64,000 nt of DNA. Origin: Hanleya hanleyi (lineage: Eukaryota > Mollusca > Polyplacophora > Lepidopleurida > Hanleyidae). Shown in pieces: positions 1 through 64,000 of the stretch. The DNA lies in assembly GCA_036873755.1 (NCBI GenBank), contig JAVTVY010045524.1, positions 124,001 to 188,000 of the forward strand, written 5' to 3'. The first letter of the stretch is position 1. Every line of letters starts with the position of its first letter. Under the pieces are notes generated by a model that ran no database searches, was not told where the DNA came from, and saw only the letters and a program-made list of their open reading frames with translations. The translations under genes were made by a program, and so were the position numbers.

Positions 1-85
1 ATTACTAACGCGTTGTAACGGATTACGTGATTTGTAATAACATATTAGTGGTTCGTTATAACTGATTAGTAATTCATTTTATCAA

Positions 86-97
86 ATTACAAGCGTC
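86..97 (-). mobile_element. 3' tip of an older Penelope-like element, left of the Polinton
   Basis: ATTACAAGCGTC is the terminal sequence of the PLEs in this window. The remainder of this copy continues at 22275, on the other side of the Polinton. Confidence 0.8.
92..97. repeat. Left 6-bp target-site duplication of the Polinton (AGCGTC)
   Basis: AGCGTC immediately precedes the left terminus and is repeated exactly at 22275-22280. The joined flanks recreate the 3' end of a Penelope-like element (ATTACAAGCGTC followed by TGGTCCGTCATTC), so the Polinton inserted into a pre-existing PLE copy. Confidence 0.93.
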
Positions 98-360
98 AGC
101 AGTATATAGACGGCAAAAGCCTTCCGGTTGACCTTTGACCTCAGAAATTTGCAGAAATTTTCCACAATGTCGTTCCAGTAGTAGTAATGTATGAAGATGT
201 TATCCTCCCCAAGACACAAGTGGGGTTTTTTCCACAAGGTCGTTCGCTTCCACGGGATTTTCCCGCCAGGATTTCGCTGTCGTCTGCTTGGGCTGGGGGT
301 TGTCACGTGCCGAACACCTGGCTCCCCGAATTGCAACAGTGTTGCACGTTCGCTACAATG
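98..360 (+). repeat. Left terminal inverted repeat of the Polinton
   Basis: Matches the reverse complement of 21820-22274, but is shorter because of internal deletions. Shared blocks include the terminal TATATAGACG, a DR1-type motif TGACCTTTGACCT (129-141), and the stretch around 285-350 containing TTGTCACGTGCC and CCTGGCTCCCCGAATTGCAAC. The inner boundary is approximate. Open frames across it on either strand are non-coding by this interpretation. Confidence 0.85.
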
Positions 361-608
361 TTGCGAAGATTTGTCACCGGAAAGATGGACTACCTTGAAA
401 CGGGTGTTGTTGGGTGACCTGGACGGTGATAGCATTCACCTGTGTGACGACGTCTACATTTTCTGCGGTCCCTTTTTCGCTCGACTCTTCTGTCTGAACG
501 ACGGTGGTTTTACCCTGGATTAGTGGACGGCTTTGGAACAAGTAGTCCCTATTGTCGATGAGCTACTATATCTATAGGAGCCACACAGTCTAGAGCGTCA
601 GTCGCATC

Positions 609-1716
609 ATGAAGCGAACCCGTAGGGACACCCGTAGCGAGACCCGTAGGGACACCCGTAGGGAGACCCGAAAGGATAAGGGTACAACACATGTGGATAA
701 GGTGTTAACGGAATTGTATTACAGTCCAGACAGTCCAGCCGCTTATATCGCTGTGGGAGCGCTCGCTCGAGCTGCGCAGTCCCAAGGCATCAGTCGAGCT
801 GAAGTTCGCGAATGGTTAAAAACCCAAGACACTTATAACTTACATCGAGCAGCCCGACGGCATTTTCGCCGTAACCGAGTCATCATAGGAGGTATAGACG
901 CACAATGGCAGGTAGATTTGGTCGATATGAGTCGATTTGCTACCCACAATGATGGACATCGGTACATGTTGACCTGTATCAATATTTTATCCAAGGTCGC
1001 CTGGGTGATACCCATCCGGACCAAAACAGGGGAGAATCTTGTACAGGCGTTCCGGCAGATTTTCAAGACAGGTCGCAAACCTCTCTATTTGCAAACAGAT
1101 GAATGCACAGAATTTCTCAATCGACACTTTCAAGCCTTTCTCAAGTTTTTCTTCCATACGTACAACGAAACCAAAGCCTCTGTGGTAGAACGGTTCAATC
1201 GGACGGATGTACAAGTATTTTACAGCCAAAAACACCCGACGGTACATCGATGTGCTACCTCAACTGGTTCGAAGATACAATCGAGCCTATCATCGCAGTA
1301 TCCAACGGGCACCCATCGAGGTGACGGAACGCAACGAACATCAAGTGCGCCGTACGCTCTACTCACCCCCTGAAGAAGGGTCTTCACCCCGTTACAAACG
1401 CGGAGATGTGGTACGGATCAGTAAAGTCAAAGGACAATTTGAGAAAAGTTACTTACCCAACTGGAGTGATGAACATTTTGTCATCGCTCGCCATAGTCCC
1501 CGAAACCCACACGTCTATCAACTGGAAGATCTGCAAGGCACGTTTTTCGAGGCAGAATTACAACCGGTCGTAAAAACACAGAAAGACTACTACACGGTGG
1601 AGGAGATTTTGAAAACGGAATGTCGACGGGTCATCTCCTATCATTTCGTCAAATGGCAAGGTTGGCCCAGTTCGTTTAATTCCTGGGTCTCTGCCCGTGA
1701 CATGAAACGGATATAA
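609..1716 (+). pseudogene. Polinton retroviral-type integrase with C-terminal chromodomain, frameshifted
   Basis: Integrase would catalyse strand transfer of Polinton ends into host DNA. Seen: an Arg-rich N-terminus made of short RRDTR-like repeats, then an rve core with candidate catalytic Asp in WQVDLVDM (about residue 103), Asp in LQTDECTEF (about 164) and Glu in VERFNRT (about 194). The second Asp-Glu spacing is about 29 residues instead of about 33-35, and a Cys replaces the usual Gly after TDE, so there is probably a small in-frame deletion. The reading frame shifts near 1205. The new frame carries the rest of the core, an SH3-like region and a chromodomain (YTVEEIL...VKWQGW...NSW, near 1590-1710), as is known for Polinton integrases. 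The start at 609 is the first ATG of the frame. It is probably inactive. Confidence 0.92.
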
Positions 1717-1760
1717 ATTCTACCTCACATCTCCTACAGCCTTCAGTCTAGGGTTGTACC

Positions 1761-2282
1761 ATGGGTAGTGCACAACTTCCTTTACTGCTGCCTACTCGAA
1801 AAGGACAAGTCGGTACTGTCGTGAATATACTAACACTTCTAGGTGTGTTGTTTGGAGGTGTCTTCTACGACTTGGCGTACCTGATAGCCTGTCTACCTAC
1901 CCTGTCAACCCCTCCACATCAACGTCAATACGCTAACAACAACAACAACACCATCATCTTCGAAGCATCAAACATCACGAGAGCTGATCCGTTCAGCAGG
2001 GAGATCATCGCATCCACGAAGAGTACACCGATCACGAGGGGTGCTCCGGGTAGCAGGGAGATCATTCGACACCCAACGAAAGAACCCTCCATCTTCAGCA
2101 GGGAGATTATCGCAACCACGAAGAGTACACCTATCACGAGGGGTGCTCCGGGTAGCAGGGAGATCATTCGACACCCTCAACCCTCAATCTTCAGCAGGGG
2201 CCCCCGATCATCGCAACCACTACTCTGGGCCCGAACAGGCTCACGAGGACCACTCCATTCAGCAGGGAGACCTATCCTGTAG
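1761..2282 (+). CDS. Hypothetical Polinton protein with a hydrophobic segment and internal repeats
   Basis: A 173-aa open frame between integrase and ATPase. It has a predicted hydrophobic stretch near residues 18-45 (VVNILTLLGVLF...), which could be a membrane segment. After it comes a low-complexity Asn run and two direct copies of a 34-residue unit beginning FSREIIA (102-bp DNA repeat, roughly 1994-2197). Each unit contains two SREII motifs. I do not recognise a family. Small membrane-type proteins occur in this position in other Polintons, but homology is not established. The C-terminal part may be repeat-driven frame extension. Confidence 0.4.
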   Translation: MGSAQLPLLLPTRKGQVGTVVNILTLLGVLFGGVFYDLAYLIACLPTLSTPPHQRQYANNNNNTIIFEASNITRADPFSREIIASTKSTPITRGAPGSREIIRHPTKEPSIFSREIIATTKSTPITRGAPGSREIIRHPQPSIFSRGPRSSQPLLWARTGSRGPLHSAGRPIL

Positions 2283-2399
2283 TAGGTCTTGTACCACGAT
2301 TACCACGGCAACGGTATCCTCTAGACTACGATCCACGGTGGGATCCGCAACAACGGTGGCGGGCCTCTGAACGCTTAGCCCAAAACACCAAATAACTGC

Positions 2400-3010
2400 A
2401 TGGATCCACGGTGGCAGCATCCTTTCACGTGTCTCATCGCTGGACCGACCGGGTGGGGGAAAACACACTTCCTTCAACGTCTCATCGAGGAGCCAGCCCT
2501 CATTTCTCCTCCCGTGGCCCGCATCCTTTGGTGTTATGGAGCTTGGCAGCCTGCGTACGAGGAACTGGCACGAAGGCCTGGACTTACCTTGGTGGGAGGA
2601 TTACCCCCAGAGGATACTCCAGAAGACACGTTGGTGGTCGTGGATGATCTGATGGCCGAAACGGATAGTCGAGTCACCCGCCTTTTTACCAAAGGAAGTC
2701 TCATCGTCGGCTGAGTATCATCTACATCGTCCAAAATCTCTTCAGTAAGAACAAAGAGCACAGGAACATCAGTTTGAATGCCCAGTATGTAGTGTTGTTC
2801 AAAAATCCCAGAGACGCGTCACAAATTATGCACCTGGCGAAACAGATGTACCCTAAAAACACGGCCTTTGTTCGGGAAGCCTTTGAAGATGCCACCCAGG
2901 AGGCCCACGGCTACCTACTCATCGACTTGAAACAAGGGACACCTTCGGCACTTCGATTGCGGACCCACATTTTCTCCGGAGAGTTCCAGACGGTGTACAC
3001 AGCCAAATAA
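2400..3010 (+). pseudogene. Polinton FtsK/A32-type genome-packaging ATPase, frameshifted
   Basis: The family is the virion DNA-packaging ATPase of Polintons, adenovirus-like and virophage-like elements (HerA/FtsK fold). Seen: Walker A GPTGWGKT at residues 15-22, Walker B LVVVDD at 78-83, the family motif WCYGAWQPAYE between them, and downstream LSIIYIVQNLF and NAQYVVLFKNPRD blocks. The frame breaks near 2698, where a TC appears duplicated (2-bp insertion), and is resumed to a stop at 3008-3010. Expected length is about 200 aa. An AATAAA overlaps the stop (3006-3011). It is paralogous to the intact ATPase at 35883-36776. Confidence 0.93.
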
Positions 3011-3049
3011 AAGAACAAGAGCGGACTTCAAACCAGTCACTTTCTCATC

Positions 3050-3388
3050 ATGTCTGCGCGGATACGGAAGCACGCGCCGGCGCTCCGCATGTTACGCAGC
3101 GCGCCACCGGAGGTGGTCCGGGCCCTGGTGCGCGGGGCGGACGCGGGATTGGTACGGTGCTTGTGTGAAGTCGCTCATAATGTGTTAAAAGGGAATGTTC
3201 CTCTCAATCCTCTGCAGAAAGGGAAATTGCAACGGCACAAGACGGGTCTCCCAACGCTGGTGAAGAAGACGGAAAGTTTAAAGAAAAAGAAACAGGTGTT
3301 ACAGCGAGGTGGATTTCTCGGGGCACTCCTTGCGCCATTAGCAGCCTCCGTACTTGGATCGTTAGTAGGATCCATCTTGGGACGCTAA
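3050..3388 (+). CDS. Basic pX-like virion core protein
   Basis: A 112-aa intact frame. The N-terminal half is Arg/Lys rich (MSARIRKHAP..., later KKTESLKKKKQ) and the C-terminus is a Gly/Ala/Leu-rich hydrophobic tail (GGFLGALLAPLAASVLGSL). Adintovirus and Polinton genomes carry small basic proteins with this layout, compared in the literature with adenovirus core protein X, so a DNA-condensing or membrane-active virion role is likely. The stop at 3386-3388 is one base before the ATG of the next gene. It is one of the few unbroken frames in this element. Confidence 0.7.
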   Translation: MSARIRKHAPALRMLRSAPPEVVRALVRGADAGLVRCLCEVAHNVLKGNVPLNPLQKGKLQRHKTGLPTLVKKTESLKKKKQVLQRGGFLGALLAPLAASVLGSLVGSILGR

Positions 3389-3389
3389 C

Positions 3390-4133
3390 ATGGAACACAC
3401 GAAAAAAATGATGCTGGTCGAACCTCGACTGTTACAAAGTTTGCAATCACCCTACCCTGCCATGGTACAACAACTGCAGTCCCTCGATGAAGAGATGAAT
3501 AGTATACTTCAAAGCCGACTGCCCGATCACGAGAAAATTCAACTTTACCATCAGACGCTGAACCGATACAAGACGTTTATGGATCAATATAGGGGTGGTT
3601 CAACACCCACACTACCCACACTATCCACACCGCCCACACCAACACCAACAACCTCATCCTCTGCCTCACCTCAGCTCGAAGAGGAAGTGTTGGCCAGTGT
3701 CCCTAAGGCATTCAAGACCAAGGCTCGTTTATTGTTGGACCGGGTGAAACAGAATCTTGATATGGGTTGGACCGACCAGGGGCAGCTGCTTATTTGAAAC
3801 CAAGCGGTCCCGGGGTCTCATATCACCGTTCTGATCAACGATACGGTACGTTCTCGCAAACACTCTAATCCACCGGGTTGGGAAGCCTTTGCTAGAGCGT
3901 TGAAAGTCACACACGTCCCTCGAGAATTGGTAGGAAATCGTGAACGCTGGAACTGGATGCAAGTACCCTCTCGACTTCCCCATACCTGGGAACGTGAATG
4001 GCAACCGCAGACCCCTCCCAAAACACCTTCACGACGGGGCCGTTCTTTTCACCCCTATGCGACCTCTATGCCGGCCACACCGCCGCGTCGATCACGACGA
4101 CAGGGGGCCCCCAAGACCTGGGACCCCTACTAA
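3390..4133 (+). pseudogene. Conserved Polinton protein of unknown function, in-frame stop
   Basis: The reading frame runs from 3390 to 4133 (about 247 codons) with one TGA at 3795-3797. The first half is predicted helical (LDEEMNSILQSRLPDHEKIQLYHQTLNRY region), followed by a Thr/Pro linker, then a compact domain (VPKAFKTKARLLLDRVKQ). After the stop the same frame continues with a conserved-looking block rich in Trp (PGWEAFARALK..., RWNWM) and a basic tail. Proteins with this helical, linker and basic layout occur in mollusc and cnidarian Polintons. No function is known to me. It lies in the packaging/virion gene block. Confidence 0.7.
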
Positions 4134-4189
4134 TCCCTACTAGGGGACCCTATTAATGCCAGGAGCAGAAGCAGAAAAGCTCAGTCGTC

Positions 4190-5511
4190 ATGTTTTACCT
4201 CACGTTGCCCAGTAACAGTTCGCTCGATGTGTTTCCTGACAACACCTTGGCCAAGTACGTGACCCAGTTACCGCAACCGTTGCATTTACCTGGACGATGG
4301 GAATGCGGACTCGTGGATATGCAATTACAAGCGTCTAGTCCGTCATTCATCATCCAGCCGTCGTCCATTAGAGAATATCCGCGTCCATAATCCAAAGACC
4401 TATTCCATATTCCATATAACAGTATTAGCACCAAATTCAAAAAGACAATCATAGTATACATAAACATAGGCTTGTTTCCTGCAAGAGAGAAGCGGTCAAC
4501 AGTTTTCAATGATGCCGGCAAGACATCATGATGTTCCAAAAATATCAAATCCGTATCGCTGATCAGTATTCTTAATCCATAATATTCGTTGTAAGGTCGT
4601 CATCTAAAGAATGATGTATCTCAGTCACGCTTTGATTGTGACTGTTCATATGAGTACCATGAGGATCTTGAAGTACATGGGTTCATACGGCCCCTAGCCC
4701 CGGGTTAAGCGGAATTAGACACAAGTTACGAAACGTAGCGCCATAGATCTTGTACGCTACGTTCGTATTTTGCTATCAGCATGCGATATGTATCGCCAAA
4801 TTTGAGAAACTTTGAGTGGAGGCGCTTGGTGAAATAGCCCTGTTTTATAAGTTTCTGCAACAATGTTTTGTGACGTTGTAAAATCATTAAATCTAACACA
4901 GGATCTAGCAAATGCTACTAAGCGAGATATGTATACGCCATATGCAGGTCCCACTGGAATATTACTATCCAGAAAGGGATAGTTTACGATGTCGAAATTG
5001 TAATCATCTCTTTTGTCATAAAGTCGACGAGAGAGAATGCCCGCTTCATTTTTTATAGAGATAGAGATCTAAATAAGATGTGCCTGTAGGGCTATCTGTA
5101 GTTTCCTTCAAATCCAGTGAAGGTGGATATATATCCTTCACTGCGTCATTTATATAGCGATTATCCACAGCGAGAAGATCGTCTATATAGCGTTTGGTGA
5201 ATGAGAAGGAACGGGCTTTGAATGGATCGGTTTTTGAAAGCGCCTGCATATAGTCATATTCATAAGAGAACAGATGCAGGTCAGCCAACACTAACTCGTG
5301 GTACAACGTGTGAGACAAGGACGTGTGGTACGAGGTGACCTACGAAGGCAAAGTAACCCGGCTCACCCTACCCGAAGGCCAATACGATACCCCCAAAGAG
5401 TTCATGGAGGGCTTGAAAGCACTGATGCATTATAAGTCTCTACGGGTGGTGACGAATCATTCAAGACCCATGAAATCCAATCCCTTCAAGAATCATGTGG
5501 AGTTCGATTAC
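4190..5511 (+). pseudogene. Polinton penton-like/minor virion protein, split by a Penelope-like insertion and truncated
   Basis: The first fragment (4190-4322) starts MFYLTLPSNSSLDVF and is typical of the N-terminus of a Polinton-associated virion protein. It is cut after codon ~44 by the PLE at 4323-5290. The second fragment resumes near 5291 in frame with a TGA at 5311-5313, then continues (VWYEVTYEGKVTRLTLPEGQY..., ALMHYKSLRV) until the next PLE starts at 5512. The C-terminal part is absent from the window. Assignment as penton-like single jelly-roll is from gene position and the characteristic N-terminus. The fold is not demonstrable here. Confidence 0.75.
4323..5290 (-). mobile_element. 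Penelope-like element copy 1, 5'-truncated
   Basis: Read on the - strand, the copy contains the C-terminal RT region (YIDDLL box, then ...QDLWRYVS stop near 4726) and the 3' untranslated region ending ...CTAGACGCTTGTAATT at 4323. It is nearly identical to 5512-6475. It is truncated at about 5290 inside the RT, where Polinton coding sequence resumes, and it interrupts the penton-like gene. Confidence 0.9.
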
Positions 5512-8500
5512 AATTACAAGCGTCTAGTCCGTCATTCATAATCCAGCCGTCGTCCATTAGAGAATATCCGCGTCCATAATCCAAAGACATATTCCATTTT
5601 CCACATAACAGTATTAGCACCAAATTCAAAAAGACAATCATAGTATACATAAACATAGGCTTGTTTCCTGCAAGAGAGAAGCGGTCAACATTTTTCAATG
5701 ATGCCAGCAAGACATCATGATGTTCCAAAAATATCAAATCCGTATCGCTGATCAGTATTCTTAATCCATAATATTCGTTATAGAGTCGTCATCTAAAAAA
5801 GATGTATCTCAGTCACGCTTTGATTGTGACTGTTCATATGAGTACCATGAGGATCTTGAAGTACATGGGTTCATACGGCCCCTAGCCCCGGGTTAAGCGG
5901 AATTAGACACAAGTTACGAAACGTAGCGCCATAGATCTTGCACGCTACGTTCGTATTTTGCTATCAGCATGCGATATGTATCGCCAAATTTGAGAAACTT
6001 TGAGTGGAGGCGCTTGGTGGAATAGCCCTGTTTTATAAGTTTCTGCAACAATGTTTTGTGACGTTGATTAAAATCATCACATTTAACACAGGATCTAGCA
6101 AATGCTACTAAGCGAGATATGTATACGCCATATGCAGGTCCCACTGGAATATTACTATCCAGAAAGGGATAGTTTACGATGTCGAAATTGTAATCATCTA
6201 TTTTGTCATAAAGTCGACGAGAGAGAATGCCCGCTTCATTTTTATAGAGATAGAGGTCTAAATAAGATGTGCCTGTAGGGCTATCTGTAGTTTCCTTCAA
6301 ATCCAGTGAAGGTGGATATATATCCTTCACTGCGTCATTTATATATCGATTATCCACAGCGAGAAGATCGTCTATATAGCGTTTGGTGAATGAGAAGGAA
6401 CGGGCTTTGAATGGATCGGTTTTTGAAAGCGCCTGAATATAGTCATATTCATAAGAGAACAGATACAGGTCAGCCAACAGGGGTGCACAATTAGTACCCA
6501 TTGGAATACCTATATGCTGCTGATATATTGTGTTGCCAAATTTCACATAGATATTTTAATGAGAAATTCAAGCAACTCTATAAACAAAGAAACATCCCAT
6601 GAATGATATCTCTTGTATGTAGTAGAGCTAAAGAATGCTTTATGGCTTCCGACATTAATATATCTACGATCAGTTTTCTTGAACACAGATACTATTAATG
6701 AACTTAGACGGTCAATAAGGTCCTGATGAGGGATTGTAGTATAGAGAGTCGAGAAATCTCATGTGGATACATGTCTGTACGGTATGTGACCTTTAACATC
6801 AAGCTCTTCCGTAAGACATTTTGAGTTTTTCAATATCCACATACATTCAACGCCAGAGTTCTTAGAAATAATGGCGCAATACCTTTCCCAAAATGCTTTT
6901 ACCTCCTGAAGGGCCCTCGTCAATAGGGTTGAAAGAAGCTTGGTGGTGCAGCTTCTAGAAGCAGCTATGAATCTAGCTTTGTATGGTGATTTATGCATTT
7001 TGGGAGTCCAGTATATTTTTGGTATGTCGTTATGATTGGTTGGAAGACAAATACCTCTTTCCCTGGGAAACTTTTTGTGATTGTTAAATAAATCTTCCAG
7101 AGTAAATGCAGTTTGGGAGTAAGTAGACGTATTTGATGAAGATATGTCTACACTCAATTCTTTAACCAGCACCTGGTAATAGTAATATTTACATATGAAT
7201 ATTATATTATTCGGAGCTTTGTCTGCTGGGACTATGACGAATTTACTCTGGAGATTTGCTAGAACTTCTTGCGAATTGAGGTTTCTCAGAACTTGTTTTG
7301 CTTGGGAAGAGTACTTCTGTCAATATGGCGGATTGTTTCAACGACCTTGCTCTTGGTGAGGTCCAGCCAATCAGCGAGTACTGTAGGTTCAACTTTTTCT
7401 CGCTTAGACCAATCAATAACGTACTGTTCCAATGCAGACAGGACTATCTTCTGGTCGGCCTTCAGATTTATTCTTCTTGGCTCTCTATATTTAGGTCCTT
7501 TCATCAGGAGTAATTTCAGATCCTTATCACTCACCACATCAAGGTCACCAGCCACAATATGTTTGCATGGTGTATAGATAAAGTTCGACGATTCACAATC
7601 ACAACTATAGCGTCCTGACGTGTATAAGTTCCAGTCAAACTCCTGGACAGCATTGGAGTAATTGAATATTTTGGTGGCTATAGATTTAGTGTACTTATAT
7701 GAAATGCAAGGAGGTTCTGTGAACTTAAAATAGTTTGGTACAGCGTTGCGTACCTCTGGATCATTCAGGATTCGAGGTAAATTAATGATGTCCAGTCCTT
7801 TATCTAAGTAGTTGAGTTTCAAGAAAAGCCGATCTTGAGAGGTTTCGATTATGTTCACTGGACGATACAACCGAAAATACGCTATATCTTGACATATTTT
7901 AATGATTTTTGATGGTATTATATTTCCTGAAGACGCAGATTGTTGTATATCTCTGGCTATTTGATCTAAAGCTCTCAGAGGTAACGCATACAGAACTGTA
8001 CGTAAGCTATGTATACTATTGGGTGTGTTAGTTAAACCCACTAAGTAATTTAAAGTGATATGATCGTGAATCATCGAACTATTAAACTTTCGCCAACCAT
8101 GGCTGCGATGTCTCCGTTCATGGGGTTTAAATAGTTGGGTAATGTTGGATATATTTGAACGGCAGTTTGTAGCGTTGCCGAACCCACTGACATTATCATT
8201 TAAACCAAACGGAAACACTGACCCAAGTTCTAGCATCCAGAATAATTCCCGCTCTCGGATTTTTCTCTCAAATCCAAAAGGGGAATCCTTAGTAGATGGA
8301 TAGACGTCTATGATCTGAATACTAGAGTTATCCCAGCCGTGGTCGGGTCCAGAAAAATGCCTGCCTATAAGCAATTGCTTTTTCCTAACGGATTTTCTGT
8401 GACCGTTCACCCTAAGATGGAGTCTTTGGGTGGTCTTGCCAACATACTGTTGACCACACTTCTTACAGGAAACTAAATAAATACAGTTTGTAGTAGAACA

Positions 8501-8910
8501 ACTAAGATCAACATACGAGTTAACAGAATATGAGTTACCAGTTAACGTGGAACTAAATGAAGCTGAAGTATTAAAGAGTGGACACGTGAGACATCCACGA
8601 TGTCCACACTTAGAAATTTTGAAATTATTACATGTAGAATTCGGTGCTAAACAATCATCAAGCGCAATATTACAAGGTTTGATGTCGTGGCCTTGCTTTG
8701 CTGTCAGAAATATATCTGTCATTTGGATTGAAAAAGGTCTTAGTGCATTTCGAACTATTAGAGACTCGGCCGAGAAACCTGCACTAAGGTTCCTCGGGTC
8801 TGTCTTCATATTTTTTCTTATAGTTGTGCTCATTATGTTTGTTGGGTGTGCAGGGGCCCGGCCTCGGGGACAACTTGTCCACCAGCAGAATCCAGGCATA
8901 CACAGGTTAA
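5512..8910 (-). mobile_element. Full-length Penelope-like element with N-terminal GIY-YIG (Naiad/Chlamys-like organisation)
   Basis: A 3,399-bp unit bounded by AATTACAAGCG at 5512 and the same 3'-end sequence of the adjoining tandem copy at 8911. Protein order on the - strand is a Cys/His cluster, GIY-YIG endonuclease, a long middle region, then reverse transcriptase. Canonical Penelope has RT before GIY-YIG. Permuted PLEs with N-terminal GIY-YIG are known as Chlamys and Naiad. A second, partial copy directly abuts its 5' end, the tandem pseudo-LTR arrangement common in PLEs. Confidence 0.85.
5914..8833 (-). pseudogene. PLE polyprotein: zinc cluster, GIY-YIG endonuclease and reverse transcriptase
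   Basis: Likely start at 8833 (MSTTIRKNMK). Upstream frame to 9136 is only the 3' UTR of the neighbouring copy. Seen in order: CGHRGCLTC cluster; GIY-YIG domain beginning CIYLVSCKKCGQQYVGKT with LHLRVNGHRKS and an ERELFWMLELG block; a central region with a CxC...CKH motif (YSCDCESSNF...CKHIVAG); then RT boxes ARFIAASRSC, DFSTLYTTIPH (motif A), QHIGIPMGTNCAPLLADLYL (motif B) and KRYIDDLL (motif C). The frame breaks near 7290, at a TGA in place of a Trp codon near 6759, and near 6550. It is otherwise well preserved, implying recent activity of the family. Confidence 0.87.
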
Positions 8911-11900
8911 AATTACAAGCGTCTAGTCCGTCATTCATAATCCAGCCGTCGTCCATTAGAGAATATCCGCGTCCATAATCCAAAGACCTATTCCATTTTT
9001 CACATAACAGTATTAGCACCAAATTCAAAAAGACAATCATAGTATACATAAACATAGGCTTGTTTCCTGCAAGAGAGAAGCGGTCAACAGTTTTCAATGA
9101 TGCCGGCAAGACATCATGATGTTCCAAAAATATCAAATCCGTATCGCTGATCAGTATTCTTAATCCATAATATTCGTTATAGAGTCGTCATCTAAAAATG
9201 ATGTACCTCAGTCACGCTTTGATTGTGACTGTTCATATGAGTACCATGAGGATCTTGAAGTACATGGGTTCATACGGCCCCTAGCCCCGGGTTAAGCGGA
9301 ATTAGACACAAGTTACGAAACGTAGCGCCATAGATCTTGCACGCTACGTTCGTATTTTGCTATCAGCATGCGATATGTATCGCCAAATTTGAGAAACTTT
9401 GAATGGAGGCGCTTGGTGGAATAGCCCTGTTTTATAATTTCTGCAACAATGTTTTGTGACGTTGATTAAAATCATCACATTTAACACAGGATCTAGCAAA
9501 TGCTACTAAGCGAGATATGTATACGCCATATGCAGGTCCCACTGGAATATTACTATCCAGAAAGGGATAGTTTACGATGTCGAAATTGTAATCATCTCTT
9601 TTGTCATAAAGTCGACGAGAGAGAAGCGAGATATGTATACGCCATATGCAGGTCCCACTGGAATATTACTATCCAGAAAGGGATAGTTTACGATGTCGAA
9701 ATTGTAATCATCTCTTTTGTCATAAAGTCGACGAGAGAGAAGCGAGATATGTATACGCCATATGCAGGTCCCACTGGAATATTACTATCCAGAAAGGGAT
9801 AGTTTACGATGTCGAAATTGTAATCATTTCTTTTGTCATAAAGTCGACGAGAGAGAAGCGAGATATGTATACGCCATATGTAGGTCCCACTGGAATATTA
9901 CTATCCAGAAAGGGATAGTTTACGATGTCGAAATTGTAATCATCTCTTTTGTCATAAAGTCGACGAGAGAGAAGCGAGATATGTATACGCCATATGCAGG
10001 TCCTACTGGAATATTACTATCCAGAAAGGGATAGTTTACGATGTCGAAATTGTAATCATCTCTTTTGTCATAAAGTCGACGAGAAAGAAGCGAGATATGT
10101 ATACGCCATATGCAGGTCCCACTGGAATATTACTATCCAGAAAGGGATAGTTGACGATGTCGAAATTGTAATCATCTCTTTTGTCATAATGTCGACGAGA
10201 GAGAAGCGAGATATGTATACGCCATATGCAGGTCCCACTGGAATATTACTATCCAGAAATGGATAGTTTACGATGTCGAAATTGTAATCATCTCTTTTGT
10301 CATAAAGTCGACGAGAGAGAAGCGAGATATGTATACGCCATATGCAGGTCCCACTGGAATATTACTATCCAGAAAGGGATGACGAGAGAGAAGCGAGATA
10401 TGTATACGCCATATGCAGGTCCCACTGGAATATTACTATCCAGAAAGGGATAGTTTACGATGTCGAAATTGTAATCATCTCTTTTGTCATAAAGTCGACG
10501 AGAGAGAAGCGAGATATGTATACGCCATATGCAGGTCCTACTGGAATATTACTATCCAGAAAGGGATAGTTTACGATGTCGAAATTGTAATCATCTCTTT
10601 TGTCATAAAGTCGACGAGAAAGAAGCGAGATATGTATACGCCATATGCAGGTCCCACTGGAATATTACTATCCAGAAAGGGATAGTTTACGATGTCGAAA
10701 TTGTAATCATCTCTTTTGTCATCAAGTCGACGAGAGAGAAGCGAGATATGTATACGCCATATGCAGGTCCCACTGGAATATTACTATCCAGAAAGGGATA
10801 GTTTACGATGTCGAAATTGTAATCATCTCTTTTGTCATAAAGTCGACGAGAGAGAAGCGAGATATGTATACGCCATATGCAGGTCCCACTGGAATATTAC
10901 TATCCAGAAAAGGATAGTTTACGATGTCGAAATTGTAATCATCTCTTGTCATAAAGTCGACGAGAGAGAAGCGAGATATGTATACGGCATATGCAGGTCC
11001 CACTGGAATATTACTATCCAGAAAGGGATAGTTTACGATGTCGAAATTGTAATCATCTCTTTTGTCATAAAGTCGACGAGAGAGAAGCGAGATATGTATA
11101 CGCCATATGCAGGTCCCACTGGAATATTACTATCCAGAAAGGGATAGTTTACGATGTCGAAATTGTAATCATCTCTTTTGTCATAAAGTCGACGAGAGAG
11201 AAGCGAGATATGTATACGCCATATGCAGATCCCACTGGAATATTACTATCCAGAAAGGGATAGTTTACGATGTCGAAATTGTAATCATCTCTTTTGTCAT
11301 AAAGTCGACGAGAGAGAAGCGAGATATGTATACGCCATATGCAGGTCCCACTGGAATATTACTATCCAGAAAGGGATAGTTTACGATGTCGAAATTGTAA
11401 TCATCTCTTGTCATAAAGTCGACGAGAGAGAAGCGAGATATGTATACGCCATATGCAGGTCCCACTGGAATATTACTATCCAGAAAGGGATAGTTTACGA
11501 TGTCGAAATTGTAATCATCTCTTTTGTCATAAAGTCGACGAGAGAGAAGCGAGATATGTATACGCCATATGCAGGTCCCACTGGAATATTACTATCCAGA
11601 AAGGGATAGTTTACGATGTCGAAATTGTAATCATCTCTTTTGTCATAAAGTCGACGAGAGAGAAGCGAGATATGTATACGCCATATGCAGGTCCCACTGG
11701 AATATTACTATCCAGAAAGGGATAGTTTACGATGTCGAAATTGTAATCATCTCTTTTGTCATAAAGTCGACGAGAGAGAAGCGAGATATGTATACGCCAT
11801 ATGCAGGTCCCACTGGAATATTACTATCCAGAAAGGGATAGTTTACGATGTCGAAATTGTAATCATCTCTTTTGTAATAAAGTCGACGAGAGAGAAGCGA

Positions 11901-14900
11901 TATATGTATACGCCATATGCAGGTCCCACTGGAATATTACTATCCAGAAAGGGATAGTTTACGATGTCGAAATTGTAATCATCTCTTTTGTCATAAAGTC
12001 GACGAGAGAGAAGCGAGATATGTATACGCCATATGCAGGTCCCACTGGAATATTACTATCCAGAAAGGGATAGTTTACGATGTCGAAATTGTAATCATCT
12101 CTTTTGTCATAAAGTCGACGAGAGAGAAGCGAGATATGTATACGCCATATGTAGGTCCCACTGGAATATTAGTATCCAGAAAGGGATAGTTTACGATGTC
12201 GAAATTGTAATCATCTCTTTTGTCATCAAGTCGACGAGAGAGAAGCGAGATATGTATACGCCATATGCAGGTCCCACTGGAATATTACTATCCAGAAAGG
12301 GATAGTTTACGATGTCGAAATTGTAATCATCTCTTTTGTCATAAAGTCGACGAGAGAGAAGCGAGATATGTATACGCCATATGCAGGTCCCACTGGAATA
12401 TTACTATCCAGAAAGGGATAGTTTACGATGTCGAAATTGTAATCATCTCTTTTGTCATAAAGTCGACGAGAGAGAAGCGAGATATGTATACGCCATATGC
12501 AGGTCCCACTGGAATATTACTATCCAGAAAGGGATAGTTTACGATGTCGAAATTGTAATCATCTCTTTTGTCATAAAGTCGACGAGAGAGAAGCGAGATA
12601 TGTATACGCCATATGCAGGTCCCGCTGGAATATTACTATCCAGAAAGGGATAGTTTACGATGTCGAAATTGTAATCATCTCTTTTGTCATAAAGTCGACG
12701 AGAGAGAAGCGATATATGTATACGCCATATGTAGGTCCCACTGGAATATTACTATCCAGAAAGGGACAGTTTACGATGTCGAAATTGTAATCATCTCTTT
12801 TGTCATAAAGTCGACGAGAGAGAAGCGAGATATGTATACGCCATATGCAGGTCCCACAATCATCTCTTTTGTCATAAAGTCGACGAGAGAGAAGCGAGAT
12901 ATGTATACGCCATATGCAGGTCCCACTGGAATATTACTATCCAGAAAGGGATAGTTTACGATGTCGAAATTGTAATCATCTCTTTTGTCATAAAGTCGAC
13001 GAGAGAGAAGCGAGATATGTATACGCGATATGCAGGTCCCACTGGAATATTACTATCCAGAAAGGGATAGTTTACGATGCCGAAATTGTAATCATCTCTT
13101 TTGTCATAAAGTCGACGAGAGAGAAGCGAGATATGTATACGCCATATGCAGGTCCCACTGGAATATTACTATCCAGAAAGGGATAGTTTACGATGTCGAA
13201 ATTGTAATCATCTCTTTTGTCATAAAGTCGACGAGAGAGAAGCGAGATATGTATACGCCATATGCAGGTCCCACTGGAATATTACTATCCAGAAAGGGAT
13301 AGTTTACGATGTCGAAATTGTAATCATCTCTTTTGTCATAAAGTCGACGAGAGAGAAGCGAGATATGTATACGCCATATGCAGGTCCCACTGGAATATTA
13401 CTATCCAGAAAGGGATAGTTTACGATGTCGAAATTGTAATCATCTCTTTTGTCATAAAGTCGACGAGAGAGAAGCGAGATATGTATACGCCATATGCAGG
13501 TCCCACTGGAATATTACTATCCAGAAAGGGATAGTTTACGATGTCGAAATTGTAATCATCTCTTTTGTCATAAAGTCGACGAGAGAGAAGCGAGATATGT
13601 ATACGCCATATGCAGGTCCCACTGGAATATTACTATCCAGAAAGGGATAGTTTACGATGTCGAAATTGTAATCATCTCTTTTGTCATAAAGTCGACGAGA
13701 GAGAAGCGAGATATGTATACGCCATATGCAGGTCCCACTGGAATATTACTATCCAGAAAGGGATAGTTTACGATGTCGAAATTGTAATCATCTCTTTTGT
13801 CATAAAGTCGACGAGAGAGAAGCGAGATATGTATACGCCATATGCAGGTCCCACTGGAATATTACTATCCAGAAAGGGATAGTTTACGATGTCGAAATTG
13901 TAATCATCTCTTTTGTCATAAAGTCGACGAGAGAGAAGCGAGATATGTATACGCCATATGCAGGTCCCACTGGAATATTACTATCCAGAAAGGGATGACG
14001 ATGTCGAAATTGTAGTCATAGTCGAGATATGTATACGCCATATGCAGGTCCCACTGGAATATTACTATCCAGAAAGGGATAGTTTACGATGTCGAAATTG
14101 TAATCATCTCTTTTGTCATAAAGTCGACGAGAGAGAAGCGAGATATGTATACGCCATATGCAGGTCCCACTGGAATATTACTATCCAGAAAGGGATAGTT
14201 TACGATGTCGAAATTGTAATCATCTCTTTTGTCATAAAGTCGACGAGAGAGAAGCGAGATATGTATACGCCATATGCAGGTCCCACTGGAATATTACTAT
14301 CCAGAAAGGGATAGTTTACGATGTCGAAATTGTAATCATCTCTTTTGTCATAAAGTCGACGAGAGAGAAGCGAGATATGTATACGCCATATGCAGGTCCC
14401 ACTGGAATATTACTATCCAGAAAGGGATAGTTTACGATGTCGAAATTGTAATCATCTCTTTTGTCATAAAGTCGACGAGAGAGAAGCGAGATATGTATAC
14501 GCCATATGCAGGTCCCACTGGAATATTACTATCCAGAAAGGGATAGTTTACGATGTCGAAATTGTAATCATCTCTTTTGTCATAAAGTCGACGAGAGAGA
14601 AGCGAGATATGTATACGCCATATGCAGGTCCCACTGGAATATTACTATCCAGAAAGGGATAGTTTACGATGTCGAAATTGTAATCATCTCTTTTGTCATA
14701 AAGTCGACGAGAGAGAAGCGAGATATGTATACGCCATATGCAGGTCCCACTGGAATATTACTATCCAGAAAGGGATAGTTTACGATGTCGAAATTGTAAT
14801 CATCTCTTTTGTCATAAAGTCGACGAGAGAGAAGCGAGATATGTATACGCCATATGCAGGTCCCACTGGAATATTACTATCCAGAAAGGGATAGTTTACG

Positions 14901-15759
14901 ATGTCGAAATTGTAATCATCTCTTTTGTCATAAAGTCGACGAGAGAGAAGCGAGATATGTATACGCCATATGCAGGTCCCACTGGAATATTACTATCCAG
15001 AAAGGGATAGTTTACGATGTAGAAATTGTAATCATCTCTTTTGTCATAAAGTCGACGAGAGAGAAGCGAGATATGTATACGCCATATGCAGGTCCCACTG
15101 GAATATTACTATCCAGAAAGGGATAGTTTACGATGTCGAAATTGTAATCATCTCTTTTGTCATAAAGTCGACGAGAGAGAAGCGAGATATGTATACGCCA
15201 TATGCAGGTCCCACTGGAATATTACTATCCAGAAAGGGATAGTTTACGATGTCGAAATTGTAATCATCTCTTTTGTCATAAATTCGACGAGAGAGAAGCG
15301 AGATATGTATACGCGATATGCAGGTCCCACTGGAATATTACTATACAGAAAGGGATAGTTTACGATGTCGAAATTGTAATCATCTCTTTCGTCATCAAGT
15401 CGACGAGAGAGAAGCGAGATATGTATACGCCATATGCAGGTCCCACTGGAATATTACTATCCAGAAAGGGATAGTTTACGGTGTCGAAATTGTAATCATC
15501 TCTTTTGTCATAAAGTCGACGAGAGAGAAGCGAGATATGTATACGCCATATGCAGGTCCCACTGGAATATTACTATCCAGAAAGGGATAGTTTACGATGT
15601 CGAAATTGTAATCATCTCTTATGTCATAAAGTCGACGAGAAAGAAGCGAGATATGTATACGCCATATGCAGGTCCCACTGGAATATTACTATCCAGAAAG
15701 GGATAGTTTACGATGTCGAAATTGTAATCATCTCTTTTGTCATAAAGTCGACGAGAGAG
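8911..15759 (-). mobile_element. Penelope-like element copy 3: 3' region plus expanded RT repeat array
   Basis: Starts with the same 3' end (AATTACAAGCGTCTAG) and 3' UTR as copies 1 and 2, then the RT C-terminus up to about 9508. From there the RT segment encoding DDYNFDIVNYPFLDSNIPV and GPAYGVYISR is tandemly reiterated to 15759, where the array ends directly against the Polinton capsid gene. It lies in tandem with, and 5' of, the full-length copy. Confidence 0.88.
9509..15759. repeat. 116-bp tandem array (about 55 units) born from PLE reverse-transcriptase coding sequence
   Basis: Each unit runs from AGCGAGATATGTATACGCC to GTCGACGAGAGAGA. The single-copy ancestor is visible at 4919-5035 and 6110-6228 inside the other PLE copies. 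I count about 55 units. Most are 116 bp; shortened ones lie near 10371 (about 71 bp), 12845 (about 69 bp) and 14010 (about 84 bp), and two lack 2 bp near 10944 and 11406. Because 116 is not a multiple of three, the RT frame is not maintained and the array is not a protein repeat. Units from about 13000 to 15000 are almost identical. The left part is more variable. Confidence 0.97.
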
Positions 15760-16525
15760 CAATGGATGCGACCACCATTGCCAATACCGGGTTCGGCCAT
15801 CGCAGACAGTTTACAGCCGGTAGCGGGTCCGTGGATATGATGGGACGACTGCACGCCGATCTGTTCCTGCAAGACCGCTACATGATGAACGGCGTATCCA
15901 TCAAGATCAAGTTGATTCGTTCCCCACCCACTTTCGCTTTGATGGCCGGTGGAGATCATCATAGAAGATGCAGCCCTGTTTGTCCGTACGGTGGATTTGC
16001 AACAGGGGGTGTTGGTGAGTCACATGGAAGCCTTATCGAAAAAACCAGCCCTGTATCCCGTCCGACGCGTACAGACCAAGGTGTTCTCTGTGCCAGCAGG
16101 TACGATGATGGCCAATCGTGAAAATTTATTTCTAGGGGATCTACCTAAACGGCTTACCCTGGCGTGTGTCACCAATACCAGTTTCAATGGCCGTTACACG
16201 GCCGTTACAACCGAATTTTGGTAACCATCAGTATCTGCGGAGCTACCTGGACCTGTTTACAGCCACAGGACGAAACAATCAGGAGGAAGGAAATACCATC
16301 ACTCGACGAGACTTTGCCCGTGGGTACACTTTGTTCGCCTACGACCTCACCCCTACCTTGGAACACGATCATCAACTGGCCTTGCTCAAGAAAGGAAACT
16401 TACGGATGGAACTGCGTTTCTCGGTAGCTCTACCCCATACCATTAACGTGATTTGCTACGCCGAGTTTGATAACGTCATCACCGTGGATCAGCAAAGAAA
16501 CGTCCTGTGTGACTACGCCAGCTAG
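15760..16525 (+). pseudogene. Polinton major capsid protein (double jelly-roll), C-terminal half only, frameshifted
   Basis: Begins abruptly at the end of the 116-bp repeat array, so the N-terminal half is missing. Seen in three successive frames: a block with QFTAGSGSVDMMGRLHADLF and LQDRYMMNGVSIKIKLIRS, then a frameshift near 15950 into IIIEDAALFVRTV and ALYPVRRVQTKVFSVPAG, then a deletion/frameshift near 16205-16225 into FGNHQYLRSYLDLFTATG and FARGYTLFAYDLTP, ending NVLCDYAS. These are the signature blocks of the Polinton hexon-type capsid protein seen as F54H12.2-like proteins in animal genomes. It cannot make a capsid subunit. Confidence 0.9.
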
Positions 16526-16529
16526 AGTC

Positions 16530-16983
16530 ATGGATACAGCTCATCACCATACTCCAGCGGGATCCCCGGGTACCCTTTCGAGGTGTGTTTCTCACGCAAT
16601 GTCTTTCCCACCCCATCCACCCCTGCGGCCTACATTCTGAATACTGACCCTGGTACTCGACCGAGTGAACATTGGGTGGCTGTATACGTGGACGCCCGGG
16701 GTCAAGGAGAATACTTGCACCCGTGCATCCCGATTTGACCCAGTTCATGGACGAATCTACTACAGTGTGGCGTTGGAATACTAAAAGTTTACAAGGACCC
16801 TTGAGTAGTGTATGCGGACAGTACTGTGTGTTTTATCTCACTCACCGGAGTAGAGGACATTCTATGCAAACCATTGTACATATGTTTGATGATTATTTTC
16901 AAGCCGAATACCGTGATGTCTTAGTGTACGACTGGGCTGCCTCTCGTTTTAATGTGCATGCCCCATTTCTCTGGTTGTCTTAA
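16530..16983 (+). pseudogene. Polinton adenain-like cysteine protease, frameshifted
   Basis: The family processes virion proteins (C5/adenain fold). Five bases separate the capsid stop from this ATG at 16530. Seen: after a frameshift near 16565, the block YPFEVCFSRNVFPTP, AAYILNTDPGTRPSEHWVAVYVD with the candidate catalytic His in EHWVAVY, then a second frameshift near 16715-16735, then SSVCGQYCVFYL with the candidate nucleophile Cys. Length is close to the usual 150-200 residues. A polyadenylation signal AATAAA follows at 17019-17024. Broken in this copy. Confidence 0.88.
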
Positions 16984-17018
16984 ATGCGTTCTTATTGTTC
17001 TGACGTTCATTGATGTTC

Positions 17019-17024
17019 AATAAA
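17019..17024 (+). terminator. Polyadenylation signal downstream of the protease
   Basis: AATAAA 36 bp after the protease stop, in the intergenic space between convergent gene blocks. Confidence 0.5.
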
Positions 17025-17065
17025 AAATTCATGAAAACACAAGTGATGTTTTGACTTTTTTTATA

Positions 17066-17250
17066 TTCAGGCGAACAAGAAGGGTTAAAATATGTACAAA
17101 GAATGTGAACAGTTACAAAGAATGGGCAACACTGAATATTCAGGTGAACAAGAAGGGTTAAAATATGTACAAAGAATGTGAACAGTAGAGTTACAATTAG
17201 TTTCAGGCGAACAAGAATGGTTAAAATATGTACACATTAATGTGAACAAT
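17066..17250 (+). repeat. Three degenerate direct repeats of about 70 bp
   Basis: The words CAGGCGAACAAGAA, GGTTAAAATATGTAC and AATGTGAACA recur three times between the protease and polymerase genes, in the convergent intergenic region of the Polinton. No coding potential. Confidence 0.75.
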
Positions 17251-17261
17251 ACAGTTGGGCA

Positions 17262-17345
17262 ACACTGTCAGAGCGTCGGATTCGAACCCACGACCGGCAT
17301 TGCGCCAGCCCTGTTAACCGGCGGCCATTCCGACTGTTACAGGTG
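17262..17345 (-). other. tRNA-like sequence with Pol III box B
   Basis: Reverse-strand GGGTTCGAATCC is a canonical T-arm/box B, preceded by GGTTAAC and GGCTGGCGCAATGCC, which resemble parts of a tRNA Ser/Leu-type body or a tRNA-derived SINE head. I could not fold a full cloverleaf with a proper anticodon loop, so it is probably a tRNA-derived fragment and not a functional tRNA gene. Confidence 0.4.
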
Positions 17346-17394
17346 TATGTTAATTTTTTACAGTACTAGTTTAACTTATACTATCAAAAAAGTT

Positions 17395-20300
17395 TCACAA
17401 GTCCAGGTAGGTGGTACTGACTCCATCGGGAAGGACTTTCCGTTTCGGATAGAAAAATGTGAAGGCGTCTCGTTTCTGGATGTAGGTTCGCATCTGGTGG
17501 TCGACGACCCGGAATCCTCTGTTAGTGCCACTCACACTGGCTTGGCTTTGCAGCACGCACAGGTAGAGGGCTTTGTCGATGGCAGGGTCACGTCGGTTGA
17601 CGCCTTTACAACTAAACTTATTGTTTCCATCACCTCCGTAAAAATAGTACGTCTTGGACGACAGGGCGACCATGGCATCTCCACTCCACTCTAACTTGAA
17701 GAGACCCGACGTCCGCTTGTCGTACTGGTAATGCTCGCGTCGGGATAGCCACTGGTCCCGTTCCGCCTCATACTGCGCACGTATTTCAGGTTTGACGAGT
17801 GACTCCCAATCCGCGTTAGAGACGGCCATGTAGGCAGAGTCCGTATCCATCTCCATGAGTTGCCAGTCTGATGGGTTGAAATATACCGGCAATTGGAGCG
17901 GAAGGTTGTAACGAATGGTCTTCTTGGCTGAACTGACTTCATACGTATCATCATCGATGACGTCCACGGATCGAAACAGAGGCGAGTTGATCTTTTTGCG
18001 TGCTTGTTGGGTGGTGCAGATATTCACGTTGACATGCTTGTCTTGGTTGGTGACCGTTTTTCTATAGTAACCATTGCCCGTGAGTTTCCAGGATTCCCCG
18101 ATAATGGCCTGACCAGGATCTTTATCGCCTTTACGACGGGCAGATGTGACGATGTCGGCATGCCCCGCAAAACAGTCGTTCGGTACGTACTGAAGGACTT
18201 GGTACACTCGCGTCACTTCGAGGCCGTGGCTCATGTACCACTGTAGCAGAGGGGTACCCAGCAAGATTTTTTCTCCCCACATGCTTCCGATCAGCATCCG
18301 ACGAGGCCGAGGCAGGCATTCGTGTTGCTCAGCATAAGCGCCCATGGTGTCTCCAATGTCATCCCGACTCACCAGCGTGTTTTTAAAGATGGGTGGGCAC
18401 TGGGCGAATAGTGGCTTGAGGTTGTCTGGAACATGCAGATCGCATTCTACAAACCCGTAGAGGTCCCCGGAACGAACGGCGTCGAGAAGCTGTGGCTGGG
18501 TGAGGAGTCGTCGGCGACTGAGAGGGTACTCTCGCGCTTTAAGGAAGCGACGTAAGTATGGGAGGGCCTGGCACATGGTGTGAAATTCACACTCCCACAT
18601 TTCGATGGTACCCCATCTCTTTCACGTAATCCCCGTTCTCCACCACTTCTGCCCGTAGATCTTCCGCCGATTTTCCACGTCGTTCGTTGAAGTGGCCAGC
18701 GCTGGAATGTCATTGGTGGCCGTGCCAGTAACACCCGTAAAATTGGAATACGGTGGGTTTATTGTGGAGTATAGCAAACCCATCGACGGGGAGTCGACGG
18801 TCTCCTATCCGCTTCTCTGTGGCGTTGGTTTGGTGTCGTATAGAAATTCCCCGTCGATCGGCTTCCCAGTCCAACCACTGGTCAGCCAGATGCTTGTACG
18901 GTGTACGTTCAGGTCGGAAATGCTGGCCTTCCGCCAACCAGCGTGTATAATGCCCACTGGGCATAAGTTGGGCGAGAGACCACAGATACAGGGCATTGGC
19001 GTCAAATCCGATGATTTTGGCACAGGGTTTCCCACCTGGAAGGGTGGTGACGTCCTTCTCGTGATAACGGTGGGAAATAAGGCTAGGTCCGCCGACGATA
19101 TTCTGCTTCAAACAATCATACATATCCGCGTCTTTTTGTTGTATGGGTGGTACGTGGAACAATCTTGAAAAAGATGGCTAAGCGCGAGACCCGGTAAACT
19201 CAAGCACTCTTTGAATATGTCCACGCGCAATTGATCCCGAAAGAGTTGGGCCATTTTCTCGGCCGCTTCGAGGAATGGATACACCAGGAAATCACGCAAG
19301 GTTTGCATATGTTGGTCGTTCCATACTTGCTGTAGTTCCCGGTACGTGTCTTCCGGACATTCCACTTGCTTCAGATCGTCGAAGAAAGCGTCCCGGGGTG
19401 GTAACTGTGTTTCCTCCAAGCGGTCGAGCGTTGACATATAGGTGTAAGGGAACCTCCCTTTGGTTTGTGCACAGTCATAGGCCTTTATCCACTGATCGTA
19501 GCTGTGATTTGGAGCTAAGTAGTTGCGTACATCCAGGAAATGGAGTGATGTGGTGGTGAGAGCCATGTGGTTGTTGATCTTTTTGATGACGGACTTGATG
19601 GTATCGGGCTGGGCCAAGTAAAGGTAGAGAAATTCCTTCACCATGTTCAAGTCGTATCGCCCCGAATTGAAGCCGAGCACAGGTAAATGGCCTAGGTATT
19701 GTAGGAACCGTAACTTCAGTTTTTCCGCATACGGCTTGGGTAAGGGTACAGCCTCCGCCTAAATGTCCTGCATCGCCGACTCCGACTCCGTCTCCGACTC
19801 TTCATCGTCGCTGAAGGACACACCAGGTGTAGGAATACGATCGTCGAGTTGGTCCAGCACGTCCTCGAACTTGGACACCAACAGTCCTGTACTGGCCGCA
19901 CTCACTGCCTCTAAATACTCCATCATCCGAGTAATCAACTCATGGGAGTCCCAAGTGGACACGAAACAGACAGGTGCAGCGTCATAGCCGGGTACGTTGC
20001 TGGAAATACTGACACTCAGGGGAATATGGCGCTGTGTCCACTGCGTTTTGGTTGAGAAAATGTCCATGGGTTCCAAAATGGCCTCGAAATCATAACACGC
20101 CCGGTAGGGAAAATAACGGTCCTCTAGTGGTATGACAATCCCCTCATCAGCCAGGTCTTCGAAAATAGTAAGCGTGTTATGGTACACTCCACGAGGAAAT
20201 TTGCGTTTCACAGCGTTGTCACAAATCTTCTCGTGCTGGTGTAAGTGGTATGAACGGTCAAACACCCGATGGCACTGAGAACAACTGTAGGATTGCGCGT

Positions 20301-21210
20301 ACAGGCTCATATCGTGGATCAGCGAAAAATGACTCACCCCTCCGTTGTCGAAGACATTGACTTTCATCGTAGAGACATACCGTTCTGTTGAGCGATGAAC
20401 CAATTCAGCCACAAATGTATCCTCCTCCTCCTTCGGTAGTAAACGGTACACAAAGATATTCACGTGGAACAGTGTTTCCACGACATCCAAATACTTCAAT
20501 GGGACTCCCCGGAACTGCCGCGGGTCAATATCTTGCGCCTCTAGATACTCTTTCCAATACAGTGTTGCATTTCTTTCACAATTCCGAGGATTACACTGGT
20601 CCAAATGAATGGCCAAACACCGAAACAGACATTTCCGGTCTTTGTGGGGCCCTTGGTTGCCTCCCACTAACGCATACAATCCGTTTCGATTGAGCAGCCA
20701 AGGCGGAAGAATAACAGGAGCGCCGATGGGGTGATTTCTCATTTTCGTGACGAAAAATGTGACGTTCGTGACCATTTCTACAGTCCATTTGGTGTTGGGA
20801 CGTTGCAACCGGGCCCATTCCAATGGATCCAACGTAGTCAGTTGGTCGATGAGTGGCTCCAAAGAAATAGCATCCGTGACCGTGAACGGCTGGTCAAACA
20901 CATAGGAATTATTACTGGGATAGAAATACCGCAGTTGGTCCGTCTCTTTGTGCCGTAAGATATACCCAAATGTGACATTCAATTTGAAGGCTGTCACCTG
21001 ATCTGTAAAAATGTTCTCGGCGTAAGTAGGAAGATGCGTGAGGTCCTTCAACCGAAAATTATACAAATCCAATAGACGACGGTGACGGTGGAAACAACAG
21101 CGTATCGTGGTCCAGTGACGGCGGTACAACGCACTCACACGCTCGTCTTCGGGTAAGACTTCAGCTGGCGGCGCTCCTGGATCCTCTGGAAAATCTTCTC
21201 CACGTCTCAT
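17395..21210 (-). pseudogene. Polinton protein-primed family B DNA polymerase, multiply broken
   Basis: Replicative polymerase of the element. Seen on the - strand: an N-terminal region of about 370 aa including a Cys/His cluster (CSQCHRVF...HLHQHEKIC) and an ExoI-type YDFEAI; a TAG at 19759-19761 in an otherwise continuous frame; an ExoII-like GFNSGRYDLN; a frameshift near 19135; motif A region GFDANALYLW; a TGA after YWHGHQ near 18710; another frameshift near 18605; motif B region KLTGNGYYRKT (Arg where Gly is usual after Tyr-Tyr); and motif C MDTDSAYM. The total of about 1,270 codons fits Polinton polymerases. It ends at 17395, convergent with the protease. A TATA box lies at 21356-21362. 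Confidence 0.93.
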
Positions 21211-21355
21211 GCTATCGGTCTGTCTTCAGGCTCCACTGGTAGACTGTTCACTCCTCGGGTAGACTGGTCACTCCTCAGGTAGGGTGGCTCAGGCTGGTCA
21301 GGTAGCTCCGATCGGCAGGGCAATGAATGAAGCAATTCCCTAAAAAAATTCCCTC

Positions 21356-21362
21356 TTTTATA
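21356..21362 (-). promoter_or_regulatory. TATA box upstream of the Polinton DNA polymerase
   Basis: TATAAAA on the - strand in GC-richer surroundings, about 145 bp before the polymerase ATG at 21210. It is the best core-promoter candidate for that gene. Inference from sequence alone. Confidence 0.45.
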
Positions 21363-21364
21363 CG

Positions 21365-21605
21365 TTTTTCCGTGACATTCGTGTGTTTTCGGCAAACTCC
21401 GTGTCTCTTCGGTCACCTCCGTGTCTTTTCGGGTGCCTCCGTGACTCTTCGGGCACCTCCGTGTCTCTCCGTGTCTCTTCGGTAAACTCCTTGACATCTT
21501 CGGCCACCTCCGGGTCTCTTCGGTGACCTCCGTAACAGCCTCGATAACCTCCGTGTCTCTTCGGGCACCTCCGTGACATCTTCGGCCGCCTCCGTGTCTT
21601 CCTCC
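21365..21605 (-). repeat. Degenerate short tandem repeat (about 12-18 bp) upstream of the polymerase
   Basis: The words CTTCGG and CCTCCGTG(T/A) alternate many times. Translated in one reverse frame this gives Glu/Thr/Arg-rich repeats, similar in flavour to the RRDTR repeats at the integrase N-terminus (620-680). Probably slippage-prone non-coding DNA. Confidence 0.7.
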
Positions 21606-21819
21606 GTAACTACCCGACTGTTCCCGTGTAAACTCGGGTGTACCCGGAACACACAGCTAAAGGATCCGGATATAAGTCCCCGGATGTAAACCACGGATGA
21701 ATAGGTCAGTACACGCATTCCTATCATTCAATATGACCTTGAACTATCACGTGATCTCCCCGTGATGGGAAAACCCCAAATACAGTACACGGATCCCATC
21801 AATGGTATTGCTAAAGGAC

Positions 21820-22274
21820 CCGGATATAGGTCAATCGAACGTGCAACAATGTTGCAATTCGGGGAGCCAGGTGTTTGGCACGTGACAACACCAAGCAGAC
21901 GACAGCGAAATTCTGGCGGGGAAAAACCCCACAGACAGTACATGGCCTGTCATGTTCCCATCTCACCGAACATACCCTTCGCACCTCACCGAAAAAACAC
22001 GAAGGTAAACGACATTGTAGGGAAAAACCCCACAGACAGGTCAGTACATGTCCTATCAGGTTCACAGGCCCCATTCACACAGACCGGAAGTGACGTCATA
22101 CCGCACGTGATGGGAAAAACCCTAACATGTCTAAACATGATCCAAGGTCAAAGACAAGATGAAAGGATACAGGTCAACTCAAGTGCACTCAATGACCTTT
22201 GACCTCTGTCACGTGATATGCAAATTTCTGAGGTCAAAGGTCAACCGGAGGGCTTTTGTCGTCTATATACCACT
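21820..22274 (-). repeat. Right terminal inverted repeat of the Polinton
   Basis: Longer partner of the left repeat. It contains a composite ETS-CRE motif CCGGAAGTGACGTCA (22084-22098), CACGTG boxes at 22104 and 22210, and DR1-type motifs at 22193-22205 and 22231-22243 (AGGTCAAAGGTCA). These resemble host promoter motifs. Binding is inference. Confidence 0.85.
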
Positions 22275-22280
22275 AGCGTC
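22275..22280. repeat. Right 6-bp target-site duplication of the Polinton (AGCGTC)
   Basis: Exact match to 92-97, directly after the right terminus, which ends ...TATACCACT. Confidence 0.93.
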
Positions 22281-22520
22281 TGGTCCGTCATTCATAATTC
22301 AGCCCTCGTCCATTAAAGAATATCCAAAGACCAATTCCATATTCCATATAACAGTACTAGCATCAAATAGAAAATATTCATAGTATACATAAACATAGGC
22401 TAGTTTCCTGCAAGAAAGAAGCGGTCAACAGTTTTCAAAGATGCCGACAAGACATCATGATGTTCCAAATATATCAAATCCGTATCGCTAATCAGTATTC
22501 TCAATCCATAATATTCGTTG
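22275..22520 (-). mobile_element. Penelope-like 3' region split from its tip by the Polinton
   Basis: Matches the 3' UTR of the PLE copies (CCGTCATTCATAATTCAGCC, AAACATAGGC, GCGGTCAACAGTTTTCAA, ATCCGTATCGCT...) with more divergence than the copies inside the Polinton, consistent with an older insertion. Confidence 0.85.
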
Positions 22521-22724
22521 TAAGTCGTAAATGTATTCTAATAGATTGTTTATTGTTATTAATTCACCATTATTCCATATATGGTCGTGACTATACATTC
22601 GGTCCATTTTAATTAGTCGTCTACTAAGAAGCTTTACAATTAAACGCAACATTAAATGAGCGTTGGTAATCGATGCCGGCATACTGAGAAGAAGTCTATA
22701 CTGACAAAATGCTATATAGACCAT
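22521..22724. other. Non-coding spacer between opposed PLE fragments
   Basis: AT-rich sequence between a - oriented and a + oriented PLE fragment. No supported gene. Confidence 0.5.
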
Positions 22725-23565
22725 CTTCGCTGTGGATAATGGCTATATGAGGCAGTGAGCGATATATATCCACCTTCATTGGATTTTTAGCACACTACAG
22801 ATAGCCCTAATGGCACGCTATGTATAGACCTTTATCTGTGTAAAAATGAAGTTGGCCTTCTCTCTCTTCGATTTTACGATAAAAGAGATGAGTATTCTAG
22901 ACAGTAATTTTCCAGTGGGACCTGCATATGGCGTATACATATCTCCCCAGTAGCATTTGCTAGATCGTGTGTTAAATGTGACGTATACATATCTCCCCAG
23001 TAGCATTTGCTGGATCCTGTGTTAAATGTGACGAGTTTAATCAACGTCAAAAACACTGTTACAGAAACTTATAAAACAGGGCTATACAACCAAGCGCCTC
23101 CATTCCGAGTTTCGCAAATCGACGATCGCTGATAGCTCAATCTACGGCTCAATCGTAACTTATGTCTAACTCCGCTTAACCCTGCGCTAAGGGCCGTATG
23201 CCCCCCTGTATTTCAAGATCCTCAATGTGTTCGTAAGACCAGTCACAATCAAAGCGTGACCTAGATACACCCTGCCCTAGATAACGATTTTAACGAAAAT
23301 CATATGGATTAAGAACACTGATTAGCGATACGGACTTGATAATTTTGGAACATCATTATGTCTTGCCGTTATCATCGAAAACTGTTGACCGCTTCTGTCC
23401 TGCAGGAAACTACATGTAGTCTAATTTCTAGTATACTACGATCTATTTTTGAAGCTGGTCCCTAATGCTGTTATATGAATTATGTCTTTAGATTATGGAC
23501 GCGGAAATTCTTTAATGAACGACGGTTGAAGAATGAAAGATGGACTAGACGCTTGTATATGAAAA
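22725..23565 (+). mobile_element. Penelope-like element, 5'-truncated, decayed
   Basis: Forward-strand remnants of the RT C-terminus (GTGGATAATGGC..., GATATATATCCACCTTCA, CCAGTGGGACCTGCATATGG) followed by the 3' UTR ending AGACGCTTGTA at about 23565. A segment of about 53 bp (GTATACATATCTCCCCAGTAGC...GTTAAATGTGAC) is duplicated in tandem at 22933-23032, in the same RT area that gave rise to the 116-bp array. Confidence 0.85.
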
Positions 23566-24650
23566 ATTAACGGCTGGCTCGGCGTTAATTTCATCATTCG
23601 GAGTGTGTATAACAAACTGATCTCTCCATTTCTTCGTGATATTTACACTCCATCACGTTTTAAAACGCCATAATACTTGATTCATGTACCGGTTTCAATT
23701 TGATCGACGTCATAAATCATTAATTAAATTGCCATAACTGGCAGTCAAGGTCGTACCGATTTATTCCATATCGGATCCAACCAAATACCGGAGAAAATAC
23801 TAAGCTATAAACTCGACCAGACAGTTGTTTATCCCGTAGAACGGATCGCTGATCATCGATCACGCATTACGCTCGCATTAATCATTTAGAGCGGGCTTTG
23901 GCTTGCCGCCGTGTATAACTTATTTCCGTTTCGGTAGCCAACTATAGACAAGTAAGACTTTCTTCAGATCGGTATCTCTTGTACAGCGTCGGGTTGACTC
24001 GCGGGACAACGTTTTAATGAAACGGTACAGAGTTCATTATGCGCGTGTTCCTTCCAAGCTTCCGTAGTTTCAGCAGCGTATTAGCCTATATTTGTCGGTT
24101 AGTATTATGTAAGTCGCGTCAGTCTGCTTTTGTGAAGCTATCAATCGTAACATCGCTAATGTTTATGGCTGTAGGACTGTACATTCAGCGTGTTCAGGTT
24201 GTAACAGGTATGTTTTCTTGTCCTCCATAGGACCCAGTTATCAACACTGGTTATTATTATGTAGGTCGAGTAAGCCTGCTTTTGAGAAGCTATCAATGGT
24301 AACATCGCTACGGATATTAAGACACCAGTTATCAAGACCACACACCCTTCTCCCGGAAATACTACAAAACATGACACCTGTCTGTCACTGTAACTAATTA
24401 TTTCTCCTCTCCCTACAATCGCTCATTGACTGAAGTAATTTGCTTACATTATTGAACCCTAATCATCCTTGGTCAGACAGTATACATACAACAGTTGCAT
24501 TGTATGAGCCACATTTGAACACGGTGTGTGACTGTTCGTCATGCCTCTGGCAAAGGAAAACCCTGGTTGCCCACTGCCAAGGTATATGGGAACTTTAGCT
24601 GTTTGACACAGTTCGACAGGCGTTTACTGTAACCAGTATGTACCGATACG
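23566..24650. other. Stretch without recognisable gene
   Basis: Contains an imperfect direct repeat of about 60 bp (24092-24155 and 24250-24315; shared TATTATGTA, GCTTTTG, GAAGCTATCAATNGTAACATCGCTA). Near 24615-24640 it has sequence resembling the minisatellite at 38000-38450. No supported coding region. Confidence 0.5.
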
Positions 24651-24689
24651 TATGGTTGGCCATCCCTGCCAGAATTCGTCATTTACAGG

Positions 24690-25030
24690 ATGCCTGTAAA
24701 TAATATATACCATGGTATAAAATGCCAAGCCTGCCATAATTCGTATTTACAGGTTGCCTGTAAATGCCAAGCCTGCCATAATTCGTATTTACAGGATGCC
24801 TGTAATTATTTTGTACCATGGTATAAAATCGCCAAGCCTGCCATGCACAATTCGTATTTACAGGATACCTGTAAATGCCAAGCCTCCCATAATTCGTATT
24901 TACAGGATGCCTGTAATTATTTTGTACCATGGTATAAAATCGCCAAGCCTGCCACAATTCGTATTTACAGGATACCTGTAAATGCCAAGCCTGCCATAAT
25001 TCGTATTTACAGGATGCCTGTAATTCATTT
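24690..25030 (+). repeat. Subterminal repeats of the foldback element, left arm
   Basis: Reiterated module of about 42 bp: TGCCAAGCCTGCCATAATTCG then TATTTACAGGATGCCTGTAA, interspersed with TACCATGGTATAAAA. The same modules appear inverted at 28265-28615. TTACAGGNNNCCTGTAA is itself palindromic, so the arms are dense in small hairpins. Confidence 0.9.
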
Positions 25031-25247
25031 AGCCGTGAGTCGTAAATTTACGCCTTCTTATCATTTCCACCAATGATATGCGCTTTTACAAATTTGGTGC
25101 CGGGTTTTACGCAACCCCCAAACAGGGCTATCTCCCATCCTGTCAGTCAATCGACCCTGCCCTCAGTAAATTATACAGGGCGGAACATTCGCCCTGGCAG
25201 TCTCCGCACAGTGAGTCTTCACCACGCCATATAGCCTTTGTCGGAGA

Positions 25248-27053
25248 TTAAGGACTCGAGGCCCGGGGAATAGGCTCAAACTATCGATATTTTTTTCTTT
25301 CCATATTTCAAAAGTTGAAGAAAAAACCTATCAAGAGTTTCTGTTATTTTCCTTAAAAAATGTTTGCAAACGTGAAATTTTAGCTCTCAAAAATTCACTG
25401 TCTGTGGAAGAAATTTGAACTCTGCCCTGTGGGGATTAGCGCGCATTACTCACAGTCGGTGTTATCGCCTGCTGTGACTTCGCACCTTGGCTAATCACTG
25501 CAATACACACAATTCGCACGGTGGGCTCATTTATTATAATTAGTTGTTTTTCTACTACATTCATGCCAAAGCCGCCATCGTTTACAAAATATTGAACAGG
25601 AAATGATATGGTCTATCTCAGTGTTTTCGCGACACATGACAAAATAAAAAAATACAAACACACTGCTCAGGTGGTCAACCATTTCCGGAAAGCATGTGGT
25701 ATATGCAGATATATATATTGCGAATTTGCGTAATGTTTTCCATAATATCTCACTTAACATTCTATCAACATATCTTACTTGCCAACACAATCATGGGAAG
25801 AAAACGTTACAAGATTAGTAGGACACGCATGCAGGCAAAAAGATACTTTGATAAACATTATTACACGACTCCTGCTATTCGGTCATATATACCTCCGATT
25901 CAGTATTACTTCATACTGCATTATCGCATTATACATGCGGCAAATGTAGAAAGTGAGGTATTCATTCAAAATAAATACTTTACGTATTCACCATCGTACA
26001 TATAATTATAAAAAAGGCAAACATTATTCCCGCAAATTGTATACTTTCGCGATAATAGTAAAGTTTTTTAACTCCACACCGGAAATGGCCGCTGCCAGTT
26101 TTTTCCCGTTTGAGGTCTGTAGACTGACCAGTTCCTTTTTCTTCTCTTTCCTTGAGCTAGACCTTTTTCAGTCGGCAATTAAATCCATGAATGTCCAATT
26201 GCCGCAAATCACATCTCTGTAAGCCTTCTATAGAATGATCAACGTCTACTCAATCACCCGCAGTGAGGGGTTTCGGAAGGCGTGAAAACTGACCAACGGG
26301 GCATATTCCAGCATGAAAATTCATCTTCGTGACTGGTTTTCTACACTTTCTCAAAATATATTGTTCCAAAGTGATTAAAGAACGTTTGGTCTATAATCTC
26401 TATATGTTGTGTGAGAATATTGTGTCATTATCATGAAGTAGCGGATAATAATTACAGAATATCATCTGAAAAGTAGATTATTTTTGTTTACGGTCTATAT
26501 CCGACATATTTTTTTACACAGCTGGTACATACAAACTTGCTAATAACTTCTCTATTTTTCATCCGATCATGTCAATTTTTGGGGAGCATAATATATACAT
26601 TACAGTCCGAACGAGCTTGTCTCAGTTTTTCAAAATGTTGCTTTGTTTTGAAGTTATTGGAACTTGAAATAGACTTTCATTTTGTTTCAAAAAATAAACT
26701 TTACAACGCTCTCAAACTTTTTCTAGGAGTTTAAAAAAAACCCTGAGACACACTTGTTTGGTTTGAAAGGTTTATTATCGCCATGCAAAATCTCGGACTC
26801 GTTACCTGTAAAATAATAGGTGAAATTAGCGATATGAAAAAGACATTATTTTTTTTATATAACTGTTTTCTAACTGCAACAAAACCGGTTAAATAAACGT
26901 AAGAATTAAATTTTTACTTTATTTGGAACGCCCGAATTGTGATCTTTCCAACCATATAAAACATATATATGTATGTGAAGTGGTTGTGATGAAATAAGAC
27001 AGAATGAACGAGGGTGTCTAGTATCAGGCGCTACCCCGGGCCTCGAGTCCTTA
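25248..27053. mobile_element. TTAA-flanked non-autonomous DNA element nested in the foldback element
   Basis: Termini TTAAGGACTCGAGGCCCGGGG (first 20: TTAAGGACTCGAGGCCCGGG) at 25248 and its inverse ending CTCGAGTCCTTAA at 27053. TTAA at both edges fits a TTAA-specific target duplication as in piggyBac or Kolobok. The 1.8-kb interior is AT-rich with no transposase. Its right 525 bp (26530-27050) has a second copy at 46378-46905. Confidence 0.75.
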
Positions 27054-28264
27054 AAAGCGCGAGATTATCCGAACTGTTCGGTATCGCAACAACTTGAATT
27101 AACCAGAATTAATCAAGTGCAGCACATCTGTACTTAAATAATTGTTCGTCTCTTTACAACAACAACATTTGGACTACATAATACAGATTGAGAGATCACT
27201 CCATTACATCAATGATCAAAATTTAGCCGCCGACAGTGATAAAACTAATTATTGATTATTTTATGACCGCATATCTTCCACATGCATGGTGGGCTGACTG
27301 ACCAGGCTTTCAGGGACTCTCGGCTAATTCCGCAATGCTGGGAGTTAAATCATGATAATGTAAATGTGTTAAAAAGGCGATTTTCGCTCGTGTGAGCACC
27401 CTAATCGAATATCGGAATATGTAAAGCAGCCAGCCATCTCACCAATGTGTCCATTCATATTATCCGGAAGTCTCCGGAAAATATTTTATTTTACGAGAAC
27501 AATTCACTCAGCTTGAATATATATGTTCATTCGTCTATATATCTGGATGTAGTGGACGGATTTCAATGTTTTTTTGCACCAAAAGGCATCATTTACCAAG
27601 CCTGATTTCCTAGCTACCATGATTTCCAGCTAGAGCCATTATTTACAGATTGATCGGTTTACGGTTGGTTGTAGTTTATCTCCGCCCAGATTACTGTAAC
27701 CAGTGTTGAAAGATGGACCAGAGTTTTAAGACATCAAGTGCATTGATTGCTGTCAGTGGCCAGACATGAACACACAGGACAGGGTCACAGTAATAAAACC
27801 AGCAGTGTCAACAGATTAAGATCTCATTATCTAGCCTGCTTGCTTTGATATTTCTTTGAGCAGGGTTATAAGCGGATTAAACACAGACGGTGGTAGATGA
27901 GACTGATAAGATGTTATTCCCCCTTCTTTTGTAGGATCCATGATCAAGGCTAATGGTCGTTTGTTTGAAAACAAATCAGCGATGCTTGCCTTGTCGGAAT
28001 TAAATGGTCCCGCATATTCACATCTGCAAAATTATATATCCTCGTATTTAGTATGTGGACTGTTTTTGGCTGGTAAAATTCAGGTTTTGTGAAATGATGT
28101 TTTGGTACATGGCTATATATAAATTGACTGAGGGTAGGGTCGATCGACAGGCAGAAGGGAAGATGACCCTGTTTGAAGGTCGTGCAAAACCCGGCACCAA
28201 ATTTGTAAAAGCGTATATCATTGGTGGAAATAATAAGAAGGCGTAGATTTACGACTTACGGCTA

Positions 28265-28615
28265 AATGAATTACAGGCATCCTGTAAATACGAATTATGG
28301 CCGGCTTGGCATTTACAGGTATCCTGTAAATACGAATTGTGGCAGGCTTGGCGATTTTATACCATGGTACAAAATAATTACAGGCATCCTGTAAATACGA
28401 ATTATGGCAGGCTTGGCATTTACAGGTATCCTGTAAATACGAATTGTATCAGGCTTGGTGATTTTATACCATGGTACAAAATAATTACAGGCATCCTGTA
28501 AATACGAATTATGGCAGGCTTGGCATTTACAGGCACCCTGTAAATACGAATTATGGCAGGCCTGGCATTTTATACCATGGTGTATATTATTTACAGGCAT
28601 CCTGTAAATGGCGAA
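28265..28615 (-). repeat. Subterminal repeats of the foldback element, right arm
   Basis: Inverted counterpart of 24690-25030, with GGCAGGCTTGGCATTTACAGG modules and TTTTATACCATGGTA spacers. Confidence 0.9.
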
Positions 28616-28639
28616 TTGTGGCAGGGATGGCCAACCATA

Positions 28640-29934
28640 GATACGGTACTCTTACTGTCCGACAGCAATAGGAGGGCGTGAACCCTTAGGACATAAAGGC
28701 CTATCGGTACGCCTCCTGTTTGCCAGGCGTCTTATGCTCTAGAGGGCCGGAGTCTTGCATCTCGACAGCATAATTTGAGGGGCATAAGCGATTAGGATAT
28801 AAACAGGTCACAGCAACCTGTAACCATCTGGGTCATCTATACGCGGTAAGACTGACCCTGGGATCGTGTGTATCCATTTTCAGCCTACTTTCGGCAATTG
28901 CAAGAGGAAATTTCCAGATATCAATACCACGTGACTTCGTCAGCCAATCAGCTAAAGTCTACCGACGTAACCCCCAAAGTAGCCCGCCATTTTCGAGTCA
29001 TGTGATGTTCTACTTGTTCGAAATTACAGATCTACCACACCTCTTGGATGATACCAAAGTTATTCATACCTATATATTTTGTAAGCCCAGGCAATATCTG
29101 TTTCCGAGGTATGTATGAAAATCTGCAATTTATCAGATTTTTCGAGTCTGTTCTCCGTCGGATGAAGGCCGAACAGAATCCGGTAAAATACCGGATATCG
29201 CTCCGCGATAATGGAGACACACGATTCGCAAGCCATCTTATGGATGGCGAAGTGTACGCAAATGAGGTTACAGAGAATCACTTCTCTAAAATGGAGGCAA
29301 AAATGTAGTTTTGCGTAGTAACTTTGCATTATACATCATACTACTTCAAAATCTCCAGGTAACTTGGCTTATATATTGTTACATGTCGTAGCAGGCAGTG
29401 ATTAAACAATGAAAGTGTGCGAAGTCTAATTTTTAATAGAGAACAAAACATGGCGTCTATTGTTATGCAAATTTGATAGACGACAATTTGTTTCTTCTCC
29501 ATCCGATACGAATATATATGTTCATAGTCGCCTATGACGGATGTCTCATAGTTCGTTTTTTAGTTTATGGGCAAAACATATTTTAACTCCATTATTAGAG
29601 AGGTACTCTCTAACCCGATAACATCCTCCCCACAGCGCATGCTCCATTTCGCGGGCTCATTTAACATCCCTGCCTCCAATAGCGGAAGTTGACCTTTACT
29701 ACGTTGCTATATGACTTATAGGGGAAAACCCACGTACGCACAGTTCCGTTTGAATCCGACCGAACAACTTCAGTTTTGCACATAAGCGAACTGCCTTTCA
29801 TATGTTTTGTCCAGGTAAACAGGGAAAATAATCTCCAGATAATACTTTTTAACGCTAGGTCAACAGAGGTATTATGCAGACTTGAAAAGTAATGGAAATG
29901 TTCGGCAAACATCTATTTTACTATATATGATGAC
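28640..29934. other. Non-repetitive stretch, possible host promoter-like area, no gene called
   Basis: Contains AGCCAATCAG (CCAAT box, near 28943) and GCCATTTT-type words near 28988, and an 86-codon open frame at 29048-29308 that I cannot assign to a family. Nothing else supported. Confidence 0.3.
29929..29934. repeat. Left 6-bp target duplication GATGAC
   Basis: Directly outside the left terminus. Identical to 37885-37890. Confidence 0.92.
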
Positions 29935-29976
29935 AGTAGTATATAAAGTGCAAATTGGGGCCGATTTTGCCGCAGA

Positions 29977-29995
29977 TGGCCACCAGGGGGCGCCA
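29977..29995 (+). promoter_or_regulatory. CTCF-consensus-like motif in the left inverted repeat
   Basis: TGGCCACCAGGGGGCGCCA matches the animal CTCF core consensus at all but about one position. Inverted copies occur at 30150-30168 and, more loosely, 30244-30260. Confidence 0.55.
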
Positions 29996-30125
29996 CCAGT
30001 CTCGTGACGTCACTTCCGGTGCCGGTCACGTGACCGGAAATGACCTTTGACCCCAGGCTTCCGGTCACGTGACCGGAAGTTGCAGCGCCTGGGGTCAAAG
30101 GTCATTTCCGGTCACGTGACCGGCA

Positions 30126-30140
30126 CCGGAAGTGACGTCA
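30126..30140 (+). promoter_or_regulatory. Composite ETS-CRE motif
   Basis: CCGGAAGTGACGTCA combines an ETS core and a full CRE. Inverted copies are at 30005-30019 and 37692-37706, and the same word occurs in the Polinton right repeat at 22084-22098. Confidence 0.5.
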
Positions 30141-30149
30141 CGAGACTGG

Positions 30150-30168
30150 TGGCGCCCCCTGGTGGCCA
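30150..30168 (-). promoter_or_regulatory. CTCF-consensus-like motif, inverted copy
   Basis: Reverse complement of the 29977-29995 motif, placed by the internal palindrome, so two opposed sites lie about 155 bp apart. Confidence 0.55.
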
Positions 30169-30835
30169 TCTGCGGAAAATGGGCGCCAATTTCTCCTTTT
30201 ACAATAGCGGATATTAATAATGGTGCAACAAAAAAGGGCCGGGTGGCGCCCCCTGTCGGGAGTAGGTCAATAAGGGTCCACATCCCCGTTTACAAAGCGG
30301 ATTCTACTAATGGTGCACAGGGGTTCACTTCCGGAGTCCCCTGACAGCCCGGAGTTATCTTCCCCTAGTTCCAGTTTTTGCCACCAGGGCAATGAGGGCA
30401 CCTGGCCATATATACCAGTCATCAAGGTCAATACGAGCCAATTAGCCCTTTGTGGTTAAATCCGGTATACAAAAGAACCCAAACTCACAATGTTGTATAA
30501 AAAAAAACACATTTTATAACAGGAGAACACAACATATATACAACAGTTATTTCCTCTTATTATAACAGTCCGGTGGAATATCCGCAGTGTCAGCTTTAGC
30601 GTTTATAGAACATATATATACATCAGTTATTCCTCTTATTATAAACATTAAAAGCCCAGTAGCTGTGTAAGTTCATATTTATCCCTCTAATACGTTGTAG
30701 TCACCCCATCGGAGTGCACTTTGCGCTTGGGGTAGGTGAAGGTGTCCCGCGAGGAGATGAAATATTTTTCTTTCTCATGACGATAATACGGCATATCATA
30801 TAACAGCTAATCACCCTTTTCAACATGACGGGTCA

Positions 30836-31020
30836 ATTATATAAATAATATTATTAACTGTAATAATCAAGTTTCAATTCTCTTACACAATATATACAAG
30901 CGTCACTCAACGGTGTCAAATATATAAATAATATTTTAACTGTAGTATTAAAGTTTGAATTGTCTTACACAATATATACAAGAGTGACTCACCGTTTTCA
31001 ATATCAGGGGTACGAGTTTA
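30836..31020. repeat. Two tandem copies of a ~95-bp AT-rich unit
   Basis: TATATAAATAATATT...ACACAATATATACAAG occurs twice downstream of the 390-aa gene. A second short duplication (TTGATATAGTTACGTAGCTCC) follows at 31031-31115 and overlaps the gene's 3' end. Confidence 0.75.
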
Positions 31021-31067
31021 ATTCTGGCAAATTGATATAGTTACGTAGCTCCAGCTGAAAATGCAGC

Positions 31068-32240
31068 TTACATATTTAAATTGATATAGTTACGTAGCTC
31101 CAGTTGAAAATGAGCATCATCCCGATATCGGCTAGCTTTGGTATTCAAGAAGTTTTTCATGTCACTTTCCGGGATATCCTCATGCACACGGAGGCGAAAG
31201 GTCTGTTCAACATGTACCGCTTGTACATTCTGTAAGGCCTTATTCCAGGTGGTCGTTGGTACAGGGCGTATGCAGGTATGCCGCAGGCCATCATGTGTTG
31301 TGCATCCCATGCAGACGTTGAGTTTACCAATTTCCTGGCTTAATGTATGTAGGTAAGCGGTTTTGTACACTTGGAACAGATAATCCGCTATATCCAGTCT
31401 TAAGATGTGCGAAACTTCTGGCGCAATAGTTTGTAGTTTACGCCATGCTGTTAGGTGTAGAGCCGCCCCAGTGGTCGATGGACGCTGCATGTCGGTCTCT
31501 GTATCATATTGCCAACAGCTGATGTGTAGTAAGGGCTGATCTTTGTACAGCGTATAGCGGACAACCACGGATTCGTTGATGTATATACGCCTCTCTTCTG
31601 TACCGGAGTTTTCGATGAATGATTCCATTTCATGGAAAGCGAAACGCAGTCGGTGCCAGGCGGTAGGTGACAAGTCAATGCGCCGGGCAGGTCGCTTCCC
31701 TCTAGGGGCTGTGGTGAATAGGATCCGTTGATTGTTACCGATTTTCAAGGTCACATTCGGTGAAAGTTCCCAGTACCGGTTAGCCACTTTCATCGCTTCG
31801 TCAATAATGGAAAAATATGGAATATTCCCCATAGGCAGTTCGTTCTCCTGGCCGTTTCTTGGCTCGCGCAAATCAGCTTCCCTAGCCATTCCCGTCGACG
31901 CATCAATAACATTTCTAGTGTCACATTGTTGGGGTCTGGTGGTAGGCATGGTTGTGTCGGTGGCAGTGTCCGGTCTGGGCATTGGTGGTGGTGTTGCTGT
32001 AAGATCATGAAGAACCGCATCGACAGCGGCCGTATATTCAGGATGAAAATTGTCCATGTATACCGTAGGCTTAGAATAGTCTGGATTCATTGCTCTGCGT
32101 AACAGGGCTTCGCCTAGACATTGAGATAATGGATACAGATCTCGAAAACTGTCCTTTTTTATAGAAAAATACCCGCCCACGCTCGGGAAAACCCCCGACG
32201 TTGTACCAACGTATTTTTCACCCGCCAATGACAATTGCAC
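31068..32240 (-). CDS. 390-aa protein with two possible PC4-like repeats, function unknown
   Basis: Intact. The N-terminal ~80 residues are unrecognised, followed by a Pro/Thr-rich linker (about 81-110). From about residue 150 two similar units are visible, each a short beta-rich segment followed by L(S/T)xxAWxxL and a helix: IDLSPTAWHRLRFAFHEMES and LHLTAWRKLQTIAPEVSHIL. A unit that ends in a beta-strand, a linker and LxxxxWxxL...PEI recalls the PC4/Sub1 single-stranded-DNA-binding fold. This is pattern recognition only. A Cys/His cluster (CMGCTTHDGLRHTC) lies near residue 295. The first ~90 bp of the gene region is duplicated upstream at 32277-32370. It is separated from the other genes by 2 kb of non-coding DNA with tandem repeats. 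Confidence 0.75.
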   Translation of the reverse strand: MQLSLAGEKYVGTTSGVFPSVGGYFSIKKDSFRDLYPLSQCLGEALLRRAMNPDYSKPTVYMDNFHPEYTAAVDAVLHDLTATPPPMPRPDTATDTTMPTTRPQQCDTRNVIDASTGMAREADLREPRNGQENELPMGNIPYFSIIDEAMKVANRYWELSPNVTLKIGNNQRILFTTAPRGKRPARRIDLSPTAWHRLRFAFHEMESFIENSGTEERRIYINESVVVRYTLYKDQPLLHISCWQYDTETDMQRPSTTGAALHLTAWRKLQTIAPEVSHILRLDIADYLFQVYKTAYLHTLSQEIGKLNVCMGCTTHDGLRHTCIRPVPTTTWNKALQNVQAVHVEQTFRLRVHEDIPESDMKNFLNTKASRYRDDAHFQLELRNYINLNM

Positions 32241-32276
32241 AAAATCGTTGCCATGCCGACGTACGACACGACCTTT

Positions 32277-32370
32277 GAAGACTGTCCTGTTCTATAGAAA
32301 AATACCCGCCCACGCTCGGGAAATCATCCGACGTTCAACCAACGTATTTGTCAGCTGTCAATCATTCTCA
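32277..32370. repeat. Direct duplication of the 5' part of the 390-aa gene
   Basis: ACTGTCC..., TATAGAAAAATACCCGCCCA and CGCTCGGGAAA recur from 32145-32225. The duplicate is not in an open frame. Confidence 0.8.
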
Positions 32371-32399
32371 ATGTACGCGATGACCTTTAGCGACCAAAC

Positions 32400-33480
32400 G
32401 TACTGACTGGGCTATGGCCCGAAGCCAGGTTCGCGGAAATCCCCCCCTTTCGAAAATATATTTGTTCTCCTATCAATGCCTTTTTTCAAACTGAAGCTCA
32501 GTCTTTTCCCATACACAGCGAACTTCGTGATGTGTCCTTTTGATGTTGTGGCGAACCACAGTAAAATGCTGGCTACACCCCTGATTGTTTACATTCTGTG
32601 TCATTTGAAAAAATGTCTAGTTTTGTTAAAAAAAAAGAAAGATGTGTTGATCCCATAAAGATAAGATAAGAACTTTATTGACACTGAAACACAGTCACAT
32701 TGCTGGTTATATGGTTATTTGGCACAACAGGACCGAAATACAACAGTGAGCGTGAAACAATGTGTTCGATGGAACGGGGCGGGGAAGATTTTCTTTTTCT
32801 AGTTTGGCAGATCGTATTTCAGTACAAAACACGGGGAACCCGCTCCACAGACATTTTACACCAAATAGCTGAACCCATTGAGATCATTAATCTATAGGTG
32901 TTGTAGCATGTTATTATGGCCAGTCTATGATCGAGTGCCACGCCAGTGTCGAGCATTTATTGTCCAGTTTGCACCAGCAAAAGAAAAATTACGAACGTTC
33001 ATCGAACGTATGCTGACGTCATCGGGGCACCTTCATGTGGTCTTTCGCCGTATATGACTCACTTACATATGAATGAATGAATTAGTTTGATATAATTTTG
33101 TTGGGTATGAATGATTTAAAGTGGAAATATTCCGTACAGGTCTGTTTTATGTAACAAACGCTAAGAAAGATGGCTGCCCAAGGTCAATTTCCCCGGCTTG
33201 CCCGGATAATAGCTCCATTCAAACCACAGCCCCATCTCTACGCTGTAACACAAGGGAGACAACTCGGACTAGACCAATTCTTCTTGTCGGCGACGGTGAT
33301 GTCCCCTGATTCGAACATTTCTACCTAATTTGCGTGTATAGGGTGGTGGTCATTTTTTATGGATTTTACTATGGGCTGTGAGGTTGTTCATGTAGAATGC
33401 GATGGGAAAAGCTATGAAAGTACCGGGTAGGTCTGTATATAGATGCATATAGACCCTTATACACTCATATACTGGGATAT
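32400..33480. other. Non-coding interior of the compact element
   Basis: No supported gene on either strand. Short open frames here lack family features. Confidence 0.5.
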
Positions 33481-33489
33481 TAGCCCAAT

Positions 33490-34060
33490 GTATGTATAAA
33501 TCCATACGGGGTGAACATGTTGGAGTCTAGGTGGAGCACTAGTGGCTCGATGGGGTAGAGTGAGGTCTTATTTTAAAGCTCTCGTGAAGGCGCACGGGAC
33601 TAGGATGTTTTCAATATTCTGCGCATGCGCAGACAGGCTGTATTATGGACATAGCCGTTTTGAGGTCGAGGGGAGCCCCTATTGGTCCAATGGAGCCGTA
33701 TGAGGTATCCATGTAAAGCAGTCATGAAGGAGCATGCGCCTAGACTAGTGTGTTGTTTGTTGTCAACCTGTTGCGCATGCGCAGTCTGGCCGTATTATGG
33801 ACATAGCCGTTTTGGGGCCGAGGTGAGACCGTGGTGGGTCGATGGTATCGAGTGAAGTATCAATGTAAAGCAGTGGTGAGGGAGCATCCGACGGGCGGGG
33901 TGTGACGTCCGTTTTCAACATGGTGCGCATGTGCAGTCTGGCCGTATTATGGACATAGACGTTTTGGGATCCAGGTGAGACCGTGGTGGGTCGATGGTGT
34001 CGTATGAGGTATTAATGTGAAGCAGTCGTGAGGGAGCATGCGCCTATGTTGTTGAAACAC
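33490..34060 (+). repeat. 152-bp tandem repeat, about 3.5 units, with NRF1-type motifs
   Basis: Units share GTATTATGGACATAG, CGTTTTGGG, GTGGGTCGATGG and GAGGGAGCATGCGCC. The palindrome GCGCATGCGC, the NRF1 core, recurs at 33621, 33773 and (as GCGCATGTGC) 33925, exactly 152 bp apart. Two CCAAT-box words (GTCCAATCAG) follow at about 34286 and 34353. Confidence 0.88.
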
Positions 34061-34395
34061 GGACTTTACACCTAACCCATGAGCAATCATGTAATATTTT
34101 TGGGTCCAGACCATTTCTGTTTCAAATGAACGCCCGCTGCACCAAGGATGACAGATGAGAGAAAAACAACAACAACAACAACAACAACAAGAACAAGTTT
34201 TCAAATAGTTTATTTTCCCCTCCATCATAACATACCCACGCTGGGGGAGCCGCGTTGGGTATGTTTACAATTCAAGAATACTCTTGTCCAATCAGAGACC
34301 GCCATTTGGTCCTGTCATGTTCGTTCTTGCCCGTTAGATGTCTGCTCGGCTGTCCAATCAGAAGTCGCCGTTTCAGAAAGTTTCATCCTTTTGTT

Positions 34396-34932
34396 CTAGT
34401 CCTCGTCGGGCAGGCCTGGATATTCGTCGGGCAACATGTCCTTAAACAGTTGTTTGCGCATTCTGATCGCATTTTCCAGGGCCTCGGTGGGTGATAACCC
34501 CATATCCTCTTCCAAGTGACGCTTGGTCTTCATGATGGACCTGTGCGTGGGGTCACCTTTCATTTCAAGCGGTAGTAAGGTATACTGTTCATAGATCGCC
34601 ATGGCTGTTTTCCTGATGCAGGGCCGCATTTCGGTGTACGCCTGTTGTAAGTTATCCTGTCCCGCGTCCTCGATCGCTTCAGCGTGAGTATTGATAGCTT
34701 CATCCACAATACGATCCCAGAAGGTAGGTTCTGCCTCACTTTCCTGAGATGTAGGCTGACTGTCTGAGGTCAAGCTCTCTGTATCAGTCAATACACTCTC
34801 ATCAATCTCTGTATCAGCATCCGCCTCAACGGACTCCTCGGCGTCTTCAATCCCATGTATATTTTTCTGGTGTCGCATCATATCGTAATGTTTGGTGAAC
34901 GTGCGCTCGCACTCAGAGCAAGTATAAGCCAT
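34396..34932 (-). CDS. C2H2 zinc-finger protein of the compact Polinton-like element
   Basis: An ATG at 34974 exists, but it lies only 5 bp from the TATA box, so translation more likely starts at 34932 (MAYTCSECERTF). This gives 178 aa. One C2H2 finger lies at the N-terminus with spacing C-x2-C-x12-H-x4-H, then an acidic Glu/Asp/Ser linker, then a helical domain (FWDRIVDEAINTHAEAIEDA and MRKQLFKDMLPDEYPGLPDED tail). Proteins with a single N-terminal finger, acidic linker and helical tail are familiar companions of Polintons in molluscs. A DNA-binding role is likely. Target unknown. Confidence 0.85.
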   Translation of the reverse strand: MAYTCSECERTFTKHYDMMRHQKNIHGIEDAEESVEADADTEIDESVLTDTESLTSDSQPTSQESEAEPTFWDRIVDEAINTHAEAIEDAGQDNLQQAYTEMRPCIRKTAMAIYEQYTLLPLEMKGDPTHRSIMKTKRHLEEDMGLSPTEALENAIRMRKQLFKDMLPDEYPGLPDED

Positions 34933-34978
34933 GTTGACGGTTGAACGTCGACTGTGCGTGTTTTGGGAATACACTTGC

Positions 34979-34985
34979 TTTTATA
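34979..34985 (-). promoter_or_regulatory. TATA box of the zinc-finger gene
   Basis: TATAAAA on the - strand, 47 bp upstream of the preferred ATG at 34932. It decides the start choice. Confidence 0.6.
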
Positions 34986-35133
34986 GACGCCCGTCAACGC
35001 TTAGCTTAACGTTTCAACGCCCTAGTGAATTAGCTCAGAAGCTGTAATTTTACTAGATACCAATACCTCGAAATGGAGCGACGCTCGTCTCAACGCCTTA
35101 CCGCCCGTTTCAACGCCCGTCTCCATACCTGTC

Positions 35134-35499
35134 TCAACGCGTTATGCCATGTCCATCATCACTGGACGTTGATGTTGGAGGTTGAAGAAGATAAGTTCCC
35201 GTCTCCAGCTGGGTCTCCATAAAGGTTTGAAATGCTTCATGCAGGGTCAGCAGATTCTGGGCACGGGTAGTTGTGTTGGTATCCTCTTCGGGTACTATCT
35301 GTTTCTTATGCAGCAGAAGACATACCCGTGTCACCCATTGGATGTCATCTATGAGCCCGATAAGGTGACAACGCATGCGTTGGTCATTGATTCCACCTTG
35401 AGCTCTATCAATGATAGCATCGACATTGGTTTTACGTAACGCTTCGGCTAGAATATCCTCGTTGTTGAGTTCAAACAAGTTGCACTCTGCAGTGCTCAT
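35134..35499 (-). CDS. Small helical protein, unknown function
   Basis: 121 aa, intact, mostly predicted helix (LNNEDILAEALRKTNVDAII, IQWVTRVCLLLHKK), with a Thr/Ser-rich C-terminus. TATAAATA at 35531-35538 lies about 32 bp upstream of the ATG, giving a very short leader. I recognise no family. Confidence 0.65.
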   Translation of the reverse strand: MSTAECNLFELNNEDILAEALRKTNVDAIIDRAQGGINDQRMRCHLIGLIDDIQWVTRVCLLLHKKQIVPEEDTNTTTRAQNLLTLHEAFQTFMETQLETGTYLLQPPTSTSSDDGHGITR

Positions 35500-35530
35500 G
35501 GTGAAATGAGGGGACTGGTGCCGTGTGGTC

Positions 35531-35538
35531 TATTTATA
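35531..35538 (-). promoter_or_regulatory. TATA box of the 121-aa gene
   Basis: TATAAATA on the - strand, about 32 bp before the start codon. Confidence 0.6.
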
Positions 35539-35614
35539 GTGAGACGCTTTTGATTTTAATGATGCGTTCGAACAAATGTTTCTTTTGTGCTATTGCTGTG
35601 ACATACGCCGCTTT

Positions 35615-35866
35615 TCAGTTCATGCCCGAGGTTTTCAACATCGACGCTGTTCTTTCGATTTCCATATGGACCGGGTCCTTGTCCAGCAATTTTATATGGG
35701 TCAGGAGGTCGGCATACTGCTGACGTAAAGCCCGTCGTAGTCTGGGTGCCAAAGTATTATGGGCTAACATTGCGGCTTCCTCTTTCGAATACCCTTTGTG
35801 TTGAAACTTGTTTTCTGTGGCCTCCAACATCTCACCCAGCTCGGCGTCCATACTTTCTGTGAACAA
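35615..35866 (-). CDS. Small helical protein, unknown function
   Basis: 83 aa, intact, highly charged and helical (MDAELGEMLEATENKF, LAPRLRRALRQQYADLLTHI). It lies 16 bp downstream of the ATPase stop, so it may share the ATPase transcript. Family not recognised. Confidence 0.55.
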   Translation of the reverse strand: MFTESMDAELGEMLEATENKFQHKGYSKEEAAMLAHNTLAPRLRRALRQQYADLLTHIKLLDKDPVHMEIERTASMLKTSGMN

Positions 35867-35882
35867 ATCCTTCTGCTGTGAG

Positions 35883-36776
35883 CTAATCCTTTAGCCTCGA
35901 GTTCAAATTATGTTCATTCCCTTGTACGGGTTCGGGTTGGTCCTTCACGGTTGGGTGGTATTCGGGGACTAATGTTATAAAGGGGACCTGATGTACGGGA
36001 GCGGATTGCTGCTGCTGCTCTGCCAGGAGTGGACTCGGTGGATGGTGTAGGGGCTGCGGTGATGCCTCACCGGGCAACAGGTGGGTCGTCAGCCGGCGAT
36101 CTTCGGGGGTATGGGCTTTTAAATCTACGAGCAGGTAGCCGTACGGACGACTTGTCGCTCCTTGAAACGCCTGCATGAAATGGTCGATGTTCTGAGGGAA
36201 AATTCGACTACCAAACACACGGATTTGGGCTCTGTCGATGGGGTTGGAGAACAACACAAAGTATTGGCAGTTCAAGGCAATATCTCTGGACGCCTTCCCT
36301 TGAGGAAAGAGATTCTGAGTCAAATAGATGACGGACAGATTCCGATGATGGGACCCTTTGGTGAATAGGTCGGCAATTTTCGAATTGTCCTTGGCCGCAC
36401 TCATCAGATCATCGAGCACTACCACGTTGGTCTGCTCGGGATCGAAGAAATAGGGTTCGTCTATGTCGTGAGGAATACCTGGGACGAAACTCACATTCTG
36501 TAGTCGCGTAGTTTCGTAGGCGGGCTGCCATTGGCTATAACACCATACAACGCGTGTATAACGGATGGGCCCTTCCTCTAAGAACTTCATCACCCAGGAC
36601 GTCTTTCCACACCCCGTGGGGCCGCTCACCGTCATCGTATAGGGATGTTCTACGCCACTTGGTGGACCTATTGCGGGACTTGGTGGTGTCTCTTGTCCAT
36701 GCGTTAGACGCATATGTCTGAGCATATTGTCGCGACGAGAGAGTGTCTTTTGACAGAACGGACATGTACTCGACAT
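35883..36776 (-). CDS. Packaging ATPase (A32/FtsK-like) with N-terminal C2H2 zinc finger, intact
   Basis: 297 aa. Residues 5-26 form a C2H2 finger (C5, C8, H21, H26). Walker A GPTGCGKT lies at 52-59, the family block VVWCYSQWQPAYE at about 76-88 and Walker B NVVVLDD at 117-123, followed by FTKGSHHRNLSVIYLTQNLF and NCQYFVLFSNPID. The last ~60 residues are Pro/Gln-rich. The ATPase core is homologous to the broken one at 2400-3010, which lacks the finger in its readable part. Known role of the family: ATP-driven DNA packaging into capsids. Here no capsid gene accompanies it, so it may act on a helper's capsid (inference). A TATAAG-type box lies at 36829-36835. Confidence 0.9.
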   Translation of the reverse strand: MSSTCPFCQKTLSRRDNMLRHMRLTHGQETPPSPAIGPPSGVEHPYTMTVSGPTGCGKTSWVMKFLEEGPIRYTRVVWCYSQWQPAYETTRLQNVSFVPGIPHDIDEPYFFDPEQTNVVVLDDLMSAAKDNSKIADLFTKGSHHRNLSVIYLTQNLFPQGKASRDIALNCQYFVLFSNPIDRAQIRVFGSRIFPQNIDHFMQAFQGATSRPYGYLLVDLKAHTPEDRRLTTHLLPGEASPQPLHHPPSPLLAEQQQQSAPVHQVPFITLVPEYHPTVKDQPEPVQGNEHNLNSRLKD

Positions 36777-36837
36777 GATACCCGGTCAAAGCATGGATAC
36801 AGACTGAGGCTAATGGTGTACAAACGATCTTATATGA

Positions 36838-37225
36838 CCACTCACTCACTCACTCACCGTCGTTAATGCGTCCATGCGTTAAGACGGGCGTTGGGGACGC
36901 CTCACGGGCGTTGTGCACGCCTCACTCACTCACTCACTCACTCACTCACTCAGTCACTCACTCACACTCACTCACTCACTCACTCACTCACTCACTCACT
37001 CACTCGCTCGTTCACTCACTCACTCACTCACTCACTCACATTCACTCACTCACTCACTCACTCACTCACTCACTCACTCACTCACACTCACTCACTCATT
37101 CACTCACTCACTCACTCACTCACTCACTCACACTCACTCACTCACTCACTCACTCACTCACATTCACTCACTCACTCACTCACTCACTCACTCATTCACA
37201 CTCACTCACTCACACGCGCGCATAC
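36838..37225 (+). repeat. (CTCA)n microsatellite
   Basis: Nearly 390 bp of CACT/CTCA tetranucleotide, with occasional CACACT interruptions, just upstream of the ATPase promoter. Open frames with Thr-His-Ser-Leu repeats are artefacts of it. Confidence 0.97.
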
Positions 37226-37399
37226 ACTCACACTCACAGGTAACTCTACCAGGTAGTTGGATGGAAAAATGGCCGCCACCAGTGCCTTTTTTGTTGCACC
37301 ATTATTAATATCCGCTATTGTAAAAGGCTAAATTGAAGCCGATTTTGCCGCAGATCGGCATGCTGACACTGCGGACCGACCGGTGAATGACGCACACTG

Positions 37400-37884
37400 T
37401 GACTGACCCTCGTATTTATGGCCCAGGTCCCTCGTTGCCCCTGGCGGCAAACAACTGGAACTAGGGGGAGATAACTCCGGGCTGTCAGGGGACCCCGGAA
37501 GTGAACCCCTGTGCACCATTATTAAGATCCGCTTTGTAAAAGGGGATGTGGACCCTTATTGACCTACTCCCGACAGGGGGCGCCACCCGTCGCAGTAATA
37601 AAGTTGCACCATTATTAATATCCGCTATTGTCTGCGGCATAATGGGCCCCAATTTGCCGCAGATGGCCACCAGGGGGCGCCACCAGTCTCGTGACGTCAC
37701 TTCCGGTGCCGGTCACGTGACCGGAAATGACCTTTGACCCCAGGCGCTGCAACTTCCGGTCACGTGACCGGAAGCCTGAGGTCAAAGGTCATTTCCGGTC
37801 ACGTGACCGGCACCGGAAGTCACGTCACGAGACTGGTGGCCATCTGCGGCAAAATCGGCCCCAATTTGCACTTTATATACTACT
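37400..37884 (-). repeat. Right terminal inverted repeat of the compact element
   Basis: Inverse of the left repeat with a few differences. The outermost CTCF-like word is lost through a deletion between GGTGG repeats near 37835, and 37610-37650 is rearranged. A further partial copy of internal TIR sequence lies at 37286-37345. Confidence 0.92.
37664..37682 (+). promoter_or_regulatory. CTCF-consensus-like motif in the right inverted repeat
   Basis: Same 19-bp word as at 29977-29995. A looser match, CCCGACAGGGGGCGCCA, lies at 37569-37585. Confidence 0.55.
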
Positions 37885-37890
37885 GATGAC
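37885..37890. repeat. Right 6-bp target duplication GATGAC
   Basis: Directly outside the right terminus. Identical to 29929-29934. Confidence 0.92.
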
Positions 37891-38700
37891 ACTTCCGGCA
37901 ATGTCCGCGCGGCCGGGAATCCTGTTCAAAATCTTGACTGGTGGCTGGGGTATTAGTAGACCCTCAGGGAGGTGGTTGACCCGAAAAAGGCCTTCCAGTA
38001 CTGCTCGACAACGTTTGATAGGCGTTAAATGTTATTATTGAGGGGTACGCTTACTGTTCGATAACATTCAACAGGCGTTAACTGGTAAGATCAGAAGGCC
38101 TACCGGTACTCTTTATGATGTCTGAAGGAGTTCATAGGCGTTAACTTTTCTGATCTAAAAGGCATATCGCTATAGGTGTAAGGATGGTAACATCTAGCGG
38201 TACTCTTGCTGTAATGATTCAAATGTCAATTTTCACATTTACTCCTGATATTCGACAACATAAGCGTTGATTCTGATGATCTAAATGTTTATTGGTACTT
38301 TACCTGATCAGCAGCATTGGCCTTAACTCCAAGTATTTGAAGGTCTATCGATACTCTTGCTGTTCAACAGCATCGGATAACCGTCAACTGTTATGATCGA
38401 GAGATAATCGTGTTATCCCACAGCATTTGATAGGCGTTGACTGTTACACCCGTAAGTTTCCTGCCGGTGAAGAAGTACGTTGTTGTTGTTATAACGCAGT
38501 TTCATGTGGGATTCGAATATCGTGTATGTATTATAAATTTAAATATTCATGCATTAAAAGACGGAAGTACACAACTAATATTGCTCAGTGGAGAAGCCTG
38601 CTTGTCAAATTGGAATTATTCAAATAATGATTTCTTTTCAGGTGTATTATCTATGTAGATATTAGAAGCAGTGGAGCAAGAACACGTGGTAAATATACTC
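37891..38700. repeat. Degenerate minisatellite (about 75-bp period) and spacer
   Basis: From about 38000 to 38450 the words GATAGGCGTTAACTGTTATGATC, AAGGCCTATCGGTACTC and TTGCTGTTCGACAACAT recur in diverged form about six times. Similar sequence occurs around 24615 and 28645-28720, so this is a dispersed repeat. A possible 3' splice acceptor (TTTCTTTTCAG) at 38630-38640 precedes the N-acetyltransferase gene. Confidence 0.65.
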
Positions 38701-38707
38701 TTCAAAT

Positions 38708-39601
38708 ATGACGGACGGACTCAGTCGAGAAGAAGCAATCTCTTTTCTGCAAGAAGAATTAGGAATTACTGACGCTGAAGGATTAATGGAGATGAATCAG
38801 TTGGAATTTCTCAACAAGTTCTGCGAATCTTTCCATAACCATAGCCCTTTCCATAATCTCGGTCTCCTAGCAGATGCGTTGCCGGACAGACACAGACCCA
38901 CGTGGGCTGAAGTTAAATCGAAGATGATCACCGGAATTGGCGGACTCTGTTACACGAGAAATTTGTTCTCGTACTACCTGTTGAAAGCGTTAGGATATAC
39001 CACAAAGCTGGTAATATCATGCGTAAGGAACCCGGCTGATCCTTCGTATCGGATCATCAATCATGTTATCACGGTCATACTGAATGTTGTCATCGAAGGA
39101 GATCGGTATTTAGTGGAAAACGGAGTGGGAGCTCCGAGTTTCAAGGCTATAGATGTCGGATTTGACGAAGAGTCGCCCGTATTTCATCAATCACATATGG
39201 CCTTTAAATACGTTCGAAGTGGTGATAAGATCGCCCGGATGCAGCAAGACAGAGCAAAAATGATCACGGCCCCTGGTGAATTTCGTCTATCACACGATTT
39301 CACGATGGAATTTTTTGAACCTCGAGAGATTGATCATTTCTTCGACAGGATCTACACAGACCCTTCAAGTCTCCGCTTTCACGAGGTCATTCGCTGCGTG
39401 AAATACACGGGTAACAAGGTTATAGCGATAAACAACAACCTCTTGCTTGTTGAAGATGAAGAGCACCGGTTACAAGAAACGAAATTGGAGTCACCCTCTG
39501 CCGTTATTGGCGCCATCAAACATCATTTCCCCATGATTCCTACTCATGTCGTGGAGAGGGCTGTTCACAATTGGACAATTGGAGTCAAATCGCCTCCGTA
39601 A
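38708..39601 (+). CDS. Arylamine N-acetyltransferase-like protein, intact single exon
   Basis: 297 aa, close to the usual 280-290 aa. The family transfers acetyl from acetyl-CoA to arylamines through a Cys-His-Asp triad in the cytosol. Seen: PFHNLGLL block (N-terminal helical bundle), GGLCYTRN with candidate nucleophile Cys at residue 81, INHVITVI with candidate His at 119, and YLVENGVG at 134-141 where the family has V-D-x-G-x-G, so Glu137 sits in the triad Asp position. Expected spacing from Cys to His (38) is normal. The GGxCxE/YxxN context is partly altered. It is the only intact gene in the window that looks cellular. It could be a divergent NAT with changed chemistry, or a non-catalytic relative. 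Confidence 0.75.
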   Translation: MTDGLSREEAISFLQEELGITDAEGLMEMNQLEFLNKFCESFHNHSPFHNLGLLADALPDRHRPTWAEVKSKMITGIGGLCYTRNLFSYYLLKALGYTTKLVISCVRNPADPSYRIINHVITVILNVVIEGDRYLVENGVGAPSFKAIDVGFDEESPVFHQSHMAFKYVRSGDKIARMQQDRAKMITAPGEFRLSHDFTMEFFEPREIDHFFDRIYTDPSSLRFHEVIRCVKYTGNKVIAINNNLLLVEDEEHRLQETKLESPSAVIGAIKHHFPMIPTHVVERAVHNWTIGVKSPP

Positions 39602-39631
39602 CAGAAAACTTTTATTGTGTGGACTCATGGG

Positions 39632-39820
39632 TCCTCAAAACAAGAGTTGGGGTAATGGTGTGAAATGTCGAAATATGGGGTCTCAATACCTAACCCCATG
39701 CTTTATATATATATATATAAATGTATTTTTATATACAGCATGGGGTTATGTATAGAGACCCCATATTTCGACACTTCACACTATTACCACCGCCCACATC
39801 CTCCAAAACTCTTGTTTTCA
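39632..39820. repeat. Foldback/MITE-like inverted repeat 3' of the N-acetyltransferase gene
   Basis: Inner arms GTGAAATGTCGAAATATGGG... and its inverse around a (TA)n centre (39705-39735), with TAACCCCATGCT repeated inverted next to the loop. Weaker outer arms include AACAAGAGTT...GGTAATGGTG. It begins 30 bp after the stop codon, so it is likely in the 3' UTR. Confidence 0.88.
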
Positions 39821-40200
39821 GGGCCTGTGTGTAGACTCCAGGTGGATGAGCGGAATTATAACTGTATCAGTCTGATATAACCAGTGCTCAACTCAAGGCT
39901 GTTTAGCGCAACAATCATCATATATAACATATTGCGGTAACAAGTTTAGCCATATTAGAACAAAATCACACACATCAGATGAAAATTTGTGTTTCTTCGT
40001 AATTCCTGGAGAATTAATTTCTCCGCTGATGAAGAGTACCCTTAATAAGTTCTTAATGTAGAATTTGACGAAATCTTACAGAATTCACAATCTACAAGTT
40101 AATCATTTTTTTCGCGATTTTGAGAAAACTTGGAAGGTATCAATGTCTTAATGGGAATTTATCTTTGACATTATGATCGAAAATAATCAGTGTTATGTTA
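39821..40200. other. No feature recognised
   Basis: AT-rich DNA between the foldback repeat and a decayed PLE. Confidence 0.4.
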
Positions 40201-42352
40201 CACACCCAGTAGTACACATAGCTTACGTACAGCCCTGTGTGCGTTACCTCTGAGAGCTTTAAATCGTATAGCCAGAGATAAAGTTGTCAAGATATAGCGT
40301 ATTTTCGGTTGTATCGTCCAGTGTACATAATTGATACATCCTAAGACCGGCTTTTCTTGAAACTCAACTATTTGGATAAACGACTCGACATAATTAATTT
40401 ACCACGAATCCCGAATGATCCAAAGGTGCGCAACGCTATATCTAACTATTTTAAGTTCATCGAACCCCTTGCATTTCATATAAGTATACTAAATCTATAA
40501 CCACACAAATATTCAATTACTCTGATGCTGTCAATGAGTTTGACTGGAAATTATACCCGTCGGGAAGGAAGCTATAATTGTTATTGTGAATCGTCGAACT
40601 TTATCGATACACCATGTAAACATATTGTGACTGGTAATTTTGATATAGTTAGTGATACAAACCTAAGAACACTCCTGATGAAGGAACCTATATAAAGAGA
40701 GCCGAGAAGAATAAATCTGAAGGCCAACCAGAAGGTAGTCCTGACTGCTTTGGAGCAGTACGTATTTGATTGGTCTAAGCGAGAAAAAGTTAAACCTACA
40801 GTACACGCCGACATAGCAAGATCGTTGAAACAATTCGCCATATGGACAGAAGTACCCTTCCCGAAGCGAAACAAGTACTGAGAAACCTAAATTCTCAAGA
40901 AGTTCTAGAAAATCTCGAGTAAATTCGTCATAGTTCCAGCAGACAAAGCTCCAAATAATATAATATTATTATGTAAATATTACTGTTACCTGATGCTGGT
41001 TGGGGGAATTGAGTGTAAGCATACCATCATCAAATAAATCTATTTATTCCCAAACTACATTTACTCCGGAAGATTTATTTAACATTCACAAAACGTTTCT
41101 CGAGGAAAGGCATTTGTCTGCCGACATACCAAAAGTATACTGGACCTCCAAAATGCATAAATCACCCTACAAAGCTAGATTTGTAGCTGGTTCTAGAAGC
41201 TGACGAAGGCCCTTCCGGAGGTAAAAACATTTTGGGAAAGATATTGCACCACTGTTTCTAAACGCTCTGCATGGCATCGACTGTATGCGGATATTGAAAA
41301 ACTCAAAATGTCTTACTAAAGAACTTGATGCTAAAGCTCACATACCGCTCAGACATGTATCCACATGGGATTTCTCGACCCTCTATACTACAGTCCCTCA
41401 TCAGGAACTTATTGACCGTCTTTTCAAGAACACTGATCGCCGATATATTAATATCAGAAGCCATAAATCATTCTTTAGCTCTATCACATTCAAGGGATAT
41501 CATTCATGGGATGTGTTTTTGTTTATAGAGTTGCTTGAATTTCTCATTAAAAATATCTATGTGAAACGCTATATAAACTTCTCGCTGTGGATAATCGCTA
41601 TATAAATGACGCAGTGAACACAATTTCGACATCGTAAACTATCCCTTTCTGGACAGCAATATTCCAGTGGGAACGGCATAAGACTTATACATAGCTCGCC
41701 TAGTAGCATTGGCTAGATCCCGTGTTAAATTTGACGATTTTAATCAACGTCACAAAACATTATAAAACAGGGCACAAACTTATAAACCAGAGCTATACCA
41801 CCAAGCGCCTCCACTCATTGTTTCTCAGATTTGACGATACATATCGCAGGCTAATAAGGAAATGCGATCGTCACGTACAAGATCTGTGGCGTTATATTTC
41901 GTGACTTGTGTACGCTTAACCCGGGGCTAGGGGCCGTATGACACCATGTACTTCAAGATCATCATGGTGTTCATATGAACAGTCACAATCAAAGCGTTAC
42001 TGAGATACATCATTCTCTAATGACGACTCTACTACGAATATCATATGGATTAAGAATACTGATCAGCGATACGGATTTTATATATTTGGAACATGATGAC
42101 GTCTTGCCGGCATCATTGAAAACTGTTGACCGCTTACAGGGAACTAGCTTTGTTTATGTACACTATGATTTATTCGTTTAACTTATTGTATGTTATTGTA
42201 TGAATTAGGTCTTTGGATTATGGACGCGGAAATTCTTTAACTGGAGCGTGATATGCAAGCGGTGGGAAAATTGACGACCTCTGTCGACTGAAAAGCAATC
42301 ATATGATTAAACATTAATGGACGACGGCTAAATATTGAATGACGCTTGTATC
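40200..42352 (+). mobile_element. Decayed Penelope-like element, forward orientation
   Basis: Remnants in order: the central region C-terminal to GIY-YIG (40200-40920), RT N-terminal part (41000-41205, ...VYWTSKMHKSPYKARF), motif A region (RHVSTWDFSTLYTTVPHQ, about 41355), a deletion that removes the motif B/C segment around 41590, then the RT C-terminus and 3' UTR. Multiple frameshifts. Confidence 0.88.
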
Positions 42353-42360
42353 CCAAAAGA

Positions 42361-42655
42361 AGGAATAATCATTCTCTAATGACGACTCTACTACGAATAT
42401 CATATGGATTAAGAATACTGATCAGCGATACGAATTCTATATATTTGGAACATGATGACGTCTTGCCGGCATCATTGAAAACTGTTGACCGCTTCTCTCT
42501 TGCAAAAAACTAGCCTATGCTTATGTATACTATGTTTTTTTTTGGTGCTAATGTCGTTGTATGGGATATGGAATAGGTCTTTGGATTATGGATGCTGAAA
42601 TTCTTTAATGGACGACGGATGAAGAATGATTGACGGACCAGCCGCTTGTAATTAT
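42361..42655 (+). mobile_element. Second PLE 3' end in tandem
   Basis: CATTCTCTAATGACGACTCT...CTTGCCGGCATCATTG...AAATTCTTTAATGGACGACG repeats sequence of 42010-42250 and ends ACGCCGCTTGTAA-like at about 42655. Tandem partial copies are typical of PLEs. Confidence 0.8.
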
Positions 42656-42659
42656 GCTA

Positions 42660-43135
42660 ATCGTGTGTAGCTATGACATTTTCGACATTCTGAATCAAAT
42701 ATTGCGATATCTTTTAGCCAAGATGGTATATACATCCAGGCTTATACATCCAGATACAAACGTGTATAGATATTTACTCACAAGACGTCCATTGTTCGTT
42801 TTCTAAATCATGTAAAACAATATCAGTGTACATCATTTTGCGGAAATGTAACACAAATTGTATTCTCTGACCTGTATGAAAGCCTGAGCAATCCGGAATG
42901 CGTGACTTCACCTCCCGGAAGGAATACACTGGAATATGAAACAAGTATTGGCAATCAAAAGAAGGATTAGTTCGTCAATTTGCCCCTCCCCCAATTTAAA
43001 TTATCAGTTTCTATCGAGGACTATATCGGAAATTTCGATTGGTCCGGGTCCGATTGGTTGAAATGATGGCTGACATACGAGCTCCGTACGTGAAAGGCCT
43101 TTAAATGGCATGCATCAATAATCGAAATATCTATT
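42660..43135. other. No feature recognised
   Basis: Unassigned DNA without coding signal. Confidence 0.4.
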
Positions 43136-43244
43136 TCGTATGACAGTTAGCACCAATTTCAAATATGTATTTAAAAAAACACAAAATGGTTCTAAGAAAA
43201 GAGAAAAACTATCACATCCTTTATCTTCTGAAATGTCTCGAGAG

Positions 43245-43578
43245 GAAATTTATCTTATAATCGAGCGCTTGATGACAAAACCATTCTCACGACAGATACC
43301 AATTTATCTTATAATCGAGCGCTTGATGACAAAACCATTCTCACGACAGATGCCAATTTATCTTATAATCGATCGCTTCATGACAAAACCATTCTCACGA
43401 CAGATACCAATTTATCTTATAATCGAGCGCTTCATGACAAAACCATTCTCACGACAGATACCAATTTATCTTATAATCGAGCGCTTCATGACAAAACCAT
43501 TCTCACGACAGATACCAATTTATCTTATAATCGAGCGCTTCATGACAAAACCATTCTCACGACAGATACCAATTTCGT
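43245..43578 (+). repeat. 54-bp tandem repeat, six units, in an open frame
   Basis: Unit ATTTATCTTATAATCGAGCG + CTTCATGACAAAACCATTCTCACGACAGATACCA (given in two parts). The period is a multiple of three and lies inside an ORF at 43140-43595 (IYLIIERFMTKPFSRQIP repeated). Units differ by only a few bases. Whether it is translated is unknown. I see no promoter or homologue, and it may be plain minisatellite. Confidence 0.85.
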
Positions 43579-43867
43579 TGGATTGGAAATGTTGATAATG
43601 TGAACAAGGACTCTCCGTCGTAATATCGTTTGATTACGCCTAATCAGATAGGAAGTATGTTTATCGTTCGAATTTGTCATACACAGCGCTTCGAAGAACC
43701 CAAGCCCGTCCTCTGCAACCGTCCATGGTTAATTGCACTGGTCTTTTTAAGTTTGCACAGGTGCATGTGTACTTCCTGGTTGGTGACCCTCTTTACAACA
43801 TATTTTGTTTGCTAACATCTGCTTCTATGTGACTGGGGGCGTTTAATGTTACACTCAAGTTTATTTC

Positions 43868-44041
43868 ACTAATATGGTGGCCGCCAGTTTGGTCGGTGGA
43901 GGAAGCCGGAATACTCGGAGAGAACCACTGGCAAACTTTCACACATTCACCAGCGGGGCTCGATCCCGTGTCGAGTCAGCGGTGTGAAGCTAGCGGTTAC
44001 TAGCAAAGCGCCTTCGACCACTCGTCCACCGAGGACCCTCG
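43868..44041 (-). mobile_element. tRNA-derived SINE with mollusc-type core
   Basis: Reverse-strand head has a box A-like GGTGGACGAGTGG, a long Ser/Leu-like variable region and a box B-like GGGATCGAGCCCC. It is followed by the conserved core GTGGTTCTCTCCGAGTATTC + CGGCTTCCTCCACC, which I recognise as common in mollusc repeats (possibly the V-SINE/RUDI type, unsure). Confidence 0.7.
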
Positions 44042-44796
44042 ACATGACAGGCAGGCGGTTCATTGACGTAGTTGTCTCTTTCTATATGGTATTTCAACAT
44101 GTTCTAGGAATTCCACTTTTTATCTTCTCTTAGCTAAATCTATTCCTGAAGGAGAGCATGTTTGAAAATCCAGCTATTGAGACAGCCTTGTGAGCGTTGA
44201 TTTTCAATTAGGTCCCAGGAAAGCAATACGTGAAAGTTTAACTCTGGATTTCCTTAAAGAAACACCAAAGAAACCATACGAAGCAAGATCGTAAATCAGG
44301 GGAATACCGTATTGACGTAACGCTATGAAAACATCGTGCGAAATGTTCACCAATATTCTACAAGATCCCACAATAAACCAATCACGACAATTTCTACCCT
44401 TTCTCTCTGACAATGATCGGCGTTTAGTTCACGGAGATTGATATCTTCGCATGCACAATCTTTTGATATTTTCTTCCCCCTAACAAAGCCAGACTTTTCG
44501 GCGTAAACTCTTTGATCGTCACGGTTTACCACGTACACTGTCTGAAAAGGATGCCACATTTGCATACTGTTTCAGGAAAAAAATTTCATATTAGTCCACG
44601 TGCTATCGTTTGCAAATACTGTGGGCGTGATTTTGAAATGTAGTTTCAAATTTGCTCAGGATTTACATATCGCTGAATTCAGATCTAATATTCCGTGATA
44701 TTATATCTGAGTTTACTGAGATTGGACTTACCTGAGACGAAGGTCGAATAATATTTTGAAGGACTATTCAGTTAATACAAATGACTAATTCACTTC
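44042..44796. other. No feature recognised
   Basis: Short reverse open frames at 44204-44565 lack family signatures. Nothing supported. Confidence 0.35.
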
Positions 44797-45052
44797 TCAA
44801 ACACGGCTCGGCTCAGGTACGGCGTATCACGTTGGGCACACTGGCTCTCGTCAGATCACCGAAGTTAAGCAACGTTGAGTCCGGTCAATACTTAGATGGG
44901 TGACCGGGTGCTGCACTGGTTGGGCTGATGAGTGTCCAGGACACTAGGAACAGACGATAGAGAGTGTCCTGGCACATATGTAGGCACCGTCGTGATATGA
45001 TTGAGACATCGTTGAAAACGACGTTAAATCCTACTCCTTCAAACACGGCTCG
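44797..45052 (+). mobile_element. 5S-rRNA-derived SINE (SINE3 type) with 14-bp target duplication
   Basis: Element 44811-45038 is flanked by TCAAACACGGCTCG at 44797-44810 and 45039-45052. The head (44817-44925) matches 5S rRNA in the internal promoter area (CCGAAGTTAAGCAACGTTGA, TACTTAGATGGGTGACCG, GGTGCTG), lacking the CCTGGGAATACC segment. The 3' tail CGTCGTGATATG...TGAAAACGACGTTAAAT matches the tail of the LINE at 52020-52712. The exact duplication suggests a fairly recent insertion. Confidence 0.92.
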
Positions 45053-45375
45053 TTCAGCATCGGTAAATAACACTCGTGTCGTCTTTTTGATTAATATAGT
45101 ATTGGACTATTTCAGTCTTCCAAACAGGGTGTATCTGATTTGCAATAGTAAAAACTTACCATCAAAAGACCTTGTGTACCTTTGTGTACCTAGAACACTT
45201 ATAGAGGGTAGGGTGAAATCCGATGACCTATATTCAACTTTCTTTTAAAGATTGTTATAGAGGGCACAGTGAATGAGGATATTGTGTAAGTGTTATCCCA
45301 TCCGACCAATGACCTAAATGTAACTTCCTTTTAAAGAATATTATTCTGTACCATCAATGCACAAGAATATATTTA
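45053..45375. other. No feature recognised
   Basis: Contains a degenerate duplication (TTCAACTTTCTTTTAAAGA and GTAACTTCCTTTTAAAGA). Nothing else. Confidence 0.4.
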
Positions 45376-45382
45376 TTTTCCT

Positions 45383-46377
45383 TATTTTGGGATACAAGCG
45401 TCATTCAATATTCAGCCGTCGTCCATTAATGTTTAATCATATGATTACAAGCGTCTAGTCCGTCTTTTTAGTCACCAGAGGTCGTCAATTTTCCCACCTC
45501 TTGCATATCGCGCTCCAATTAAAGATTTTCCGCGTCTATAATCCAAAGACCTAATTCATACAGTAACATTAGCACCAAGTTAAACGAATAAATCATAGTA
45601 TACATCAAAAAGCTAGTTCCCTGTAAGAGAGAAGCGGTTAACAGTTTTCAATTATGCCCACAAGACATCATGATGCACCAAAAATATCAAATCCGTATCG
45701 CTGATCAGTATTCTTAATCCATAGGACTTTCGTTGTAAAGACGTTATCTAGAACATGATGTATCTCAGTCACGCTTTGATTGTGACTGTTCATATGAACA
45801 CTATCAGGATCTTGTACTACATGGCTTCATACGGCCCCAACCCCGGCTTAAGCGGAATTAGACACAAGTTACCAAACGTCACACCAAAGATCTTGAACGC
45901 TACGCTCGTATTTGCTATCAGCATACGATACGTATCGCCAAATCTGAAAAACATTGAGTGGAGGCGCTTGGTGGTATAGTCCTGTTTTATAAGTTCCAGC
46001 AACAATGTTTGTGACGTTGATTAAAATCGTCACATTTAAGACAGGATCTAGCAAATGCTACTAAGCGAGATATGTATACGCCATATGCAGGTCCCACTGG
46101 AATATTACTGTCTAGATAGGGATAGTTTACGATGTCGAAATTATAATCATCTCTTTTGTCGTAAGTCGACGAGAGAGAAGGCCAGCTCCATTTTATACAG
46201 ATATAGGTCTAAATATGATGCGACGTTAGGGCCATCTGTAGTTTCCTTCCAATCCAGTGAAGGTGGTTATATATCCTTTACTGTGTCATTTATATAGAGT
46301 TTATCAATGGGGAGAAGATCGTCTATATAGCGTTTGGTGAATGAGAAGGAACGGGCTTTGACAGGATCCGTTTTTGA
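45383..46377 (-). mobile_element. Penelope-like element, 5'-truncated, reverse orientation
   Basis: 3' end and UTR at 45383-45800, RT C-terminus at 45800-46377 including a single copy of the segment that forms the 116-bp array (46060-46180). It shares with 42215-42350 a subfamily-specific insert (GGAGCG...ATATGCAAG...GACGACCTCTG). Truncated where the TTAA-family repeat begins at 46378. Confidence 0.88.
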
Positions 46378-46905
46378 AAGTACATGCAAACTTGCTAATA
46401 ACTTCTCTATTTTTCATCCGATTATGTCAATTTTTGGGGAGCAAGATATATACACTACAGTCTGAACGACTGTGTCTCAGTTTTTCAAAATGTTGCCTCG
46501 TTTTGAAGTTATTGGAACTTGAAATAGACTTTCATTTCGTTTCAAAAAATAAACTTTACAACTCTCTCAAACTTTTTCTAAGAGTTTAAAAAAAAATGAG
46601 ACACAGTCGTTTGGTTTGAAAGGTTTATTATCACCATGCAAAATCTCGGACTCGTTACTTGTAAAATAATAGGTGAAATTAGCGATATAATAAAAGACAT
46701 AATTTTTTTTTAAATAACTGTTTTCTAACTGCAACAAAACCGTTGGAATAAACGTAAGAATTAAATTTTTACTTTATTCTGAACGCCCGAATCGTGATCT
46801 TTCCAATCATATAAAACATATATATGTATGTGAAGTGGTTGTGATGGAATGAGACAGACTACACGAGGGTGTCTAATATCAGGCGCTACCCCGGGTCTCG
46901 AGATC
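46378..46905 (+). repeat. Second copy of the TTAA-element right end
   Basis: Matches 26530-27045 (CAAACTTGCTAATAACTTCT, GACTTTCATTTNGTTTCAAA, AGGCGCTACCCCGGGNCTCG). It ends CTCGAGATC and so lacks the intact terminal GTCCTTAA. Confidence 0.88.
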
Positions 46906-46979
46906 TACACTAGTTGACTTTTCTAAAAAGTTTGAGGAAGCAAAGGAATAAATGTTATTTGCTGTCATAGTATCCGGGT

Positions 46980-47815
46980 CGAAAGAAGAGCAATCCGCTA
47001 TAGAGCAGGATGGACGAGAAGTAATAGATTTCATTGGAACTGAAATTATTGCAGATGTTGTTCAAGTTGAACTGAGTGAACGCAAGTTATGTCTGATACG
47101 GGTACAATATATGATATAGACAAACATTCAGAGAAGTTGAGTGAAATGCGATCACAAATGCAAATTAAAACTCAAACTCAACAACTGATAACTTCATCGT
47201 TGTTCATCGTTTGTTCCCAAGGCCCAGGAAACTGTGCTTCAACGAAAAGAGAAGTACTGTCATCCGTTGTCTCGGTATTTGAATCTCTCGGCATTATTAG
47301 TCAGCCCAGTAACATCAAATCTCTTAAGATCGAGACTTTGGATAGAAAACCTTGACAGGGATAAACCACTTACTGGCGAAAATCAACTATTGTGGATTCA
47401 AATCTCCAAAGACCTGCAAGATACTTCTGTGATGCATCCATGCAGGCATACTCAGCAGCTGTGTATTTGCGGCTATTTTCCAAAGAGAACCGCATTAGTT
47501 GACTCATATTCCGAAAGGCTCGTTTCGTCCCACTGAAAACAGTTACCCTGCCAAGACTCGAACTATTAGCGGTCCTCACTGGTGTGAGATGTCTCAGCTT
47601 TGTCCAAAAGCAGCTTTAGCTTCCAGTATCAGCTCGTGACGTTTACACAGACTCGCAGTGTGTACTGCATTGTATTGCTCCCAAAAAGCTACTTCCTGTA
47701 AATCGATTCAAAGAGATGAAAGTCCATCCACATATCAGCCATCGGTATGTACCTACAAAGGAAAATCCAGCCGACCTTGCCACCTGGGGAAAGCTCGACA
47801 CACAACGTCAAGTGA
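46980..47815 (+). pseudogene. BEL/Pao LTR-retrotransposon pol fragment (RT end to RNase H)
   Basis: Seen in shifting frames: KREVLSSVVSVFESLGIISQ (BEL/Pao post-RT block), LLWIQISKDLQDTS, a CDAS-like word (GCATCCATGC context), then VTLPRLELLAVLTGVRCLSF and YTDSQCVLHWI (RNase H Asp). These are characteristic of BEL/Pao Pol. No LTRs, gag or integrase recognised. Several frameshifts. Confidence 0.85.
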
Positions 47816-50260
47816 CATTGACAACTGTCAAACGGAAACAGGAGTTTCATCTAGAATCGTCTATTTTCTTCATAATTTAAACATTCATTTACATGTATTT
47901 TCAGATTTATTATTGTAATAAAAATCGTGATATTGCAAAAATGGAAATTTTCACTATATGAAATGTTTTGGTTTAAATTAAATAGAAACGATCTGTTCGA
48001 ATCATCGTACCAAGCCATTCTCCACTCATTTGAATTTTGAAATTTTTAAGGACTCATGTATTCAAGATAAGATAAAAAGTGTCAACGTTGAGAATAATTT
48101 ATCATAATTAGATACATGTACTATATATATTCCTACGAAGTAGGCTACAGATCGCAGATTGTCCGGTAATGAGTGAGTCAGTCAGTCCATCCAAATCCTT
48201 TCGTCGGCAAAATAAGGAGAAGCGTTGACATTAGAACCTTGATTTTTTCTGATCGAATTCTGATGAAAATTTGATTTGTAATTAATTTTTTATTATTTAT
48301 TGGTGATTCGAGTGCACTGTCATGCCCATCGGGAACCCTTGCCTGTATTCTTCACTGTGACTTAAGCGCCTGGGACTAACTTCGGCCGCCCAGCACTAAA
48401 GCAAAGAAAAAAATGATGCGCCCAGCTCTCAAAAATATCAGTAACTTTAATGTTACTTGCCAAAATATGTCGGCATTATACGTTTCCAGGTAGCTCCGCC
48501 ATGTTTTCCCTGATAGTCCACGCCACGCTTCCCGAACATCTGCCGTAAATTGTTGGAAATATTCGGGAACCCTCGTGATCATGCTGGTCGCTATTAGCCG
48601 GTGGTATTGCGGAAGGCTACCGAAATTCCAGAATCTCGCGTCAGGCGAGCTGTATATGCCACGATGCATGAAGGAAGCAAATCATTTGATCGGAGAATGG
48701 AGGTTGTTATTTCGTCTGCTGCGAAGTTTTACCGAGCCACGAATATCACTTGACATGTATTTTATAAATCAATGTCATGAAGTGCCAAGCAACTTTGAAA
48801 AACTTCTTCTCACAGAAGCGTCAGAGGTCCAATGAAGGTAAATCTTTTGTTGGCTTTCGGTGGTCGTTGTTGTTGTTCTAAAACGTCAGCTTCCAAAAAA
48901 TATTTTAATTATATCTATATTAAAAGCACACATGCATGTGTGCGCTCGCTCGTACGTCGTAATTAGTCTATTAGATCTACATGTACTATGAGATATCTAT
49001 AATATGGCTAGTTTAACAGTACACTTGAATCCAGTATTAAACTGGAGATTCCTGAGTGATCTATTTTTAGCCTAACTTACATTGTAATGTTGACACACAT
49101 TCCGATGGTATCCGTTTTCACTCATTTGCTGGTCTTGGGAATTCCGTTGAGATTGAAGGCATATTATACTGCACGTTTTATATATCCAGCCTATACAACA
49201 TTGCATCATTTCTTCAGTTCAGTCATTAGTTAAAAAATGTTCTACCTCAAAAAGAAATAAAAAATGACTGGATTTTATGAGAGAAATTACTAAATTTAAA
49301 CACAACAATGACCCTATTATCTGTTATTACTGAAGAAATCGATAATAAAATCACCGTTGTGTTTTAAATTCAGTAAACTATAACCAGTTGTTTATTTTGT
49401 TCGTGTGTGCTTTAATGTTCATTGATTATTATTATGTACTCTCTTCAGATGAGGTACCTTGAAGTTGAATGCCAAATAAATATATCCATGGAGAATTGCT
49501 CTCTAGTTATGCCTGATTTGATTCTTGCATTCTAACAAATCTCTGATCTTGACCTTTCTCACTTCAAATTTGTGTTTCTTATCCAGTTGCCTGTCTTATT
49601 TAGGACTACAAACATTTACTTCTCAACTGCTCTGGCAGAGCATCATTCCCTACGCTAATTTAAAAAAAAATCGCCTAATGCCGAGAGGGGGGGGGGGGAG
49701 TTCCCCGCTCTCTCGGACTCTCCCCCAACACTTCGTGCTGTACTGCTGGGCTGATCAGTGTCCAGGGTAATAGAAACTGAGGGCGATAATAGTTGCTACG
49801 CTAATGACTAACCAGCGGTGACATCTGGAAAAGTAAATAGTTCCCACTGTCAATTAGAGACGCTATATAAATTCTCTCATGGTAGCACACAGGGCCCCCA
49901 AGTCATCTCTCGAGTACACACTTAAATTATCTCAAACCCTATGTCGTAGGTCCAGTGACGTTAGTCACACTGCCATGTATTCCAATGAAGGCGTCCAATT
50001 CGATCACGTGACTGACCAGATTTTTCCCTGTGTTGAACTGCTGTAGGAACCTGGGCAGTTTAAGAAACCTGCATTGGGCGATCGTAAATATAAAGACATT
50101 TTTTCTTAAAAAAAGAAAACCCAATTCAATATTAGCAACACTGCTGCTCATGCAAATTACAACACATATAAGGGAAGTGGGAAGAGGTGCCGACATACTG
50201 ACTGCGTCACATGACTTCACAGAATAGTCTTCTGGTTAACCTATTCTAAAGCACATACCA
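47816..50260. other. Stretch without recognised genes
   Basis: AT-rich. A poly-G run lies at 49685-49699. At 49735-49790 the words GCTGGGCTGATCAGTGTCCAGG and AATAGAAACTGAGGGCGATA resemble the middle of the 5S SINE (44920-44960), so a SINE fragment is likely. Remaining short frames (e.g. 48575-48835) are unassigned. Confidence 0.45.
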
Positions 50261-50261
50261 A

Positions 50262-50420
50262 GAATCTAACGATTCGTGATATGTGTTGTATCTCAGGTAC
50301 GCTTTTATTGTACCTGTTCATGTGGCAACTTGGATGATATGACCACACGGCCCCTAGCACCGGCATAAGCGGTATTAGATACAAATCTAGAGAGCTATGA
50401 TGGAAATGCTCTGACAACTC
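50262..50420 (-). mobile_element. Penelope-like 3' UTR fragment
   Basis: CTCAGGTACGCTTTTATTGT, CTGTTCATGTGGCAA and CGGCCCCTAGCACCGGCATAAGCGG match PLE 3' region sequence with divergence. Confidence 0.7.
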
Positions 50421-51465
50421 GTATACTGGTAATTGGTGAGCTGTTTCGCTGTGACAACTCGTACATTGGAGATTGGTGAGCTGTATCGTCGTCAGATGTA
50501 AATGACGGCATTTAGTGCCAAGCAACTTGTCCTTTTCTCTAATTTGCGTATCAAACAACTCAACGGCGCGAATAAAAAATATTTTTGCATGTATTATACC
50601 ATTTCTAATAGCTGTGTGTTATAAAAAGGTATTTCGTTTTAGTGCTCACACAGCAACAAACCGGTAAAGTACCAGCTCGCGTTTTCGGAACAATCTACCA
50701 GGGGAGTCCGTAGAATGTGCTGGGCGATCCAGATTTCTTTTTATGGTAATTATTTCTTCTAGAGGTCGTAATGTATGATATATAAGTATCCGGTTATGCG
50801 TCTTTAGTATCGGTCTGCCCTTTATAAATATCGATCTGTATTTGTCTGTATCGTTCTGTATTTAGTATACGGTCCCGCGTTTTCACATCTGTACCATAGA
50901 AAAACTGTTCAGCATCTACAATTTCCTCGGTGGAGAAGCTGGCACCACACAATTTGATCGACGTACAATACATTTATTCACGATGAAGCACAATAGCTCA
51001 TTTATGATGGCACCAGAGCCATCATTCCCATCCGTGTTATCAGCGCGACATCTGGTCGGGCTGCCTGTAGCGAGAGAGTTAGCCATTGTGGCTTTATCTG
51101 TGTTCTGCCGTTTCTTTCTTCCTCACTCTTCTTGTGTTCAAAAGCTAGTTTAGTACTATACAATAGTATAGTATATTTGGGTAGAATATGGCCTGAATTG
51201 TTCGGTTTTGTGATAGAAACATCAGAATTGGCCTGAAGGTTGTTCAGATGAATATCCGAAGGTGAACCACATTCTATCTTACATGTAAAGCTTGTTTCCC
51301 AATGTTATAACTATCCCTTCCTCATCGAAAGGGTAGCTTTCGCCCAATAACCATGATAAAATAGCTACAACATGTGTTAGTTGTAAAATCAGTTCAATAT
51401 TAGCGCAAAAAAATATTTAATTAAAAACAAATGATTTCCCCCAAGTCGTTTCCCAGAGTATATAT
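50421..51465. other. No feature recognised
   Basis: Contains a short direct repeat (GACAACTCGTA...TTGGTGAGCTGT at 50416-50485). Otherwise unassigned. Confidence 0.4.
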
Positions 51466-52019
51466 CTCAGTCACGCTACGCTTAGACTTTGACGGTTCAT
51501 TTGAACATCATGGAGGTTTAAAACAGATGATATTCAAATGGCTTTCAGTCCCGAGTTAAGCGGAATTAGACACAAGTTACGAAACGTACTGCCAGTGATC
51601 TTGTATGCATCGATCGTATTTTGCCGTCAGTGTACGATATTTACCACAAAATTTGAGAAACTTTGAATGGAAGCATTTGGTGGTATAGCCAAGACAAATT
51701 TCTGCAATAATATTCTGTGGCGCTGATAAAAATCGTCACAGTCTGCATATGATCTAGTAAATGCTACCAGGCGGCATATGTATACCCCGTATGTAGGTCC
51801 TTCTGCAATAGTGATATTCAAAAATGGGTAGTTAACCGTGTCAAATTTGTAATAGTCTCTCTTGCCACACAGTCGACGTGAGAGAAAGCCTTTATCATTG
51901 TTGTGAAGGCCTAGGTCCATATGATGTTCACCTTGGGGGGTCAGTAGTTTTTTTTTCAAATCCAGTAAAGAAGTGTATATATTCTTCACAGCCTCGCTAA
52001 TATAGGGATTATCCAGTGC
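51466..52019 (-). mobile_element. Penelope-like element fragment, left half (RT C-terminus and 3' UTR)
   Basis: Reverse-strand remnants resembling AVKNIYTSLLDLK, DYYKFDTVNYPFL and GPTYGVYICRLVAF. Interrupted at about 52019 by a LINE. The RT upstream part resumes at 52713. Confidence 0.85.
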
Positions 52020-52712
52020 GAGATGGCCAAATTCTTGGAAATATTGTTTGACCACCGAATGACGTTCTTATCGCATATAAATTGCTTGAAAGCTGAGTGC
52101 ACGAAATCTCTTGGTTTGTTGAAATTAGTTGCCAACAATAAGTGGAGAAAAGATCAGCAAAACACTTCTTCATTTATATCGATTACTTGTTCGTTTCAAA
52201 CTTGATTATGGCTCTATTGTTTACAACGGTGCAAGCAAGTCAAACTTGGCAAAGCTAGATCCTATTCTCCATCAAAGACTAAGAGTTTGCCTTGGTGCGT
52301 TCAGAACATGCCCTAAAGAAAGCTTATATGTCGAAGCAGAAGAATTTCCTTTAAAACTTCGAAGAATTAAACTATCACTGCAATATATCACAAAATTGCG
52401 ATCAAAGCACTCGAATCCAGCATATAGCTGTGTTTCCAACCCTCAGTACTTGAATTTCTATTTAAAGAAATTAGATTTTAATATTGTAAGAGATTCCTTT
52501 TATCGAGTAGCTACATTAGAAGATCTTTTTAGTCGGGTGAAAGAAGACTGTATCTTAGGTTATTTGAGAGAAATTGGCTTGTTGCATAAGTTTTAATGTA
52601 TGTATGTTTTAATGTGTTAGATTACTAACTTATTAACTTGAATACTTTTGTATTGATCGTCGCTATATAGCTGAAATATTGTTGAACGCGACGTTAAACT
52701 TTGATTCTCTTT
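52020..52712 (+). mobile_element. 5'-truncated LINE (Jockey/I-like RT C-terminus) inserted into a PLE
   Basis: Frames 52023-52205 and 52129-52596 contain MAKFLEILFDHRMTFLSHIN, LLHLYRLLVRFKLDYGSIVY, PILHQRLRVCLGAFRTCP and SLYVEAEEFPLKLRR, the thumb and C-terminal region of non-LTR RTs. The 3' UTR ends CGTCGCTATATAGCTGAAAT + ATTGTTGAACGCGACGTTAAAC, the same tail as the 5S SINE. One frameshift. Clade assignment is tentative. Confidence 0.85.
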
Positions 52713-53060
52713 CCTTGTATATATTACGTTTGGAGAATGAGATGGAACGGGCTTTGTGGAATGGTTATCTTCTGACAATTTCTGCACATAGGTGTGTCCA
52801 TGAGAGAATAGATATAGGTCTCTCAAAAGTGGTGCACAGTAGTACCCATTGGGATACATATAAGCTATTGATATATGGTATCGTTGAATTGACATTAACA
52901 TACCGGGGACTAGTTTTATAGAACACTGATAATATTAATAAACTAAGGTGTTCCATGAGGTCCTGATGAGGAATAGTAGTATAGAGAGTCGGGATATCCC
53001 GAACAGATACATGTCTATACAGTGTCTGTCCATTGCCATCCATATCTTCCGTAAAACTTG
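52713..53060 (-). mobile_element. Penelope-like element fragment, right half (RT motifs A-C region)
   Basis: Reverse-strand SVRDIPTLYTTIPHQDLMEH (motif A area) and PNGYYCAPLLRDLYLFSH (motif B area) with frameshifts. Continuous with 51466-52019 before LINE insertion. Confidence 0.8.
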
Positions 53061-53320
53061 AATAGATTTTATCTCACTTTACGGAATAAGGGGAGATATT
53101 GTGAGATGGGGAAAGATGATGTCATCGGCGTCGGTGTCCTCTCCCTTGAACTGATGAGGTTTTTTGTTCAACAAATTCAAGAAAATATCAAGAAATATTA
53201 GAAAACTAAATTTAAAACATAAACAAAAATTATGGGACATGGGTATTCCACTAGGGGATTCAGTTATGACACTAGGGTGCTCCAATGTTAAAATCTAATG
53301 ATAAGGTGTTTTGTTTAGCA
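53061..53320. other. No feature recognised
   Basis: Spacer. Confidence 0.3.
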
Positions 53321-54345
53321 TAAGTACACATATACAGCTGTACATTGAAAGCTTGCTGCAGTTGTCAGCTCTCACGGAATGATTTTGAAACTTTGTACAC
53401 CATTTTCTTATGAGTAGAGGATGTACCCCCGCAATTTAGGAGATGGTATACATTTTTTGGCTAAATTGATGAGGGTTTTGTTCAGCAATTTGTAGGTATA
53501 CCGCTGTGCATAGATAGTTTGCTACAGTTATCCACTGCCAATAGATGATTATTAAAATTGGTACAGTTGTTTCTTATGATTAGGGTAGAGGATGTACCTG
53601 TAATATTTTTGAGATGAATTATTAATATTTGTCCAAATTATGGGAATTTATAAGTTGTCAGATGTCTGTGGATGATTCTATAACTTGGTACACATGTTTC
53701 TTATGATTACAGGATGTACTTGTGCTATTTACACGATTTTGAGATGAATATTTTTTTTTCTCCAAATTATGGGAAGTTTTTCTATTTAGCAAAAGTGTAC
53801 ATGTACCCCTGGACATAGAAACTTTGCTGAAGTTGTCAGATCTCTCTGAATGATTATGTAACGTGTTACACATGTTTCTTATGATTAGAAGATCAGCCCG
53901 TGCGATTTTTGAGATGCGATATCATTTTTGTCCCACTTGTGAGGTTTGAATTTACTAATTTGTCAATTATAACGTTTTTTCTTGGACCAGAATGTACTAA
54001 AAAGTTATTAATATTTGTTCAAATTATGAGGGTTTTCGACTTAGTAATTTGCCAATGACAATGTGTACATGTACACCATTACATGGAAAGTTTGCTGAAG
54101 CCATCAGCTTTCAATACATGATTTTGACACTTGCTACACATATTTCATATGATTTGTCCATGTGCTGTTTCCGACATGAAGTATTAATTGTTCAAATTAT
54201 CGCGGTTTGGACTTCGTACTTTTCCAACGATAAGATCTTTGTGAGGCAAAAATGTACAACTGTGCACGGAAAGTGTGCTCTACATGTATGCTTTCATTAC
54301 TGCTACAGCTTCAGTGGATCACCGCAAGACGAGATGTTGGTTTTT
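53320..54345 (+). repeat. Degenerate tandem repeat of about 170-180 bp
   Basis: Recurring words GCTGAAGTTGTCAG, CTTGGTACACATGTTTCTTATGATTA and TTTGAGATGAA...CAAATTATG appear about five to six times with strong divergence. No ORF is conserved. An old satellite or repeat-derived region. Confidence 0.7.
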
Positions 54346-55025
54346 TAAAGTCTAAATTTCCAAAAACGCCCCTCATAATTATAATGACCAAATTTTATGA
54401 CACAATGATACCTTGAGACATGAAATGACAAAAAATGTATTCTCCCTGGAGATGTACTTTTTCCAGCCGTCTTACCCTAATATCCTGTTGCCTTCCTCTC
54501 GAGAAATCGCACGAGATTTGATAATTTGGTCAAACTGAGGAAAAACAGATCATCCGTCTAATTACATGAAATTTAGACAACGAAGATGGTAGTATAGTGA
54601 ATTTTGGTCAGTATAGCCCTCACACCTGAATGGTTGTGCATTCCGATCGCATGTTCTGAAAGCGTTTGTCGATGAGAATGAGTGAACATAAACTTGCTTA
54701 CCTCAATGCCATTAACCCTCCTGAACACGTGCCAACAACAACAACAACACAAAACAACAACAACATGTTGAATGACTGTCTCATTCAGATGGACTTTGAT
54801 TGACAGGTGTTCAGTTTTGCGTGAAGTTAGTTCAAAGAAATAATCATATTTTCTTGTGTTTAGTTGTGTTTTCTATCTTTCTGAGATGAAATAATGCGCC
54901 CTTGATAATTTAGTGCCATTTTAAAAATTTCAACCTGACCAAAAAATGTCAAAATCTCTCACATCCTGATTTCCCTTAAGTATCCGCAAGCATTCGACAC
55001 CTAAAAGTCCCCCAAAATGATTTAA
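54346..55025. other. No gene; short (CAA)n tract
   Basis: (CAA/AAC)n tract at 54727-54766. Otherwise unassigned AT-rich DNA. Confidence 0.45.
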
Positions 55026-55034
55026 TTGCCTGCA

Positions 55035-55140
55035 GGGCTGGTGTTAACAAAGTGGACAGAGGTTTAGTTGTACAACTTCTGGAACCAGCTATAATTTTTG
55101 CTTTGTATGGTGTTTATGCATTTTGGGAGTCCAGTACAAG
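55035..55140 (-). mobile_element. Penelope-like RT fragment
   Basis: Plus-strand TTTGCTTTGTATGG...TTTATGCATTTTGGGAGTCC, TTCTGGAACCAGCTAT and the Leu-rich segment match PLE RT at 6940-7010 and 63070-63165. Confidence 0.75.
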
Positions 55141-55659
55141 TTTGACTTTCAAGCATTCTTGAATTACAAATATTGCATCACACGGTGATAAAAAGTCATG
55201 TAAAAAAATGTGCAGCTTCCACAATGCAATCGGAATGTCCACTTCGAAATAATGTAATTTATGTGCATTTAACCAAATTTTGAAAAAAAATGTACTCATC
55301 TTAGACTGTCAATAATGAATACTGATATGTCATACCCGATATTTCACAGCCGAATATACAATACACCTGAATAGTTCTGTGGATGAAAGACCAAACCTAC
55401 ACCCCTCCTCTGACAAATACACATTTGGTTGTCAAAGGGTGCAGATTCCGTCGTTAGTTTTGCTCGCTGTAGCCATCAATGACTCTTTAGAACATTTTGA
55501 AAGTATCTGATAAACTTGTATCAATTTTGCGGTATACAATTTTTTTTTTAAATATTCAGGTTCTGGTATATGAAGTATATGAAGTATCCACATGGTCCCT
55601 AGCACCAGCTGAAGCGGAATTAGATTATAGTAGGAGTATCAGCAATGACTAGTTGACAT

Positions 55660-55815
55660 TACATATCAACATTGACAGGTTGTTTTGATACCAATAATGG
55701 GTAGGAATATCAACATTGACAGGTTGTTTTGATACCAATAAATGGGTAGGAATATCAACATTGATAGGTTGTTTTGATACCAGTAAGTGGGTAGGAATAT
55801 CAAGTGACATGTTGC
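55660..55815. repeat. 46-bp tandem repeat, three to four units
   Basis: TGGGTAGGAATATCAACATT + GACAGGTTGTTTTGATACCAATAA repeated, last unit diverged. A PLE 3' fragment (CCCTAGCACCAGCTGAAGCG) precedes it at 55580-55625. Confidence 0.85.
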
Positions 55816-55849
55816 TTGTTTGAATACAAAACATATGGAGTAAGCCTAA

Positions 55850-57130
55850 GTGTATTTATGTATGGGTCTGCCAATTTGGAATAGGGGGGTTGTTGGCAGG
55901 GGGCCTGGATAGCATTTTCCTATCCGCCCTATCATTCAAAAGTTCATGGCAGAGTTGTCCTGAAATGGTTTTCTTCTTTCCATTGTGTGTGGTTAGCAAT
56001 TGTTTGTTGGTGTTATAAGAGAGGAAGTCTAGGTAAATTGAACTAATTTGTGGAAAAGTTTCTCTCTTTGTGGTTGCAGGGATCGGCAAGCACAACGAAA
56101 ATGTAGTGAATCTTCTATTTCCTGTAGTCCGCATATCTTACACAATCTCTGTGGATGGGGTATTTTCTTTGAACGCCAATATTCGATTTCCAGATTGTGA
56201 GAACTAGTCCGCAGTTTAGTCAAGGCCTGTCGGAAATTGTGTTTTCTAAGTATGTGTGTACAGTCGGTGTTGGGTTTTCTGAAATTTGTTTGTATATTTG
56301 TAGTTTTTCCGAAATCTGTAATTTTTGTTCAGTATAGCACTTGTAATTTCTGGTCATTTTAGCTTTGGCTTTATCTATTGTAGCTGAGTCAAGAATGGTT
56401 AGGGTTTCCATTTCGAGTTGGTTAAGTAATGCCGGTATGTAGTTATAAAGGCTAGGCTTACCCTGTGTGTATAGAACAATTTGCTGCAAGCATAGGCATC
56501 TTGAAGCAGCGGACTTAAGTGGGCATCATCCAAACGTGCCCAATACTTGAGTATGTTACAGTTTATGTCATAGATGAGCGGCTGTCGGTTAAGTTCATTC
56601 TTGTTGACGACGTTAGTGGAATGTTTATTTATTTAGACATTCATTTTGCAAAATTTAGTATGGAGATTTTCATATGGTTCTCTGTCTATGTGGTCGAAAT
56701 AGTGATTTAGTTGATCTTGTTCAGAGCCCCATATTTCCGAGCCATAAAAATTATTGGTTTTATTAGAGTATCAAAGAGTTTATTGTAAATGTGTGGTGGT
56801 GGATTGAAACCATTAAACGATCTGTGCATTTTGAAGAGTGCTTTTGATGTTTTCAACAGTTGGAGTGAAGTTTCCTTGATTGTTAATGGTACATCCTAAG
56901 TATGTGTGTTCCTTGGTATGTTCAATGTTTTCAGAGTTGATTGTAAATTTAGGTTCACTGGATCTTCTGCCTCTTTGTATTATCATGATATTTGACTTAC
57001 TAATACTAATTTTTAAGTGCCATGTTTCACAGTAAGTTTGCAGGGTGGCTAGGCTATTCTGTAGTCCATCCTGTGTTTCTGATAGAATGACCAGGTCATC
57101 AGCCCAGAGGAGGCGGGACAGTTTTTTTTC
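55850..57130 (-). pseudogene. Non-LTR retrotransposon RT C-terminus with Cys-rich tail
   Basis: Reverse strand, from 57130 down: LLWADDLVILSETQDG (RT motif C, ADD), WHLKISISKSNIMIIQRG, HTYLGCTIN, then ILKYWARLDDAHLSPLLQDA, ILDSATIDKAKAKMTRNYKC, and a Cys/His tail RLCKICGLQEIEDSLHFRCAC. Layout fits a RTE/Jockey-like LINE. The 5' part is absent. Frameshifts at about 56220, 56490 and 56800. Confidence 0.82.
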
Positions 57131-57274
57131 TCATTTAGTACAGGTGGTGAGCATGTTTCAGGGAAGGACAAATCATTATGATCCCGCAGACAAATATACT
57201 GACTGCATAATTATAAAACCATCACAAGAACCAATCACAAGATGATCCTTGTGATGATGTGATAAGGTCGGCTC

Positions 57275-57655
57275 TTCTCGAAACTCAAATACTTGGAGGG
57301 CGGGACATATAACCATTTGAACCACTGATGATTTTCCAATAATAGAGAAGAAAAGTAACCCGGAGTAGGGATGACAATTTCACTCTGTATATGTGGCTTT
57401 ATCTAGCATATATCTAACACGAATCTTGAAAGGTCTAGAGATACTCAACACTGTATCAAACTTCACAGAACCCCTTGCATTTTATATAAGTAGACTAAAT
57501 ATTTTGCAACCAAAATATAAAATTATTCTAATGCTGTCAAGAGACTAGAACTTATTATATACGCCTGGAGGCTATAGTTGTGATTGTGAATCTTTGAACT
57601 TTGTCTATACACCATACACGCATGTTGGGGCAGTTAACTTTGATATATACTGGTG
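57275..57655 (+). mobile_element. Penelope-like central-region fragment
   Basis: TCAAATACTTGG, CCCCTTGCATTTTATATAAG, GGCTATAGTTGTGATTGTGAATC and CACCATACACGCATGTTG correspond to the region between GIY-YIG and RT in the full-length copy (7560-7830, opposite strand). Confidence 0.82.
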
Positions 57656-58123
57656 TTGTTCTTTGTCAATTTGGTCCTATTTCTTGTCTCCAAATCTGAC
57701 TCAGTCATTCCCATATATGTGTTGTAATTGACCAAAATTCAATTATCATAGTAAAACTGCATTTATGTATAAGTTATCCATGACAAACACAAACCGATGA
57801 TTTATATGGACTTATTATACTGTTTTCAGCAGTTTTTCAAGCATCTCCATCTGCCACATTGCAATATTTCATGCCAACTGCCAATGTAATGTATATATAT
57901 ATTGATTCATTCGTTCTTAATTGCATCTTTAATCTCACGTCTACTTCTGCCGTGTGATAGGTTTGTGTATCCACCCGGGGGAGACCATAGTTATGTATCG
58001 GTCCCCACGCGGATGTAATGTATATAATGTTATTTTTTTCATTCTTACCTGTTCACCCGCTTTTTTTAATATTAGCCTTGTTTGTGATATTTACTTGCCC
58101 TGCTAACATGATACAGTTAAAAT

Positions 58124-61100
58124 ATGGATAATTCAGATGTCAGCAGGACGGATGTTCCACCCACGAACCTGATTAAATCCCTTCCTTTCTATGGTGAAGA
58201 TATTGCTGAACAAGTTACCCACCCAGCTAATCAACAAATTGACATTAATTTGGATTTTATTGAGAACATGAATTTTAATCCTATAGAACTAAATGATATT
58301 CACCACTGCAAAGTTGCCACCGATGACTATGACTTCGAAACTTCACACTGGAATAATATTAATATTCACCAATCCAATTACTACACTGAAGCAACGTTTA
58401 TAGAAAATACTAAGTTATCAGCAGTAAACAGTGATAATAAAACACCCTTATCATTTTTACACCTTGTGGAATTTAGATGGATATCGAGGGACGCCTCGCA
58501 TGTATCTGTTTGAGTTTCACATCTGCCCTAATCAGTTTTGGAAGCTTGTTATTTGATTCAATGTCAATTCACGGGTTTGATCGGTACATGTACATACATT
58601 ACAATTATATTGAGATTGGGGGCGTATCTGCTAATTGAGCGGAAGCCAGGAAATACTGACCGCTGTATGTACTTGAAGTGGTCAGGAAATACTGACCATT
58701 GAAGATAGCTGATGGATAATACAATACCTGATACGAGCGAGAGATTTGTCACATCAGGTCAATTGTATACTTGAATATTAACCTGATTTACGCTGTATGT
58801 TATAGAAATGCATATAAATGAATTGTCTTCTGTTAAATGGATTAGTAAGAGTTTGAATCAGATGAGTATTTGTGTGCGGTTATATATTTTGGGGAGATCT
58901 AGCAAACCTGAACATCTATTTAATATGATAAAGCTATACATGTAAATTATTTGAATCAGTATGGTCAAACAGGCCAGCTCTGTCTGAGTAATGACCAGCG
59001 CTCAAGTGTCCATTCCGGTAGTTTCCCTAATTAAGTGTTTGAGTTGTGAGAAACTGAAATTTAGACCGAGCCTGCGTTAAGTAGCTTGTTTACTCTACTG
59101 TATAAAAGTTTGATGTATATTACACTAAGCTAAGCATTAACACCATTGCTTCATTTGTACAGACGTTTTTGGTTATCATGATTTGCTGTACTTTGTCTAT
59201 GTGATGATGCAGAAGTAAACAACAACAACAACCTCTGTTTATTTCAACGAGTTGTCTTCTAGTTCTTTGGATTGACCGAAGACGAACCTACAGAAAGGGT
59301 TATGTGGAGAAGATTCCCGTTGTCTTATCTCTTTCGCGCAAGCCCATAAACTGCGGATAAGACGCAAAAAGTCCACATTTTTCCTGACCACTTCAAGTAC
59401 ATACAGCGGTCAGTATTTCCTGGCTTCCGCTCAATTAGCAGATACTCTCCCAATCTCAATATAATTGTAATGTATGTACATGTACCGATCAAACCCGTGA
59501 ATTGACATTGAATCAAATAACAAGCTTCTAAAACTGATTAGGGCAGATGAGAAACTCAAACAGATACATGCGAGGCGTCCCTCGATATCCATCTAAATTC
59601 CACAACCTGAATGTCAGGAGCCTGAGGAAGCACTTTAGCGAAATTACTGGGTTCATCCATAACCTTAAATATCCATTTTCTGTACTCGGCTTTTCGGAAA
59701 GTTGGCTGAACCCTTCAACCGAAACTCTATTTGATATACCCGGCTACACCCCTTTCCCATCCTCTAGAACCAAAAAGAGAGGGGGTGGTTTAATTTTCTA
59801 TGTAGATGAAAACATACACTCATGCAAATTTAAAGTAAGGGAAGATCTCTCACATCTTGATGAAAACGAAGAATACGAGTCACTCTTCCTGGAATTAGTA
59901 TTTGCCGACGTAAAATACCTGGTCGGTCTATTTTATCGACCCCCGGCAAAAACGTTAATAAATTCAACAACTATCTTCTGTCCACACTAAAATGCTCGGA
60001 AATTGAAAGAAATAAATGCGTTTTGATGGGAGATTTTAACATAGATCCTTTTAAATCGGACCAACACCCACCTACATCAGAATTCCTTGAAATTATGAAG
60101 TCTAGCTACATCTTCCCTCAAGTTACAAAACCAACTAGAGTTCGAGCTCGATCTGCGACTCTTATAGACAACATTTTTGTTAACTTCCACGAGGAAAACC
60201 TCTTGTCCGGCATCTTTTTAACCGATATTACCGACCATTTTCCTGTCTTTCACATCTTAAAACACGAGTATACTAACAATCACTTGCAACAGAACATAAC
60301 ATACCGTAAAATCACACCGGAAGAGATCGGGACATTCATACAAAGAACGAGAAGCGCAAACTGGACTGAACATGAAGATGATAATAATGACCCTAACGCT
60401 GCCCTGGAAATTTTCCTGACAAAATTCACTTCCATTTATAATGACTGTTTCCCTTTAGCAACTTTCAAAGCTTCAAAAAGGAAAATCATCAAACCATGGA
60501 TCACTTACGGGATCCTAACCTCTATATATGAGAAAAACCGACTTTATCGACTGTATTTAACCACCAATCCCAAAATATCCACAAGCAATTCCGGGAATAT
60601 AGAAATAAATTGAACCATACCATCCGTCTATCAAAAAAACTGTACTTTGAACGTAAATTTAATGAAAGTAACCAGGATATAAAAGGCACTTGAAAGGTTT
60701 TAAAACAGTTGATGAGCAAAAATAAGTCGACTAACATGACTAATTCTTTTAATGTCGATGGCAACGAAATATGGGAAAACATAACAATTGCAACCAAATT
60801 CAACGAATATTTTAGTACAATCGCTTCAACCTTAGACACAGAAATTACAAACACTAACTCCGACTTCTCCGATTACCTTGGAACTCCAATTACCAAAGAT
60901 TTTAAATTTGTAACGATAACCCCTGAAATTGTCAAACAAACAATTATGAATCAGAAATCAGGCGCACCAGGTCTATATGACATACGAATGTCGCTTGTAA
61001 AACATGTTTCCGAATATATCTCTGCCCCACTCTCCTCCATTATGAATCTTTCTTTTACGTCATGCAGGAGTTGTCCCTGATGTTTTCAAAACAGCAAAGG

Positions 61101-62467
61101 TTATGCCGATATTTAAATCGGATGATCCTACTAGTCTTTCAAATTATAGACCTATATCCATTCTACCATGTTTTAGCAAAATTCTGGAGAAGCTCGCTGC
61201 TACAATGGTATTAGATTTCCTGGAATCAAACGATATTATATCTAATGACCAGTATGGTTTCAGAGCAAATCACTCTACTTCGATGGCAGCTGCGTGTTCT
61301 TTATACGATATACTTATATCTGCAAAAGAATCGAAGAATTACAGCGTAGTTTCATTCTTAGGCCTCTCGAAAGCATTTGATACTGTTAATCACAGTATCC
61401 TCTTATCAAAACTAGAACACTATGGGTTTCGGGGTCTGTCAAACAACTGGTTTAGAAGCTATTTAACTGCTAGATCGCAGTCTGTTGTTTTGAACGGTTC
61501 ACAATCACCCACTTTCCCCATTAACTGCGGTGTCCCTCAAGGATCGATTCTTGGACCAATATTATTCCTTATTTATATAAACGACATAAACAATGCAACG
61601 GATGTTTAAAAGATTATTCTTTTCGCTGATGACACAAGTACTGTGTACTCCGCTAAAAGCCTGAATGATGTCATCAATACTATGTCTCGGGAATTAGATA
61701 AACTTCACAATTGGTTTTGCTGTAACCGTTTATCTTTAAATATTAAGAAAACCAAATATATGCTTATTAGGCCTAATTCTCGAAGGATTCCAATAGACAC
61801 CACTCAACTATTCATCGCCTGTACCAAAATCGAACGTGTCCCAAGTTTTAAGTTCCTTGGGGTCATCTTTAACGATAACTTAAATTGGAAATCCCACAGT
61901 AGTTATATCAGCAATAAAGTGTCACGTTACATCGGACTCATCAATTATATAAAAAACATTGTAAATAAGAAAACTCTTTACATCCTATACTATTCAATGA
62001 TATTTCCATATTTGTCCTATTGCAATATTCTTTGGGGAAATACATATACCACACAACTAAATCAGTTAATCCTACTACAAAAACGCGCTCTGAGGGTGAT
62101 AACCCTGTCCGGGAGGCTAGCCCACACTTTACCTCTTTTCATTGATCTCAAAATTTTACAATTATCTAAGCTAAATTTATTCGCTTGTCTCTTGTTGGTC
62201 CACAAATTTATTCATCACCCTGAACTGCTACCATCAACTTTCCAGAACTATTTCACCAGACAATCGGACATTCATACCTATGGAACAAGGGGACAACAGC
62301 TTAACCTGTATAGGCCATTCTATCACTCTAACCTGTCCTTTTATACTACAAAACTACAGGACCTCGTGAGTGGAACAAGCTACCTTCTACAATTAAATCC
62401 ATCACCTCAACATCATTGTTTAAATCCAAAATCAAAGAACATCTGGCTCAAAATTAACGCTGTGTAA
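58124..62467 (+). pseudogene. LINE ORF2: AP endonuclease and reverse transcriptase, multiply broken
   Basis: The acidic N-terminus from 58124 runs to LSFLHL at the insertion. After it the endonuclease continues: NVRSLRKHF, VLGFSESWL, GGGLIFYVDE, LFYRPPA, MGDFNIDP and DITDHFPVFHI. RT boxes follow: [42 protein letters not shown] (motif A), [19 protein letters not shown] (B), FADDTSTVY (C) and FKFLGVIFND. Breaks: 1-bp loss near 59943, frameshift near 60575, TGA near 60690, frameshift near 61070, TAA at 61607-61609, frameshift near 62360. Non-functional. Confidence 0.88.
58465..59604. mobile_element. Young foldback DNA element (1,140 bp), 4-bp target duplication ACCT
   Basis: Ends TGTGGAATTTAGATGGATAT and its inverse, flanked by ACCT at 58461-58464 and 59605-59608. 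Inverted arms are about 229 bp (58465-58693 and 59376-59604) with only about four mismatches. The interior is AT-rich with an (AAC)n tract at 59219 and no transposase. Its insertion splits the LINE endonuclease codons for His-Leu-Asn. Superfamily not assigned. Confidence 0.93.
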
Positions 62468-62724
62468 TCTTTGTTTATTTTCATTCAAGGCTAAAGGAAA
62501 ATGTAAAAAAAATAATATACATTTATATACTTGTAAGCATTTTTTCGAGCACCTCTGTTCAGCTTTTTATATCCGAACATCGCCCGCTAACCGCTTATTT
62601 GGGATAGAACAAGCCCTCTGGGGTTTTATTCCCGCCAACACAAATTTTATTGACTCTTGATGTATAACATATTGTTATTATTGGTGAATAAAAATTCATT
62701 CATTCATTCAGAATCCTACCATAT

Positions 62725-62890
62725 ACAGGTAATACATTAGAGTGATATGCAAGAGGTGAGAAAAATTGTGAGACTAAAAAGCAACCATATTACTCCACTA
62801 GAGAGCTTTCCTCGGTACCTCACATTCAGACCTGGCCATACCGTTGATTCTCGGATGTAGCCTTAGTATCTCAGCTAAGCCTGTATTACA
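62725..62890. other. PLE-like 3' remnant and spacer
   Basis: GAGTGATATGCAAGAGGTGAGAAAAATT and AAAAAGCAACCATATTA resemble the PLE subfamily insert at 42245-42310. Otherwise unassigned. Confidence 0.45.
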
Positions 62891-63575
62891 GCTATTCAAG
62901 TGGAGACTATGAAGTATTCACACCTCCCCTAGCACCGGAACAAACGGAATTAGATACGCCAGCTCGAGTGTGATGACAAATCAGTGTTTGCAATACCCAC
63001 TTACATTTAACACAAGAGCTTTCAGAAAATAGTTGGTGCAATACCTTTCCCAAAATGCTTTTACCTCCTGAAGGGCCGGCCCTTGTCAACAGGATTGAAA
63101 GAAGCTTGGTGGTGCAGCTTCTAGAACCAGCTATTAAACTAGCTTTGAACGGTGGTTTATGCATTTTAAGTCCCATTTCACCTTTGGTATATCGCTATGA
63201 GTGGTTGTTAAATACATCTTTCAGACTAACTGCAGTTGGTGATTAAGTAGAAGCATTCGATGATGGTGTGATTATACTCAATTCCTTAACCAGCACCTGA
63301 TAATAGTAATATAAACCGCTGTAAATATTATATCATCTGGATATCATTCTGCTAGGACTATGACGAATTTACTATGGAGATTTTGTAGAACTTCATGCGA
63401 ATTGTGATTTGCTTTGCTTGAGGAAAGGTACTTCTGTCAATATGGCGGATTGGTTCAACGAACTTTCTCTTGAGGTCCAGCCAGTCAGCAAGTAATGTAA
63501 GTTCAACTATGCCACCGAAACCAGAGACTATCGCTTTTAATTCGCGTTCTAATTCGCATTGGCGTTCATTCAAAT
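62891..63575 (-). mobile_element. Penelope-like element fragment with internal deletion
   Basis: Reverse strand: the end of the central region (LLADWLDLKRKFVEPIRHID, about 63400-63500), RT N-terminal block (KMHKPPFKASLIAGSRSC, about 63120-63180), then an abrupt jump to the 3' UTR (CTAGCACCGGAACAAACGGAATTAG on +) near 62940. Confidence 0.83.
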
Positions 63576-64000
63576 ATACATAGGTTTAATAGTAATAGAA
63601 TACATGTTTGAGAACAACTACAGGAGTTTACAAGCAGACAGACTGCTGATCCAAGCTCAACCAAGTAAGCTGAGAGATTCAGGAATTGTCCGGGAAATAT
63701 TCACAGAATCAAACGCTCATGGTGGTCAACTTGGATTATGACTTCAAACAGAGACTAGTAAATACTCCCATGTTTGAGCCGTTTTTACCTCCGTCGATCA
63801 GACGGAGGTCTAGGAGCGCAACGTGAAATCTCCCGCCAAATAATTGTCATATGGGGAACCCACGACTCATAGTATTTCCAATAGGGATCGTCATGGTTCC
63901 CGACGAAATCTTGAATCTTTTCTTTGGACACAAATGAATGCTTACGTCACAAAAGGTGTGTATCCTTTGCAGCGCTTCCACCGGGTCTCTTTATTCGAGG
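63576..64000. other. No gene recognised; small hairpin
   Basis: CCTCCGTCGATCAGACGGAGG at 63789-63809 forms a short perfect stem. Otherwise unassigned. Confidence 0.4.

Follow-up and report, generated by a model that had tools for sequence, protein, structure and literature searches.

Virophages encode their own capsids, whereas phage satellites such as PICIs carry a recognition or packaging factor of their own, for example a small terminase, and borrow a particle or enzymes. Polintons (Mavericks) are marked by 6-bp target-site duplications (TSDs), long terminal inverted repeats (TIRs), an A32-type packaging ATPase, a protein-primed polymerase (PolB), an rve-type integrase, and double-jelly-roll and penton capsid genes. 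In Krupovic et al. (2014; PMC4028283), nine Polintons without capsid genes had also lost the ATPase and the protease. Another report (PMC11071296) describes segmented bidnaviruses, which have a PolB of the Polinton/adintovirus type and genes divided over segments.

The element described here occupies positions 29935-37884 of a 64,000-nucleotide stretch of Hanleya hanleyi DNA (the window). Like a Polinton, it has a 6-bp TSD, long TIRs with an AG.. tip, an A32-type ATPase and a relic of PolB. Unlike one, it is 8 kb long, is without integrase, the PolB body and a recognized capsid gene, and has hairpin ends, a second zinc-finger/tail gene and an orphan frame (p407). In logic it would resemble virophages and PICIs, which combine their own recognition or packaging factor with a borrowed particle or enzymes, although its host is an animal and virophages have capsid genes. 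Like the reduced Polintons of PMC4028283 it has no recognized capsid gene, but it kept the ATPase that those are described there as having lost. We consider it probable that the element is part of a Polinton-derived family that is mobile but non-autonomous, is driven in trans and retains a selected packaging-type ATPase. No such element is named in the titles or abstract openings among the literature matches listed, a set that lies mostly outside subscription journals.

A perfect duplication of GATGAC, read directly, flanks the element (29929-29934 and 37885-37890). This duplication and inverted repeats of about 480 bp had been proposed from the letters alone (the sequence-only reading), and both are borne out. 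The left TIR (29935-30418, forward strand, tip AGTAGTATATA) measures 484 bp and the right TIR (37409-37884, reverse strand) 476 bp, with 90% identity over 490 columns by blastn. In the window, AGTAGTATATA is present only at the two ends of the element (0.04 expected). The aligned arms show 29 substitutions in 470 positions and six gaps, and because the differences are patchy we rejected TIR divergence as a clock and set aside a neutral-decay simulation of it. Each arm carries a palindrome. The left one (29952-30192) is a near-perfect hairpin, 91% self-inverse, with a predicted fold of -164 kcal/mol (z -27), and the right one (37637-37869; -136.8 kcal/mol, z -19) has one arm 13 bp short. An inverted match pair like that of the left palindrome recurs at many further ends in the hairpin family, for which a first pass over the genome gave 991 candidates, the best 40 of which were scored. 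The interior includes a tandem array of three 152-bp units (33606-34061) and, in the stretch that separates the ATPase from the right end, a CTCA microsatellite (36921-37238).

The window also contains a Polinton at 98-22274 (TSD AGCGTC, tips AGCAGTATATA and AGTGGTATATA), with which the element had been said to share its termini. The two sets of ends are only similar: they agree at the tip and in one common 16-bp motif, and a blastn comparison of the two gives no match at E<=1e-3. Thus, we rejected this neighbor as a helper acting through shared ends, and its differing ends make it a poor helper candidate.

Three further 8-kb copies were fetched from the 2.48-Gb genome to which the window belongs, and they have the element's ends and arrangement of genes. 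Each of the four copies has a distinct perfect TSD (GATGAC, TACGGC, TGCCAC and AGCGCC), and therefore the 8-kb form is mobile and has moved as such. This recurrence at four sites argues against the strongest alternative, in which the element is an ordinary internal-deletion derivative, an autonomous Polinton minus PolB, integrase and capsid. Its ATPase would then be a left-over, with constraint inherited from full-length masters that continually shed copies. We regard this as possible but considerably less probable, although the treatment of elements below 10 kb as incomplete by Krupovic et al. (2014; PMC4028283) is in its favor.

Gene content varies among four further elements that have the element's hairpin ends. 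One (C38764, TSD GCCGGT) has the ATPase, the zinc-finger gene and a damaged PolB, another (C29331, TSD CGCGCA) has a damaged PolB only, a third (C32135, TSD GACCTG) has an integrase and another ATPase, and in the fourth our queries recognized nothing. A 6-bp TSD is present at the window element and at seven same-end relatives. The relatives with PolB or integrase are in keeping with a deletion origin, but the ATPase of the integrase-bearing relative is a different one (43% identity over 199 columns), which counts against it. The sequence-only reading had asked whether full Polintons share these TIRs, and had held that copies with polymerase, integrase and capsid between them would make the element a simple deletion. 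The neighboring Polinton does not share them, whereas relatives with ATPase and PolB (C38764) or with integrase (C32135) do. This goes halfway toward that refutation, although the three genes occur together in none of the eight same-end elements examined.

With the neighbor's integrase as query, tblastn at E<=1 finds no rve-type integrase in the element. The four 8-kb copies likewise give no integrase match, nor do the fetched stretches holding this ATPase at E<=1e-6. No capsid family appears among the Pfam matches of the scanned frames, a search with profiles that would not recognize Polinton capsid genes. The earlier statement that replication and integration genes are missing stands for the integrase but not entirely for the polymerase, since a scrap of the PolB C-terminus survives at 30690-30761 on the reverse strand. 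It scores 34.7 bits against the nearby PolB, and none of 500 shuffled elements does as well (best 29.3). In C38764 and C29331 PolB terminates in the same motif, which also closes relics in C46139, C32135 and C8951. Three of the four 8-kb copies have the scrap, and none was found in the other (C51923). Thus, the element descends from a PolB-bearing element. Such remains of a lost gene, between ends held in common with a fuller relative (C38764, with PolB), are also what a deletion derivative should show.

The packaging ATPase named in the sequence-only reading is confirmed. The reverse-strand gene at 35883-36776 encodes a zinc finger and an A32-type packaging ATPase by Pfam and database matches, with its motifs kept, and 2180 of 2557 database candidates match it at E<=0.001. 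However, the five unbroken frames that had been counted include two pieces of one broken gene. The 91-aa frame at 35615-35890 (reverse strand) is the ATPase tail domain, out of frame and ended early in the window copy (E 9.4e-16 at a database size of 1; 0 of 973 shuffles), and this 83/91-aa frame was rejected as an independent gene. The tail profile was built from 33 matching relatives, keeping matches of more than 60 residues (27 by our count). Sequence past the stop of this frame was rejected as further tail (score 0.0, equaled by 261 of 936 scored shuffles). In relatives, ATPase and tail share a single frame of 384-432 aa (C8951, 384; C15807, 409; C10784 and C35739, 411; C38764, 432). The ATPase core of the element deviates at 10 of 67 well-conserved columns, compared with a median of 1 in 120 relatives, one of which deviates as much, and it forms the longest terminal branch among 122 tips. 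In 25 of 29 other copies the ATPase reading frame is free of stops. The break before the tail in the window copy, together with damage to some p407 copies, is evidence for a deletion derivative. The break, the deviant core and its long branch also speak against the reading that we favor.

The 407-, 300- and 194-aa frames are longer than expected by chance, and a 131-aa frame is not. The gene at 34396-34932 (reverse strand; 178 aa from its first ATG) joins a zinc finger to the ATPase-tail domain but has no ATPase core (tail E 5.1e-14 at a database size of 1; 0 of 960 shuffles), and no relative was found among 30 database candidates. The 121-aa frame p121 (35134-35499, reverse strand), assessed by family searches and comparison of copies, has no credible match in Pfam, NCBIfam or PHROGs and is stop-free in 20 of 22 other copies. 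The orphan p407 (31068-32291, reverse strand, 407 aa) has no relatives among 2415 database candidates and 109 matches in its own genome. It is weakly PC4-like, with matches below the cut-off in one piece and one relative and not with the whole frame. It occupies the position of the PolB body in relatives, in which its first ~70 residues lie directly upstream of PolB, and this replacement is unexplained by deletion alone. NCBIfam and PHROGs give credible matches for the element's frames only to the ATPase and the zinc finger. Nothing useful came from PDB by sequence, from Pfam on ten non-coding middle-region frames, or from viral_contigs scans, whose one match, L002, was judged to be chance and rejected as a p407 relative.

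Selection on the genes, which had been proposed as a check, separates them into two groups. The ATPase has a median dN/dS of 0.240 over 30 copies (432 pairs, one at or above 1) and the zinc-finger/tail gene 0.324 (147 pairs, six at or above 1), so both are under constraint across copies. In contrast, p121 (0.70, with a value of 1 or more in 24 of 236 pairs) and p407 (median 0.61 over five pairs, with a stop in two of three other copies) lean neutral, which speaks against the reading that we favor. A sixth p407 pair, with a value of 1.39, was excluded for its tiny dS. Pairs with dS<=0.02 were left out (3 ATPase, 17 p121, 6 zinc-finger and 1 p407), as were copies covered below 70% (5 p121, 6 zinc-finger and 2 p407), and eight duplicated places were each counted once. 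Left-over genes of a deletion derivative are expected to evolve neutrally, which the ATPase and the zinc-finger/tail gene do not. This also holds among the 8-kb copies, where the ATPase gives 0.24-0.51 in the six pairs drawn only from those four. Nevertheless, unseen autonomous masters could be the source of the constraint.

We favor a model in which the ancestor had hairpin ends and, besides PolB, genes for a zinc-finger packaging ATPase and a zinc-finger/tail protein. An orphan gene would later have taken the place of the PolB body, leaving its last codons behind. Because the 8-kb form is without integrase and a whole polymerase gene, both have to be supplied in trans; relatives sharing the hairpin ends would be the simplest source, and other Polintons another. 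Potential helpers with these cis-acting ends are C32135 (integrase) and C29331 (PolB), although the PolB genes of such relatives are damaged where seen. The genome has abundant integrase genes (at least 150 matches; 149 of 30737 candidates scored). ATPase and integrase share a contig only in the window's own and in C21339, in the latter about 53 kb apart, among 125 and 146 contigs listed, which is weak evidence because the counts cover only the matches listed. The ATPase and the zinc-finger/tail gene were probably kept under selection while the family multiplied, and are thus likely to be useful to the element. Judged by protein family, their likeliest task would be to recognize the element's own DNA and drive it into the capsids of a fuller relative, making the ATPase a putative packaging motor. 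The satellite with its own ATPase that had been proposed gains from the recurrent layout, the missing integrase, the constraint and the same-end relatives, whereas descent from a PolB-bearing element counts against it.

A more specific proposal, which we hold only tentatively, is a packaging parasite of animal Polintons. Its constant and selected pair of genes, for a zinc-finger ATPase and a motor-less zinc-finger/tail partner, would pick out its own DNA by the ends and divert helper capsids, with PolB-only and integrase-bearing same-end elements as helper or complementing segments. A multi-copy family in which the ATPase stays under selection although integrase and polymerase were lost would suggest that animal Polintons form particles and have parasites of their own. 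The many copies in the genome make dating and selection tests feasible.

It is unlikely that we are instead seeing a split Polinton, with one gene set spread over separate same-end segments that make up for one another's missing genes, on the pattern of the segmented bidnaviruses (PMC11071296). The segments here are integrated elements, and complementation among them is conjectural. Elements with their own TSDs do carry ATPase, zinc-finger gene and p407, PolB alone, ATPase and PolB, or integrase and another ATPase, and a complete set is found in 0 of 8. However, this picture rests on eight elements with several broken genes, C38764 joins two modules, a capsid gene is recognized in none of them with the profiles used, and independent deletions would look alike.

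Arrays of 152 bp related to those of the element adjoin 19 of the 29 other fetched ATPase places, instead of hairpin ends, and C29142 carries three ATPase copies spaced 3.66-3.69 kb apart. In the stretch retrieved for one such array-flanked element, on C10784, we did not find the left end. These arrangements would suit a selfish or host-recruited ATPase/zinc-finger cassette, spread by satellite-like or tandem amplification and having nothing to do with packaging, but we consider this highly improbable, as the array-flanked C35739 copy is itself an element of 6064 bp, bounded by Polinton-like tips and the TSD CAGGTA (by eye), and the ATPase motifs are preserved.

The 8-kb Polinton-like element (29935-37884) is bounded on both flanks by a perfect 6-bp target-site duplication (TSD), GATGAC. 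Its inverted repeats, put at about 480 bp in the sequence-only reading, measure 484 and 476 bp and are 90% alike by blastn between the arms; both features stand as first described. Each terminal repeat carries a near-perfect palindrome. The 326 bases of the left end fold at -164 kcal/mol (z -27) and the right end at -137 kcal/mol (z -19), whereas the same test yields z values of 0.6 and -2.0 for the ends of the nearby Polinton. The proposal that the two elements share termini holds in part. Their tips are similar and both carry TGACCTTTGACCYCAG, a motif whose seven window matches (≤2 mismatches; 0.09 expected) all lie within their ends, but blastn finds no match between them at E≤1e-3. All seven window sites of GGTCAAAGGTCA (≤1 mismatch; 0.32 expected) also fall in ends of these two Polinton-type elements, at 129-140, 22193-22204, 22232-22243, 30041-30052, 30093-30104, 37728-37739 and 37780-37791. 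We take this motif to resemble a nuclear-receptor DR1 site.

All genes of the element lie on the minus strand. Counted from the right end, the first gene couples a zinc finger to an A32-type ATPase (35883-36776), for which 2180 of 2557 candidates pass E≤0.001. It is followed by its tail domain in another frame (35615-35890). Next are a 121-aa frame (p121) and a gene, ZnF, that joins a zinc finger to the same tail domain and lacks the motor (34396-34932); a 407-aa frame (p407) is last. A tail profile built from relatives matches the two tails at E 9.4e-16 and 5.1e-14 (database size set to 1), and none of 973 and 960 shuffles, respectively, scored as well. The ATPase frame spans 384-432 aa in relatives on other contigs of the assembly (C8951, 384; C15807, 409; C10784 and C35739, 411; C38764, 432). 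Thus, the window copy is broken at its tail, and the five unbroken frames originally reported cannot be upheld. Neither p407 (2415 candidates) nor ZnF (30 candidates) has a database relative at E≤1e-3. The best Pfam match for p407 is a sub-threshold one to PC4 (E 0.031 for a 70-aa piece); one of three members of a p407 alignment also gives PC4 below threshold (E 0.0031), and the whole window frame gives no match.

An ATPase search of the 2.48-Gb assembly scored 132 of 37054 candidates, including the window copy. All 132 matches listed are 87-100% identical and 100 are stop-free. Looking for further copies in the same genome, as had been proposed, yielded three more 8-kb elements with the same ends and layout, on C8951 (8054 bp, TSD TACGGC), C46139 (7960 bp, TGCCAC) and C51923 (8012 bp, AGCGCC). 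Stops interrupt p121 in C46139 and p407 in C46139 and C51923.

Other relatives share these ends and differ in content. C38764 (11255 bp, TSD GCCGGT) carries the ATPase, an interrupted ZnF and then PolB in broken frames, at the position held by p407 in the 8-kb forms. C29331 (7930 bp, CGCGCA) has PolB in two overlapping frames without the ATPase. In C32135 (11096 bp, GACCTG), an integrase (rve, E 2.1e-10) accompanies an ATPase of a second kind (Pox_A32, E 6.2e-5), a PolB/p407 remnant and further frames, four of five tested matching those of the neighbouring Polinton. In C19771 (7547 bp, CCCACC), all that is left is fragments of the p407 leader and of flanking DNA. On C6450, a stretch whose hairpin ends are partial contains an ATPase interrupted by a single stop; its p407 leader is followed by the beginning of PolB. 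The first ~70 residues of p407 lie directly upstream of PolB in C38764, C29331 and C6450, and therefore p407 occupies the place of PolB. On C36509 (156040-168498), four p407 gene pieces lie on one strand, the last three ~3.3 kb apart.

The element had been read as lacking a polymerase. It has no whole PolB, but the last PolB residues persist at 30690-30761 (17/26 identical, 34.7 bits by tblastn with the neighbour's PolB); the best score among 500 shuffled elements with six queries was 29.3 bits. The same motif ends PolB in C38764 and C29331. Comparable scraps occur in C46139, C32135 and C8951, and the search of the 8-kb copy on C51923 yielded none.

An integrase search of the same assembly gave at least 150 matches (149 of 30737 candidates scored). 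Among the matches listed, the ATPase and integrase searches have two contigs in common. One is the window's contig, whose integrase is that of the neighbouring Polinton; on the other, C21339, ~53 kb separate the two genes. Within these listings, the small overlap is a weak indication that the zinc-finger ATPase travels without an integrase.

Median Nei-Gojobori dN/dS ratios over distinct copies, for which pairs are not independent and copies dead after insertion raise the ratio, are 0.240 for the ATPase core (dN 0.029, dS 0.114; 30 copies, 432 pairs), 0.324 for ZnF (18 copies, 147 pairs, leaving out the low-coverage C46139 copy), 0.703 for p121 (23 copies, 236 pairs) and 0.606 for p407 (4 copies, 5 pairs). 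Comparing only the four 8-kb copies (six pairs) gives ATPase ratios of 0.24-0.51. In the window ATPase, 10 of 67 conserved columns deviate, and its terminal branch is the longest among 122 tips; both observations count against constraint. The constraint on the ATPase and ZnF means that these genes matter, be it for the element itself or for masters not seen here.

We file the family as Polinton-derived non-autonomous elements. The 8-kb form has moved as a unit and encodes neither its own integrase nor a whole polymerase, and its movement must therefore be in trans unless each copy lost genes in place. Its ATPase is predicted, from its family, to package DNA. Krupovic et al. (2014, PMC4028283) describe nine capsid-less Polintons that had lost ATPase and protease too, and leave out elements <10 kb as incomplete; the present family shows the reverse pattern, keeping the ATPase lost there. 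That these short elements divert the capsids of a helper is a tentative idea that we consider doubtful. Such loss in place by each 8-kb copy is unlikely given four like layouts. We regard as very improbable a split genome whose genes are spread over same-end segments.

The ATPase has a commoner setting than hairpin ends. Among 29 ATPase places examined besides the window, 19 have 152-bp arrays, five have hairpin ends nearby and five have neither. One array-flanked element (C35739, 96662-102725; 6064 bp, ends read by eye) has tips AGTAGTAGTATAAG and TSD CAGGTA and contains the ATPase, the p121 frame and zinc-finger frames. The left end of a second array-flanked copy, on C10784, was not found in the stretch examined. 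Four ATPase copies occupy one strand of C29142 (88847-105723), three of them 3.66-3.69 kb apart, and this spacing suggests tandem amplification. Protein P0026, of the same zinc-finger ATPase type, stands for a 90% cluster of 1802 sequences, a size that may reflect massive amplification in one or more genomes.

The neighbouring Polinton (98-22274, TSD AGCGTC) is of the full type and decayed, with integrase, ATPase and PolB all broken. A large insertion, with frames (5914-9136) that by eye resemble a Penelope-type retroelement, interrupts it. On a groundwater bacterial MAG contig (L001, 1-7071), a PolB-like frame, by our own reading backed by tblastn to the window's PolB, adjoins a packaging ATPase; the contig reads as a Polinton-like element whose origin is perhaps eukaryotic or viral. 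Elsewhere in the window, a 5S rRNA match (44814-44920, 46.9 bits) is either a gene or a 5S-derived repeat, and an open frame ~800 bp from the element (38708-39601) matches arylamine N-acetyltransferase (Acetyltransf_2, E 9.8e-19).
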